Shown piece after piece: positions 1 through 48,395 of a DNA stretch of 48,395 nucleotides. The stretch lies in the IMG/VR virus record IMGVR_UViG_3300027971_000071, positions 1-48,395 of that record. The stretch is one strand, 5' to 3'. The stretch's first letter is position 1; every line of letters starts with the position of its first letter. A program made the position numbers and the translations under genes. Source of the DNA: a virus. The notes under the pieces were generated by a model. The model saw nothing but the letters and a program-made list of their open reading frames with translations. It was not told the DNA's origin and searched no databases.

Positions 1-1
1 T

Positions 2-1486
2 TCCTCTCCCGGAAATGCCAATCGCAATGCTGACAAATATGTTTTTCGAGCTATTGGATTTGGAACCGGTAATACAATTCCAACTTATGTAGGATTTGGT
101 GCTGCTTATGTTCAGTCAGGAATAACCAGCACACAAAGCCATACACAAGAAGATTGTTTTCTTGTCCGTCTTCTTGCCTCAGCGACTCCTATAGTCGCTT
201 TTGGATCGGATTTTGTCTCAACTGTACCAGCGATCAAACGAGTAGGGACTAGACTACAAGCCAGACTGGCAGATGATTCAGGATATGCCACATGGGAAGG
301 TCCGTTAAATTCTAACGCTGTTTCAGCTATTGCTCTTCCAACGGCTGCTACTGTAACAGCAGCTACTGGTGATGGAACCACAGTAACCTACACAGCTGCC
401 AATACATTCAGCGTTGGCCAAGTCGTGTCTATTACAGGGTTGACCATCACTACAGGGTCAAGTCTTAACCTTTCCAATCAGACCATTACTACTGCGTCTG
501 CTACACAGTTCACAATCACAAACGCAACAGTAGGTACGGCTGCTGCGACTCAGTCAGGCACAGCTACGATTCAGTCTGCCGGTAACAGCGTAACGATTAC
601 GGCTGGTAATGGCTCTGGTGTAGGTGCTGGTGGGAATATTATCCTCCAACCGGGAGCGCAGGGAAGTAGTGGTGTGAATGGCACTATTCAAGCTGGTGGA
701 ACAATAATTCAGGCTTCTGGAACTACTGTCGTTGGCATTCAAAATACAACAACAGATGCCAATACTGTTAGCCCAACACCACGAATATCGTTTGCAACTG
801 ATCGCAGCGGAACGGCATATGCACCATACTTTTTTCGTGGCAGACTATTTATACCGGATATTGGCGCAAATGGAACACAACTTTGTATAGGACATCCCGG
901 AGGCTCTGAATCTTCTGGCTATTGGGGCGAAGGTATTGGCCGAGTTATTGGCAACGGTGGCATAGCGATTTATTCTGCCCATGCTGCAAGGTTTTGGCAA
1001 TTTCAATCAATGTGCGGAATTACTGTTTCGCTTGGATTTGGCCCAGTGTCTACTTCTACGGATGTGGCAATAGGACGGTCAGACAAAGGCGTTTTGAGAA
1101 TAGCTGACGGAACATCTAGTACGGCACTAAACACTACCGGTGGATCCCTTTCTTTCCCATCATCAACCACAGCTTTTTCAGCAAACACAAATGATCTTGC
1201 CCTTACTGCTTCAGCTTTCCAGCGAATCAATTGCACATCAGCAGCTAGTCTGACAGGCATCGCTCCTCCATCAGGCGGAACTCATGTCGATGGACGCATG
1301 ATCAGAGTCTACAATGTCGGCACAGCCAACCTAACGCTGGCTCACAACAGCGCATCATCCACAGCAGCGAATAGGATGTTTAGTTCAACAGGTGCTGACA
1401 TCATTCTGGCACCTAATGACTACGCTGAATTGATCTATGATGCCACTAGCAATGGTTCAGGCGCAGCCGGATGGAGGGTCTCCTAA
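2..1486 (+). CDS. Tail fibre / receptor-binding protein, C-terminal part (5' truncated by window edge)
   Basis: The frame is open from base 2 with no start, so this is the C-terminal 494 residues of a longer protein. It is rich in Gly, Ser, Thr and Ala. A middle stretch of short beta-type repeats (coded at about 340-560, for example ATVTAATGDGTTVTYTAAN) looks like a trimeric fibre shaft, followed by a globular C-terminal part with the decorated-fibre motif MIRVYNVGTANLTLAHNSAS. It would bind the host surface. It could be the other end of the fibre gene starting at 47912, but a direct junction of the window ends is one base out of frame. The next gene overlaps by one base (TAATG). Confidence 0.75.
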   Translation, partial: SSPGNANRNADKYVFRAIGFGTGNTIPTYVGFGAAYVQSGITSTQSHTQEDCFLVRLLASATPIVAFGSDFVSTVPAIKRVGTRLQARLADDSGYATWEGPLNSNAVSAIALPTAATVTAATGDGTTVTYTAANTFSVGQVVSITGLTITTGSSLNLSNQTITTASATQFTITNATVGTAAATQSGTATIQSAGNSVTITAGNGSGVGAGGNIILQPGAQGSSGVNGTIQAGGTIIQASGTTVVGIQNTTTDANTVSPTPRISFATDRSGTAYAPYFFRGRLFIPDIGANGTQLCIGHPGGSESSGYWGEGIGRVIGNGGIAIYSAHAARFWQFQSMCGITVSLGFGPVSTSTDVAIGRSDKGVLRIADGTSSTALNTTGGSLSFPSSTTAFSANTNDLALTASAFQRINCTSAASLTGIAPPSGGTHVDGRMIRVYNVGTANLTLAHNSASSTAANRMFSSTGADIILAPNDYAELIYDATSNGSGAAGWRVS

Positions 1487-2184
1487 TGGCTGGCCTCAAT
1501 AAAGCATACAAACGGCGACCTAATGCAGTAGCTCTCAATGGGGCTCCTATCATGTGTCTGGATGCTGGGAGCAGAATCAGCTATCCCGGTACAGGGACTG
1601 CATGGACAGACCTGAGTAGTAATGCAAACAACGGAACGCTAGTAAATGGGCCAACATTTGACTCAGCGAATGGTGGAAGCTTAGTGTTTGATGGGGTGAA
1701 CGATTATGTCAATTGTGGTACTAGAACATTTAACATAACAAATAGCCTTACACTTAGCATTTGGGCAAAATTTAATACATTAAGTAATGGCCAAATTTAT
1801 TCAATGTTTTCATATGGTGGGTATATAAGTGGTGGATTTGTAGTTCAAAGAGGAGATTCAAATAGTTTTAGGTTTGCATATAATGGATCATTTTTTACTG
1901 ACGGGCAAAGTATGACGACAACAAATATTTGGTTTAATATAGTATTTGTTGCGACGCAAGGACAGCCAGTAGATTTTTATCTAAATACATCAAAAACATC
2001 TAGCAGCACATTGCCATCAGTTTCGCTTTCGTCATCAAATACTGTCGAAATTGGTAGGCGTACTGATATAACATCTCAATATGTGTCAGGGAATTTTGGG
2101 CAAATTAACATCTACAACCGTGCCCTTTCTGCTACAGAAATAGCCACCAATTTTGAATTGCTTCGTGGACGATACGGTATTTAA
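1486..2184 (+). CDS. LamG-like (concanavalin A-fold) lectin domain protein, probable tail fibre accessory
   Basis: 232 residues. The stretch SLVFDGVNDYVNCG followed by SLTLSIWAKF, then a late EIGRRTD...GNFGQINIYNRALSATEI block, is the usual pattern of a laminin-G type jelly-roll domain that binds carbohydrates. It covers residues of about 20-225, nearly the whole protein. I chose the ATG at 1486, which overlaps the stop of the fibre gene and has GGAGGG 8 bases upstream, rather than an in-frame ATG at 1471 inside the fibre gene. Position right after a fibre gene suggests a surface-recognition subunit on the virion. Role in binding is inferred. Confidence 0.75.
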   Translation: MAGLNKAYKRRPNAVALNGAPIMCLDAGSRISYPGTGTAWTDLSSNANNGTLVNGPTFDSANGGSLVFDGVNDYVNCGTRTFNITNSLTLSIWAKFNTLSNGQIYSMFSYGGYISGGFVVQRGDSNSFRFAYNGSFFTDGQSMTTTNIWFNIVFVATQGQPVDFYLNTSKTSSSTLPSVSLSSSNTVEIGRRTDITSQYVSGNFGQINIYNRALSATEIATNFELLRGRYGI

Positions 2185-2198
2185 CTAAGGAGATTCCA

Positions 2199-2546
2199 AT
2201 GGCTGATACTATTCCAGAACCTGTGTTCCCTGAGATTCCAGCGACAGATCCTACGGTAGTTCCTCCTGTAGAAGGAGCAACCTACGACCAATGGTTTTTA
2301 ACTGGGACTAACATTGCTCGTCGTGATGGTGATGTGTATGACTTGGAATCCTTCTGGGTCAAAGGCAATGCAACAGCATTGTCCAACATTGCCACGAATA
2401 ATGTGGTTAGAAATATCACTAATCTTGCTTCTTTGTCGGATCAATTAGGAGCAGATTGGTTGAACGAAAACCCTGATGTCATTGCGATCATGCCACAGTT
2501 CCTAGCGGTACTTGCAAAGATTGCATTAAAGCAAGGTGTTCTGTAA
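2199..2546 (+). CDS. Hypothetical protein in fibre cluster
   Basis: 115 residues with a Pro-rich N-terminus (PEPVFPEIPATDPTVVPP) and a helical C-terminal half. A good ribosome site (AAGGAG) lies just upstream of the ATG. No family is recognised. Its place between a lectin-like protein and other small virion genes suggests a structural or assembly role. Confidence 0.6.
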   Translation: MADTIPEPVFPEIPATDPTVVPPVEGATYDQWFLTGTNIARRDGDVYDLESFWVKGNATALSNIATNNVVRNITNLASLSDQLGADWLNENPDVIAIMPQFLAVLAKIALKQGVL

Positions 2547-2549
2547 GAA

Positions 2550-2735
2550 ATGTACGGTGAAACTCCTTACGCTTCTGTTCCATACGCTGCCTTGGGTGGC
2601 GCATTGCTTGTTGCAGCTTGTATTCATGTTGCATCTCAACTGCTGTATACATGCGATGTAGCTAAAACTTTGGTTTATACTGTTAGTGTATCTGGTTCCG
2701 TGTGTCCATGTGATTCATCTGGAGCAGTTTGCTAA
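2550..2735 (+). CDS. Small hydrophobic protein
   Basis: 61 residues starting MYGETPYASVPYAALGG, followed by a hydrophobic stretch (ALLVAACIHVASQLLY) that could be one membrane span, then a Cys-containing tail (VCPCDS). Its stop overlaps the next start (TAATG). Proteins with a similar N-terminus occur near tail-fibre genes of environmental phages, but no function is known to me. It could also be a virion protein rather than a membrane protein. Confidence 0.55.
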   Translation: MYGETPYASVPYAALGGALLVAACIHVASQLLYTCDVAKTLVYTVSVSGSVCPCDSSGAVC

Positions 2736-3028
2736 TGGCTAATCAAATTGACACAGGAGATGTGATTCGCCTCAGCGTAGTGTTCAAGAATTTGAACAAG
2801 GTTGCTGTGGATCCTTCCCAGGTAAACCTTACAATCAAACAGCCAAACGGTGTCTTGGTTGAGTACCAGTATTTAGTAGGTGTCAACATTGTCAAAGCCT
2901 CTGTTGGAAACTACTACTGTGACTTTTTGGTCACACAAGAAGGCATGACCTACTACAAGTGGGTTGCCACTGGAACAGTTAACGCAGCGGAAGAGTCTAG
3001 TTTCTTTACAAAGATTTCTCAAATATAG
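2735..3028 (+). CDS. Ig-like/beta-sandwich small structural protein, copy 1
   Basis: 97 residues. It has the pattern DPSQVNLTIKQPNG, YQYLVGVNIVKASVGNYYCDF, then YYKWVATGTVNAAEESSFF, which is a small beta-sandwich type fold seen in phage virion proteins. It is a clear paralogue of the protein at 3861-4154: both keep DP-x-x-V, Y-x-x-G, VVK/IVK-x-S-x-G-x-YY, YY-x-x-W-x-GTGT-x-A and E-S/N-F. I take the ATG at 2735 (overlapping the previous stop) rather than the upstream TTG. Function is inferred only. Confidence 0.65.
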   Translation: MANQIDTGDVIRLSVVFKNLNKVAVDPSQVNLTIKQPNGVLVEYQYLVGVNIVKASVGNYYCDFLVTQEGMTYYKWVATGTVNAAEESSFFTKISQI

Positions 3029-3037
3029 GACAGTGCA

Positions 3038-3178
3038 ATGCCATTGAAAAAAGGTAAGTCAGACAAGACCGTCTCAGCGAACATCCGAACTGAGATGAAG
3101 GCAGGCAAGCCACAGAAACAAGCGATAGCAATCTCCTTGAGCAAGGCTGGAAGGTCCAAAAAGAAAGGGTGTAAATAA
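3038..3178 (+). CDS. Small basic protein of the DUF6496-type
   Basis: 46 residues, [20 protein letters not shown] then [20 protein letters not shown] and a Lys-rich end. The block with S-x-N-I-R-x-E, [11 protein letters not shown] and L-S-x-AG-x-S is the signature of a family of tiny basic proteins found in many phages and mobile elements. Very Lys/Arg-rich, so it may bind nucleic acid. It fills the gap between two virion genes, and its TAA overlaps the next ATG (TAATG). Confidence 0.75.
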
Positions 3179-3597
3179 TGGCAAGTATTGTATACAACTC
3201 GTTTTACAACAATGTGTTCACCGGGGCAATTGACTGTGACACCGACAGCTTTAAGATCATGCTGACCACATCGTCTTACACTCCGTCCAAGTCGCACAGC
3301 AAGCGTAGTGACATCACCAATGAAGTGACCGGTACTGGTTACACTACCGGTGGCAATGCCTGTGCGTTGACTGTAGTGACTGTTGACAATGTCAACAACC
3401 GCCAGGAAATATCCGCATCAGTGACTTCGTGGACTACCTCCACGATCACCGCCAGGTACGGTATCATCTACAAGAACCGAGGCGGTCTTGCCACCGCAGA
3501 TGAACTGGTTGGATGCCTTGACTTCACTACGGATCAATCGTCCAGCGGTGGTACATTCGCTGTTACAGTCAGCACCAATCTTAGGGTACAGAACTAA
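3178..3597 (+). CDS. Phage structural protein (fibre-cluster family)
   Basis: 139 residues. The motif set NSFYNNVFTGAIDCDTDSFK, IMLTTSSYTPS, EVTGTGYTTGGNA and a C-terminal beta-rich half belongs to a widespread family of small phage virion proteins usually found next to tail fibre genes. It overlaps both neighbours by one base (TAATG at each side), so it is translationally coupled. The exact role in the tail is not known to me. Confidence 0.65.
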   Translation: MASIVYNSFYNNVFTGAIDCDTDSFKIMLTTSSYTPSKSHSKRSDITNEVTGTGYTTGGNACALTVVTVDNVNNRQEISASVTSWTTSTITARYGIIYKNRGGLATADELVGCLDFTTDQSSSGGTFAVTVSTNLRVQN

Positions 3598-3851
3598 TGG
3601 CTGTTAATGTCACCGTAATATGTGATTTTGCAACAGATGCTTCTTCATCGTTTGGTGCATTTGTAACAAACACTAAAACCGCTGGGTTAACGACGCAGAC
3701 AAGTACTCCGATGGCTGGTTCTGCTTCCGGTGTAATATTGCCTTATGGATATGTCGTTTTGATTGATCAACCACAACTAAATGTTGTTTGTGCTGTAGGC
3801 ACAACCCTGGGGCCTACTCTTAACGATTTATCTGGAACATCATCGTATTAG
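3597..3851 (+). CDS. Hypothetical small beta-rich protein
   Basis: 84 residues, rich in Thr, Ser, Val and Gly, with no charged clusters. It starts at an ATG overlapping the previous stop. No family is recognised. Its composition matches the neighbouring virion proteins. Confidence 0.55.
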   Translation: MAVNVTVICDFATDASSSFGAFVTNTKTAGLTTQTSTPMAGSASGVILPYGYVVLIDQPQLNVVCAVGTTLGPTLNDLSGTSSY

Positions 3852-3860
3852 GAGGTATAA

Positions 3861-4154
3861 GTGGCTGCAAACTATGTAGTTGGTTCTCCAGTACTTTTGT
3901 CTGGAGCATTTTATAACCAATCAGCATCATTCGTTGACCCGACAACGGTAACCTTCAAGGTCCGTTTGTCTGGTGGTGCTACGACAACTTATGTCTATGG
4001 TACCGATGCTCAGGTCGTAAAGATATCCACCGGATGTTATTATGTCCTGTTCACTCCTTCCTCAGCGGGTTCCTACTATTTTCAATGGAAGGGCACAGGA
4101 ACATTGGCTGCACTAAATGAATCCGGATTCAATGTCCTTGCTTCAAGTTTCTAA
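3861..4154 (+). CDS. Ig-like/beta-sandwich small structural protein, copy 2 (GTG start)
   Basis: 97 residues starting at GTG with a strong GGAGGT site at 3851-3856. It is paralogous to the protein at 2735-3028: VDPTTVTFKVRL, YVYGTDAQVVKISTGCYYV, then YYFQWKGTGTLAALNESGF line up with it along the whole length. The pair looks like an old duplication separated by three small genes. Probably part of the tail fibre or baseplate. Confidence 0.65.
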   Translation: MAANYVVGSPVLLSGAFYNQSASFVDPTTVTFKVRLSGGATTTYVYGTDAQVVKISTGCYYVLFTPSSAGSYYFQWKGTGTLAALNESGFNVLASSF

Positions 4155-4166
4155 AAGGAATACTTC

Positions 4167-4688
4167 ATGAATGCTTTGCTTGCTCTTTTGATTATTGGCC
4201 AAACGACAATCACGATTGATCCTGCGTCAAAGTCTACGATTGACATCAAGACTCCTGCGCAGATCACCGTGCTTCCTGCTGGCGTAAAGATTGTCAATGG
4301 TGGGATTACAATCTTCCTTCTAAAAGAATCCGAGGTAAAACCTGTCGTGCCTACTCCAATCCCTGTAGACGATGTCCTTAGCGAAAGGGCGAAGGACTTT
4401 CAGGCAGCATTCTCCAAATCGATCCCAGACGCATCGAAAAGGGCTGAAGCGTCTAAAGTTGCTATTCCGGTAATTGAATCGATTATAGGGCAAGCTGGAG
4501 GCCTTGGATGGACTCACAGCCAGGTTATCGAGGCTTTGGCTGTGAACCTGAATGCAGCCAAGTTTGGTGAGCTTGCCAAAGGATTCAAGTTTGGGGATTG
4601 GCTTGGTTCCCAGAATGCAAACAGTGTGGAAGATATCGTGGCAGTACTTAAAGATGTTCTTTCAGCAATGAAAGGTCTGGTGAAATAG
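4167..4688 (+). CDS. Hypothetical protein with hydrophobic N-terminus
   Basis: 173 residues. The N-terminus MNALLALLIIGQTTI is short and hydrophobic without a clear basic n-region, so export is uncertain. Residues of about 20-55 alternate as beta strands, then a Pro-rich linker (PVVPTPIPVDD) leads to a helical C-terminal domain. No family is recognised. It precedes a peptidase gene whose GTG overlaps its stop (TAGTG), so the two are coupled. Confidence 0.55.
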   Translation: MNALLALLIIGQTTITIDPASKSTIDIKTPAQITVLPAGVKIVNGGITIFLLKESEVKPVVPTPIPVDDVLSERAKDFQAAFSKSIPDASKRAEASKVAIPVIESIIGQAGGLGWTHSQVIEALAVNLNAAKFGELAKGFKFGDWLGSQNANSVEDIVAVLKDVLSAMKGLVK

Positions 4689-5608
4689 TGGAGAGCCAAG
4701 ATGAATCCATTATTGGTTATGGTAATTCTGATGGCTGGGTTGCCCCAGAAGAAGGAGTTGTCGAGGCCTTCAAGGAAACCCTCCAGTTTCCTGAGTTCTC
4801 GGATACTCCGATCTACGGCGCATCGGAGCCACCAGAAACAGTCCTCCTCTTCAAGAGTGTGGAAAAGGTCACTGGAAAGCCCTTGCAAGCGTTGAACCAA
4901 GGTGCGGTTGGCTCTTGCTGTGGTTTCGGTTGGACGAATGCTGCCCAGGTAACCGCTGCTGTGGAGATTGACAATGGCGACAGGGAAACTTGGAAAGCTC
5001 TTTCACCTAGTTATGTCTATGGCGGCAGCCGTGTACTTATTGGTGGTAATGGTCGCCCTCCCTTTCGTGGTGATGGGTCGAACGCTGTCTGGTGCGCCAA
5101 GTTTTCGCAGCAATTCGGCATCGTATCCGCTGAGGAAGCTGGGGCATACTCGGAAAGTCAAGCAAGACAGTGGGGAGCCGAAGGCCCTCCCAAGCAACTC
5201 CTCGAATCCGGCAAACGGCATCTGATCAAGACGATTACCCAGGTAAAGACTGTGGCTCAGGCCATTGCTGCTTTATCTTCCGGATATGCCATCCAGATTG
5301 CGTCTAATGCTGGATTCACCCAAGTACGAGACAAGGATGGCTTTTGCCAGCGCAAGGGTGTGTGGAACCATTCCATGGCCTGTATTGCCTACAAGGATCG
5401 AAAAGGTAAAAGGCCTGGTGCCTTGATCGTTAATAGCTGGGGTCCTAACTCAGCCAGCGGTCCTATAGTGGATATGCCTAGCGGAGCCTGCTTCTGGATC
5501 AGCTTCGATGATCTGGAATATATTGTCGGTCAAGGTGATAGTTGGGCATACTCAGCAATTGATGGATTCAAGCAAAACAAGCTTAATTATGCTTGTTTAA
5601 ACTACTAA
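4688..5608 (+). CDS. Papain-like (C1-type) cysteine peptidase
   Basis: 306 residues from a GTG start. The papain active-site order is complete: Q71 as oxyanion-hole residue and catalytic C77 in QGAVGSCCGF, H228 in VWNHSMACIAY, and N249 in IVNSWGP. C78 sits where papain has Trp. About 60 residues precede the active-site block, shorter than usual inhibitory propeptides. A phage-borne enzyme of this type could process virion proteins, act on host surface proteins or take part in lysis; the sequence does not decide. It lies among small virion and possible lysis genes. Confidence 0.8.
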   Translation: MESQDESIIGYGNSDGWVAPEEGVVEAFKETLQFPEFSDTPIYGASEPPETVLLFKSVEKVTGKPLQALNQGAVGSCCGFGWTNAAQVTAAVEIDNGDRETWKALSPSYVYGGSRVLIGGNGRPPFRGDGSNAVWCAKFSQQFGIVSAEEAGAYSESQARQWGAEGPPKQLLESGKRHLIKTITQVKTVAQAIAALSSGYAIQIASNAGFTQVRDKDGFCQRKGVWNHSMACIAYKDRKGKRPGALIVNSWGPNSASGPIVDMPSGACFWISFDDLEYIVGQGDSWAYSAIDGFKQNKLNYACLNY

Positions 5609-5618
5609 GGAGATTATA

Positions 5619-5918
5619 ATGTTGGTACCGTATCCTGTTGAATTGCCTTCCGATGGATTGATGCTTCTGTTGGATAAGGTTCGTGGCAAAGATGTTGATA
5701 ATGCTTTGCTTGTTCAAGTTGCATGGAATGTAACTGGTTATGGCCTCGGTCGATTTCTTCCTGTGGAGAAACTGATTGGTTCCGAGAATGTTTCCGAGGA
5801 AGAGGCACTGGAAGCCTTGATTGCTTCTGGACAATCGAAGCAAGGCGTAGTATCCAGCATCGTTTTGTCAGTGGTACTCAAATTGGCTTTGAAGATCCTT
5901 GCCAACTATATTTCTTAG
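5619..5918 (+). CDS. Small protein with hydrophobic C-terminus
   Basis: 99 residues. Start ATG follows AAGGAG by a normal spacing. The C-terminal segment (VVSSIVLSVVLKLALKILAN) is a strongly hydrophobic amphipathic helix that could insert in a membrane. No family is recognised. It lies between the cysteine peptidase and a single-span membrane protein, so a lysis-associated role is possible but unproven. Confidence 0.55.
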   Translation: MLVPYPVELPSDGLMLLLDKVRGKDVDNALLVQVAWNVTGYGLGRFLPVEKLIGSENVSEEEALEALIASGQSKQGVVSSIVLSVVLKLALKILANYIS

Positions 5919-5938
5919 GTGAACCCATGGAGGACACA

Positions 5939-6283
5939 ATGCAATTAGTTGATCTGGTCTCCACTGTCAAAGAGATTGGGCTTCCTGCTGCATCTGTCCT
6001 CTTGGCTCTTTACATCGCCATTGTCAGTCTGAAGTGGCTTGGTAGTCAAGTGATCAAGCCACTTGCCGAGAGGCATATAAACTATCTGGATCAGGCATCA
6101 GAGACATTGACAGCTGTTGCAGCGGTTGTGACCAAGATCCTGGAAAATCAATTGGAATGGAAACAGGATGGGACCAGGTTGGTTCGTGCGCTGGAGAAGG
6201 TTGATGTGTTGGATAAGCGCACCGAGGATCAAGGTGCCAAGTTGACCGAGATCCACGCTATTATGAAGAACAATAAGAACTAG
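5939..6283 (+). CDS. Single-span membrane protein with coiled coil, holin candidate
   Basis: 114 residues. One hydrophobic segment at residues of about 13-34 (LPAASVLLALYIAIVSLKWL) is followed by a long charged helix (residues 40-114) with heptad character. I chose ATG 5939 because GGAGGA at 5929-5934 is well placed before it; ATG 5927 overlaps that site. The architecture fits several phage holin-like or spanin-like proteins, and the gene ends the plus-strand late region next to the peptidase. It shares the tetranucleotide CTAG with the stop of the convergent gene. Function is inferred from architecture and place only. Confidence 0.55.
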   Translation: MQLVDLVSTVKEIGLPAASVLLALYIAIVSLKWLGSQVIKPLAERHINYLDQASETLTAVAAVVTKILENQLEWKQDGTRLVRALEKVDVLDKRTEDQGAKLTEIHAIMKNNKN

Positions 6284-6708
6284 AATGTTATCGCTGCGGA
6301 CAAAGAAAATCCATCCGCAGGAACAGATCCTGGGGCAACAGGATTCATGGAAAAGTTAAGTGTATGCGCCCCTGATGTAAGAGCAACTGTAGCCGTTCCA
6401 GCTCCTGTAAGTCTTGAAATGCCATCTACTTGAACTACAGGCATCCAGTTATATGTTCCACCTACTGACAAACTAAGCTCAAGCTTTCCAACTAAACTTC
6501 CAAAAACAACACTTAGTTGTGCATTCTGAAAAGAGCTTAGTGCATTATTTCCTATTACTATATTTGATGCACATCCTCCCTCTATATACACTCTTGTTTG
6601 TGGTGTACTTATACTGTAATGCGTTCTTGTAACTATAGATGGCGTAGAAAAATTCCCTGGGCATAATGCAGGAGAATGTGATACCCAAAAACCAATAGGT
6701 CTTTTCAT
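6280..6708 (-). CDS. Probable virion/fibre protein
   Basis: 142 residues, beta-rich, with VVFGSLVGKLELSLSVGG and a C-terminal VALTSGAHTLNFSMNPV block typical of adhesive or fibre-like proteins. I chose the ATG at 6708 because it overlaps the upstream stop as ATGA; a longer frame to 6735 would overlap the upstream gene. Convergent with the plus-strand gene ending at 6283, sharing four bases (CTAG). Confidence 0.55.
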   Translation of the reverse strand: MKRPIGFWVSHSPALCPGNFSTPSIVTRTHYSISTPQTRVYIEGGCASNIVIGNNALSSFQNAQLSVVFGSLVGKLELSLSVGGTYNWMPVVQVDGISRLTGAGTATVALTSGAHTLNFSMNPVAPGSVPADGFSLSAAITF

Positions 6709-7166
6709 GTGGTGGTGTCTCCAACAATTACCCATGTATTCAATGCGTATTGAATAAGGCTTGCACCACTATATCTTGCACGAAGGTTTTTACCAGGAGT
6801 ATAATTTAGTGTTACGCCTGATGCTGCGCTAACGACAACTTGTGCCAATCCAAGTTGAAGTATGTCAATGCTTGTTCCAACAGGAAAATTTACAGCACTA
6901 TTTAAAGGAATAGTGACAGCAACCAATGTAGACGAATTATTAAATGTAACTAAATTTTGAGCATCTGTTAAGACAAATGTGTAAGATGTTCCTGTCTGAT
7001 TGTTGATCGTGTAGGGTCCTCCTCCACCTCCTCCTCCTCCACCAAGAGCCAATACAGAAGCGATTGTAGAGCGTCCTGCTGGGCCTCCTACAGGAGTAAC
7101 TACAAGGTAGTCTGCTGTAGTCGCTGTTACATCACCCAGTTCATCCGGTCGTTTCGGTGATCCCAT
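6705..7166 (-). CDS. Tail fibre-domain protein
   Basis: 153 residues. After a Gly10 linker, the C-terminal part YTFVLTDAQNLVTFNNSST, VTIPLNSAVNFPVGTSIDIL, LRARYSGASLIQYA and WVIVGDT is a common fibre domain found at the ends of many phage tail fibres. The N-terminal MGSPKRPDELGDVTATTADY resembles a fibre attachment tag. RBS GGAGGA precedes the ATG, which overlaps the upstream stop (TAATG). This points to a virion role for the minus-strand cluster at 6.3-11.1 kb. Confidence 0.7.
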   Translation of the reverse strand: MGSPKRPDELGDVTATTADYLVVTPVGGPAGRSTIASVLALGGGGGGGGGPYTINNQTGTSYTFVLTDAQNLVTFNNSSTLVAVTIPLNSAVNFPVGTSIDILQLGLAQVVVSAASGVTLNYTPGKNLRARYSGASLIQYALNTWVIVGDTTT

Positions 7167-9127
7167 TAGATCCTCCTTGTGTAATCATCACACTTTAAGC
7201 AAAGCTGAATAGGATTCATGTAGGTTGATGAAGCTGATCTGGTATCCCAATCTACGCCTGTAACCCTACAAGTTCCATACTTGGAACACTCCATCATTGG
7301 CTTCCCATTACATCCACAATTTGCAACTGTTTCCAGGTCTTGACCTGCGTATGCACAAGGATTACGCATCCTATCAATAAACTCAGAGTGCGTCAGTTTA
7401 AGCGGTGTTTTTGTGGTCGTCGCTGGTTGAATTGTTTCCTTGGCACTAAGCGGACTTGTCATCATTGCTGGTGCGGAGTTCCAAAGAATAACATCATATG
7501 GTTTCAGTTCAGATCCATCTACACCATATACAATGTAGCTAGAACTGTCGTAGACAAGAGCATCTTCCTCAAGAGCAGGCCAAGGCCCTTCGCTTGGAGG
7601 ATGATCATTTCCATTGTAACATCCAGCAATTTCAGGAGAAGGAAACTCAAGCACATAGATTGTAAGCTTTGCGTTGAACTCTGCAAATTCAACAAAGCTA
7701 ATGTATGGTATTGAGTTCTGGACATGTGTAATTTGGTTTCCGGATTTTACGACCCAGGTATCATTGTCTCCTATTCGCATTCCAAAACAGAATGGACCTT
7801 TGTTTACACGCTTTACAAAGAATTGAAATCCAGCAGCCTTTCCAAATTGAATTTGCTGGGTAGATCCCACAGCATCATCACCAGGGCATCCACACCCACC
7901 AATACTATTCGCTGAAAAAAACTTTGGTGTAGGATCTGAAACATAAGAAGAAGAGTATGGATGCGTAATATAAAAACACCCATGCTCTTCCGTGGACGAT
8001 ATTGCATTAGCACCCATCTGGGTAAACTGAGGCCTAAACGAAGGAAATGGGCTTGTTGTCAGAGGTTCTACCAAAGCCGACATACATGAATACGCATTCA
8101 TGTTTGTAGCCATATTGCATCGATTAGTTGTCAGTGGTCCACCACCAGCGGTTCCATCACAACCGAATTGTTGTGGAACTAAAAACACAGAGTATTGCAC
8201 ATAGTTTACGCACCCAGATAACCCAGCGCAACCAGGATTAAATCCTTCAAGATCACTTACATAGATACGATTTTTTGTTTTGTCTGGCTGTGGACTTGTG
8301 ATTGGTATTCTTCCACCGAAACCACCACAGGCACTCCACGAAGGAAGATCTGGTGGATTGTTTTTGTTTATGTCAATCGGGTTAACTAATCGTTCTAAAG
8401 TTACTGAAACGGTAACATAGTTTGGGTCTGGATCAATACACATCGTTCCAGACAATCGAAGCGTGTATCCTCTTGGAGGGTCAGTTATCAAAGCAACATC
8501 GAATACGCCAGTGTTTCCATTCCAACAAGAAGTAGTTGCAGGTTCCAAGGAAGGGGCACATCCTAGCGGAACCTGAATAATAGATGGCATACAAATGGAT
8601 GGTAATGGGTCTTCTTCACCACACACATCTGCATAAAATCGTACTTGTATCGTTCCTCCTTGCTGTGGCCATTGAAGCGAGGAGCAAACCAAAGAACATT
8701 CAAGATCAGGAGTTGTTTTTGATTTTGGAGTTGGGTCGCATATGTCATATGCCGGTGTAAATGATTTGGAACAAAACATTGTGTCGGCTTTAGCTTGAGC
8801 AAGTTCCTGCGTATCGTATGGACCATACGCAGCGGTAGCCATTAGCCTCGTTGGCGGATTGTCAAATTCTGCAACTACCGCAGCATTTGAATCAGAATTG
8901 TACGCACAGTATGCGTAGAACCCTTTGGTGGTATTTGGACCGTAAGGTGCTTCAAGTGGATTGTAAGGGGTAATGGCATTGGAATTGGCAACGCCTTCAT
9001 CATCAAATGGACCCAAGACACGGGTGTATCCTGGCGAATTATCAGACTCAACAACGAATGGATATCCTGCATTTGGCGAAGCCACTTGCAGAGTAAACGA
9101 AGTCTGTACACAAATCCAGAATGGCAT
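7166..9127 (-). CDS. Large Cys-rich putative virion protein
   Basis: 653 residues, with many Cys and Gly-Pro loops. The C-terminal block (about residues 595-650) has NPCAYAGQD, ANCGCNGK, MECSKYGTC and LCLKCDDY: six or more Cys in a zinc-ribbon-like pattern resembling a Cys signature I associate with planctomycete proteins. The rest matches no family I know. The start ATG has only a weak upstream site, and the TAG of the upstream gene lies 7 bases before it. It lies in a set of structural genes, so it is probably on the virion. Confidence 0.6.
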   Translation of the reverse strand: MPFWICVQTSFTLQVASPNAGYPFVVESDNSPGYTRVLGPFDDEGVANSNAITPYNPLEAPYGPNTTKGFYAYCAYNSDSNAAVVAEFDNPPTRLMATAAYGPYDTQELAQAKADTMFCSKSFTPAYDICDPTPKSKTTPDLECSLVCSSLQWPQQGGTIQVRFYADVCGEEDPLPSICMPSIIQVPLGCAPSLEPATTSCWNGNTGVFDVALITDPPRGYTLRLSGTMCIDPDPNYVTVSVTLERLVNPIDINKNNPPDLPSWSACGGFGGRIPITSPQPDKTKNRIYVSDLEGFNPGCAGLSGCVNYVQYSVFLVPQQFGCDGTAGGGPLTTNRCNMATNMNAYSCMSALVEPLTTSPFPSFRPQFTQMGANAISSTEEHGCFYITHPYSSSYVSDPTPKFFSANSIGGCGCPGDDAVGSTQQIQFGKAAGFQFFVKRVNKGPFCFGMRIGDNDTWVVKSGNQITHVQNSIPYISFVEFAEFNAKLTIYVLEFPSPEIAGCYNGNDHPPSEGPWPALEEDALVYDSSSYIVYGVDGSELKPYDVILWNSAPAMMTSPLSAKETIQPATTTKTPLKLTHSEFIDRMRNPCAYAGQDLETVANCGCNGKPMMECSKYGTCRVTGVDWDTRSASSTYMNPIQLCLKCDDYTRRI

Positions 9128-9134
9128 AAAAATC

Positions 9135-10232
9135 CTACGCTGTCAGGTAAACTCGTCCACCACTCCAAGGTATATCATACACCTTCGTTGGTGTATGCAA
9201 CGGGTTATTTGCGTTTTCAGCCAGATTAAATTGGATGCTGCGCATTTGCTTCAGCGGATTGATAAGGAAGAAATAAGGATCGCTGGGAGATACCGAGCCT
9301 GACCTCAATCCTTCTTGACTGTAAAACCACCATCGCTGCGTAAACAATCGAGGACTTTTTAAAGTATAACCTGGCGTAGATGTGACCGACAAATATGACC
9401 ACAACTCAATAGACCAATACTGAAGTTCAGTGTTCAAGTATTTTGTAGGATCCGTTGGATTCAATACTGGTTTAAATCTGTCTTTCATCATTCCGTTAAA
9501 TATAAATAACTGAAATGCCATTCCATCTGATTTTCCAATAAGTGTATTTTGACTATTGTATATGTTTATAGGATCACAGAATGGACTAAATCCAAGCTGA
9601 TAATCTGCTTTTGACTTATCAATTTCTGTTTCGGTGTCTTCGTAAAATTCACTGCCAAGAAATGGCTCTGCTACTCCTGCGGAATGTAACATATACTGGC
9701 TTGGAGACTCGCCATTATTGTATATGTTTCCAAGCCAATCATTTCCAATATCTGCTTGCAAAGGATCTTGTGGATAAAAATCAGTCCAATACACATTTGT
9801 AAAACCTTCCATTATCGGAGCTTTATTTGATCGCTTCCTTACTAATGGAAGAATACACTGACTGTTTTTAAATCTAAATCCTTTTATTGTTCTGGAGTAT
9901 ATTGGAGAAGCAGGGTTTGATATTTTGTACGGTCCTACTTTGCTATCTAGCTCTGCAAGATCAAAATGCCATTCGCTGGGTAATTCCTTGTCTCCGGTTT
10001 GAGGCATATACCCATATGCGTAACTGGACTTTCCTTTTAACAGAGGGTTCATTGGATAACTGGTATGACTTGAATCGTACCAGCATCCTCCTGAAGTTAT
10101 GTCTGTCTGTGGTGCAGCCACATCGTTTACACCCCAAACAATATGCGCTGTAGCCTGCCCAAGTTGATACCCGGACAGAACGGTATTGTAACATGAACCT
10201 TGAATGCGTGTAGCGTGAAATCCTGATCCCAT
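9135..10232 (-). CDS. Putative virion protein
   Basis: 365 residues from the ATG at 10232, which follows the upstream TGA by two bases; an in-frame ATG at 10268 inside the upstream gene would add 12 residues (containing DCTNNRC) and cannot be excluded. The protein is rich in aromatic residues, Pro and Asn (for example WYDSSHTSYPMNPLL, YWSIELWSYLSV). No family is recognised. Its size and neighbours suggest a structural or tail-tip component. Confidence 0.6.
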   Translation of the reverse strand: MGSGFHATRIQGSCYNTVLSGYQLGQATAHIVWGVNDVAAPQTDITSGGCWYDSSHTSYPMNPLLKGKSSYAYGYMPQTGDKELPSEWHFDLAELDSKVGPYKISNPASPIYSRTIKGFRFKNSQCILPLVRKRSNKAPIMEGFTNVYWTDFYPQDPLQADIGNDWLGNIYNNGESPSQYMLHSAGVAEPFLGSEFYEDTETEIDKSKADYQLGFSPFCDPINIYNSQNTLIGKSDGMAFQLFIFNGMMKDRFKPVLNPTDPTKYLNTELQYWSIELWSYLSVTSTPGYTLKSPRLFTQRWWFYSQEGLRSGSVSPSDPYFFLINPLKQMRSIQFNLAENANNPLHTPTKVYDIPWSGGRVYLTA

Positions 10233-10234
10233 TG

Positions 10235-10672
10235 TCACACACCTGTTATTTGTACAGTCATAAAACAAGTTTCAGATCCAACTACAAGAAATCCTGACCA
10301 TCCAGCAGTAAACACCCATTGTGTACCATCCCATGTACACGAACCTTGATTTAATGCTGTCGTAGTGTAGTTGGTAATAAAACCAAACAGATTTGATCCC
10401 GTATCGTATTGTCCAGCAGAAAAACCTGGAAGGTTAATTTCTATTGCAATTGGGTGGCCAGTAGTAATGTAAGTAGTGGAACATCGGTTGTTTTGAAACC
10501 AGCTAACAGGATAAGTTCCATTAGCGTATGGACATACCAACGGAGCTGTACCAGAATAGGTAACAGTACCAGACACGGATGTGGGAAGTGATTCTATTCC
10601 ACATTTTGGCCAAGGACGAAGCAGTGCTTCATCCGGAGATGATGGGTCAGAATAGCAATTAAAGGAAGGCAT
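10235..10672 (-). CDS. Putative virion protein
   Basis: 145 residues starting MPSFNCYSDPSSPDE, beta-rich, with several Cys and Gly-Thr loops. The start overlaps the upstream stop (TAATG). No family is recognised. Placed with the other minus-strand structural genes. Confidence 0.6.
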   Translation of the reverse strand: MPSFNCYSDPSSPDEALLRPWPKCGIESLPTSVSGTVTYSGTAPLVCPYANGTYPVSWFQNNRCSTTYITTGHPIAIEINLPGFSAGQYDTGSNLFGFITNYTTTALNQGSCTWDGTQWVFTAGWSGFLVVGSETCFMTVQITGV

Positions 10673-11145
10673 TAGTAACCTACAACAAGCATATTAGAAA
10701 CGCATTGTACACTTTTAACGCCAGACGATCCTGATCCTCCACCAATAACATCAAAGATACTGGTAGTTACATCAACAGCCCCTCTTGGCTCGGCATAAAC
10801 AAAAGAATACAAACCCCTGCTTTTTATAAATACTTCCTGGTCCACAGTCAAACCTTGTGTCACTATTGGGTTTGATATAGAAAAAGTGCTTGGGGTTCCT
10901 GTTGTACCAGGATCAACTACAGTTCCTGATCCAGCAACTTCATCATCATGCAAAGACAATCCATTTTTGGTTGCTGCTATTGCAGTCCACCCATAAACAA
11001 AAAGAGCATCACTGCCACTCGGTGTTATTTCTCTAGACTGTGTAATGCGTACATGTATTAAAGAAATTTCGGAAGAATCTAAAAATAAACTATCACCAAC
11101 TTGCCCTAAAGATAATCCAGTCTGATTTGTTGATTCAAGCTTCAT
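10672..11145 (-). CDS. Putative virion protein
   Basis: 157 residues. The N-terminal two thirds is beta-rich, and a Gly-Ser linker (GGGSGSSG) leads to the end. ATG overlaps the upstream stop (ATGA) with AGGAGGG upstream. No family is recognised. It is the first of the five-gene structural run transcribed leftward. Confidence 0.6.
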   Translation of the reverse strand: MKLESTNQTGLSLGQVGDSLFLDSSEISLIHVRITQSREITPSGSDALFVYGWTAIAATKNGLSLHDDEVAGSGTVVDPGTTGTPSTFSISNPIVTQGLTVDQEVFIKSRGLYSFVYAEPRGAVDVTTSIFDVIGGGSGSSGVKSVQCVSNMLVVGY

Positions 11146-11744
11146 CGTGCCCTCCTATGTCCACCAGGAATGTATCGTGCATCAAATTTGATGGTAGGGG
11201 CCTCGCACACTTGCTTCTGCGGAGTTCCTCCGTACACATCGACTCGCTCGCTCATTTCCAAAATCAATTTGTCCGCAATAGCATCCAATGCGTCGTGTAC
11301 AAAATACGAATCCTCGCCTATAGCCTCCGCAATTGCTTTAAGCGTGAATCCATACACATATCTACACACCATTATATAGCCTTCAATTGGCGTTAGGACA
11401 CCAGAGTCCATCACTAAATCTTTTACACGATCCATTCCAGACATATGATCATTTGCTTTTAGATTCTTCCACCGATTTTTGGATATTTGAAACTCCAAAT
11501 TAGAGCTTGGTATTCTCTTCATTTCTTCCATAACTAAAACTGGAATAGTTGATTCAAAATACCAACTATTGCTTCCCAGCATCTTGTCCATGACACTGTC
11601 AAACATCCTGTCATAAACATCATCAACATTGCCTTCAATATTTGCGGTGGACAGATACGATTTCACTCTGTCCATGACGACCACAAACAAGTCCCAGTCT
11701 TCTTGCAGGGGCTTGTTATAAATGTGCTGTGTTAACCACCCCAT
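11142..11744 (-). CDS. Putative HTH DNA-binding protein (sigma region 4-like)
   Basis: 200 residues. I chose ATG 11744, giving a 13-base overlap with the polymerase stop; a longer frame to 11828 runs inside the polymerase gene. Residues of about 130-175 (LTPIEGYIMVCRYVYGFTLK, then AIAEAIGEDSYFVHDALDAI) look like the helix-turn-helix of a sigma region 4 or LuxR type. No clear region 2 is seen. It may regulate transcription; this rests on one motif. Confidence 0.5.
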   Translation of the reverse strand: MGWLTQHIYNKPLQEDWDLFVVVMDRVKSYLSTANIEGNVDDVYDRMFDSVMDKMLGSNSWYFESTIPVLVMEEMKRIPSSNLEFQISKNRWKNLKANDHMSGMDRVKDLVMDSGVLTPIEGYIMVCRYVYGFTLKAIAEAIGEDSYFVHDALDAIADKLILEMSERVDVYGGTPQKQVCEAPTIKFDARYIPGGHRRAR

Positions 11745-13498
11745 GATTTTCCCACACCTGCTTCCACTTCGCAAGGGACAGTTCCCAATAATGGTTGCAT
11801 TGCATTCACCATAATTGTTTTTAGCCACTCTGCTACGCTATCAGCCTGAACCGTAGGGCACATAAGGACAATTTCATCGTGAACAGGCATGAGCATGGTC
11901 ATCTCAGGCCAATCGTTCCTCTTGCTCCACACCTCAGACAAAGCTTTCTTCATACCATCTGCGGAATTGGATTGAATCGGAGTATTACACTTCTTGGTGA
12001 ACTGCTCCTGCCACTTCCAATTTCCCCAACGGTCCAGCTTCAGCTTAGGCCCCATGCCTCCCCGTGTCCTACCCCATTTGGTCCGAAAAATCAATTTACC
12101 AGGTTGTTTCATTTTTGCATGATATCGCTTTAGGCCTGGGTAGGTCTGGAAAAACTGCTTGCGCATTTCTTGCAAGTCTTCCAATGGAAGCAGTATACCC
12201 CAGTTCTTTGCCAGCGTTGTCCGCAGCGTTTTTGCTCCACAGCCATAGATCAAACCGAAGTTCAATGCTTTCGCCAGGGTGCGATCCTCCTTGGTGGGAC
12301 GATCTTTCCCGAGGACATCCTTGGCCGTCTTGGTATGCAGATCTACACCATTACGAAATGCCTCTTGCATATTTGTTTCCTTTGCCACCCAGGCAATCAT
12401 TCTCAGCTCAATGGCCGAATAGTCGGCTTTGACAATTGAGAAGCCTACAGGGGCAACAAACGCCTTCCTATGACTGCCTCTAGGAATCTGTTGCAGATTC
12501 GGAGAATTACAGGAAAACCTTCCGGTCTCTGGTCTACATTGCATAAACTCAGCATGGACTTTGGCATCCGCTCCAATATGTGCCAACCATTCTGGCCCAA
12601 AAGTTTTGATGATCTGGTCTGCCTTACGCCACTCCATGATCTTAGACACAAAATCATTGTCTGTGTGCATACACAATTCATCTTTGCTGGTAGACTTCAA
12701 TGTCAAACCAATCCGACTGGCGGCAGCTTTAATATCCCAGTGCTTTCTCCAATTCCATGGTGTGTTGATAAATGTCCTGGGAGGAACCATTTCCTGTAAT
12801 TCAGAATTCAATCGAGTTCTACGCTTGACCGCTGCATTGTACAAAGAGATCCATTTATTTTTGTCAACATTTACTCCGTTCAGCCTCATCCAGATGGTAG
12901 CCTTGAGAACTTTGTGTTCCAGCCTCCAAATGGTCCTAAGATTATTCTTGGCAATCTCTCTATACAGAATCCTGTGGAGATCTAATAAGACAGCCGTATC
13001 CTTGGCGGCATACTCCAGTTGCGCCAAGGAAAGTTCTCCTGACCAATCTGACTTCTGGAGAACTTTGTCTACTTCAATTCCCATTCGGTCATACAAGACC
13101 GATCCCAAAGAGTTTGATACACCGAATCCGCAATTCAGCAGGAAGCTTCCAATGAAGGTATCCCTCAGTGAATTTGCTGCGAAATCAAATCCATATTGAA
13201 TCAGGAACGGTGCATCAAATGCCCAGTTGTGGGCGACTATCACTTTACGCCTTAAGGACTGAATGAGACTGGACGGATCCACCTGGTCACAATCAATCAC
13301 CCACGGATTTTCTCCGTCTACGCACAGGCTTAACAGCCTCATCCGGCTTGTGTGAAATGGCTTTAGTCCCGTTGTCTCCGTGTCCAACGCCAACAAATCC
13401 ACGCCTTGTAGCACAGATTGGACAGACATTAACTGAGAATGATTGGTCACTAGCGTGAAATTTGTAGGAGCCACACCAACTGATGCCGCATGAAACAT
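11732..13498 (-). CDS. Family A DNA polymerase (Pol I-type) with 3'-5' exonuclease
   Basis: 588 residues. Exonuclease motifs: D39 and E41 in LDTETTG, D95 in HNWAFDAPF, Y163 and D167 in YAAKDTAVL, so proofreading looks intact. Polymerase motif A VKADYSAIELR has D359; motif B has R406, K410, F414 and Y418; motif C PVHDEIVL has H540-D541-E542. There is no 5'-nuclease domain, as usual in phage enzymes. F414 matches the Phe of E. coli Pol I. ATG 13498 is preceded at 4 bases by GGAGGA; ATG 13510 has no site. Replicates the phage genome. Confidence 0.95.
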   Translation of the reverse strand: MFHAASVGVAPTNFTLVTNHSQLMSVQSVLQGVDLLALDTETTGLKPFHTSRMRLLSLCVDGENPWVIDCDQVDPSSLIQSLRRKVIVAHNWAFDAPFLIQYGFDFAANSLRDTFIGSFLLNCGFGVSNSLGSVLYDRMGIEVDKVLQKSDWSGELSLAQLEYAAKDTAVLLDLHRILYREIAKNNLRTIWRLEHKVLKATIWMRLNGVNVDKNKWISLYNAAVKRRTRLNSELQEMVPPRTFINTPWNWRKHWDIKAAASRIGLTLKSTSKDELCMHTDNDFVSKIMEWRKADQIIKTFGPEWLAHIGADAKVHAEFMQCRPETGRFSCNSPNLQQIPRGSHRKAFVAPVGFSIVKADYSAIELRMIAWVAKETNMQEAFRNGVDLHTKTAKDVLGKDRPTKEDRTLAKALNFGLIYGCGAKTLRTTLAKNWGILLPLEDLQEMRKQFFQTYPGLKRYHAKMKQPGKLIFRTKWGRTRGGMGPKLKLDRWGNWKWQEQFTKKCNTPIQSNSADGMKKALSEVWSKRNDWPEMTMLMPVHDEIVLMCPTVQADSVAEWLKTIMVNAMQPLLGTVPCEVEAGVGKSWGG

Positions 13499-13521
13499 CA
13501 CTTCCTCCATTGTTTACACTA

Positions 13522-14064
13522 TCACTGGATTGATACCCTGCCAGATAAAGCAAAGATTTTGGTTGGGTTGATGCAGTATAAGTCTTTGGCTGGATCCCCA
13601 GGTTTTGCATGCACAAATTTTTGTGTGCATGTTCCTTGCATCGGTCCGAATTTGTCAGCCATCGATACAATGCCCAAAAGCTGTTGTCGTGGGATGCCAT
13701 AAAAGGTAAACTCCTTGTTGTCACCGGCTTCCTTGACGAAGTGATACCACCAGTCAAACTGGTAATGTTGACTCCGACCGGGAACCTTCACATCGTTCGG
13801 ATACTCCCAGCGTTCCCACAGCAGGTCACGATACTGAGAATGGTATGTTGGCCGAACAGACACTTGGACAGAATAGGAAACATCTTTGTCCATGAACACA
13901 GCATCATGCCCGGAAATGTCGTCAACACTTCCTCCTGTTGTCGATTTTATCGTTAATGGAACTCCTGCCGCCTGGTAGTACGATTCCAAAGCTTTCAACA
14001 AGGATATAGTCAAACTCGCTGACACATCGTACCTATGCCATTTTGGTTGATCTGCGAAGTTCAT
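13522..14064 (-). CDS. Hypothetical protein, possibly PD-(D/E)XK nuclease-like
   Basis: 180 residues. The order D54...QVSV, E85 in LLWERWEY, then FDWWYHFV and FTFYGIPRQQLLGIV resembles the alpha-beta core of small phage PD-(D/E)XK-type proteins, but no clean E-x-K motif is visible, so this is only a suggestion. The ATG follows GAGGG by a normal spacing. It sits directly upstream of the DNA polymerase, fitting a DNA metabolism role. Confidence 0.5.
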   Translation of the reverse strand: MNFADQPKWHRYDVSASLTISLLKALESYYQAAGVPLTIKSTTGGSVDDISGHDAVFMDKDVSYSVQVSVRPTYHSQYRDLLWERWEYPNDVKVPGRSQHYQFDWWYHFVKEAGDNKEFTFYGIPRQQLLGIVSMADKFGPMQGTCTQKFVHAKPGDPAKDLYCINPTKIFALSGRVSIQ

Positions 14065-14098
14065 TTAACACCCTCATTAAGACTATTGGGTCAAACAC

Positions 14099-14329
14099 TT
14101 ACCACCCTAAGTAACTGGTGCAATCCCTCTTAGTCACATCTATGACAGGTTTTGGAGGCTCAATCTCATTCGCTAAATCGATCAATGCTCTACCAATCTT
14201 CCTAGCTTCCTGTGCAGAAAAATACATGGTAAATCGGCGTTCACAGGGTTCGATTATGATGATTTCGGCATATGCTTCAACACGATCTGTACAGAGTGTA
14301 GTATCCCATTTATCCTTGAAAGTCTGCAT
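14099..14329 (-). CDS. Hypothetical small protein
   Basis: 76 residues from ATG 14329 (GGAG 9 bases upstream). The longer frame to a GTG at 14389 would start inside the stem of a predicted terminator, so I rejected it. The middle is EAYAEIIIIEPCERRFTMYF followed by an amphipathic helix ARKIGRALIDLANEI. No family is recognised. Confidence 0.55.
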   Translation of the reverse strand: MQTFKDKWDTTLCTDRVEAYAEIIIIEPCERRFTMYFSAQEARKIGRALIDLANEIEPPKPVIDVTKRDCTSYLGW

Positions 14330-14356
14330 TTCTTTGGACTCCAGTCTAGTTTCCCG

Positions 14357-14395
14357 AAATAATAAAAGCCTGGGCTTGTTTCCAAGCACCAGGCT
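14357..14395 (-). terminator. Rho-independent terminator, leftward
   Basis: On the minus strand a 12-bp stem (AGCCTGG and GCTTG arms, one bulge) with GAAA loop is followed by a T-rich run (TTTTATTATTT). It ends any transcript coming through the structured region 14396-14800. Confidence 0.85.
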
Positions 14396-14792
14396 CTCAT
14401 TCTACCGGTCCTACGGTAAGATCATTGCGCTGGGAAGCTGCTGCTTGACGCACTTCGCCTTCAGCAGCAGCATGTGGAGTGACAGGAAAGTGCTAAAACA
14501 TCCCCTCCTACCCCAGCGCAAAGAGCCAGCCAACCGAATCGAACGGTTGTACCAAGTGCTGTTCCTACTTGATAGTGTCGAGCCTACCCCGAGGTAAACA
14601 GCCTCATGCGGGGTGAACTCGCCAACACGCTGGCAATACCTACTCAGTAGTTCACGCTAGTTGATCCTAAAGGATTTAAGCCTGAGTAGGTAAGTGAAGC
14701 AAAGAGGGTGCCATCCTCTATTTTCCCTATGCGCAGGGGTGTCCTAGTGTTAGACGATTGCTTCAGTGTAGACTGGCTTAATTCCAGTCTAC
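14396..14792 (-). ncRNA. Candidate structured non-coding RNA with tRNA-like fold
   Basis: About 400 bases without a convincing gene but dense with stems. Arms pair at 14425-14434/14512-14521 (10 bp), 14437-14445/14463-14471 (9 bp), 14637-14647/14682-14692 (11 bp) and 14695-14702/14758-14765 (8 bp). GCCAGC 14525-14530 pairs with 14629-14634 and encloses a T-arm-like hairpin at 14531-14549 (minus-strand loop TTCGATT, 6-bp stem), a hairpin at about 14554-14575 and a 7-base loop arm at 14591-14605. The minus strand is favoured by the T-loop orientation, an extended -10 at 14799-14807 and the leftward terminator at 14357-14395. A plus-strand terminator at 14767-14798 leaves the strand not fully settled. 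No known RNA class was identified. Confidence 0.55.
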
Positions 14793-14798
14793 ATTTTT
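14767..14798 (+). terminator. Terminator-like hairpin, rightward
   Basis: Ten-base-pair stem (TGTAGACTGG / CCAGTCTACA) with 7-base loop followed by five T on the plus strand. On the minus strand the same hairpin would lie at the 5' end of the proposed RNA. Confidence 0.65.
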
Positions 14799-14807
14799 AC
14801 TATAGCA
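14799..14807 (-). promoter_or_regulatory. Extended -10 promoter candidate for the structured RNA
   Basis: Minus strand reads TGCTATAGT, a TGn-extended -10 box with hexamer TATAGT. No clear -35. Expected start is near 14792, just before the first hairpin. Confidence 0.4.
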
Positions 14808-14809
14808 TA

Positions 14810-15352
14810 CTAAAAAGGCAATTCTTCGGTTTGTGGAAAACCTTTTTTAGGAGGACTGGTAGGATCCACCGGATCACTAGATGGAGGCGTTACCCGCATT
14901 TTCCTAAGGGAAATCATCCAAGCGTCTTGTTCTGTATTCTTGAAGAACACAATCCTCCCATCGGCTTTCAACGACTGAATGGCTTGGTTGTACGCATTCC
15001 TGGTTTCTACCGTCCTTGTAAACAAATCCTTAAACATCTGATTTCCTGGTACTTGTTCAAGTTGTGCCAGAACATCAGCCTTGGCCTTAGCCAATACCTC
15101 GGGATCCACAGGAGGAGCGTTGTACGATCCACCTCCGCCAGGCTGGTAAGTAGGTTTTGGGCCAAAATACACAAAGTCTTTGCTGTGAATCTTTCCTTCT
15201 TCCTCAATCTTTTTGATGTACCCAAATGGAGATGCCCAGTCTCCAAGTCCAAGAGCATCCTTGATTGCTTTAGCAACCTTAATCTTTTCCACACCACCTG
15301 GTGCAGATTCTGCCATTTTCATTGCAATCGCCCGTGCCTGATCCATCGACAT
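14810..15352 (-). CDS. Hypothetical replication protein with SSB-like C-terminal tip
   Basis: 180 residues. Two alike segments, VAKAIKDALGLGDWASPFGY...KIHSKDFVYFG near residue 25-65 and FTRTVETRNAYNQAIQSLKA...RIVFFKN near 110-140, look like two small winged-helix-type units. A Pro-rich disordered tail ends in TEELPF, the acidic-plus-PF tip used by single-stranded DNA-binding proteins to recruit partners. It follows the primase-helicase (AGGAGG before the ATG), so an ssDNA-binding or loader role is plausible but inferred. Confidence 0.5.
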   Translation of the reverse strand: MSMDQARAIAMKMAESAPGGVEKIKVAKAIKDALGLGDWASPFGYIKKIEEEGKIHSKDFVYFGPKPTYQPGGGGSYNAPPVDPEVLAKAKADVLAQLEQVPGNQMFKDLFTRTVETRNAYNQAIQSLKADGRIVFFKNTEQDAWMISLRKMRVTPPSSDPVDPTSPPKKGFPQTEELPF

Positions 15353-15361
15353 GTCAACCTC

Positions 15362-17137
15362 CTAGTAAAGATCTTCTTCCTCACCATTGTTATCCTCAGA
15401 AACCCAACTACGGATCTCCACGGATGCAAAATTGGACAAGATCCGTTTAGGATCACCAGCCAATTTTATCTTAGCAGAATCGATTCTGCGTTGTGCTTCA
15501 GATACATCCATGGATGTAACATTGAATCTCATAATTCCACGATTTGCCCGGAAATTTGCCTTGACAATCCGCATCTCACGGTACCCATTCTCAGATGGAT
15601 TAACCATCAAGGTAGAACGGGAAAGATTAGGAATGCCTACAGACCCCAATACATTTGTAACATTGGGTGGAGCATTATTTTTCTTCTTTTCCCGAGATGG
15701 CTTATTAATGTGAACAAGGCCAATATACGCAGTGTTCAGTTGTAACTCATGCGTAATCTGAAGCAATTGCTCCAAAGTTTTTCTGATTTCCTTGTTATTG
15801 TTTTCGTCTCCACCAAGATAACTAGTCAATGGATCCAGAATAACTAGTTTGGGTTTTCTGGCGGATAACAGTGCTCGTACGGAATCCGGATCATCCAGGT
15901 CAATCATCCCGTCCCGCAGGACAAAGATTCGCTCTAATGCTGCGCCTTCACTAATAAGTCTGGGCAGCAACTCAGTTTCGACCCCTTCTTCCCGAGACAC
16001 CCATATCACATTTCCTCGGGGTACTGGTCCTGTGTAATCCTGGGGCCCAAGTCCAAATACCCGTTTACCCTGCGAAACCCTAGCAGCAATATGTCCGCAG
16101 AGAGAAGACTTTCCTGCTCCACCTCCGCCAGCCAGAACACATAGTGACCCAGTTAAAATCAAGCCTGGCACAAGAAAATCTCGACCACGAAGGACAATAT
16201 CAGGATGCGCTAAGGATTCAAAGTTTGCACCACATGGAAGCCGGAATCCGGTTGTGCTTGGGTCCAATTGGAAGGAAGGAGTATTAAGGACGACATCATA
16301 AAACATGTCAATGTCCCTTTCCTCCAGCCAGTCCACAATATCCTTTCCATCTGTGTCATGTGGCCATAGGTCAACAACCTTAATAGATGCTGCGCCTAAG
16401 GATTCCATGTCCAAAGCAATGTCAATTCCATGGGCTCGTCCTACTTCATCCGAGTCCACCAGGATAACAATGTTCCTTCCTGTGAAATAGTGTTTAAGTC
16501 GGTGCGCAATCTTATTCCATTTTCCTGCGCCACCTGGGTTTGTCGTGACAACCATATTGTCATAGGAGCCAAGGTATTCTGCTGCCTTTTCCCCTTCAAC
16601 AATGTAAATTGTACCGGATGAGTTCATAATCTTGTTCAGATTGTACGGAGGTATTTCCGTACCCGATACTACTTTGAATACCCAGCGTCCTTGCTCATTT
16701 CGTGACTGTTGGAAAAAAGCCTTCTTGGTTACACCATGAACAACAGGATCACTATCCCTGCGTATGACACGCAGTGTGTCCATTCCATTGTCGTCGCTAT
16801 AAACATAAGTCTTCGTAATAGGCCATGAAAATATGTCCCATTGATCTGTTTTAACAGGAGCCAAATCTTCTGCGGTCAAATCAGGCCCGTTGTGCTTTTC
16901 GATGATTTCTCCATTAGGAGAAAATCCTAAGCCAACAGCACGAAGAATGTTCTTAGCACTACAACCATGTGAAAAGCAATGCAGCAAGACTTTTTGTGTA
17001 TCGGACACAGAAATGGACAATGATGGATTATTATCTTTGTGTGATGCACAACACGCAACATATTCACCTTGGCGAATAGGAGTGAAATGCTTCAGACGAT
17101 GCTTGAGCAAATCCAATTGAAATTCTACCGAGATCAC
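15362..17137 (-). CDS. Primase-helicase: CHC2-type zinc finger, TOPRIM and RepA-like ATPase
   Basis: 591 residues from a GTG at 17137 that overlaps the upstream TGA as GTGA, with GGAGGA 6 bases before it; an ATG at 17170 lies inside the upstream gene. Zinc ligands C30, H33, C54, C59 form a CHC2-like finger. TOPRIM: E181 in IYIVEGEK, then D228 and D230 in VDSDEVG. The ATPase has Walker A GGGGAGKSS (K343) and Walker B LVILDP. So one chain both primes DNA and probably unwinds it, as in T7 gp4, but with a RepA/AAA_25 type motor. Confidence 0.9.
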   Translation of the reverse strand: MISVEFQLDLLKHRLKHFTPIRQGEYVACCASHKDNNPSLSISVSDTQKVLLHCFSHGCSAKNILRAVGLGFSPNGEIIEKHNGPDLTAEDLAPVKTDQWDIFSWPITKTYVYSDDNGMDTLRVIRRDSDPVVHGVTKKAFFQQSRNEQGRWVFKVVSGTEIPPYNLNKIMNSSGTIYIVEGEKAAEYLGSYDNMVVTTNPGGAGKWNKIAHRLKHYFTGRNIVILVDSDEVGRAHGIDIALDMESLGAASIKVVDLWPHDTDGKDIVDWLEERDIDMFYDVVLNTPSFQLDPSTTGFRLPCGANFESLAHPDIVLRGRDFLVPGLILTGSLCVLAGGGGAGKSSLCGHIAARVSQGKRVFGLGPQDYTGPVPRGNVIWVSREEGVETELLPRLISEGAALERIFVLRDGMIDLDDPDSVRALLSARKPKLVILDPLTSYLGGDENNNKEIRKTLEQLLQITHELQLNTAYIGLVHINKPSREKKKNNAPPNVTNVLGSVGIPNLSRSTLMVNPSENGYREMRIVKANFRANRGIMRFNVTSMDVSEAQRRIDSAKIKLAGDPKRILSNFASVEIRSWVSEDNNGEEEDLY

Positions 17138-17499
17138 TTGGACTCCTCCGCTGGGATGTACCATGTACACTGGGCATGATTTTGCAGATAATACTGAAGA
17201 GGAACGCCTATATGAAAATCATTCCAGCTCCTGTAAAAATCACCTATGCGAATTCTTACATGAGGGTTACGGCGTGAAAATTCAACCGCAGTATACCAAG
17301 GGGCTTCTTTCCATTTTGAATACTCTTTCCATTCCGCTTTCAAATCTTCTTCCTCTACAACATCAGAACGAAACATTTCATTATCAGATACAAACTCAAG
17401 TCCTTCAGTGCCAAGCTGCAAAATATATACTACATTAACAACCTTTCTGTAGTATTTCTTTCCTTCCAACAATCCCGGAATAATCTCAGCAAATTTCAT
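17134..17499 (-). CDS. Hypothetical phage protein with DUF2829-like start
   Basis: 121 residues. MKFAEIIPGLLEGKKYYRK resembles the opening of a common small phage family (DUF2829-type: E-x-L-x-x-G-K-K-x-x-R), with a charged central helix (EEEDLKAEWKEYSKWKEA) and a Trp-rich end. GGAG lies 5 bases before the ATG. The stop overlaps the primase-helicase start. Function unknown; the family match is tentative. Confidence 0.6.
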   Translation of the reverse strand: MKFAEIIPGLLEGKKYYRKVVNVVYILQLGTEGLEFVSDNEMFRSDVVEEEDLKAEWKEYSKWKEAPWYTAVEFSRRNPHVRIRIGDFYRSWNDFHIGVPLQYYLQNHAQCTWYIPAEESK

Positions 17500-17515
17500 T
17501 TCAGTCTCCTTTCCA

Positions 17516-17550
17516 ATAAAAAGGCCCCGGTAGTTTCCTACCGGGGAGCC
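17516..17550 (-). terminator. Rho-independent terminator, leftward
   Basis: Minus strand: 9-bp stem (CCCCGGTAG / CTACCGGGG) with GAAA loop, then CC and a TTTTTA run. It follows the Sak4-like ATPase gene. Confidence 0.85.
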
Positions 17551-17557
17551 TATAAAA

Positions 17558-18535
17558 TTAACCCTTTGCTTCCAAATCCTTAGTCACTTTCAAAATTACT
17601 TCTTTCAACTTGGTATTGGCAACCGCTGTAATATCCTCCTTTCCGAAATGTTTCGCCAACTGCGGAAACCAAATGTTGGTATCCCTTTTTATTTTGATGG
17701 CAAGATCTTCTAGCTTGGTCAAAAGCTTCTGCTTCTCGGTTACATCTGGCTCGACTTCATCTTGTGGAATGATTTCAGGAACAGCATTAACTACGACCTC
17801 TTCTGGAACATTTTGGTCGATGTTACCATTGTCCAAAATATTTAGTAACAATTGTCCGACTTCGATTCCAGGCTTGTCAAACAGTTTGTTAGCAATTCCA
17901 AACAGTCGAGTCTTGCCAATAAAGCCACGATGATCCTCATTGATTGTGAGGACATTGTCCATGTCATACTCAATTCCATTTCCAGCGGTTTGTCTCCAAA
18001 CAGGCTCAAGACCCAACTTTTTGATTTTGGCTTTCTGCCCAGGTTCTTTTTCAATTTCGTATGCCATCTTTGCCCGGACGCACACCATCAAATGACAAGG
18101 AAAATCTTTCAACCTTTCCAGTAACTTGTCAATCTTTGGCGTGACAACCTTCCACCCGGCAAATCCGTTTCCGCTAGACATGGCCCCGATCTCATCGACC
18201 TGCTCCATGATTCCGCCTTGACCATTCCAGAAGGAACTAAGGCTGTCAATGATGACCGCATCATATTTGGCAGCAACGGCACCTGCCAGGGCTTCGTGAA
18301 GCTTTTCCAGCGTATACGGAGCTCGAATCACACAAGTGTCAAACCCTCCAGGTATGTGTTTGGCGTATAGATTCTCCTTCCCACCTTCGGTGGAAATCAT
18401 CGCAATCCGTCCTTCTGGTCCAACCAGTCCTCGACTGATTAGAAGACTGGACATGGTTTTCCCTGCGCCTGCTACTCCTACAATTGCCATGGTCAGCTTG
18501 ACGGATGTAGTTTTTGCTGCTTTAAACATCGACAT
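17558..18535 (-). CDS. AAA_24-type ATPase, Sak4-like recombination protein
   Basis: 325 residues. Walker A GVAGAGKT (K26) near the N-terminus, Walker B YDAVIIDSLSS (D97) and the LLISRGLVGPEGRIAMIS block match the phage RecA-fold AAA_24/Sak4 family, which supports single-strand annealing or recombination with SSB. The C-terminal 90 residues are charged and helical. ATG 18535 has AGGAG 7 bases upstream, and the gene overlaps the upstream stop by 14 bases. Works with RusA and the replication proteins. Confidence 0.85.
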   Translation of the reverse strand: MSMFKAAKTTSVKLTMAIVGVAGAGKTMSSLLISRGLVGPEGRIAMISTEGGKENLYAKHIPGGFDTCVIRAPYTLEKLHEALAGAVAAKYDAVIIDSLSSFWNGQGGIMEQVDEIGAMSSGNGFAGWKVVTPKIDKLLERLKDFPCHLMVCVRAKMAYEIEKEPGQKAKIKKLGLEPVWRQTAGNGIEYDMDNVLTINEDHRGFIGKTRLFGIANKLFDKPGIEVGQLLLNILDNGNIDQNVPEEVVVNAVPEIIPQDEVEPDVTEKQKLLTKLEDLAIKIKRDTNIWFPQLAKHFGKEDITAVANTKLKEVILKVTKDLEAKG

Positions 18536-19328
18536 TTCGAATCTCCTGGAAAAAATCTGTCAATTCACTCAATGGTCGGAATTTCGATAATTCCATCCTT
18601 ACCATTGTCTCATCGTCACTAGGCATTCCGCTGGGAAACTTTCCCGGCGTTATGCTACGACCCATTGTAGCAAACTTCATTGCGTCTGCCCAAAGAATTG
18701 TTTCAGAGGCATAGACCACAATCACAGGACGCAAGGAATAGGCCTGCGCCACTGATTGTATTGCCTTTAGTTTTCGTTCTGTAAACAAAAACGAAACATT
18801 TGGAGTATTAATCCAAGGGAATGAATAAGCATCAACCAGGATTTCTGGCTTGCCCTTTTGACCAAGTATCGCATCCCATCCACCAATAGCGTGGTAAGGG
18901 ACAAGCGACTCTTGGCCCCACATAGCAATAATTTTTTCAGATATCTGCTTTGTGTGCATAGGAATAGATGTGTCATAGGACCACATCCTTCTGTGATTAT
19001 ATCCTGATGAAATGAACCCAAAATATTCTGAAGGCTCATAGGTATCAAAGAGGATACCCCCTCGGTTGCCGTCCATCCATGCATTAAGATCCTGAATGGA
19101 TATCCTGGCCAACAATGGATACCAGTCATCGTAAAAGTCATATCCGCAAAAAAATCCTTCTTCTAGGATTTCCTCACAAATGTCTTGCCTTTCTTCCTCC
19201 GTCATCCTTCGCAAACTACACCACAACCCAATGATACCATGCAAGGCACCACTGGATGTGATATAAATTGTCCGGTTAACAGCAGAACATGGGACAAGAA
19301 ATTCAGACACAGGCTTTGGCTTAGGCAT
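18522..19328 (-). CDS. Hypothetical protein in recombination block
   Basis: 268 residues from ATG 19328, which overlaps the upstream stop; the longer frame starts at TTG 19358. The middle contains GGWDAILG...PEILVDAYSFPW, faintly like a nuclease core, but no complete catalytic set is visible. No family is recognised. It lies between the Sak4-like ATPase and the RusA resolvase, so DNA metabolism is a fair guess. Confidence 0.6.
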   Translation of the reverse strand: MPKPKPVSEFLVPCSAVNRTIYITSSGALHGIIGLWCSLRRMTEEERQDICEEILEEGFFCGYDFYDDWYPLLARISIQDLNAWMDGNRGGILFDTYEPSEYFGFISSGYNHRRMWSYDTSIPMHTKQISEKIIAMWGQESLVPYHAIGGWDAILGQKGKPEILVDAYSFPWINTPNVSFLFTERKLKAIQSVAQAYSLRPVIVVYASETILWADAMKFATMGRSITPGKFPSGMPSDDETMVRMELSKFRPLSELTDFFQEIRNVDV

Positions 19329-19638
19329 TTTCCGTAAAATCAGAATGCCTTTCGTCAATCATATCCTGCGCATTTTCATCGTTGTCGTATTGATCCCAAT
19401 CATTCACTGCCAATCCCGGAAACCCAAGACTTTCGCCTCGAATAATCGGCAGATCTTTTGGTGCTGTCACACGGATCAGGCCATTGGTTCGGCCTGTGTC
19501 GAGCAACTCAACACAAATGTAATGGTTATTGGCAAGAGGCAACCAGAGCTTATCCCCAATCTTACGGACGAGTTGTAAGGATCCGTAAGTATGCGGATGA
19601 GACACCGGAGGAACAAAATCAAATTTTCTAGACATCAT
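19321..19638 (-). CDS. Hypothetical small acidic protein
   Basis: 105 residues. The start is one of GTG 19641, ATG 19638 or ATG 19635; I chose 19638, overlapping the RusA stop. The N-terminal half is beta-rich (LVRKIGDKLWLPLANNHYIC), the C-terminal end strongly acidic (DWDQYDNDENAQDMIDE). No family is recognised. Confidence 0.55.
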   Translation of the reverse strand: MMSRKFDFVPPVSHPHTYGSLQLVRKIGDKLWLPLANNHYICVELLDTGRTNGLIRVTAPKDLPIIRGESLGFPGLAVNDWDQYDNDENAQDMIDERHSDFTENA

Positions 19639-20033
19639 CACACCTTTCTTTGGTCTTCACTCAGTTCATGCACCAACACATCACAGTATGCTGGTCCAGA
19701 TTCTTCGGCTTTACCCATGTATTCCTGGGTATTCTTCTGTAATACATCATAGTGATCATCCACAATAACGCATGCCCTGACCAGTAGATCTCCAATGGCT
19801 TTTTCCATATTGGAAATGTCCCGGCCTTTTCTAAGTCCTTTACCTCCAAACACTTGGATATGAATATGGCATAGGGAAATGGGAGGATATTTTCCCATTT
19901 GTTCTTCCACAATTGCCTGGTTCAAATCAATCCATGTTCGGTATTTTGGGTTAAGGAAGTTTCCATTTTTTCCTCGATGCCAAATAGAATTGACACTAGG
20001 AGGAATTGTCATACGGAACTTGTGTGTTTTCAT
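19638..20033 (-). CDS. RusA-type Holliday junction resolvase
   Basis: 131 residues, the usual length. PPSVNSIW at the N-terminus and RDISNMEKAIGDLLVRACVIVDDHYDV carry the RusA acidic core: D72, D82 and D92/D93, with N75 and K78 in the conserved D-x-x-N-x-x-K order. It resolves branched DNA made during phage recombination or replication before packaging. Start ATG 20033 has AAGGAG upstream at a normal spacing; the longer frame to 20066 enters the upstream gene. Confidence 0.9.
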   Translation of the reverse strand: MKTHKFRMTIPPSVNSIWHRGKNGNFLNPKYRTWIDLNQAIVEEQMGKYPPISLCHIHIQVFGGKGLRKGRDISNMEKAIGDLLVRACVIVDDHYDVLQKNTQEYMGKAEESGPAYCDVLVHELSEDQRKV

Positions 20034-20065
20034 CACATCTCCTTTTTGGGATGTGACATTGTACA

Positions 20066-20308
20066 CTAAATGGTTCCTATTGGAATTTCAGATTCAAGTT
20101 CTGATATAACAATACTTAGACATTCCCTTGCTTTTTTCAGATCTTCTACTCCATTTTTGCTTCTCCACCTCCATTCATATTTTATGGCACATCCAATCAT
20201 GTAATCACAAAAAGCTTCTAATCCTAAAGCTGCTTTCTGAGCTTTGTGACAGTGAATGCTACTGTCATCTTTTGGATAATAATGCTTAGGCTTTACCGGG
20301 TCACTCAT
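20066..20308 (-). CDS. DUF3310 family protein
   Basis: 80 residues. MSDPVKPKHYYP and FCDYMIGCAIKYEWRWRSKNG, then VEDLKKARECLSIVI, are the defining blocks of the DUF3310 family, common in phages and sometimes called a nucleotide kinase domain, though the activity is not established. Overlaps the upstream gene by four bases. Confidence 0.8.
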   Translation of the reverse strand: MSDPVKPKHYYPKDDSSIHCHKAQKAALGLEAFCDYMIGCAIKYEWRWRSKNGVEDLKKARECLSIVISELESEIPIGTI

Positions 20309-20658
20309 CGCAATTCTCCGTTCAAATCTTCCAGGAATTTCATTGCCACTGCATCTATATTAACATTACCGTTCTCAATAAAAATCCTGGAAATGTCACA
20401 AAAGTTCAAGTTGACCCATTTGTCCCCGTAAGGAATCCGGGTAACCAATAGCGGAGTGATTTTGGCATCATAATCACATAATCGCCACAATTCAATTACC
20501 CGATATTCTGGCCACAGGCGATCATCAATCGAGTAAATCCCCATAGCCACTTTGGTTCCATCCCGGTACAGGGAGAAATCGGCATACTCATCATCGATGC
20601 TTAGATAAGTCCCTCCAGTCTTTTCCCAAGCTTGCTTGACGGCATCTTCTATGCCCAT
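20305..20658 (-). CDS. Hypothetical protein
   Basis: 117 residues from ATG 20658, which overlaps the dCTP deaminase stop and has GGAAGGA 8 bases upstream. The frame is open further (to 20823) but would overlap the deaminase gene by 175 bases. Beta-rich middle (FSLYRDGTKVAMGIYSIDD). No family is recognised. Confidence 0.55.
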   Translation of the reverse strand: MGIEDAVKQAWEKTGGTYLSIDDEYADFSLYRDGTKVAMGIYSIDDRLWPEYRVIELWRLCDYDAKITPLLVTRIPYGDKWVNLNFCDISRIFIENGNVNIDAVAMKFLEDLNGELR

Positions 20659-21182
20659 TTGTGGGATTCCTTCCACAACCCAGACGGCATTGGCAATGCC
20701 TGATCCTGGTACTTTCCAATGTACAGTTTTGGTTCTCCAGTCAAAGTATGAAACACAATTTGACCGATTTCCATTCCTGCGTAAATCCACAGTGGTTGTA
20801 CCACTGATAGTTCCAATGTCCATGTTCCATCAAACCCTGGGTCTCCCCAGCCTGCTGAAATATGGATCTCCAATCCTAACCGCCCTACCGAGGATCTCCC
20901 TTCCAGTACAGGAGCATAATGATCCGTATGGATCCGTTCTACGGTATGACCCAGATACACTGTTCCAGGTTGAAGCAAGAGTCCTTCCCTGGAAGGTATT
21001 TCAATTCGGCTGGTAGGCTCCTGTAGTTTACAGTCCAGAACCCTGTTGTTGTATGTAACAATGGTGTTTCCCAGCGTAACATTCAAACTTACAGGACTAA
21101 TCTTCGCAGGGGAATATGGTAAAACCGTAATCCTTCCGTTTCTAATTTGATCTGCAATTTCCCATCCAGTTAAGACGGCCAT
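20649..21182 (-). CDS. dcd: dCTP deaminase (dUTPase superfamily)
   Basis: 177 residues. The active-site block has R96, S97, S98 and R101 in EGRSSVGRLGL and E124 in GTWTLEL, the residues that mark deaminase rather than plain dUTPase; C-terminal YIGKYQDQ matches the family's GKY-Q segment. Makes dUTP (or dUMP if bifunctional) from dCTP, feeding the ThyX reaction. The ThyX gene directly upstream overlaps it by 13 bases. The distinction from bifunctional enzymes cannot be made here. Confidence 0.85.
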   Translation of the reverse strand: MAVLTGWEIADQIRNGRITVLPYSPAKISPVSLNVTLGNTIVTYNNRVLDCKLQEPTSRIEIPSREGLLLQPGTVYLGHTVERIHTDHYAPVLEGRSSVGRLGLEIHISAGWGDPGFDGTWTLELSVVQPLWIYAGMEIGQIVFHTLTGEPKLYIGKYQDQALPMPSGLWKESHKWA

Positions 21183-21973
21183 CCTACTCTCTCCACTAAG
21201 TGCCTAAGTTGCATCCATCCATCCAAGTTTCCTGTTTTCATTGACCAAGGCATGGCCACATGCTCAAATGGAGACCAATGATTGTCTGCTGCAAGTCGAT
21301 CTGCCAATTTGATGTCCGCATCTACATCTCGAATCCCATTGTGGTTGTCGTAAGATACTCTAGCAATCCTGGCAACCACAATTTTCTGTTTATCACTTAC
21401 GGAAACATCTGGCAGATCCAATCCAAAAGGGAAATGCCATTGTAAATACTCAATATGTGTAGGTGTGGAAGCATCATACGCAATTTTCATTGCCTGGGCC
21501 AACTCTTGCATTTCTGGCTGCGCCGCATGATGCAGTCGCTGAGAAAAGAAATTGTCCAGACCTTTTTTTGTTGTGGTCATGATTACCTTAACCCACATAA
21601 ACGGTTCAAGGTACCGATTAACAATTTGCTTATGAACTCCAAGTTGTGCTAAAAACTTGGCATGCTCTATCATATGGTTCAACGCAAGTCTTGCATTCAT
21701 TTCCGCCATAGTAGCGTAAAAAGGTTCAAGATTTGAATCCGAGAACATGCCAGGCTTATTCACACCCCAAACTTTTGGGATATAGGGGTTCGCTTCCACT
21801 TGGGCAATCAGTTTTTTCGTGGGTATTGCCCTACTGGATGCCGTATTTCGGGAGAACGCCCTGTGTGTGTTGAACTGTGCAAGGATAAACCGAGGAAAGT
21901 TCAATACAAATGTCGTACACCTCGTATAGGGATCATTCGCCACCGAATCTGCAATTACTGACGCACTAAGCAT
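21170..21973 (-). CDS. thyX: Flavin-dependent thymidylate synthase
   Basis: 267 residues. The ThyX motif reads THRAFSRNTASSRA with H37, R38, S41, N43, S46 or S47 and R48, and the N-terminal FVLNFPRFILAQFNTHR helix is typical. Converts dUMP to dTMP with FAD and methylene-tetrahydrofolate. ATG 21973 is preceded by GGAAGGAG at 6 bases, so I reject a longer frame to 22000. Pairs with dCTP deaminase. Confidence 0.9.
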   Translation of the reverse strand: MLSASVIADSVANDPYTRCTTFVLNFPRFILAQFNTHRAFSRNTASSRAIPTKKLIAQVEANPYIPKVWGVNKPGMFSDSNLEPFYATMAEMNARLALNHMIEHAKFLAQLGVHKQIVNRYLEPFMWVKVIMTTTKKGLDNFFSQRLHHAAQPEMQELAQAMKIAYDASTPTHIEYLQWHFPFGLDLPDVSVSDKQKIVVARIARVSYDNHNGIRDVDADIKLADRLAADNHWSPFEHVAMPWSMKTGNLDGWMQLRHLVERVGWPS

Positions 21974-22137
21974 TCCGAGCTCCTTCCTACTATTTCCCAA
22001 AGATCCTTGTTAGCTTCATTCTCCAACGCTGTATGGTAACACTTACTATTCTCCAAAAGAGTTTTATGTTGAAGAATGGCATATTCCAGCTTATGCACCC
22101 TGGCTATTAGCCATTGAATATCGGGAGTGTCACTCAT
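21955..22137 (-). CDS. Small hypothetical protein
   Basis: 60 residues, MSDTPDIQWLIARVHKLEYA with helical charged remainder. The ATG overlaps the stop of the 35-residue membrane protein upstream and has GAGGGAGAAGAGG before it. The longer frame upstream is the wrong-frame shadow of that membrane protein. Confidence 0.6.
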   Translation of the reverse strand: MSDTPDIQWLIARVHKLEYAILQHKTLLENSKCYHTALENEANKDLWEIVGRSSECLVRQ

Positions 22138-22237
22138 CCTCTTCTCCCTCTCGACTGGTGCGCTCCAATTTGCACATGGAGTCGATGACCAGCCATATTG
22201 CCACAACAACCCATACAAACAAAGGGATGTCATTCAT
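22130..22237 (-). CDS. 35-residue single-span membrane protein
   Basis: MNDIPLFVWVVVAIWLVIDS is a clear membrane span, then a charged tail (KLERTSREGEEDE). AGGAG lies 6 bases before the ATG; the start overlaps the sigma-like gene stop and its TGA overlaps the next ATG, so it tiles exactly. Function unknown; small membrane proteins of this kind can be lysis or host-interference factors. Confidence 0.6.
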   Translation of the reverse strand: MNDIPLFVWVVVAIWLVIDSMCKLERTSREGEEDE

Positions 22238-22730
22238 CAGGATCTCCTATGTGTTGTTTAATCTTGATTAGTGCTTTTCGACAAATAAATGCAATTCTGC
22301 TTTTAGACATTCCGAGTTCTTTTGCAATCTCCCGGAACGGTTTGTGATTATAAAACCATTCCAGTACAATCTTTTTTTCTTTGGCTTCCAAATTTTTGTC
22401 GATAAATTCGGAAATTTTGTCGTACAGCATAATGTCAGGGGTTTCGGGAAGATATTCAACTTTATGGTCGTAATAGTCATTTACGAACACTAATTGCTCA
22501 GGCTTCCACATATTCTTCCTGGCTTCCATTACCGCAAACCGTACGGTGGTAAAAATCCAGGTAGACAGTTTACCTTTCTCTGGATTGAATGACTTGGCCT
22601 GCGCCATCAGTCGCATCCAAACATGCTGACCCATGTCGGATTTGATTTGGTTTTCTGTTAGTTTGTTTGCATGCATTGCCTTGTACACAAGGCCGATGTT
22701 TTGACTAATCAATTCACTAGTGGCAATCAT
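22230..22730 (-). CDS. Sigma-70 family-like protein (second of three)
   Basis: 166 residues. Region 2-like segment: VWMRLMAQAKSFNPEKGKLS then TWIFTTVRFAVMEARK (the GKLSTWIFTTVR signature). Region 4 helix-turn-helix: FREIAKELGMSKSRIAFI. ATG 22730 follows AAAGGA by 5 bases and overlaps the upstream stop by 14 bases. It would guide RNA polymerase to phage promoters. Confidence 0.75.
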   Translation of the reverse strand: MIATSELISQNIGLVYKAMHANKLTENQIKSDMGQHVWMRLMAQAKSFNPEKGKLSTWIFTTVRFAVMEARKNMWKPEQLVFVNDYYDHKVEYLPETPDIMLYDKISEFIDKNLEAKEKKIVLEWFYNHKPFREIAKELGMSKSRIAFICRKALIKIKQHIGDPDE

Positions 22731-23274
22731 TGAATTCCTTTCTTCGCTCCTCGACCAAGTAATCAACACAGTACTTGACTGCGGAAAATACACTGCCCTT
22801 AGGCATACTCATTGTCTTGGATACATCCAACTGAGTGTATCCGTCCAGAATCAACCTCATCACCTGGCGTTTGTCCCTTGGAAGATTCCAAAGTTTTTTC
22901 CTTACCCATTGCATCATGAACTCAATGTCAAGCTTGGTATCGACCACATCGGTGGCCATACCGAAGGACTCAATTTCCACCAGCGAAACCTGGTTCCGTT
23001 CATAAAGCTTTTGTTTTGAGAATTTGGCTCTTAGTGCCGAGGCACTTTGGAAAATCGCAGACTTACCTATAAAAGTAGAGTCTTTGATGTCAGGGCATTT
23101 ATGCCTGTTTCTTACCCAGTTGCATAGGCACAAAACCAATGCATCTTGTTGTGTGTCATGGTCATACTTGACCATTTGTGCTCTGGCCACTTTGTGGACT
23201 TTATCTACTCGATCCCTTTCCTCGTCGGTTAGCGGTCGAATATTGGTCCGTCTGTTCACTTTCACTAAACTCAT
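22717..23274 (-). CDS. Sigma-70 family-like protein (first in this pair)
   Basis: 185 residues. A degenerate region 2-like part (DIKDSTFIGKSAIFQSASAL) and region 4 block LPRDKRQVMRLILDGYTQLD then VSKTMSMPKGSVFSAVKYCV. AGGA lies 6 bases before the ATG. Followed at once by the second sigma-like gene, so the two may form a pair or a two-part factor. Confidence 0.65.
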   Translation of the reverse strand: MSLVKVNRRTNIRPLTDEERDRVDKVHKVARAQMVKYDHDTQQDALVLCLCNWVRNRHKCPDIKDSTFIGKSAIFQSASALRAKFSKQKLYERNQVSLVEIESFGMATDVVDTKLDIEFMMQWVRKKLWNLPRDKRQVMRLILDGYTQLDVSKTMSMPKGSVFSAVKYCVDYLVEERRKEFNDCH

Positions 23275-23297
23275 TTCTCATCCTCCTTATTTGAATT

Positions 23298-23516
23298 TTA
23301 GATGATCACTTGCTCGGCAAGATCCACCGCATTGAGGAGATTTCTCAAATCCGTGAACTGATCTTTGGTTAACTGAATCCCCACGCCAATCCTTTCCCTT
23401 CCTTCTTCTTCCTGAAAAATATTTAACTTGAATACATCAGGATGTTCATAGCTGGCCACCACTCGCCAATCATCCAGCACAATTTCGCCTTCAAATTCGA
23501 CTTGTTTAGTTTTCAT
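23298..23516 (-). CDS. Hypothetical small protein
   Basis: 72 residues; beta-rich start (VEFEGEIVLDDWRVVASY) and an amphipathic C-terminal helix. AGGAGG at 6 bases from the ATG. Ends 24 bases before the sigma-like gene. No family is recognised. Confidence 0.6.
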   Translation of the reverse strand: MKTKQVEFEGEIVLDDWRVVASYEHPDVFKLNIFQEEEGRERIGVGIQLTKDQFTDLRNLLNAVDLAEQVII

Positions 23517-23670
23517 TGTTTACCTCCTGTATCTTAATTTGTTTCCCAGTTTCGATTCGCTCGATGATCACTCGATCATTCTCCCGCCGGACGATGCGCC
23601 ATTTTAAAGCCTCCAAAAAGGACTCAAAGGTTGCTTGATTATTTGTTTCAGGGGTACTGTCTTTACTCAT
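23506..23670 (-). CDS. Small hypothetical protein (54 residues)
   Basis: Reads MSKDSTPETNNQATFESFLE then ALKWRIVRRENDRVIIERIE. ATG 23670 overlaps the upstream stop as ATGA with AAAAGGA-type site; its TAA overlaps the next gene by 11 bases. Charged, helical then beta. Not previously flagged by length, so confidence rests on tiling and ribosome site. Confidence 0.55.
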   Translation of the reverse strand: MSKDSTPETNNQATFESFLEALKWRIVRRENDRVIIERIETGKQIKIQEVNNEN

Positions 23671-24026
23671 TCCTTTTCCTCCACATAGATTTTACCACCA
23701 CCCAGTTTAATCAGAAGCTTGAATTCTGACAGGGTAGTGCCTGCCGGAATTACTACTGGCGTAGCATCATCCCACCTGGATGTGGTAAGCCATGGAATAA
23801 AACCGTTGTTGATTTCTTCAACACAGTAACTGGAATTGTATCCGCCTCGTTCTGCCGGTGTCTCAAAAGATCCTTCATAGCAAAGCTTTACAGTATAGGA
23901 ACTAGGAGCATAGGTATTGTGTTCGTATGGCCTTTTGTTCCATCCGTCACCGTAAACTTCACTCAAAGGCAGATCTGTGAAGTATGCCCATTGGTCTTTC
24001 ACATAACACAGTTTTGGTTCACTCAT
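23667..24026 (-). CDS. Conserved phage protein (EPKLCY...W family)
   Basis: 119 residues. MSEPKLCYVKDQWAYFTDLP, DGWNKRPYEHN, VEEINNGFIPWLTTSRW and APVVIPAGTTLSEF-like blocks recall a family of small proteins seen in many tailed phages. ATG 24026 has AAAGGAG 8 bases upstream; the frame to 24101 is not needed. Function unknown. Confidence 0.6.
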   Translation of the reverse strand: MSEPKLCYVKDQWAYFTDLPLSEVYGDGWNKRPYEHNTYAPSSYTVKLCYEGSFETPAERGGYNSSYCVEEINNGFIPWLTTSRWDDATPVVIPAGTTLSEFKLLIKLGGGKIYVEEKE

Positions 24027-24072
24027 TGCCCACACTCCTTTCATTTCTTTCAAATTGCAACACGAATAGATC

Positions 24073-24381
24073 CTACGCATCCTCTGAAAAATCATTCTCA
24101 AGAACTTCTGTTATTTTTGGCAGTAGATCCCACAGCCAAGCATCTTCAGGAGTCCGCCGATAATATTGAACCTCCCTGTGATGTTCCAATTCCAGTTTCA
24201 CAGCCAAGAGCAAAACACGAAGGCTTGTGGCCTTTATTCGCCACTCCGATGCCCGTTTTGTGGAATAGATGAATTGTTCAAACCAAATGTCATCCATATC
24301 TTCATCTTCCGTTGGCTCCACCGGTACATTTCGCTGAGGATCCAGCCCTAGCGCAGATCGCAATAGTTCCCACATTCTCAT
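24073..24381 (-). CDS. Hypothetical small protein
   Basis: 102 residues. ATG 24381 overlaps the sigma-like gene stop (TAATG) and has GCAGGAG upstream; the longer frame to 24561 is inside that gene. Acidic and helical (EPTEDEDMDDIWFEQFIYS). No family is recognised. Confidence 0.55.
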   Translation of the reverse strand: MRMWELLRSALGLDPQRNVPVEPTEDEDMDDIWFEQFIYSTKRASEWRIKATSLRVLLLAVKLELEHHREVQYYRRTPEDAWLWDLLPKITEVLENDFSEDA

Positions 24382-24920
24382 TACTCCTGCAATGCGTCCA
24401 GCGTCACGCCGGACAAGAAAAACCGTAGGCTTTCTAACCCACGCCGTTTCAGAACACCAACCCGTGCCTCGGAGATCCCGAGGTAGGCAGCAATCTGTAT
24501 GTTGGTCCGATCCTGAACATAAAACATGTCCAGTATTGTCCTCATCCTCGGTTCCAGGCACTGTACTGCCTCGGACAGTTGACTAAAAACTATGGATCTG
24601 TCCAAACTTTCTAGCTGATCCTGTTCCGGTTCCGGGGCTGGCTTGTCCAAATCAAAGAGAACGGCCTGAATTTGCGTTCTGGCCGACTTTTTCTTGTAAT
24701 TCGACGCAAGACCCATCAAGGCCAGTTTTGCGCTCTTATAGATAAATGTAGAGGGTTTGCTGCGGGATGGGTCGTAGTTATTGGAAAACATCCGGAGGAT
24801 TCTGACAGCCAGGTCCTGGACATCATCCTCGGTGAGGTTCAGAGCCCACCCCTTCCTGGCACGGTTTGCCCGGTAGATGGCGGAGTATATCAGCTCATGA
24901 TCCAATGCTTCAGGACTCAT
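24381..24920 (-). CDS. Sigma-70 family-like protein (third)
   Basis: 179 residues. Region 2: LTEDDVQDLAVRILRMFSNN, then YDPSRSKPSTFIYKSAKLAL; region 4: TNIQIAAYLGISEARVGVLK. ATG 24920 has AGGTGA at a suitable distance; earlier ATG/GTG codons do not. It precedes the other two in the leftward operon. The three differ well in sequence, so they are not recent duplicates. Confidence 0.75.
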   Translation of the reverse strand: MSPEALDHELIYSAIYRANRARKGWALNLTEDDVQDLAVRILRMFSNNYDPSRSKPSTFIYKSAKLALMGLASNYKKKSARTQIQAVLFDLDKPAPEPEQDQLESLDRSIVFSQLSEAVQCLEPRMRTILDMFYVQDRTNIQIAAYLGISEARVGVLKRRGLESLRFFLSGVTLDALQE

Positions 24921-25005
24921 CGTCATCACCTACCAGCCACAGGGACACCCATGAAATAAGGGCCACCAGCAGTAAGCCGGTGGCCCATGCGATCACATCA
25001 CGCAT
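24910..25005 (-). CDS. 31-residue single-span membrane protein
   Basis: MRDVIAWATGLLLVALISWV is hydrophobic and the end is acidic (GDDDES). ATG 25005 overlaps the upstream stop, GAGG lies 8 bases before it, and its TGA overlaps the sigma-like gene. Small membrane protein of unknown role. Confidence 0.55.
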   Translation of the reverse strand: MRDVIAWATGLLLVALISWVSLWLVGDDDES

Positions 25006-25495
25006 TAGTGACTACCTCGACCGAGTCATCCTCGGTAACCTCGGTGATGGTAACCTTGGTTGAACCCCGTCTGGGTGTTTTTGGCACACCCTCGACCAAT
25101 TCCCTTTTGATTTGGTCGATTGATCCGGCCACTCGCATGTCCAATGCCCGGATTGCATTGTCCACTTCCCCAGTTGTCGCCGAAAGAATAGCCTCTCGGA
25201 GCTTGTTGACAATGTTGTCGTGGGTTGCGCCCATGCTGATTGCCAACCTGGCGCAAACAGTCAGCCACGGAATCGTGGCGGTTGGTGCAATTAAGTGATC
25301 CTTCTCCCGCTTGACCACTCCCACCACCCGCTTGGTGGTGGTGGTTTGGGTGTAGTTGTCAGTGACACTGACCGTAAGGTCTACCGGGTAAGTGCCCGGA
25401 TCGATATCACCCATCTGGGGAAATGCCTTCCCCACGACGACCGCCATAACATCGTCGCCGATCACTTCAGAATTAAACCATTGCTTCGTCATCAT
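24998..25495 (-). CDS. Hypothetical protein, first gene of the leftward replication operon
   Basis: 165 residues. Beta-rich N-terminus (DVMAVVVGKAFPQMGDIDPG), then a helical middle and Thr/Val-rich end (KVTITEVTEDDSVEVV). Start uncertain between two adjacent ATGs (25495, 25492); AAAGGA precedes 25495 by five bases. It directly follows the promoter and operator-like dyad, so it is likely early. No family is recognised. Confidence 0.6.
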   Translation of the reverse strand: MMTKQWFNSEVIGDDVMAVVVGKAFPQMGDIDPGTYPVDLTVSVTDNYTQTTTTKRVVGVVKREKDHLIAPTATIPWLTVCARLAISMGATHDNIVNKLREAILSATTGEVDNAIRALDMRVAGSIDQIKRELVEGVPKTPRRGSTKVTITEVTEDDSVEVVTNA

Positions 25496-25522
25496 CCACA
25501 TCCTTTCACTCGCATCACACAA

Positions 25523-25539
25523 AGGGAAACCGTTTCCCT
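25523..25539. promoter_or_regulatory. Operator-like perfect dyad at early leftward promoter
   Basis: AGGGAAAC-C-GTTTCCCT, 8-bp arms with one central base, lies at the expected start of the leftward transcript. Shares the core AAACGGTTT with a second dyad at 31297-31311. Likely repressor site; the repressor is unknown. Confidence 0.5.
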
Positions 25540-25544
25540 CGCAC

Positions 25545-25574
25545 TATCTAATCATCTTTCCCGGATGGTGTCAA
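25545..25574 (-). promoter_or_regulatory. Leftward early promoter
   Basis: Minus strand has TTGACA (25574-25569), an 18-bp spacer and TAGATA (25550-25545). The -35 is perfect, the -10 weak (3 of 6). It sits between the structured element copy and the first gene of the leftward operon. Confidence 0.6.
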
Positions 25575-25615
25575 GTTATTTCACAAAAACTCTGACTGAT
25601 TTCGATCCGGGTACT

Positions 25616-25717
25616 ACTAGTTGGTTCCTCGACAAATCTCGGATGACCTCGATTTGTCTCGTCACAGCCGCCGTGAGGCGGCGATAAGTAGGAGTCGTCG
25701 TCGACAGGCTCCTAGAC
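25616..25717 (-). repeat. Twin structured element, left copy (102 bases)
   Basis: The minus strand matches 32480-32581 in equal length. Shared blocks: GTCTAGGAGC, CGACGACGAC, GTGACGA, AAATCGAGGTCATCCGAG, GAGGAACC and TAGT. The stem GACAAATC/GATTTGTC here is AGTAAATC/GATTTACT in the other copy: three base pairs changed, all compensated. A second hairpin (GCCGCC-TCAC-GGCGGC) lies at the same place as CATCGCC-TAC-GGCGATG there. A further short hairpin (CGACA/TGTCG) is at 25724-25738. It may act as RNA leader, replication origin or module end. Confidence 0.7.
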
Positions 25718-25753
25718 TCGTTTCGACATAAGGTGTCGTAACATAAACTAAAA

Positions 25754-25990
25754 TTACATTTTCGTAATGTTAGTCTGGGTAATCAGATGCCGATCCTTGG
25801 CAATGTTCGCCCCCATTTCGCTGGCGAATCGTACCGCCTCCGTGAACTGGGTGAATACAGCCAGGCGGCGACCGGTCTGGCCGTTGAATCCGGCTCGACA
25901 GGTCCAGCTCTGTCCATTGTCCTCGGTTTCAATTTCTACTGCGTCCATGGTCTTCCCCGGGGTAGTGAGTCTATACAGATGCCGTTTCAT
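25754..25990 (-). CDS. Small hypothetical protein in GC-rich region
   Basis: 78 residues from ATG 25990 with GAGGA five bases upstream. Beta-rich (VEIETEDNGQSWTCRAGFNG) then a helix (FTEAVRFASEMGANIA). It is the last gene of the GC-rich minus-strand set. No family is recognised. Confidence 0.55.
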   Translation of the reverse strand: MKRHLYRLTTPGKTMDAVEIETEDNGQSWTCRAGFNGQTGRRLAVFTQFTEAVRFASEMGANIAKDRHLITQTNITKM

Positions 25991-26174
25991 TCTGATCCTC
26001 ATCGCTTGAATCTGGACAGATCCCCAACAGGATGCTGTCTGCCAATTTGTTTAATACTTCCTGGTCCATTTTGACCTGGGAAGCCTCACCGATTTTTCCC
26101 ATCTCGTCTAGATGGGCATATCGGATTTTGAGTCTTTTTTCGGCTTCGTGCAGTATCACCAAAACCGACGACAT
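25971..26174 (-). CDS. Small hypothetical acidic protein
   Basis: 67 residues. Helical (LHEAEKRLKIRYAHLDEMGK), then an acidic end (DSSDEDQNE). AGGGG four bases before the ATG. Overlaps the next gene slightly. No family is recognised. Confidence 0.5.
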   Translation of the reverse strand: MSSVLVILHEAEKRLKIRYAHLDEMGKIGEASQVKMDQEVLNKLADSILLGICPDSSDEDQNETASV

Positions 26175-26240
26175 CTAGCCCCTGGGTATCGTTATCGTCA
26201 CGGTATTGGGGGTCACTTGCGTAGCTACATCCATCATCAT
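26175..26240 (-). CDS. 21-residue micro-ORF
   Basis: MMMDVATQVTPNTVTITIPR then G. GGAGGAAAGG precedes the ATG, the start overlaps the upstream stop (ATGA) and the stop abuts the next ATG. Exact tiling and a very strong ribosome site are the only support; it could be a translated leader rather than a functional peptide. Confidence 0.4.
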   Translation of the reverse strand: MMMDVATQVTPNTVTITIPRG

Positions 26241-26872
26241 GATCCTTTCCTCCAAATCCAAAAAGGACTATCTTCCGTTCCAACATTAATCAGCCCTGGA
26301 GTGGCTCCAGGCTGACGGTCAACCACCATGGCAATTTGAGGTGCCGTGTCTTCCAGTCTACACAATAAGAGATTCCAGAATCCACCCGAGGTTTTCGCTG
26401 GGGTAATTCCCTGATCCCGGCACAGGATAGCCAACCTGTGCCTGTCAGCCGGTCGCAACCTGGGTGCCTGGGCAAGGCCAACCACCACCTGTAAACGACC
26501 GGCAGGGCATACCGCCACCACAGGCGGCGACCTGCACAACAGATCCTCTGCAACCCTAGCGGACTCTGCCACAGGATCCCACATGGTTTCCGCAGGGGTA
26601 GGGGCAACCTGGTCGATCCCATCTACCAGACCCATACGGACCATCTCGGGTAAGCTTGGGAAGTAGATTAGACAGTAGTCTAGAATGGCCGCACTCGGAC
26701 CACCTGGGATGGTCACAGGACGGACCAGCCACCTGTCCGGATTCCTGGGAGGATTCCGGAGCAGTTCAACAATTGATACCGGATCCTGCCAATCATCCGG
26801 GTAACCGTCCATCCGGATACCGTCCATCCGGATTTGGACATGGGTGACATTAGGCCAAGGGCGAGATCTCAT
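26237..26872 (-). CDS. Hypothetical protein in GC-rich region
   Basis: 211 residues from ATG 26872 (GGAG 8 bases upstream). Pro/Arg/Leu-rich, with a central Asp-Trp segment. The 15-base tandem repeat at 26806-26835 lies in-frame and gives the repeated IRMDG. The longer frame to 26941 overlaps the upstream gene. No family is recognised. Confidence 0.55.
   Translation of the reverse strand: MRSRPWPNVTHVQIRMDGIRMDGYPDDWQDPVSIVELLRNPPRNPDRWLVRPVTIPGGPSAAILDYCLIYFPSLPEMVRMGLVDGIDQVAPTPAETMWDPVAESARVAEDLLCRSPPVVAVCPAGRLQVVVGLAQAPRLRPADRHRLAILCRDQGITPAKTSGGFWNLLLCRLEDTAPQIAMVVDRQPGATPGLINVGTEDSPFWIWRKGS
26806..26835. repeat. Tandem 15-base repeat inside a gene
   Basis: Two consecutive 15-base units (CCGTCCATCCGGATA and CCGTCCATCCGGATT, one mismatch at the end) coding for a duplicated 5-residue piece on the minus strand. 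Confidence 0.8.
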
Positions 26873-27093
26873 TCCTTGGACTCCGTGAGAGGAATCAGCA
26901 CGGGAGCCACAAAATCCCATGACCAGCCATCCCCTGCCCATTCACAGGAACACTCCTCGGGGATCCCCCAAAACTGGAACTCAAAATTGACATCGGTGAC
27001 ATCTACACCCCTTTTGTTAAGTTTCCGTATGCATTCGGGCAAGCTTTGCCCAAATGCACAATTGCCATCACTGGTTACCGCCCATCGTCTCAT
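26869..27093 (-). CDS. Small hypothetical protein
   Basis: 74 residues from ATG 27093 with GAGGT six bases upstream. Cys- and Trp-containing (EECSCEWAGDGWSWDFV). Overlaps the next gene by four bases. No family is recognised. Confidence 0.55.
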   Translation of the reverse strand: MRRWAVTSDGNCAFGQSLPECIRKLNKRGVDVTDVNFEFQFWGIPEECSCEWAGDGWSWDFVAPVLIPLTESKE

Positions 27094-27184
27094 CACCGCA
27101 CCTCACACGATAGCAGACAGGGGAACCCGGCCCCAGGCCCACATAGGCCCAGGTAATCCGCCGGGTACCCCATTCTATTTCCAT
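27068..27184 (-). CDS. 38-residue small ORF
   Basis: MEIEWGTRRITWAYVGLGPG then SPVCYRVRCGDETMGGN. AGGA lies 9 bases upstream, and it starts just after the previous stop. It overlaps the next gene by 26 bases, so it may not be real. Confidence 0.35.
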   Translation of the reverse strand: MEIEWGTRRITWAYVGLGPGSPVCYRVRCGDETMGGNQ

Positions 27185-27194
27185 CAGGCCGATC

Positions 27195-27461
27195 CTATTC
27201 GGATTTCCCTAGAATCTGATCCAACCGGTCAGACCATATGCCATCCGACCATAGCCAGTAGTCGATGGCCTCGCCGGGTGATCTAAAATTCTCAACCTGA
27301 ATCCCGAGAACCTCCATCAACTTCCTATTGTGGTAGATCGTTATGAAGGACGACCACCAACGGTGGAGGTCATTTTCTGTGGCATGGTAGCCTAGGTATG
27401 TGACGGATGTCACATGGCATTCGGCAGGTTTTGCAGTCGTCCTGTATATGGTGTAACTCAT
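27195..27461 (-). CDS. Small hypothetical protein
   Basis: 88 residues. Aromatic-rich (WWSSFITIYHNRKLMEVLGI). AAAGGA 8 bases before ATG 27461. No family is recognised. Confidence 0.5.
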   Translation of the reverse strand: MSYTIYRTTAKPAECHVTSVTYLGYHATENDLHRWWSSFITIYHNRKLMEVLGIQVENFRSPGEAIDYWLWSDGIWSDRLDQILGKSE

Positions 27462-27488
27462 CACGCAGTTCCTTTCCTATTGAGTACC

Positions 27489-27758
27489 TTATCGCACGAG
27501 GAATTCTTCCAGCGGTCCCAGATCCCGCCTGAACTCCACCGCCAGGGAATCATGGGCCCCGGTTTCGCACTGGGTACCCCCCTGGCTGAATTCCAAATCA
27601 TCCACCCCATGGATTTCGTATTCAATCCACCCACCAGGTAGATCCCACTCGTCACGATCATGGTAGATTAGTCCGGACCAATGTCCGGACACAGTGTACG
27701 GTATCCCCTGATGATTCCAGGGCATGGTAAACCTTCCCGATTCCCATCGTTTCCACAT
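27489..27758 (-). CDS. Small hypothetical protein
   Basis: 89 residues, Trp/Gly-rich start (SGHWSGLIYHDRDEWDLPGG) and acidic end. GAGG 8 bases before the ATG. Function unknown. Confidence 0.5.
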   Translation of the reverse strand: MWKRWESGRFTMPWNHQGIPYTVSGHWSGLIYHDRDEWDLPGGWIEYEIHGVDDLEFSQGGTQCETGAHDSLAVEFRRDLGPLEEFLVR

Positions 27759-27759
27759 G

Positions 27760-27822
27760 TCACAACCTCACATGGCCAACCTTCCAGCGACGGTACCAGG
27801 CCATAGGATACCGCCACCACAT
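27760..27822 (-). CDS. 20-residue micro-ORF
   Basis: MWWRYPMAWYRRWKVGHVRL starts overlapping the upstream stop (TAATG) and ends one base before the next ATG. No clear ribosome site, so only the exact tiling supports it. Trp/Arg-rich and possibly membrane-active, but this may be a chance ORF. Confidence 0.3.
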   Translation of the reverse strand: MWWRYPMAWYRRWKVGHVRL

Positions 27823-28028
27823 TACCGCCCAGGCCGTTCGATCTGCAACCGGCGCAGAGCCTCCAGGCGTTCACCCTCAAATGTCAATTCCTCGAGTTGT
27901 CGTATCTCCGGATCCCTCCGGTCCCGAGTAGGCCCGAGACCGCCCAGGATGATCCACATACACACCGCCACCACCACCCCGAGGATACTCAGACTCCCCG
28001 GGGCAAATAGATCCCAATTTTTAACCAC
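27822..28028 (-). CDS. Single-span membrane protein
   Basis: 68 residues from GTG 28028. Span ILGVVVAVCMWIILGGLG near residue 15-32, then a charged helix (RQLEELTFEGERLEALRRLQ). Architecture like small phage membrane proteins. The GTG has only a weak ribosome site. Confidence 0.5.
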   Translation of the reverse strand: MVKNWDLFAPGSLSILGVVVAVCMWIILGGLGPTRDRRDPEIRQLEELTFEGERLEALRRLQIERPGR

Positions 28029-28038
28029 GATACCCCCA

Positions 28039-28176
28039 TCACCTTAAAACATGGGTAACCCCTATCTGGGTAGGCCCATTGGAATAGAACACCGTCACCA
28101 CCGTTTCCGTATGGCGACAGCCTACCAGGCCCAGGGCAAAAACGCCCAGGGCAGCACGCAAAAGCATCCTTGCCAT
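28039..28176 (-). CDS. 45-residue lipoprotein
   Basis: MARMLLRAALGVFALGLVGC is a classic lipoprotein signal peptide: basic n-region, hydrophobic h-region and lipobox LVGC with Cys at 20. The mature part is only 25 residues. AGGGGG six bases before the ATG. Would be anchored in a host membrane; possible superinfection exclusion factor, but that is inference. Confidence 0.6.
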   Translation of the reverse strand: MARMLLRAALGVFALGLVGCRHTETVVTVFYSNGPTQIGVTHVLR

Positions 28177-28186
28177 TTTATACCCC

Positions 28187-28429
28187 CTATCGTCCTACGG
28201 TTCCACCCATAACATGGTGGTACAGTTCCCGATTCTGTTTGTGCAAGTCCCGACAGACAATCTGGAAAATCAGTTGATGCTTGGAAGACATCGACTCCCA
28301 GGCACCCGCAGCTAGGCGACTTTTGGCATAATCGATGACCGAATCCAGAGAATCGGCGACATGGCACCGCCCGACAATCTGCCGCAGGATCGGCCGCAAC
28401 CCGTCTGCAATTTGCGAATCTGAAGGCAT
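28187..28429 (-). CDS. Small hypothetical protein
   Basis: 80 residues from ATG 28429; a G-rich site lies upstream. All helical (SVIDYAKSRLAAGAWESMSS). The frame is open further upstream but looks non-coding there. No family is recognised. Confidence 0.55.
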   Translation of the reverse strand: MPSDSQIADGLRPILRQIVGRCHVADSLDSVIDYAKSRLAAGAWESMSSKHQLIFQIVCRDLHKQNRELYHHVMGGTVGR

Positions 28430-28519
28430 AACAACCCCCCCACCACCCGGGAGACAATCCCAGGGGAAACCACGAAACCGCACACCCCCGGAGACCACCC
28501 CCGAGGGAACCAAACAACC

Positions 28520-28553
28520 AGGGAGCCAGGGAGCCAGGAGCCAGGAGCCGAAC
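28520..28553. repeat. Short tandem repeat GGAGCCA-type
   Basis: Four near-identical units of 7-8 bases (GGGAGCCA twice, GGAGCCA then GGAGCC) inside the 134-base gap between two genes. No ORF of note there. Confidence 0.6.
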
Positions 28554-28563
28554 GACCGCCCGC

Positions 28564-29286
28564 TTAGACCATGGCGAGGGACAAACGGGCCTTGGCAACG
28601 GCCGAACCATGCGCAGGAATCCAGATATTCGACTTTGAGCCGGAACACAACCGGCAGTCAAGGCACGAACGACCCCGACTTTCGGCAACGCAGAGGACAC
28701 CCAACCCGGTGAGCGATTCCGCCCCGTTGAACGACTCCAGAGAGCCAGGCAAGACAGTGAACGACCGCCAGCCAGCCGCATGGGCAACGGATGCCTCGTG
28801 CGCATTATCGCACGAGGCCTGCAGCAGGCCGAGGTAATCGGCACCGATGCCCCGCCATGCATGGGTGTAACCCGTATGCCCACCGGAACAGAGCCGGAGG
28901 ACCTCACGCCAAGCGGAGGGAGGGACGGCCGCCGGGTCGCCATATGACCCCAAGCGAATGGCACGACCGGAAAACAGAGGCCCATGGGCGACCGGATCGA
29001 ACACCGGATAAATTCCCCGTTTGAAACCCCTCCACACGGCCGCAGGAGCCTTCCCCACTTGCACATAGCAGCCACGGCCGCCCCGAAACCGGCAAGTGCC
29101 GCATACCGCCCCATCCCGACCACGACGGACAGCCCGGGAAGGATGAACCCGGGAACGGAGAATCCAGGTTTGGATCATGTTTCCCGTTTTGCCATTTTTA
29201 CTTGAAAAGGTCGCCACCACCACAATAGGAGAGCCATCGAACCGAGACGGCCCACGATAAAGAATCACGCCCGGAATTTTCGCCAC
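28564..29286 (-). CDS. DUF7227 family protein
   Basis: 240 residues from GTG 29286 with GAGGT six bases upstream. Typical block order: KTGNMIQTWILR, AVCGTCRFRGGRGCYVQVGK, AVWRGFKRGIYP, GRAIRLGSYGDPAAVPP, HAWRG and a C-terminal Cys cluster CLDCRLCSG. Conserved Cys suggest metal binding. The family is widespread in phages and its function is unknown. Confidence 0.8.
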   Translation of the reverse strand: MAKIPGVILYRGPSRFDGSPIVVVATFSSKNGKTGNMIQTWILRSRVHPSRAVRRGRDGAVCGTCRFRGGRGCYVQVGKAPAAVWRGFKRGIYPVFDPVAHGPLFSGRAIRLGSYGDPAAVPPSAWREVLRLCSGGHTGYTHAWRGIGADYLGLLQASCDNAHEASVAHAAGWRSFTVLPGSLESFNGAESLTGLGVLCVAESRGRSCLDCRLCSGSKSNIWIPAHGSAVAKARLSLAMV

Positions 29287-29312
29287 AATCACACCTCACA
29301 ATCACACACACA

Positions 29313-29344
29313 CGAAAAAAAAAACAACCGGCCCAAATGCCGAT
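29313..29344 (-). terminator. Rho-independent terminator, leftward
   Basis: Minus strand: six-base-pair stem (ATCGGC/GCCGGT with one wobble) and six-base loop, then TTG and a run of ten T (29315-29324). Follows the gene at 29395-29607. Confidence 0.65.
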
Positions 29345-29394
29345 TCACCCATCCCCCCACCAATGGCGAGGGGACGGATAAGCGGCACCGGGAA

Positions 29395-29607
29395 CTAATC
29401 CATCCAAAATTTGGTAAATGACACCGAACAAGGTTCGCTGGCATTGTATACGGATGGAGCGATTGACCCCATTGTTTTCGCAGTGTACATTGCGTCGCCG
29501 AGACCTGCAGGAAGAAACCGGGAAATATACGATACCGTGCCGTATTCCCCGTTATCATTTTCCCTGAAATCCAAAAACCGAACAGACACCCGATACATGA
29601 TATTCAC
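29395..29607 (-). CDS. Small hypothetical protein
   Basis: 70 residues. Start GTG 29607 with GAGGG seven bases upstream; ATG 29598 is the alternative. Beta-rich (YRVSVRFLDFRENDNGEYG). First gene of the leftward GC-rich set, with a promoter candidate upstream. No family is recognised. Confidence 0.5.
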   Translation of the reverse strand: MNIMYRVSVRFLDFRENDNGEYGTVSYISRFLPAGLGDAMYTAKTMGSIAPSVYNASEPCSVSFTKFWMD

Positions 29608-29815
29608 TTTCTAGCCCTCACAATCACACACGAACCCGGGGAATCACGCCCCCGTAGGGATACTATTACATTTCGGATGAGGAAACGCAAGCCCTGCAGC
29701 AAAAAAAAATATTTTTGTTTTTGTTGGATTGACTGGACTTGCACCCAGGAGAAACCCGAGTAATATATTAGCAGTGAGGCAGGCAGTGAAAAGTGAACGA
29801 AAGGAAACGAAGACA
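29608..29815. promoter_or_regulatory. Divergent promoter region
   Basis: 208 bases with no gene between leftward and rightward sets. Plus strand: TTGCAC, 16-bp spacer, TAATAT. Minus strand: TTGCGT, 16-bp spacer, TAATAG. An A9-plus-T-rich stretch lies near 29701-29720. Promoters are moderate matches only. Confidence 0.4.
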
Positions 29816-29968
29816 ATGTACCAGCTTATTTTGAATTTTACCGAATCCCAGGTAATCGAATACTATGAGTACCTAAAAGACGCAGAATGGACCGCAAACT
29901 ATGCAAAAAACTTGCACGGTCTAGCGTTTATTGGTGCCCAAATTAATTTTATCGAATGGTCGAACTAG
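29816..29968 (+). CDS. Small hypothetical protein
   Basis: 50 residues, MYQLILNFTESQVIEYYEYL and an end in NFIEWSN. AAAGGA lies 10 bases before the ATG. A longer frame upstream has no good site. First of four small rightward genes. Confidence 0.5.
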   Translation: MYQLILNFTESQVIEYYEYLKDAEWTANYAKNLHGLAFIGAQINFIEWSN

Positions 29969-29999
29969 CCAACCCCAACCAAACCAGAAAAGGAAAACG

Positions 30000-30185
30000 A
30001 TCATAAGCAAATACAGGATTGACTACATTAGCTGCACCCCAGATGGAATAGCTGAACAGCATACCATCTATCACCCCCGGACTTTGACCCTACGGGGCTT
30101 GAAATTGGTCCTAAAGGGACTTGGTAAGGAAATGCACTCCAAGAATTTGGAGCGCATCGGCGGACAGTGGAAGCTTGAACGATAA
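30000..30185 (+). CDS. Small hypothetical protein with non-standard start
   Basis: About 61 residues: YRIDYISCTPDGIAEQHTIY then a basic helix (RGLKLVLKGLGKEMHSKNLE). No ATG, GTG or TTG follows AAAAGGA at 29988-29994; the first well-spaced codons are ATC 30000 and ATA 30003. The frame is open back to TTG 29931 inside the previous gene. An ATC/ATA start is odd, so the true start is uncertain. Confidence 0.4.
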   Translation: MISKYRIDYISCTPDGIAEQHTIYHPRTLTLRGLKLVLKGLGKEMHSKNLERIGGQWKLER

Positions 30186-30208
30186 CCCAACTAGGAAAGG
30201 ATCGAACC

Positions 30209-30433
30209 ATGGAAACCACCAGCATTGAAACAGTTTGGACAGTCGGCTATATCCACCATACCGGGCATTTTAACGCTCTAACCGATACATGCACCAGCTA
30301 TGACCGAGCATTGACCCATTTTTACGAAATCAAGCACACAAGGCCAGAATATGGCGAGCTATTGATCAGAGAAAAAACCGAAACGACCACAACCCGATAC
30401 GCAAACCGTACCCCACAGGAAAACGACCGATGA
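30209..30433 (+). CDS. Small hypothetical protein
   Basis: 74 residues, VWTVGYIHHTGHFNALTDTC then YDRALTHFYEIKHTRPEYG. AAAGGA seven bases before ATG. Overlaps the next gene as ATGA. No family is recognised. Confidence 0.55.
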   Translation: METTSIETVWTVGYIHHTGHFNALTDTCTSYDRALTHFYEIKHTRPEYGELLIREKTETTTTRYANRTPQENDR

Positions 30434-30615
30434 GCAAAAGAAACCTGTACCGCATCGCCGAAGCAATGCACCAAACCCAGGCGGACCACTTGCAGGAAAT
30501 CCGCCAGGCTCTTTGGGCACAAGCCATCGCAGCAGCCCACACGGCCACAGAATACCGCCGTTGGCTGCTTGACGAGGGACCATGGGAAGAGGGCGACGAC
30601 GCAATCACATTTTGA
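30430..30615 (+). CDS. Small hypothetical protein
   Basis: 61 residues, fully helical (IAEAMHQTQADHLQEIRQAL), ending in acidic WEEGDDAITF. Last gene of the short rightward set, followed by a terminator at 30645-30672. Confidence 0.55.
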   Translation: MSKRNLYRIAEAMHQTQADHLQEIRQALWAQAIAAAHTATEYRRWLLDEGPWEEGDDAITF

Positions 30616-30644
30616 GCCGCACGGCCGGACAACCTGAAGCACGC

Positions 30645-30672
30645 AACCCGGAGGAAACACCCCCGGGTTTTT
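30645..30672 (+). terminator. Rho-independent terminator, rightward
   Basis: Stem AACCCGG/CCGGGTT with 11-base loop and a T5 run, 30 bases after the preceding stop codon. Confidence 0.75.
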
Positions 30673-31187
30673 CGTTGGTTGGCACCAACACCAGGGAAGG
30701 TAACCGGCAGGGGACCGGACCCCAACAATGAGGGACGGCCGGGAAGGGGAAGGGGAAGTAACGGAGAGGGGAGGGGCGATTGACCGGTGGAGGGGTAAGC
30801 AGGAAGGCACCCCCAGACCAGCAAACAGCCCCGGCTGACTCCGGTTCCACATGGTCAGCCCGCCTCACACTTCCCACCACCCGCACGCCCGCCCCGGCTG
30901 AAGGCATCGACCCCAACCAGCCGCCTACCTGGCCACCACCCGCCTGACCGGACACCCTGCAGCCAGACACCAGGCACCGGACACCGGACACCGTACCGGA
31001 CTGGACCGGATGACATGCCAGCCACCTGGACACGATGACACGGCCAAACCACGGCCGGAGAGCTCAGGACCACGATAATTGGGAGAGTAATGGGCCGGAA
31101 TCGAGGCCGAAACGACCAAAAAACGACCGAAAAACAGGGGACCCAAATCCTATGGAATAAGAACGAACCACTATAGCTGAGACATAG

Positions 31188-31280
31188 ATTTCAAAACTTC
31201 AAAACCCTCCCCTACCCTCTCACCACCCCAACCTACACTCCCTTCCAACCCATCCATCCCTTCACACCTACTCTCACTCC
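31188..31280 (+). promoter_or_regulatory. 93-base G-free C/T/A tract (rut-like)
   Basis: C-rich and wholly G-free on the plus strand, as in Rho-utilisation sites. It follows the rightward small-gene set, so it could clean up read-through from the terminator at 30645. It could instead be an unwinding or origin tract. Confidence 0.4.
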
Positions 31281-31296
31281 GCTATCCTCTAGGGAG

Positions 31297-31311
31297 GTAA
31301 AACGGTTTTAC
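31297..31311. promoter_or_regulatory. Operator-like dyad
   Basis: GTAAAAC-G-GTTTTAC, 7-bp arms; shares the core AAACGGTTT with the dyad at 25523-25539. Confidence 0.4.
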
Positions 31312-31384
31312 TTTTGAAATCTGAAAAACTCATCTCGGTATAGAAACTCAAAACTATTTCTATGGACATCCTTGTCCATATTTA

Positions 31385-31552
31385 TCACTTCAGTTTTTCG
31401 AGTTCTTGGATGTGCATCAGGAGTTTGGCAATTGCACAGGACTGATGTCCGCTGGTCAGATGACAGTTTTCCCAATGGGTCCTTGGTAACTTATCGATCC
31501 ACTTCGCCTCGATAGCAGCGATGTCTGTGCTTGACAGTAGTCTGTTATTCAT
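31385..31552 (-). CDS. Small hypothetical protein
   Basis: 55 residues, MNNRLLSSTDIAAIEAKWID then a Cys/His segment (WENCHLTSGHQSC). ATG overlaps the TGA of the upstream gene, so I reject a longer frame to 31657. A 7-bp hairpin follows the stop. Confidence 0.55.
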   Translation of the reverse strand: MNNRLLSSTDIAAIEAKWIDKLPRTHWENCHLTSGHQSCAIAKLLMHIQELEKLK

Positions 31553-31725
31553 GTGTTCTCGCATGGCCCTTTGTCCTGTAAGCCATAGGGGTCTACTGTC
31601 CATTCTTCGAGTGGAGGACACTCGCAGTCGTAGACATGGTCTTGGTGGATATTGCACCAGTAATCCTCACAGCACTCGCAAAGTGTCCATGAGGCTTTCT
31701 TGATTTGGGTTATTGGCTCAGACAA
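31549..31725 (-). CDS. Cys/His-rich small protein (TTG start)
   Basis: 58 residues starting at TTG 31725 with AGGAG six bases before it, overlapping the upstream stop. Sequence has LCECCEDYWCNIHQDHVYDC, ECPPLEEW and TVDPYG: a C-x-C-C ... C-x-x-H ... C-x-C pattern that looks like a small zinc-binding fold and resembles small phage proteins with the DYWC-x-x-H and CPCPP-x-x-EW-x-VDPY motifs. No ATG is available, which is why the gene is easily missed. Function unknown. Confidence 0.65.
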   Translation of the reverse strand: MSEPITQIKKASWTLCECCEDYWCNIHQDHVYDCECPPLEEWTVDPYGLQDKGPCENT

Positions 31726-32068
31726 GTTCGACTCCTGTCGGGCCTATTGGGAATAAGACTTCCCAGTAGTCTGACATGGAAAAATCTATGGTGTGTATGT
31801 CCCACTTTAGTTGACCATTAACCGGAGATTCACAAGACAAGAACTGGTTTGCCAAAGAGATATATTCGAAATCACCTTCAAGCAGTCGTCTTCGGATGAC
31901 ATAGCCAAGAGCCAGAGCGTGTAACACTTTGGCAATGCTAGGATTCTTAAGCAAAACCACATATTTTGGTTTTGGTTTTGGATTGGGTTTTGCCTTCTTC
32001 TTTTGTTTCTTGTCAATGTCCTTGTGTACCTTTTTCACCTTGGCCGTAACAACTTTCTTTTTCTTCAT
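31718..32068 (-). CDS. Hypothetical protein with Lys/Pro-rich N-terminus
   Basis: 116 residues. First 35 residues are basic (KKQKKKAKPNPKPKPK), then a small folded domain. GAGGAGG six bases before ATG 32068. The basic arm may bind nucleic acid. No family is recognised. Confidence 0.55.
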   Translation of the reverse strand: MKKKKVVTAKVKKVHKDIDKKQKKKAKPNPKPKPKYVVLLKNPSIAKVLHALALGYVIRRRLLEGDFEYISLANQFLSCESPVNGQLKWDIHTIDFSMSDYWEVLFPIGPTGVELV

Positions 32069-32069
32069 G

Positions 32070-32288
32070 TCAAACCTCCTCATCTTTCAGTTCAAGACCT
32101 GCAATAAGTAACCTGGCGGACAGTTCCAGGATTTCAGTTTTGGTCATACTGAATTCCAGTGTTTTTTCCATGCCTAATAGCTGGTCATACTTGGATTCTG
32201 CTATTAGCAAAATTTGGTTAGCCTCTTGTTTAAAGACGGACTCGATAGAGCCGCAAGGCATCTTCATTACAAAGTCTACTGGGTTCAT
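32070..32288 (-). CDS. Small hypothetical protein
   Basis: 72 residues from ATG 32288 (GGAG five bases upstream). Mostly helical (MTKTEILELSARLLIAGLEL). First of four genes in a short leftward operon behind an extended -10 promoter. No family is recognised. Confidence 0.55.
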   Translation of the reverse strand: MNPVDFVMKMPCGSIESVFKQEANQILLIAESKYDQLLGMEKTLEFSMTKTEILELSARLLIAGLELKDEEV

Positions 32289-32318
32289 TGATTCTCCGTT
32301 CCTAGGTGCAACACAGGC

Positions 32319-32327
32319 ATTGTAGCA
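32319..32327 (-). promoter_or_regulatory. Leftward extended -10 promoter
   Basis: Minus strand TGCTACAAT; resembles TGCTATAGT at 14799-14807. No clear -35. Drives the four-gene operon 32288 to 31385. Confidence 0.5.
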
Positions 32328-32400
32328 TAGGAGATGGCTTTCCTCAGCGAAAATCAAAGACATCGTCAACGCCCAGACAAACTTTATTTCGTTTCCTGCT

Positions 32401-32417
32401 AAGGCTTTACAAGCCTT
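32401..32417. promoter_or_regulatory. Perfect dyad, operator-like
   Basis: AAGGCTT-TAC-AAGCCTT between the leftward promoter and the twin element. Possible regulator site. Confidence 0.35.
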
Positions 32418-32479
32418 ACAAAAATGTAATGAGGACAGATTAGCATTTTCAGACTTACATTACATTGTAAAAAACAGTT

Positions 32480-32581
32480 GTCTAGGAGCTTGCGACGACG
32501 ACAAGTCATACAACATCGCCTACGGCGATGAGTGACGAAGTAAATCGAGGTCATCCGAGATTTACTGAGGAACCCTTTAGT
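32480..32581 (+). repeat. Twin structured element, right copy (102 bases)
   Basis: Plus-strand partner of 25616-25717, here directly upstream of the gene at 32614. Hairpin CATCGCC-TAC-GGCGATG, then GTGACGA, then the 8-bp stem AGTAAATC/GATTTACT with the conserved loop GAGGTCATCCGA, then GAGGAACC. A short hairpin at 32455-32470 (TTACA/TGTAA) precedes it, as in the left copy. Stop of the element lies 32 bases before the ATG, so it would be in the mRNA leader. Confidence 0.7.
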
Positions 32582-32613
32582 TGTCCTTAGATTGATTCTC
32601 GAAGGAAAGTGAC

Positions 32614-33261
32614 ATGCCGAGGAAAAGAAAACTTTCTCCGAAACTTGTTCCTGGAAAGGATCCAAAACAATTGGCCCAGATCATGGCCATTAAATCCAGA
32701 TCGTTTGGCAAAAACAAGTTGGAGTATATTCCAGCGACATATGAGAGCCAAGGCCTGATCGGCCTGCGCAAATATGCGGATAACTGGTATGGTCGTTACC
32801 AGAAGAATCAGAATGTGGCCAATGTTTGGCGATACAAGAAAGATTTCATGGTTTGGTATTCCAAGAATCCAAGACCAGGGAATTGCCATCTTGTGCTGTG
32901 TGACCCGTCCAAGAAAGCTTCGCCGGACAATGTGAAATATGTCAGCGAGGAATTTTCGGAGATGAGGCGAGGGGTTCGAAGGATAGGGTCCATCTATTTC
33001 TTCGTTCAATACGATCCTGGCTTTGTTGGGTTGCCAGGTCAATGGCGTGGACGAGTACGGATCAGCGGACAGTACGCAGAGAAACCGTATTATGTGTATC
33101 GTGAGTTTGATTCTGAGAAACTGGCTGCAAGGTGGGCGGATTGGGTGCTGGAAAAGAAGTATGGCATCTATGCTGTATTCAATCGGGATATTGACCCAAG
33201 TCTTGGCCGTCAGGACTTTGATGACATACCGTTGGAACTATACGGGGGATATGACTCATGA
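32614..33261 (+). CDS. Hypothetical protein, possible AP2-like DNA-binding fold
   Basis: 215 residues, very basic N-terminus (MPRKRKLSPKLVPGKD). The part GQWRGRVRISGQYAEKPYYV then YREFDSEKLAARWADWVLEK resembles the beta-beta-beta-alpha shape of AP2 domains, though the match is weak. GAAGGAAAG precedes the ATG. It opens the rightward operon behind the twin element. It overlaps the next gene as ATGA. DNA binding is inferred. Confidence 0.5.
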   Translation: MPRKRKLSPKLVPGKDPKQLAQIMAIKSRSFGKNKLEYIPATYESQGLIGLRKYADNWYGRYQKNQNVANVWRYKKDFMVWYSKNPRPGNCHLVLCDPSKKASPDNVKYVSEEFSEMRRGVRRIGSIYFFVQYDPGFVGLPGQWRGRVRISGQYAEKPYYVYREFDSEKLAARWADWVLEKKYGIYAVFNRDIDPSLGRQDFDDIPLELYGGYDS

Positions 33262-33917
33262 CATTGACCGGTCAGTCCCTGAAAGAGCGTCTGACTGAGA
33301 TATTAGGAAAAGAGTATTTTCATGGAGTCTTAGGTGATAACACGGTAGAGGCGAATCTTGAATTTTCGTACATTGCCAAACGAAAACTGGCAGAGAACAA
33401 GAATGCTGACTGGTATTGTGGATTTTTCTTTATAAAAGAAGATGAGGATGACTTAGACATTCCACTGTTTACAGGTTTGGCTTGTCGATCATCTTCAAAG
33501 ATGTCGAAATCTGAGGTAATGACCATTATTGTGGATATGCATAGGAAGACCATGAACAGGTTACATTCCTATGGGATTGAAGGATGTTGGAATGGCAAAA
33601 TAGATAGTCCTATTTTTCTGGACTACCAGCTTGATATGGAAGCGTCCATTTACGAAAAAGACACTAAGAAGTTTCAATCCTGGTACTCTAAAGCTTTGTA
33701 TGACAATGGAATAGAAGAAGGCGAAGACGATACTGTCAGTAAATTATATGTGGATTTCTTACAAAAGTGTGCGCTTAGTGGAATGGATCCGTGGATGATT
33801 GACTTTGAGAATATTTGCAAAAAATACGGCGTGAATTTTGAGGAGCCAATAAGTGAATTGTTTATTCGCCGTTTGATTCTGGATGTGGATTCGAGGAGGA
33901 AGTCACATGAAGGATGA
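33258..33917 (+). CDS. Hypothetical protein upstream of terminase
   Basis: 219 residues, acidic (FFIKEDEDDLDIPLF). No family is recognised. ATG overlaps the previous stop; its stop overlaps the terminase small subunit gene. Confidence 0.6.
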   Translation: MTLTGQSLKERLTEILGKEYFHGVLGDNTVEANLEFSYIAKRKLAENKNADWYCGFFFIKEDEDDLDIPLFTGLACRSSSKMSKSEVMTIIVDMHRKTMNRLHSYGIEGCWNGKIDSPIFLDYQLDMEASIYEKDTKKFQSWYSKALYDNGIEEGEDDTVSKLYVDFLQKCALSGMDPWMIDFENICKKYGVNFEEPISELFIRRLILDVDSRRKSHEG

Positions 33918-34386
33918 GCATCTTCCTCAGCGTGGTCGTCGTCTTGGGTACAATGAGGTTGTATCCACTTTGAAAGCTTGTAATGGATCTGTTCCTAAAG
34001 CATCTGAGGCATTGGGTGTTTCGTTATGGAGATTGTCACGATTCATTGCTGTGCGTCCTAAATTGAAAGAATTGGTCAACAAGCTGCGGAATATGATTGT
34101 GGATGTGGCTGAAGGCCATTTCACGGATGCGGTTGTCAGCGGTACGCCATGGGCGGTTAAATTGGCATTGCAAACCTTGGGTAAAGACCGAGGGTATACG
34201 CCAAGGACTGAGATTAATCACAAATTGACCCATGAAACCGATCCAACCAAAATGAGTGATGAACAATTGAATGGACTTGTGGAAGAAAGGGCTAAGAAAT
34301 TGCGTCTGGACTCAAAAAAGACTGTGATACGGATTGACGACGCAGTAGTTATAAAACCCATTGAGGATACTGCAAACAATGTCTGA
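33907..34386 (+). CDS. Terminase small subunit-like protein
   Basis: 159 residues from ATG 33907 with GAGGAGG upstream. N-terminal helix-turn-helix (ACNGSVPKASEALGVSLWRL), a central helical part and ALQTLGKDRGYTPRTE as in many phage small terminases. Would bind packaging sites on DNA and recruit the large subunit, whose gene overlaps. Identity rests on HTH plus position. Confidence 0.7.
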   Translation: MKDEHLPQRGRRLGYNEVVSTLKACNGSVPKASEALGVSLWRLSRFIAVRPKLKELVNKLRNMIVDVAEGHFTDAVVSGTPWAVKLALQTLGKDRGYTPRTEINHKLTHETDPTKMSDEQLNGLVEERAKKLRLDSKKTVIRIDDAVVIKPIEDTANNV

Positions 34387-35872
34387 ATTGGACCAGATGG
34401 TCGAAGAATTGGCCAAAAGAAAGAATGCCAGAACAAGTTTTAGGCATTTTTGCGAGTTTGTGTTTCCACAGTTTTCGTGTAACTGGCATCATCAGTTAAT
34501 TATCGACAAAATTGAACGAATGTTTCTTCCGGAGGATCATCCGGATGCACTTCGTCGGTTATGTGTATCCATGCCTCCACGGTTTGGAAAATCTGAACTT
34601 ATTTCAAGGCTCCTTCCTTCTTACATTCTGGGTGTAGACCGTGACGACAAGGTGATGGCCTGCTCTTACTCCAGCGAATTGACAGGCCGTATCAATCGGG
34701 ATGTTCAGCGGTATATGTGCAGTGAGCCTTACAAGCTGCTTTTTCCGAATTCCAGACTTCCTGAAGGACAAGGCGGTCGAGGATCTGTGTCAGAAAGTTA
34801 TACCAGAACTTCGGACTTGTTTGAATTGGTAGGGGCTAAAGGGTATTACCGCAGCGCAGGCGTTGGTGGGTCAATTACGGGTATGGGGGCAAGATGGTTG
34901 ATTGTAGACGATCCTATTAGAAATAGACAGGATGCGGACTCGCCTACTGTGCGAGAGAATATTTTGAATTGGTACAAGTCTACTTTCCGTACAAGGGCAG
35001 AAAAAGATGCCCGAATCCTGGTCGTTATGACACGATGGTCTCCGGAAGACCTTGTTGGATCCGTTCTCCAACTACAATCCATGGACAAGACTGCGGATCA
35101 GTTTGAATATCTGTGTTTGCCAGCAATTGCCACTACGGATCGTAATATTGATGATCCTAGGGCTCCTGGTGAGTCGTTATGGCCTGAAAAATACGACATA
35201 GCAGCACTGGAACAGATCAAAACATCGCTAGGAACACGGGAATTTGAGGCTCTTTACCAGCAAAATCCTACTGCGCCAGGTGCTACAGAATGGCCTCAAG
35301 ACCTGTTTGGAGATGATATTTGGTGGGATAAACCATGGCCAAAACGAGAAGAATTGAAAGAAATTGTCATGGCAATCGACCCATCCAAAGGGGTTGAGAG
35401 CAAAAATGGTGACTATTGTGCGATTATCATTGCGGGTAGATTGCAAGACAACAGTGTTTTGATCAATCCGTTGATTGCAAGAATGTCGTCTGAAGCTATT
35501 GTCGACAATGTGTTAGAATTGTACCAGAAATATAGGCCTCAGTTGGTAACATGTGAAACAAACAGTTTCCAACACTTGCTTGTTCAGAACCTGGTAAAGA
35601 AAAGTGATCTTATGGGATTACGAATTATGACCCAAGGTGTTCATAATCACATAAAGAAGGAAGTTCGTATACGCAGACTTGGACCGTTTCTGGAACAGAA
35701 GCGATTCCGTATAATGAAAAATCCGTACGGGCAGTTGTTGCTGGATCAGATTCGTCTGTTCCCATCAGCGAAGTATGACGACGGACCAGATGCCATGGAG
35801 TTGGCATTTAGAACATTGTTGACGGTAGCAAATGGTAAATTCCGACCTCCAGTAAAAGTTTTGAAAGCATAA
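34379..35872 (+). CDS. terL: Terminase large subunit
   Basis: 497 residues. ATPase: Walker A-like SMPPRFGKSE (K71), Walker B ARWLIVDDP (D177, D178). Nuclease (RNase H fold): D334 in MAIDPSKG, E393 in VTCETNS and D467/D468/D471 in KYDDGPDAMEL. Cuts and pumps DNA into proheads. ATG 34379 overlaps the small subunit stop; upstream ATG 34361 is inside that gene. Confidence 0.95.
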   Translation: MSELDQMVEELAKRKNARTSFRHFCEFVFPQFSCNWHHQLIIDKIERMFLPEDHPDALRRLCVSMPPRFGKSELISRLLPSYILGVDRDDKVMACSYSSELTGRINRDVQRYMCSEPYKLLFPNSRLPEGQGGRGSVSESYTRTSDLFELVGAKGYYRSAGVGGSITGMGARWLIVDDPIRNRQDADSPTVRENILNWYKSTFRTRAEKDARILVVMTRWSPEDLVGSVLQLQSMDKTADQFEYLCLPAIATTDRNIDDPRAPGESLWPEKYDIAALEQIKTSLGTREFEALYQQNPTAPGATEWPQDLFGDDIWWDKPWPKREELKEIVMAIDPSKGVESKNGDYCAIIIAGRLQDNSVLINPLIARMSSEAIVDNVLELYQKYRPQLVTCETNSFQHLLVQNLVKKSDLMGLRIMTQGVHNHIKKEVRIRRLGPFLEQKRFRIMKNPYGQLLLDQIRLFPSAKYDDGPDAMELAFRTLLTVANGKFRPPVKVLKA

Positions 35873-35873
35873 T

Positions 35874-37640
35874 ATGTTTGAAAAAGTCTGGGAAGCATTG
35901 GGTTGGAAAGGAAAGTTGCCACAGAATCCTGGGCACAAAGTTGTGAAGGAGAGCTGGGGGTATCCGTACTACCCCTCGGAGCTTCAAGGCGATGCCTTCA
36001 TGGTGGGGACCAACCAATACAATGCTATTGGTTATGCGTCTTGGGGCATAAACAACCCGATTGACCGTGCGTATGGTGCAGATTATCCATTTGTTCGTAA
36101 TGAGCAGGACTTGGGTAGGATTAGGAATTCCAGTCGGTTTTGTTATCGTACGAACCCAAATGCAAATGGTGTCGTAGAAACTATGATCAGTTATGTCATC
36201 GGAAATGGGTTTATGGCCCATTTCTCTAGCGAAGATGACCCGGAAGGTGCGGCACAATGCCAGGAATTTGTCAATAACTGGTATGAGATTTCAGACTTTG
36301 TCTCGGTTCAAGAAGAGATTTTTAGGCGTAGTCGGTATGACGGTGAAGTATTTGTGCGAATGTTTAATCAGGAAGATGGCAATCTAAAATTGCGGATGGT
36401 GGAGCCTGAGTTAGTAACACAACCAGCAGGCACATCGTTTCCTGAATGGGGATTTGGTATCCAGACGGATCCCTCGGATTCGCAGACTGTGTATGCATAC
36501 AATGTCAAATACAATAATGAGACGGGCACGGCTGTAACTGACAATATTATCAATGCAAAAGATATTGTTCATTTGAAAACAAATGTTACTGCTGCCATGA
36601 AGCGTGGAATTTCCGACTTTACATTTTCTACGCTGGAAATGTTCAATCTCGCATTGAAACTTACAAGGAATGTCGGTGAAGGCTCTGCAATCCAAGCGGC
36701 AATTGCTGCGATTAGAGAGCATGAAGGTGTAACCGCAGACCAAATTGACGATTTCCTGGATACGCAGAAAAGTGGATATCCGTATTCTCAAGGTATCCCA
36801 GGAAATATGCTTCCCAGCGCATTTTCTGGGTATTCTACGGTGACACCTGGTGCTGTATTGGACATGACCAACAACACCAAGTATGTTGAGCCTCCTGGCG
36901 GAAAGAATGTTGGTGCGCATCTGGAAGTTCTTCAAGCTGTGCTTCGTGCTGCTGGCATGAAGTTTTCTGCGCCAGAATGGCTGGTTAGTGGCCGTGCAGA
37001 TTCAATGTCATTCGCTTCGTCGTTGACTGCGGAAAGCCCGTTTTTGCGTTCTGCTGTTCGTATGCAACGAACATACCAGAAATGCTTCAAGCAGATTGTC
37101 ATTCGAGCTTTGGACAACGCTGCTTTAGCGGAATTAGTCCCACTTGATTGGAAAAAAACCATCAAGCTGGAAATTTCGGCTCCATCTATGGAGATCCGAG
37201 ACAAAGGTGCAGAGGCAAGGGCAAATCGGGAATACATGGACATGGGGATCAAGTCCAAGAAGACGATCACCAGCGAAATTGGATTGGATTATGCCAAAGA
37301 ATTGGAAAACAGACGCAGAGAGGCGATAGAAGATCCACATCCTTCATCTGCGATGGAAGGTCAAGTAATTCCTGGAAAACCAGGACAGCCTGCTGAGATT
37401 AAATCTCCAGCCTCTGAATTGGCCCCAGGGGATCCTGAGACAAACACTCCTCAGATCGGAGGATCTGGAGAAGACGATGGTAAAAAAAAACGGAGTAAAT
37501 TAGAAGGTGTCACTTTTGACAAGTCCAAGCAAAAATGGAAAGCGGAAATACACGAAGGATCTGTCACACGACACATAGGATATTTTAGAACTTCAACTCA
37601 GGCACATAATGCCTACCTGAATGTTGCGCCAAAGAAGTAA
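35874..37640 (+). CDS. Portal protein fused to C-terminal AP2-like domain
   Basis: 588 residues. The first 480 form a portal (for example YVIGNGFMAHF, EIFRRSRYDGEVFVRMFNQE, AAIREHEGV, VLQAVLRAAGMKFSAPEWLV). After a Pro/Gly-rich linker, residues 537-588 (KLEGVTFDKSKQKWKAEIHE then HIGYFRTSTQAHNAYL) match the AP2 DNA-binding pattern: G-V-x-x-D-x-x-x-x-K-W-x-A-x-I, then IGYF-x-T-x-x-x-A-x-x-AY. A9 run at 37482-37490 just before it. Forms the DNA entry vertex; the AP2 tail is unusual. Confidence 0.85.
   Translation: MFEKVWEALGWKGKLPQNPGHKVVKESWGYPYYPSELQGDAFMVGTNQYNAIGYASWGINNPIDRAYGADYPFVRNEQDLGRIRNSSRFCYRTNPNANGVVETMISYVIGNGFMAHFSSEDDPEGAAQCQEFVNNWYEISDFVSVQEEIFRRSRYDGEVFVRMFNQEDGNLKLRMVEPELVTQPAGTSFPEWGFGIQTDPSDSQTVYAYNVKYNNETGTAVTDNIINAKDIVHLKTNVTAAMKRGISDFTFSTLEMFNLALKLTRNVGEGSAIQAAIAAIREHEGVTADQIDDFLDTQKSGYPYSQGIPGNMLPSAFSGYSTVTPGAVLDMTNNTKYVEPPGGKNVGAHLEVLQAVLRAAGMKFSAPEWLVSGRADSMSFASSLTAESPFLRSAVRMQRTYQKCFKQIVIRALDNAALAELVPLDWKKTIKLEISAPSMEIRDKGAEARANREYMDMGIKSKKTITSEIGLDYAKELENRRREAIEDPHPSSAMEGQVIPGKPGQPAEIKSPASELAPGDPETNTPQIGGSGEDDGKKKRSKLEGVTFDKSKQKWKAEIHEGSVTRHIGYFRTSTQAHNAYLNVAPKK
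37482..37490 (+). other. A9 homopolymer, possible slippage site
   Basis: Nine A in frame as three AAA codons at the portal/AP2 junction. A -1 slip leads to stop TAA (37496-37498), a +1 slip to stop TAG (37501-37503). Either would yield a portal without the AP2 tail. Confidence 0.45.
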
Positions 37641-37676
37641 GTATAGTACTATGCAAATAAGGAGTATACTGCTAAC

Positions 37677-38729
37677 ATGAACAATTCTAATTTCGATGAA
37701 GTGCAATTCTTAGAGTCTAATGTTTTAAGTCCTCTTATTGTTGATCGGGAATCTGGCATTCTCCGTAATGTTAAAATTCTCGGGTTTGCTTCTAGAAATG
37801 GTCGTCGGTATCTTCCCGAGGCTATGCGTGAAGGCTTTAAACTTTACGAAAATAAAGTTGTAAACAAGAATCATGATAGAGAAAATGGCAATGATCGGGA
37901 CATCGATGACAGGATTGGTCGTATTGTCAATGCTCGTTTCATTGAAGGTGAGGGTATTTTTGGCGATGTAGAATTATTGAAGTCGCACCCGATGTACGAA
38001 AGATTGATGGAATCGGCAGAGAAAATGCCGAACTGCATGGGATTTTCGCACCTGGCGGATTGCGCACGAAAAAGAGTTGGTGGGGTTGACGAAGTTATCA
38101 AAATTAGAAAGGTTTACTCGGTGGATCTTGTGGCAAATCCTGCAACTACAACTTCATTGGCGGAATCAGAAGACAAAAAGTCCGTAAAATCCATGTGCGA
38201 AAAATGCTGCAAAATGGAAAGCATTGCATGTGATTCTACGAAAAAACACAAAGACCGTCTCAAGCTAATTGCGGAAGAGTACGGCATGACAGATACCGAT
38301 GATTCGGACTCTTCGAGTTCGGATACTGGTACGAAAGGATCTGATGGAGATGGGGGATCCTCTATCAAATCTGAATCTATGGATCCCATCCCGTTACAGG
38401 AGTCAGCAGTAATGCCTGATGCCGTGGAACAAATTGAAACTCCCGCAGTCGTTTCTGCTGATGTCCAGCCGATTGCTGAGGGAGTTCAAGTTAAACCTGT
38501 TGGCACACCCCTGAATGAAGTTCAGGAACTATGTGCTGTGGCCGGAATTGTCATGGAATCTACTGTGTTGGAGTCGCTTACTCGGCTCTCCAAAGCAGAA
38601 GTCATTCCTTTGATCCGGCGTGTTGCTTTGGCAGAATCGGTTTCCAAACCGGTTACTTCCATTCCGTCTTCTGCCAGCGTGGCAAGTCGGATTCCTGAAA
38701 AGAATGTTTCTGATTGGCTTAAATCTTAA
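37677..38729 (+). CDS. Prohead protease with scaffold-like C-terminus
   Basis: 350 residues. The protease core (1-165) has VKILGFASRNGRRYLPEAMR, H66 in VVNKNHD and S124 in MGFSHLA, then VDLVANPATT, as in the U9/U35-like prohead proteases. The remainder is acidic and disordered (Asp/Ser-rich 205-230) then helical, suggesting scaffold function. The ribosome site AAGGAG is 12 bases from the ATG, which is long. Confidence 0.85.
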   Translation: MNNSNFDEVQFLESNVLSPLIVDRESGILRNVKILGFASRNGRRYLPEAMREGFKLYENKVVNKNHDRENGNDRDIDDRIGRIVNARFIEGEGIFGDVELLKSHPMYERLMESAEKMPNCMGFSHLADCARKRVGGVDEVIKIRKVYSVDLVANPATTTSLAESEDKKSVKSMCEKCCKMESIACDSTKKHKDRLKLIAEEYGMTDTDDSDSSSSDTGTKGSDGDGGSSIKSESMDPIPLQESAVMPDAVEQIETPAVVSADVQPIAEGVQVKPVGTPLNEVQELCAVAGIVMESTVLESLTRLSKAEVIPLIRRVALAESVSKPVTSIPSSASVASRIPEKNVSDWLKS

Positions 38730-38740
38730 GGAGTAGATGA

Positions 38741-39256
38741 ATGGGTGCTACTTTTAATGGTGGACGGTTTGTCCTTCCCCCTGATGTTTATGAAACCGTG
38801 AATATGCCTTCGGTGGCATCTACGGTAATTTCTGTCGGCGATCTCTTGGTCCTCAATGCTGCTACTGGTAAAGTTGAGCCTGTGTCCAAGGGTACGACTA
38901 ACTACTCGGATACTGTAGCAAACATTGGTGGTGCGTTCGTAGGTATTGCGCTTCAAGGTAAACTTGCTGCGGATACTTCGGATGGTACTCCAGGGTATCC
39001 TACCGGAACTGATGGCATTAATATTGCCCTTAGTGGTATCTACTCAGCTCAAGTAACTGGGGCTGCGTCTGCAATTGGATCAACTGTTGTCGGTGTTGTC
39101 GGTGCAACCGGTGACAACACTGTGGCTATTGGCAGCACTGCGGGATCAATTATTGGTCAGCTTCTCCAGCCCAAAGTTGGGTCTGGTACGGAAACTCTCC
39201 GTGTACGCCTTGTTGGCAAGCTATCTGCTCTTCGTGCTGCTGACTCCATTCCTTAA
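38741..39256 (+). CDS. Head decoration-type protein
   Basis: 171 residues, Gly/Ala/Val/Thr-rich beta protein with few charges. Lies between protease and capsid, the usual place of decoration or cement proteins. AAGGAG upstream. Assigned by place and composition. Confidence 0.6.
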   Translation: MGATFNGGRFVLPPDVYETVNMPSVASTVISVGDLLVLNAATGKVEPVSKGTTNYSDTVANIGGAFVGIALQGKLAADTSDGTPGYPTGTDGINIALSGIYSAQVTGAASAIGSTVVGVVGATGDNTVAIGSTAGSIIGQLLQPKVGSGTETLRVRLVGKLSALRAADSIP

Positions 39257-39280
39257 TTAAACTAAACCAGGAGAATCGGA

Positions 39281-40639
39281 ATGATTAATATGTTGAATTT
39301 CCGGGATCTTTACGAATCCCGTCGTCGTGAAAGTAATGGTGCGTTTCGTTTCACTAACGAAATTCGCCATTTCCTTGGCTTGTGCGATGAGCACGGCAAC
39401 AACTACAAAGACCGAAACGGCAATCGTCGTCTCGGCGAACGGAAGCATTTTGCGGAGGATTATTCCATCCGTGAGATGGCTGAAAGTGTTCTCGGTCATG
39501 ATGGTGTGCGAGTACTTGATCCGATCAACGGTGACGAGTATGCTCGCAACATGAAAGCCAGGACGCATATTTCTGCTGCAAACCCTGATAACAACCAAGC
39601 GTTGTTTGAATCGACTGGGTTTGGTCTTGATCCTTCGGCGTTCATCAACATCAATGCATTCTCGATCTTGACCGGCGGTCTGATCGAAGTCAAGATGCTT
39701 GAGGCCTTTAACAACCCAAGCTTTATCGGCGATAGGCTTATGCCTACGATGCCGACCAAGCTTAACGGCCAAAAGGTCATTGGGCTGAACCCAATTGGCG
39801 ACAAGTCTGCTCGTCGTCAACCTGGTCAACCACATCCTAGGGCTCAGTTTGGAGAGCGTTGGATTCAAACTCCCGAAACCAGGGAGAACGCCCTCGCCAT
39901 GGATGTTACCAAAGAGGCCGTATTCTACGACCTTACTGGTGACATTCTTAACATGGCATCCAGTATTGGGGAAGAACTTGCTTACCGCAAGGAACTTGAA
40001 ATCCTTGATACCGTAATTGGGTATAGCAACTCTTGGAACTGGAAGGGCACTGGGTACAACACCTATGTGGCTTCTGGTGGTAACACCCTCGGTTACGCTG
40101 GTAACCTTATTGGTTCCAATGCCAATCCGTTGTACGATTGGACCTCGATCCAAACTGGGTACATGGCGTTCAATCGGTTTACCGATCCGGACACCGGCAA
40201 GCGCATCATGTGTCAGCCGAACTTGATCCTTGTGTGTCCTGGCAAGTTGGCTACTGCCAACCTGATCCTTGACAGCCTTACCACTCAGTTTCGTACTGGT
40301 GGGGCGCAGTCTTCTGCGAACCCTCTGTATGTCAACAGTGGTGCTGGCAATCCTGTTTCCAACTTTGGCAATTACGGTGTTCTCACCAGTCCGCTTCTTG
40401 AGCAACAGCTTGTGAACGGTTTTAGTTTGAGCACTGCAAATGCCACGGAAAACTGGTTCATGATTGATCCTACCAAGGCCTTCAAGTACATGCAAAACTA
40501 TCCTCTCCAAATCCAACAGGCTAGCCCTCAAAGCTACAGCATGGTGGACAATGGATTGGTAGCTAGCTACTTCGGACACGAACGAGGTATTCCCTCGATT
40601 TGGTCTCCATGGCACTGCTTGAAAAATACTACTGCATAA
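39281..40639 (+). CDS. Major capsid protein
   Basis: 452 residues. FRDLYESRRRESNGAF at the start, GERWIQTPETRENALAMDVT-type N-arm/E-loop region, NASSIGEELAYRKELEILDT helix-like part, and TATENWFMIDPTKAFKYMQN near the end fit an HK97-fold capsid. Position after protease and decoration protein, and clear codon bias, agree. Two tandem hairpins follow the stop. Confidence 0.85.
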   Translation: MINMLNFRDLYESRRRESNGAFRFTNEIRHFLGLCDEHGNNYKDRNGNRRLGERKHFAEDYSIREMAESVLGHDGVRVLDPINGDEYARNMKARTHISAANPDNNQALFESTGFGLDPSAFININAFSILTGGLIEVKMLEAFNNPSFIGDRLMPTMPTKLNGQKVIGLNPIGDKSARRQPGQPHPRAQFGERWIQTPETRENALAMDVTKEAVFYDLTGDILNMASSIGEELAYRKELEILDTVIGYSNSWNWKGTGYNTYVASGGNTLGYAGNLIGSNANPLYDWTSIQTGYMAFNRFTDPDTGKRIMCQPNLILVCPGKLATANLILDSLTTQFRTGGAQSSANPLYVNSGAGNPVSNFGNYGVLTSPLLEQQLVNGFSLSTANATENWFMIDPTKAFKYMQNYPLQIQQASPQSYSMVDNGLVASYFGHERGIPSIWSPWHCLKNTTA

Positions 40640-40684
40640 CAGTAGTAAATGTCTGACCCTGGGAGGCAAGGACTTCCCAGGGTC
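40627..40684 (+). terminator. Tandem hairpins after capsid gene
   Basis: First: TACTACTG-CATAA-CAGTAGTA (40627-40647), with the stop codon in its loop. Second: GACCCTGGGA/TCCCAGGGTC (40655-40684), 10-bp stem, followed by TGTTTGT. May attenuate or stabilise the capsid mRNA. Confidence 0.55.
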
Positions 40685-40729
40685 TGTTTGTCGAAGGAAC
40701 TGGAGTATAATGAGCAAAGGAGTATTCAG

Positions 40730-40918
40730 GTGAAACAGGAAAAAATTACGATTCAAGGCAAGCCAAAAATATACCGGATTCGGTATGGGAATCTCCCTGA
40801 AGTCGAATACGAGGTTTTGTCTCCGGAAGTTGCGGTAGAATCCTATCGTGCCTACTACCATCTTTCACCTGATAGGCCATACAAATCGTACACAATAAAA
40901 GAAGTAAAAAATGGCTAG
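40730..40918 (+). CDS. Small hypothetical protein (GTG start)
   Basis: 62 residues from GTG 40730, AAGGAG seven bases upstream; the longer frame to 40649 runs through the hairpin. IYRIRYGNLPEVEYEVLSPE motif with beta character. Head-tail gene cluster. Confidence 0.55.
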   Translation: MKQEKITIQGKPKIYRIRYGNLPEVEYEVLSPEVAVESYRAYYHLSPDRPYKSYTIKEVKNG

Positions 40919-41138
40919 TTCCAGAGCATTTAGTAATGTATCGAATTCAATTGAGAACCTTTCTGCAAAGATTCTGGAGATTAGTTCAAATCCAAAACCG
41001 TCGTATGAAATTGACGGTCAGCGGGTAGAGCATACAGAGTTTTTGCGAATGCTTGTTCAGCAATTGGACGAGCTAAGGAAAATTCAAACTAAGTTACAAG
41101 GCCCTGTTATACGAATCACTCGGGGTGTTCCTTACTAG
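40911..41138 (+). CDS. Small hypothetical protein
   Basis: 75 residues, helical (SIENLSAKILEISSNPKPSY), ending in RITRGVPY. Overlaps the previous gene by 8 bases. No family is recognised. Confidence 0.55.
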   Translation: MASSRAFSNVSNSIENLSAKILEISSNPKPSYEIDGQRVEHTEFLRMLVQQLDELRKIQTKLQGPVIRITRGVPY

Positions 41139-41149
41139 GAGTCATTGAA

Positions 41150-41470
41150 ATGTTATATGGATCAATCAATTTATCGGCACTTGGTGATACTACGGTTGTT
41201 CCAGCAATCGCTGGATATCGTGTTCGTGTTTTAGGGTATGTTATTGCTGCTGCTGGTACAGTATCTGTGCAGTTTAAATCCGGGTCCAATGTTATTTCCG
41301 GCCCTATGGCTATGGTTGCTGGGTCTAATATTACTACGCATCCTAGCGCAAATACAGACCAAAGTGAAATGGGTGTAGTTCAGACTAATCCCGATGAGGC
41401 GTTTGTTATAAATCTTTCTGTTGCTGTAGCAGTTGGCGGTCATATTAATTACAAATATGTAAAAGTATAA
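41150..41470 (+). CDS. Probable minor structural protein
   Basis: 106 residues. MLYGSINLSALGDTTVVPAI and a Gly/Val-rich remainder (GYVIAAAGTVSVQFKSGSNV) resemble small beta-sandwich virion proteins, such as capsid or fibre-linked ones. ATG with GGAG upstream; overlaps the next gene by one base. Confidence 0.55.
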   Translation: MLYGSINLSALGDTTVVPAIAGYRVRVLGYVIAAAGTVSVQFKSGSNVISGPMAMVAGSNITTHPSANTDQSEMGVVQTNPDEAFVINLSVAVAVGGHINYKYVKV

Positions 41471-41934
41471 TGGAAGAAGTTGCCAGATTCTTGCTTAACA
41501 TTGCGTATGGGGGTGCTGTCACTACTCAGTTAATCGTTCCTATGGATAGACTAGAAGAACTTGGCGAACAACTTGTGCGAGGTCTTCGTCAAGAATTGGC
41601 TATTCAAGATGATTACAATCCCGATGACGACACATGGTCGCCTCATGCGCAGCCTGGGCAATATCCAAATAGGGAATATGGTGATTTGCAAGATTCTGTT
41701 TCATACCAAATAGTAAATAATGAGCTTCGAATTGGATATAAGCCAGTACCTGAAGATGTTGGCATGCACCATAAACATAATTCTAGTATGTATGGCGAAA
41801 TTTTAAAATATGAGTCTGGCTATTTAGGTCCAATTGACTTTGTAAATAGGGAAGGACGAAGCGCAATACAAAATATATTTGGAGTTAATGGGTATACTGT
41901 AGAAGAGCATCCATACAGGATGATTGAGGTATAA
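41470..41934 (+). CDS. Head-tail joining protein candidate
   Basis: 154 residues, acidic. Order after capsid and before tail tube, and the long N-terminal helix (MDRLEELGEQLVRGLRQELA), suggest an HK97-gp10-like or related tail completion role. No motif settles it. Confidence 0.5.
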   Translation: MEEVARFLLNIAYGGAVTTQLIVPMDRLEELGEQLVRGLRQELAIQDDYNPDDDTWSPHAQPGQYPNREYGDLQDSVSYQIVNNELRIGYKPVPEDVGMHHKHNSSMYGEILKYESGYLGPIDFVNREGRSAIQNIFGVNGYTVEEHPYRMIEV

Positions 41935-42275
41935 TGGCAGATTTGTTGGATATTACTGAAGATTACCTTATTTTTGACAACCTGATTACGGTTGTTTATA
42001 CTCCATTTTCTACGCCTAGAACTCCAGTAACAATTGAAAATGTAAAGCGTTATCCTGCGACTCAGGTTCCCGCATCTGTTGGTGGAACTTCAGTACCAAC
42101 GGTTGGTACTAAGTTTTGTATTTTCAAAACTGAATTAGGATATGCTCCGGAACCGAATGGAAAGATTGTTGACCAGGATACAGGACGAACTTACCGCATT
42201 CTTGGAAATGTGGAGACAAGTTGGTCCAACCGATGGGTAATCACAGGAATTATTGACGCTGGAGAAACCCTGTGA
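41934..42275 (+). CDS. Head-tail adaptor/stopper candidate
   Basis: 113 residues, beta-rich (DNLITVVYTPFSTPRTPVTI, GKIVDQDTGRTYRILGNV). Length and place fit a stopper protein. Overlaps both neighbours by one to four bases. Confidence 0.5.
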   Translation: MADLLDITEDYLIFDNLITVVYTPFSTPRTPVTIENVKRYPATQVPASVGGTSVPTVGTKFCIFKTELGYAPEPNGKIVDQDTGRTYRILGNVETSWSNRWVITGIIDAGETL

Positions 42276-42724
42276 GTGTATTGAACGATATTCTGGTTGC
42301 AGTAAAAGCCAGGTTGGATGCAGTTACTCCAGCGTTGCCTACAACGGTAGTAAGGAAGAAACTTGTCATTCTTCCTGAAGATACCCTACCCATGCTTATC
42401 ATCGGCTTGACAGAAGGTGAGCGTGTAAAAAATGAATTCTTCGGCGGAATCTATTACGAATACCCTGTTGGTGTGTGCTTGGTAGAAGCAGGAAACCGGG
42501 AGTATGTAACAGGGCGTGATACATCAATTGCGCTAAGAGAACGAATCCGAGATGCTTTGATTCTTCGGCGTAGCGGAAATCCTTTGGGTTCTGTTTCTGC
42601 TGTGTGGGACATCGATGTGGCATTAGGATCACCTCTGGTGATTCCTATTTCTGGTACTGGGTCAAACTACCAGGCATCAAATGTGAGGCTTAAAGTAACA
42701 ACATCTGAGGCAAGGCCTGCTTAG
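42272..42724 (+). CDS. Tail terminator-like protein (GTG start)
   Basis: 150 residues from a GTG overlapping the previous stop. N-terminal helix (LNDILVAVKARLDAVTPALP), then ITGLTEGER-like and ALRERIRDAL blocks seen in tail terminator proteins. Directly before tail tube proteins. Confidence 0.55.
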   Translation: MSVLNDILVAVKARLDAVTPALPTTVVRKKLVILPEDTLPMLIIGLTEGERVKNEFFGGIYYEYPVGVCLVEAGNREYVTGRDTSIALRERIRDALILRRSGNPLGSVSAVWDIDVALGSPLVIPISGTGSNYQASNVRLKVTTSEARPA

Positions 42725-42738
42725 GCCGGGAGTAAACA

Positions 42739-43125
42739 ATGCCAATTTCAGGAAAGACCGGGACTGTAACATATGTGCTTGTTCCCAATGGCGGATCTGT
42801 AAGCCTTCCAGCTAACAACTGGAAGATTGATGACACTGCCGATGCTCTTGATACCACCCACTTTCTTACTGGTGGAATGCAGGACAATGTAGACAGTATT
42901 CGCCGAGGATCGTATACGATCTCTGGCCCTATTTTGGGATCTACTGGAACTACTCCAACTGTTTTGCCTGTACCTGGTGTCGTTGCTACTGTAGCCCTTG
43001 GAGCTGGCGGAATTACTTGGGGTACAGATTATGTTCTTATTACCAAAGTTGGAACAAAGTTGTCTGTAGATGGTCACTATGAATATGAACTTTCTGGTAA
43101 GTCTACCACAATAGACGACGCATAA
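42739..43125 (+). CDS. Tail tube-type protein 1
   Basis: 128 residues. MPISGKTGTVTYVLVPNGGS, WKIDDTADALDTTHFLTGGM and GSYTISGPI follow the tail tube pattern (W-x-I-D... D-x-T-x-F). Followed by two similar genes. Confidence 0.6.
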   Translation: MPISGKTGTVTYVLVPNGGSVSLPANNWKIDDTADALDTTHFLTGGMQDNVDSIRRGSYTISGPILGSTGTTPTVLPVPGVVATVALGAGGITWGTDYVLITKVGTKLSVDGHYEYELSGKSTTIDDA

Positions 43126-43135
43126 GGAGTAATCA

Positions 43136-43522
43136 ATGGCTACAAGTCCTGGGTTTTCCGGCAAGTATGGTTCAGTACTTATCGGGTCAACTGAAATTCC
43201 AGCATACGACTGGACGCTTGATGCCGAAGTTGAGGAAATCGATGCTACCACATTTATGTCACGCAAAGGATCAGATGCCTTTGCGCAACAACAAATGCTG
43301 GGTGGTATTGGTAAATACAACATCAGTTTCAATGTAAAACCTTCAGTGCTTACCACATCAACGGGTCTTTCTGTTGGTGCGACTGTTTTGGTCACATTGA
43401 ATGTTGCCAGCGGTCTTCCCGCATATTCGGGAATGCTTCGTATTACTTCCAACAGTCGAAGTAACGACATCAAGGGAGCTACTGAGCTCTCTATTTCCGG
43501 AACGAGCTTGACCAGCGTTTAA
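43136..43522 (+). CDS. Tail tube-type protein 2
   Basis: 128 residues. GSTEIPAYDWTLDAEVEEID, ATTFMSRKG and KYNISFNVKPSV share the layout of the preceding protein (W-T-L-D-x-x, E-I-D-A-T-T-F), so the pair may be distant paralogues. Beta-rich, matches tube proteins. Confidence 0.6.
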   Translation: MATSPGFSGKYGSVLIGSTEIPAYDWTLDAEVEEIDATTFMSRKGSDAFAQQQMLGGIGKYNISFNVKPSVLTTSTGLSVGATVLVTLNVASGLPAYSGMLRITSNSRSNDIKGATELSISGTSLTSV

Positions 43523-43534
43523 GTGGGAATGTAA

Positions 43535-44101
43535 ATGCCATCTCCAAAAATGTGGTCTGGTTACTTTGGCAAAGTAATGATGGAGTACCGTGATTACCCA
43601 AAGCCATGTGGTAGTCCAATTTTTAACTCCCCAGACCCATTAGCATTTGTTGTACCTGATATTGACAATGATTTCATGACCTTCAAGGAATGGACTATTA
43701 CCTTAAGCATGACGATGCTTGAGCGAAATATGCCAACATCAAGGGGAGAAGGTTGGTACCCAACCCTTCCTTCTGGTGAAATTTCTTTGAATGGTCTTGT
43801 TCCCAAAGATGGTGTCCCAGGATTTTATTTGGGTTGTCCGTTGTTTTGGTATTTGGAATTGAAGGATGGACCGACAATTCTTGCTCGAAAAATCCCTGTA
43901 ATCGTAAGCAAAATGGATTATAATAATTCCGTAACAGGGCCTTATGGAATATCTGTTAGTGCAAAAATGGACTACTCTTTCGATGCTAGTTCCAGCGATC
44001 CGACCTATAATGGTTGGGTTGACATGCTTAACAACAAGATCAATCCTAAGACCCCGAATCTTGCCAACTATCCGTGGACATTGAAAGGAAAACTAGAGTG
44101 A
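43535..44101 (+). CDS. Tail protein, probably tube-associated
   Basis: 188 residues. MTFKEWTITLSMTMLERNMP and VSAKMDYSFDASSSDPTYNG echo tail-tube elements. It may be the main tube or a tail-tip partner. Stop overlaps the GTG of the chaperone gene (GTGA). Confidence 0.55.
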   Translation: MPSPKMWSGYFGKVMMEYRDYPKPCGSPIFNSPDPLAFVVPDIDNDFMTFKEWTITLSMTMLERNMPTSRGEGWYPTLPSGEISLNGLVPKDGVPGFYLGCPLFWYLELKDGPTILARKIPVIVSKMDYNNSVTGPYGISVSAKMDYSFDASSSDPTYNGWVDMLNNKINPKTPNLANYPWTLKGKLE

Positions 44102-44547
44102 GTAGACACAAGGGACCAAGTGCTAGTGTGCATGCCAATCTTGGCAATGCCGCTGGCCCTCAGCCGTTTATTCTTGGCGACAAGCAGATCCATTACACGC
44201 TTCTTGATCAAGCCGCCAAAGCAAAGCTGGAAGGCATTCTTAAATGCCGTGCAAGGGAAATCCTTAAGCAAGACAAAGACTTCATGTCTGATGAAGAATA
44301 CGGTGTTGCTTATGGCGTGTATCACGAAAAAGCTTTGACTGGAGCCTATACATTCGGCTCCAGGGCATTCAAGGATTGGTTTAAAACTCAAGACGGTATT
44401 GCAAATATTCTCCAGGTTTGCACCGGAGTTCCAACTGATGAGTGGGGTAAATATCTTCAAGAGAATCCCACTGAGGTTGCTGAATTGATTGGTTTGATTA
44501 TGGATATCTCCTTCCCAAACTGGCGAGCGACTCTGACGGGTCAGTAG
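44098..44547 (+). CDS. Tail assembly chaperone, zero-frame product
   Basis: 149 residues from GTG 44098 (AAAGGA eight bases upstream). Basic start, then helical (YTLLDQAAKAKLEGILKCRA). Equivalent to lambda gpG by place before tape measure and by a slippery CCCAAAC at 44514-44520. Binds and guides the tape measure during tail assembly, by analogy. Confidence 0.75.
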   Translation: MSRHKGPSASVHANLGNAAGPQPFILGDKQIHYTLLDQAAKAKLEGILKCRAREILKQDKDFMSDEEYGVAYGVYHEKALTGAYTFGSRAFKDWFKTQDGIANILQVCTGVPTDEWGKYLQENPTEVAELIGLIMDISFPNWRATLTGQ

Positions 44548-44867
44548 AGGGACCTTACAGCAGTCGCAGCAAACAGCATCACATCCTGAACATTGCTCAA
44601 ACATATGCCACGCTGACATCTGAGCCCTTTTGTCTTACCTATGACGAGATTGCAAAGCTGACAGATAGGCAAATATTTGAGCATCAGTTCAGGCCCAGGG
44701 ATGACAAAGGTAATCCCAAACCACTTCCTGCTCCTCAGCTATACAGGGAAGTGAAAGATGTACAGAAAATGAAGATGGAATACTTCATGACTGCTTCAGC
44801 GTTTGGTATGAACCCAAAAGTAATACAAGACAATTGGGATGAATACGAACGAAGAGGGTATCAATAA
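44098..44867 (+). CDS. Tail assembly chaperone, -1 frameshift fusion (GT-like)
   Basis: 256 residues if ribosomes slip -1 at CCCAAAC (44514-44520; zero-frame CCA AAC). After the slip, the frame from 44520 stays open to TAA 44865-44867. The extension has EPFCLTYDEIAKLTDRQIFE, KPLPAPQLYREVKDVQKMKM and ends DNWDEYERRGYQ. It has no start of its own, which explains why no stand-alone gene is seen between 44548 and 44866. Same logic as lambda G/GT. Confidence 0.8.
44514..44520 (+). other. Programmed -1 frameshift site CCCAAAC
   Basis: Perfect X-XXY-YYZ heptamer in the right phase (C CCA AAC). The zero frame ends 24 bases later; the -1 frame continues for 115 codons. Confidence 0.8.
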
Positions 44868-46639
44868 TGAGTGCATCCGTAACTGGAAATGATCTTGGGT
44901 CCATGGGGGCTCCATCTAATGATGGGGCCCTTGGTCCACTTCTTGAAGTTTTACGAGCTAACACAACTGCAACCGAAACCAACACTGGTGCGCTTGCAGG
45001 TGTTGAAATGTCGGTATTTGCCTTAATTCATAGTTTCAATCAAATTAGTCAGATGTTGTCTAATATCGTTACACTTAGTGCGGCTATTGGTTCGCTGCGT
45101 GTTGGCGTTGAAAGACTTACTGCTACTATTGTTGCTAATGGTGGTCCAGGTGGTGGCGGCGGTGGTGGCGGTCGTGGCCGTGGCGTTGATCTTGAAGCTT
45201 TGGAAAGAAAATGGATTGTAAAAGAATACAAAGGAAGGGCAGATTTTGCGTTAAAAACAGATAAAGATCTTGCACGAATAGAGGAAAATGCCCGAAAATT
45301 GTGGAGAAGAGGCCTTGATGAGCAAGCGGCAAAAAGGCAAGCCGAAGAACAAGAATTGGCAGAGCTTGAGCGAAAATGGATTGTAAGAGAATATAACGAA
45401 AGGCTTGACTGGAATAAAAAGCAAGGAAAAGAAATAGAGAAGTTAGAAGAAAAATGGCTTGCTAGGGAATTCAATGATCGTAGGAAAGCGCAACAGACTG
45501 CTGCCAAAAGTCCCGGTGCTGGAACAGTTTTAGGTCAGGGCATAGGTGCTTTGCTTGGAGGCCTAATAGGAAAAGGCCCTGGTGCCATGATTGGTAGCCA
45601 GATAGGTGGAACCATTGGTGGAAGTATGGGTGGTGGTGGTTCGTCTTCAGGAGGCGGCGGTGGTGGAGGCGGGGGCGGGGGCGGACCAATCGGTAATGCG
45701 CTAGGGATGATGGGTCCCTTTGGGAAAGCGATGGGAATTGCAGGAGCAGTAGTTATGGGTGCTACTGCTGCATTCAATAAGCTTCACTCAGCGGTTTCAG
45801 CATTAGCCAAATCGGCAATGCTTTATGCTCCTGGTATTGCTATTGCAATGGAAAGGGCATTGAAGGACTTGGATGCGGTCGTTGGTGCATACTCTGCCAA
45901 GGCAGGCCAAGCCATGATTCCATTGGTTCGAGTAATCGCTGATTACTTGTTCCCAGCGATGCAGGCTCTTGGTGATGCGGTTGCATTAGTGATCAAGACT
46001 TTTACTCCATTAGTTGAAACAATAATGATGATACTAATGCCAGTCGTAACAGGACTTGCTAATATATTTTCATTTTTGTGGAAATTGCTTTCGCCAATAG
46101 TCGATGTTCTTATAGCGGCGTTTAATGCTGTCGCTGTAATCTTCACATTTTTGGTTGGAGTAATAAATGGTGCTGTAGATGCTTTGTCTGCATTTTTTGC
46201 GCCATTATTTGTAGTATTTGACCTGTTTACTTCTTTACTTATACAAGCCGGAGATGGGTTGAAACAGCTTCTTATCTCCATGACCAGTTGGATTCCATTT
46301 ATAGGAAAAGCGGTACAAGAAGCTCTTAAGCCAAATTCTACTCAAGGAATTGCTGCGGCTTCTACTGCAAAATACAGTAATGCACAATCTATTGGGGACA
46401 CTGCTGCTCAAAACGCATTTATTGCAACCAGCGGAAGATATGACCCAAAAGACGAGTTTGCACGACAAATGATTGAGAACGACATTCCAAACAAATGGGC
46501 CAAAGAACTTGAGGCAAAGGGCAAGCCGCCAGGAGTTCCTGTACGCCAGAATGATGGTGCGGTCGTTGCTGCAAATAATGTTGAAAAGCCAATGCCAATA
46601 CATGGTGGAAATAATAGACCTATACGAATGGGGATGTAA
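44867..46639 (+). CDS. Tape measure protein
   Basis: 590 residues. Long helical protein with Gly-rich linkers (a run of Gly near residues 94-102 and 264-277), hydrophobic segments near residues 385-455, and coiled-coil repeats: LERKWIVKEYKGRADF, LERKWIVREYNERLDW and LEEKWLAREFNDRRKA. Length sets tail length; at about 1.5 Angstrom per residue this gives roughly 90 nm, as a family rule. ATG overlaps the chaperone stop (TAATG). Confidence 0.85.
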   Translation: MSASVTGNDLGSMGAPSNDGALGPLLEVLRANTTATETNTGALAGVEMSVFALIHSFNQISQMLSNIVTLSAAIGSLRVGVERLTATIVANGGPGGGGGGGGRGRGVDLEALERKWIVKEYKGRADFALKTDKDLARIEENARKLWRRGLDEQAAKRQAEEQELAELERKWIVREYNERLDWNKKQGKEIEKLEEKWLAREFNDRRKAQQTAAKSPGAGTVLGQGIGALLGGLIGKGPGAMIGSQIGGTIGGSMGGGGSSSGGGGGGGGGGGGPIGNALGMMGPFGKAMGIAGAVVMGATAAFNKLHSAVSALAKSAMLYAPGIAIAMERALKDLDAVVGAYSAKAGQAMIPLVRVIADYLFPAMQALGDAVALVIKTFTPLVETIMMILMPVVTGLANIFSFLWKLLSPIVDVLIAAFNAVAVIFTFLVGVINGAVDALSAFFAPLFVVFDLFTSLLIQAGDGLKQLLISMTSWIPFIGKAVQEALKPNSTQGIAAASTAKYSNAQSIGDTAAQNAFIATSGRYDPKDEFARQMIENDIPNKWAKELEAKGKPPGVPVRQNDGAVVAANNVEKPMPIHGGNNRPIRMGM

Positions 46640-46641
46640 GT

Positions 46642-47877
46642 ATGTTGCAACTTAAACAGCTTTCTTATCAAGAACTACAGCAGCTACTTCCACCATTTGG
46701 CGCAAAATCTGTTGATTCCATTTCAGTTTCAAATATTGACTCAAAAGGAACTCTGACTTTACATTGCGCTGCGGATGTATTGCCAAGTCTGATCTATACT
46801 TTGATCGGAGATACCCAGGGAGGATACCCGAAAGGATCCGCAGACTTTGGAAAGATGAAGCGTATCCTTCCCCTTGCTCATCCATATTTTCCTTGGTTGT
46901 ACTGTACTTCTGTTACAGATATTACTGGAAATGCATATGTAAATAGTGTGCCTTTCGAGTCTATTGATAATTTTGGAAAAGAAGTAACAGCAAGAGATTT
47001 GGCACAATCAACAGCACCATACTGGAACATGTACCGTGAGTATGTAGTAAGAGCGGAGTTTTCCCAGCGTCCATATTCTGTAGTAAATGATAATGAAATA
47101 ACAGATGGCGCAGTAGATGTTGATTTTTACAGTTCAAAAAATACAAGTGATACTCCGGATGTTGCAGGTATTCCTGTATACGATGAGTGGAATAGGTTCT
47201 GTACAGTTGAGTACGACATTGAAGGACAGTTCTTGTCAGCAGAACAAGGACAATTTCAGATGTTGTCAAAAACCACTTTTGTTCAAAATCAACCAACACC
47301 GTTAAAAGGAAACATCAGGCAGTTCAGACCAGGATCTACAATAACTTACAAGTGGTACGGTGTTCCTTATGAGTGGCTTACCGGTCCTGATGTTCAACTT
47401 GCTGGAATGCCTCCAAAAGGTTTTTCTGTTTTAGATTTGGCTCAAGGAACTGTCAACCAGTACAACTTTGATGGGTGGCCTGAAGGAACACTGTTGTACA
47501 CAGGTGCAAAGGTTTCAAATATATACAACAGACCTTACCCACAAATAGCAAAAAATATAATATCTCCAAAAAGATTGTGTGATTTGGAATTGAAATTTAC
47601 TTATAGGGATCCACGAAGAAGGGCAGAAGACGAAAATCCAGTATCAGGATTAAAGCAGTATGGATCGTATGTTCCCCGAGGGAATAATACTGTTCCTAAT
47701 GCCAGGGATGGTTACAATTATCCTGTCGTATACTCAAATCCAAATAATGTGTATAAGGACAGGCCGAAAATAAGTAAAACAGATGGCGGACAAGGAATCT
47801 ACCCTTCTTTTCCACATGAATTTTTATTTCAAGATCCGGCTTACATATACAACTGGATCGGTGGAGTCCTTACTTAA
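46642..47877 (+). CDS. Tail-tip / distal tail protein candidate
   Basis: 411 residues, aromatic and beta-rich (GYPKGSADFGKMKRILPLAH, YKWYGVPYEWLTGPDVQLAG). No family recognised; immediately after tape measure and before fibres, the place of distal tail proteins. Confidence 0.6.
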   Translation: MLQLKQLSYQELQQLLPPFGAKSVDSISVSNIDSKGTLTLHCAADVLPSLIYTLIGDTQGGYPKGSADFGKMKRILPLAHPYFPWLYCTSVTDITGNAYVNSVPFESIDNFGKEVTARDLAQSTAPYWNMYREYVVRAEFSQRPYSVVNDNEITDGAVDVDFYSSKNTSDTPDVAGIPVYDEWNRFCTVEYDIEGQFLSAEQGQFQMLSKTTFVQNQPTPLKGNIRQFRPGSTITYKWYGVPYEWLTGPDVQLAGMPPKGFSVLDLAQGTVNQYNFDGWPEGTLLYTGAKVSNIYNRPYPQIAKNIISPKRLCDLELKFTYRDPRRRAEDENPVSGLKQYGSYVPRGNNTVPNARDGYNYPVVYSNPNNVYKDRPKISKTDGGQGIYPSFPHEFLFQDPAYIYNWIGGVLT

Positions 47878-47911
47878 TAGCCTATAGTGAATAAGTATCG
47901 AGGAATCATAA

Positions 47912-48395
47912 ATGCCGTACATCGTCGCTGATCGGGTAAAAGAAACAACTACTGTAACCGGTACAGGTCCTGCTACCCTGGCGGGTGCTGCTTCAGGCTA
48001 CAGATCGTTTGCGTCCCAACTTTCCATCGGCGACACTTGTGCGTATGTAATCGTCAATTCCAATGCTTCGGAATGGGAAACAGGCATTGGTACTTACTCA
48101 GCGGTCAACACCCTGACCAGGACCACTATACAAGCATCCACTAATGCTAACGCTGCTGTAGTGTTTACTGCTGGCACTAAAGATGTTTTCATGGCCCCTA
48201 CGGCCAACACGATTCTCAGCGATGTTACCTCTACGGATGGTAGCGTCACGATCAATCAGACCGGGACGATTTCTGACCTGTCTGTTGCGGTTGCTGCTGC
48301 TGCCACTAATGTTGTCGTACAGGTCAGAAACAACACAGGGGCAACGCTGACGAAAGGTACAGTAGTCTACATCAACGACGCAATTGGTCAGCTTC
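47912..48395 (+). CDS. Tail fibre protein, N-terminal part (3' truncated by window edge)
   Basis: 161 complete codons and open at the end. MPYIVADRVKETTTVTGTGP, QLSIGDTCAYVIVNSNASEW, ETGIGTYSAVNTLTRTT and a later NNTGATLTKGTVVYI are typical of phage fibre N-termini (virion attachment). The window begins with a fibre C-terminal part in a frame that is one base off for a direct join. Confidence 0.75.
   Translation, partial: MPYIVADRVKETTTVTGTGPATLAGAASGYRSFASQLSIGDTCAYVIVNSNASEWETGIGTYSAVNTLTRTTIQASTNANAAVVFTAGTKDVFMAPTANTILSDVTSTDGSVTINQTGTISDLSVAVAAAATNVVVQVRNNTGATLTKGTVVYINDAIGQL

Follow-up and report, generated by a model that had tools for sequence, protein, structure and literature searches.

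The 48,395-nt stretch of viral DNA analyzed here (IMG/VR record IMGVR_UViG_3300027971_000071, hereafter called the window) carries two inverted copies, R and L, of what we regard with high confidence as a conserved structured element, probably a folded RNA, that has not been described before. The copies head the two diverging operons of the phage and share three helices (P1, P2 and P3) followed by a GGAACC tail. This conserved fold suggests a signal for the host transcription machinery to keep going, and we give an even chance to the reading that it is a cis-acting leader RNA causing RNA polymerase to read through terminators. More tentatively, the element may represent a new, polymerase-directed class of antiterminator RNA, recognizable by a hairpin with a TAGGAGC-N3-4-CGACGAC loop, that is placed at the head of the packaging operon in several unrelated phage groups (at least one of them probably infecting Planctomycetota) and is duplicated for the replication operon in one genus-like group.

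Two copies of one fold

The R copy (32478..32574, plus strand; P1-P2-P3-GGAACC) forms the leader of orfR1-orfR2-TerS-TerL, and the L copy (25623..25719, minus strand) lies 5′ of orfL1, the sigma-like genes and the replication block. They scored 98.6 and 93.6 bits, respectively, with a covariance model that itself included both copies. A preliminary description of this DNA had reported equal lengths for the segments 32480-32581 on the plus strand and 25717-25616 on the minus strand; both are 102 nt long with the sequences as described, and we revised the limits of the element to 32478-32574 (+) and 25719-25623 (-). The last 50 bases likewise proved identical at 41 places, and three compensated pairs of an 8-bp stem account for six of the nine differences. 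A blastn comparison of R with L within the window gave E = 1.4e-13, thereby excluding the chance similarity that the description had allowed for. The R copy folded better than 200 of 200 shuffled sequences (z -3.3), and the result for the L copy was less clear (z -1.9). In a 96%-identical relative (contig L133), the region 32421-32618 showed zero changes, compared with 10 changes in the 116 bases just upstream.

P1 reads TTGTC - TAGGAGCTTGCGACGAC - GACAA in R (32478..32504, +) and GAGTC - TAGGAGCCTGTCGACGAC - GACTC in L (25692..25719, -), so that the short hairpin already noticed in front of both copies additionally covaries. The P1 stems of the element are TTGTC/GACAA, GAGTC/GACTC, AAGTC/GACTT, TGATC/GATCA, TTGGT/ACCAA and GGTTA/TAACC. 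Across 10 phage sequences the P1 stem covaries, and the TAGGAGC-N3-4-CGACGAC loop is almost fixed. P2 is a GC-rich hairpin, CATCGCC TAC GGCGATG in R (32514..32530, +) and CGCCGCC TCAC GGCGGCT in L (25666..25683, -; outermost pair unformed), which is kept with different sequence, as had been pointed out, 4 of its 7 pairs being changed on both sides. P3 follows a GTGACGA linker (with variants) and comprises 7-8 bp and then GA-NN-loop-NN-GA, in which the tandem GA mismatch is retained: AGTAAATC ga-GG-tcat-CC-ga GATTTACT in R (32539..32566, +) and GACAAATC ga-GG-tcat-CC-ga GATTTGTC in L (25631..25658, -). The compensation described for this 8-bp stem held, but the 12-base loop reported as invariant did not; it corresponds to GA-NN-N4-NN-GA, whose two inner pairs covary in relatives (GG/CC, GA/TC, AC/GT or GC/GC). 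The unpaired 3′ motif (R, 32569..32574, +; L, 25628-25623, -) is GGAACC in 6 of 7 copies and TGAACC in the seventh. Two other readings of the sequence were discarded. P1 and P3 contain GA pairs as a K-turn would, but lack a fitting three-base bulge, and the open frames that overlap the copies on the opposite strand are missing from relatives, indicating that the element is not coding.

Copies in related phages and covariation

In two related phages with approximately 74% terminase identity, G300 and L220, both copies recur at corresponding positions and face outward, as expected of one signal for two operons; the preliminary observation that each copy heads an operon and faces it therefore extends to relatives. 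In G300 (IMGVR 3300046777_001138; terminase 74% identical to that of the window), the R copy (L189 9043-8944) precedes orfR1-orfR2-TerS-TerL and the L copy (L189 16973-17077) precedes the orfL1/sigma block. The L220 contig holds both copies, at 3839-3735 (-) and 11647-11750 (+). The gene directly downstream varies (orfR1, an HNH-like ORF in G300, orfL1, and a 208-aa ORF in G300), which argues that the element serves the operon rather than one gene. The HNH-like ORF (169 aa; L189 8338-8847, -) lies between the R element and orfR1 and by eye resembles an HNH homing endonuclease.

A pattern search on the P1 loop matched L215, L218, L220 and L221, which are close kin of one another. A covariance model built from the four window and G300 copies only (R1) scored these new copies at 58.8 to 67.1 bits (E 2.4e-11 to 3e-13), and since they had no part in building it, their scores constitute independent support. 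Alignment A8 contains seven distinct copies; of its 22 base pairs, 15 are altered on both sides, and pairing is kept in 98% of cells. None of 500 shuffles reached any of five measures, and shifting the partner by one base reduced pairing to 35-42%. A8 was fitted to a model whose four starting rows were hand-padded with N, a few inserted linker bases being omitted from the G300 rows, and the stems quoted above are readable directly in the sequences, independently of that alignment. Covarying homologues 5′ of phage operons, the check proposed in the preliminary description, were thus obtained, in agreement with its view that the conserved folding marks a functional RNA or folded single-stranded DNA.

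Between these two, sequence alone does not decide. Among the 150 paired cells of A8 there are no G-U pairs (three cells are A-G mismatches), which is unusual for RNA, and this total lack is unexplained and keeps the single-stranded DNA reading alive, whether as an origin, a primosome-type site or a hairpin promoter. GC-GNA-GC tips form very stable DNA minihairpins, and P1 has such tips in the other phage groups described below; together with the missing G-U pairs they leave the folded-DNA reading some weight. We nevertheless consider it improbable, because copies placed before terminase genes in four phage groups are unlike origins, in G300 a strong sigma70-like promoter lies immediately upstream, the wider P1 set holds one G-U and one U-G pair, and an N4-type virion polymerase was not recognized among the proteins scanned. 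The replication origin suggested earlier was also not borne out, as the related copies with enough context all precede operons and the R type always stands before terminase genes. The same applies to the suggested end of a module: genes follow directly downstream, and in the clearest case a promoter lies just upstream.

Searches against known families

No Rfam 15 family was reached at curated thresholds with the whole window, the leader alone or six relatives; the window gave no match at E up to 1, and the leader alone gave a single insignificant one. Blastn of the leader against named phages gave no match, and no description of the element was found in a literature search that had most subscription journals outside its reach. 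The covariance model found no match in 392 Planctomycetota genomes, and the P1 pattern found one in the same genomes, without a convincing stem. An exact pattern, TCGAGGTCATCCGAGA, hit 13 viral and 117 genome stretches, which among those read were chance matches except for the window's kin.

A degenerate pattern of the window's capsid protein retrieved 25 viral contigs, mostly true capsid relatives, and a profile scan with the capsid alignment, using a poorly chosen peptide, returned known kin only. In the stretches examined from the clades with 53% and 60% capsid identity, the model did not find the element. The approximately 60% clade has a different leader before its packaging operon (L192 1600-1860; reverse of L194 around 3190), namely TTGACG-17-TATTAT followed by about 170 mostly unchanged noncoding bases that contain a compensated hairpin (ACAGG/CCTGT vs GTAAG/CTTAC).

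The P1 hairpin in other phage groups

When the search was widened to the P1 loop without its closing pair, real P1 stems were found in four groups: that of the window, L219/L225, L217/L226 and L234. In the ten sequences, 5 of 5 inner pairs change on both sides and 94% of cells are paired; all ten have the loop TAGGAG...CGACGAC, a constancy for which the search pattern itself is partly responsible. In each of the other three groups the hairpin is followed on its own strand by a terminase gene, namely TerL in L234 (E 3e-59), a weak TerL match in L226 (E 1.6e-7), and TerS in L225 and L219. The terminases of these P1-bearing phages belong to different families, and P1 with other stem sequences before such genes points to a shared host partner rather than to the terminase; the near-fixed loop would offer a direct route to that partner. 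With model R2, L225 and L234 scored 21-22 bits (E 0.03-0.04), too weak to claim the whole fold. In L219 (~3075-2780) and L225 (~3470-3180), both on the minus strand, hairpins that otherwise diverge are surrounded by two shared conserved blocks, CAAACCGACAGTGAA and GTTGAGAGTGAnCnACnGATAGTGA, a pattern that suggests an RNA larger than P1 alone. Pattern matches in L222, L227-L231 and L235 lay within open frames without good stems and were rejected, and L232, also in open frames though with a partly paired stem, was set aside as doubtful.

The distance to the terminase genes is 0.5-3.1 kb for every R-type and P1-only copy, as would be expected of a packaging (pac/cos) element. This explanation is very improbable, considering that three phages have a second copy before the replication block, that compensated stem changes are useless for recognition of double-stranded DNA, and that the motif is common to phages with different terminases. 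The sharing of P1 across terminase families also bears on a nut-like RNA, which would act in cis by the same antitermination but with a phage protein (N-like, or an uncharacterized operon protein) as partner alongside host Nus factors. The placement of two copies at the heads of two operons recalls nutL/nutR, a fixed loop on a covarying stem is typical of protein sites, and orfR1 and orfL1 are uncharacterized; neither, however, has an RNA-binding or N-like match, and we judge such a protein-dependent signal unlikely.

Promoters, terminators and the genes downstream

The element appears to be promoter-proximal. In G300, 16 nt separate P1 of the R copy from the end of a sigma70-like promoter (GTGACA-17-TATAAT) that 0.4% of shuffles equalled; it is the only upstream promoter among the copies scanned that stands clearly above shuffles. 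Weaker -10-like hexamers occur 15-17 nt before P1 in the L copy of L220, the R copies of the window and L215, and the L copy of G300. Upstream of L there is a dyad, ACATTACGAAAATGTAAT (25753..25770, -), with an R counterpart at ~32416-32431 that is exact in the 96% relative; this dyad is possibly an operator or part of a promoter.

In both operons, the same gene junctions repeatedly carry intrinsic terminators whose sequences differ. In the left operon, the junctions shared by the window and G300 are the one following the AAA_24 gene and the one preceding the polymerase block; the window has terminators at 17525..17546 (-; same place in G300, other sequence) and, before the polymerase block, at 14368..14387 (-; same place in G300). 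In the right operon, a terminator-like hairpin after the capsid gene (40655..40684, +) has the same place in G300 and L215. The total number of terminator-like sites was close to the shuffled expectation in most stretches, so that the argument rests on conserved position, not number. Near the start of the left operon, an attenuator-like hairpin, GAGGGAAACGGTTTCCCTTTG (25520..25540, -), lies just before orfL1, with hairpins in the same place in L220 and G300, and a strong terminator-like hairpin (24960..24986, -) directly follows orfL1.

A second promoter-like site, TTGACA-17/18-TTAGAT/TAGATA (25545..25574, -; conserved in L220), lies between the L copy and orfL1, and some early transcripts from it would lack the element. 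Its presence in the window and L220 counts against antitermination, as does the possibility that internal promoters circumvent the internal terminators or that these terminators set dosage. The site may allow two modes, in which transcripts either stop at the hairpin before orfL1 or read through it.

These arrangements also bear on a leader RNA that controls how the first gene is translated or how stable its mRNA is, such as a 5′ stabilizing structure or a repressor site. Hairpins near the 5′ start of a message stabilize RNA, and the R copy stands ~26-39 nt before the orfR1 start in the window and L215. Such a role is nonetheless quite unlikely, since the downstream gene is not conserved, the promoter-like site and hairpin separate L from orfL1, and the loop is invariant beyond the needs of mere stability.

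Proposed mechanism and comparison with known systems

An effect on RNA polymerase is the best explanation for one RNA that heads two operons, is indifferent to the first gene, keeps a fixed loop across phages with differing terminases and has terminators downstream; of the three roles proposed in the preliminary description, leader RNA fits. We propose that transcription would begin a few bases upstream of P1, so that each of the two main transcripts of the phage would open with a cis-acting structured RNA. The nascent RNA would fold into P1, P2 and P3 with the unpaired GGAACC tail, and the near-fixed P1 loop, probably together with the GA-bearing tip of P3, would be recognized and bound by a partner that several phage groups have in common, with host RNA polymerase or a Nus-type factor as the most likely candidates. 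The polymerase thus modified would then pass intrinsic terminators in the replication operon via L and in the packaging/structural operon via R.

The closest comparison is with HK022 put, a pair of similar ~70-nt RNAs that lie downstream of PL and PR and by themselves suppress both pausing and termination through contact with the beta-prime zinc-binding domain (PMC9378689). Like putL/putR, the element occurs as two similar folded RNAs per phage, heading two diverging operons (in the window, G300 and L220) with terminators downstream. Unlike put, which has two stem-loops, it is ~97-105 nt long with three helices, stands before the packaging operon in addition to the replication operon, and its host is probably a member of the Planctomycetota. 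A cmsearch of HK022 25-36 kb with the element model gave a best score of 7.8 bits (E 1.3). Given the three helices and this lack of a match, we propose that the element would act in the manner of put while being unrelated to it in sequence, and do not classify it as put. Lambda nutL/nutR (boxA-boxB with N protein) are likewise paired cis RNA signals with a fixed loop and a variable hairpin stem, but the element has three helices; an N-like protein had no match among the window proteins scanned, N-type proteins being fast to diverge. The LoaP dual-hairpin site, compared by description rather than by model, is similarly a multi-hairpin leader RNA of long operons, and no LoaP/NusG-like gene was seen among the window proteins scanned.

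Should the element prove to antiterminate, it would extend control RNAs that need no protein, or only host factors, beyond the lambdoid coliphages, and would govern the replication and late operons alike in a phylum whose phages are little studied. Should its function be another, it nonetheless represents a new family of covarying RNAs, not contained in Rfam, whose members mark the heads of operons in uncultured phages.

Host and other features of the genome

Of 294 Planctomycetota genomes, 14 contained distant capsid relatives, against 0 of 293 genomes from the phylum of a Roseovarius control, which makes a planctomycete the probable host of the window phage. A comparison of this kind with the candidate capsid protein of L234 gave 1 of 284 against 0 of 289 genomes. 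Among the proteins of the left operon, two are clearly sigma-70-like (Sigma70_r2/r4) and two more weakly so (22230-22793, 24381-24929, 22717-23274 and 11142-11828, all on the minus strand); the phage may bring its own promoter specificity. The C-terminal part of the portal protein (35874-37640; residues ~536-583) matches HNH-endonuclease families. Between the two copies, the region 28000-31000 is unlike the remaining genome, with high G+C, a strong AT skew (up to 0.37) and few convincing genes.
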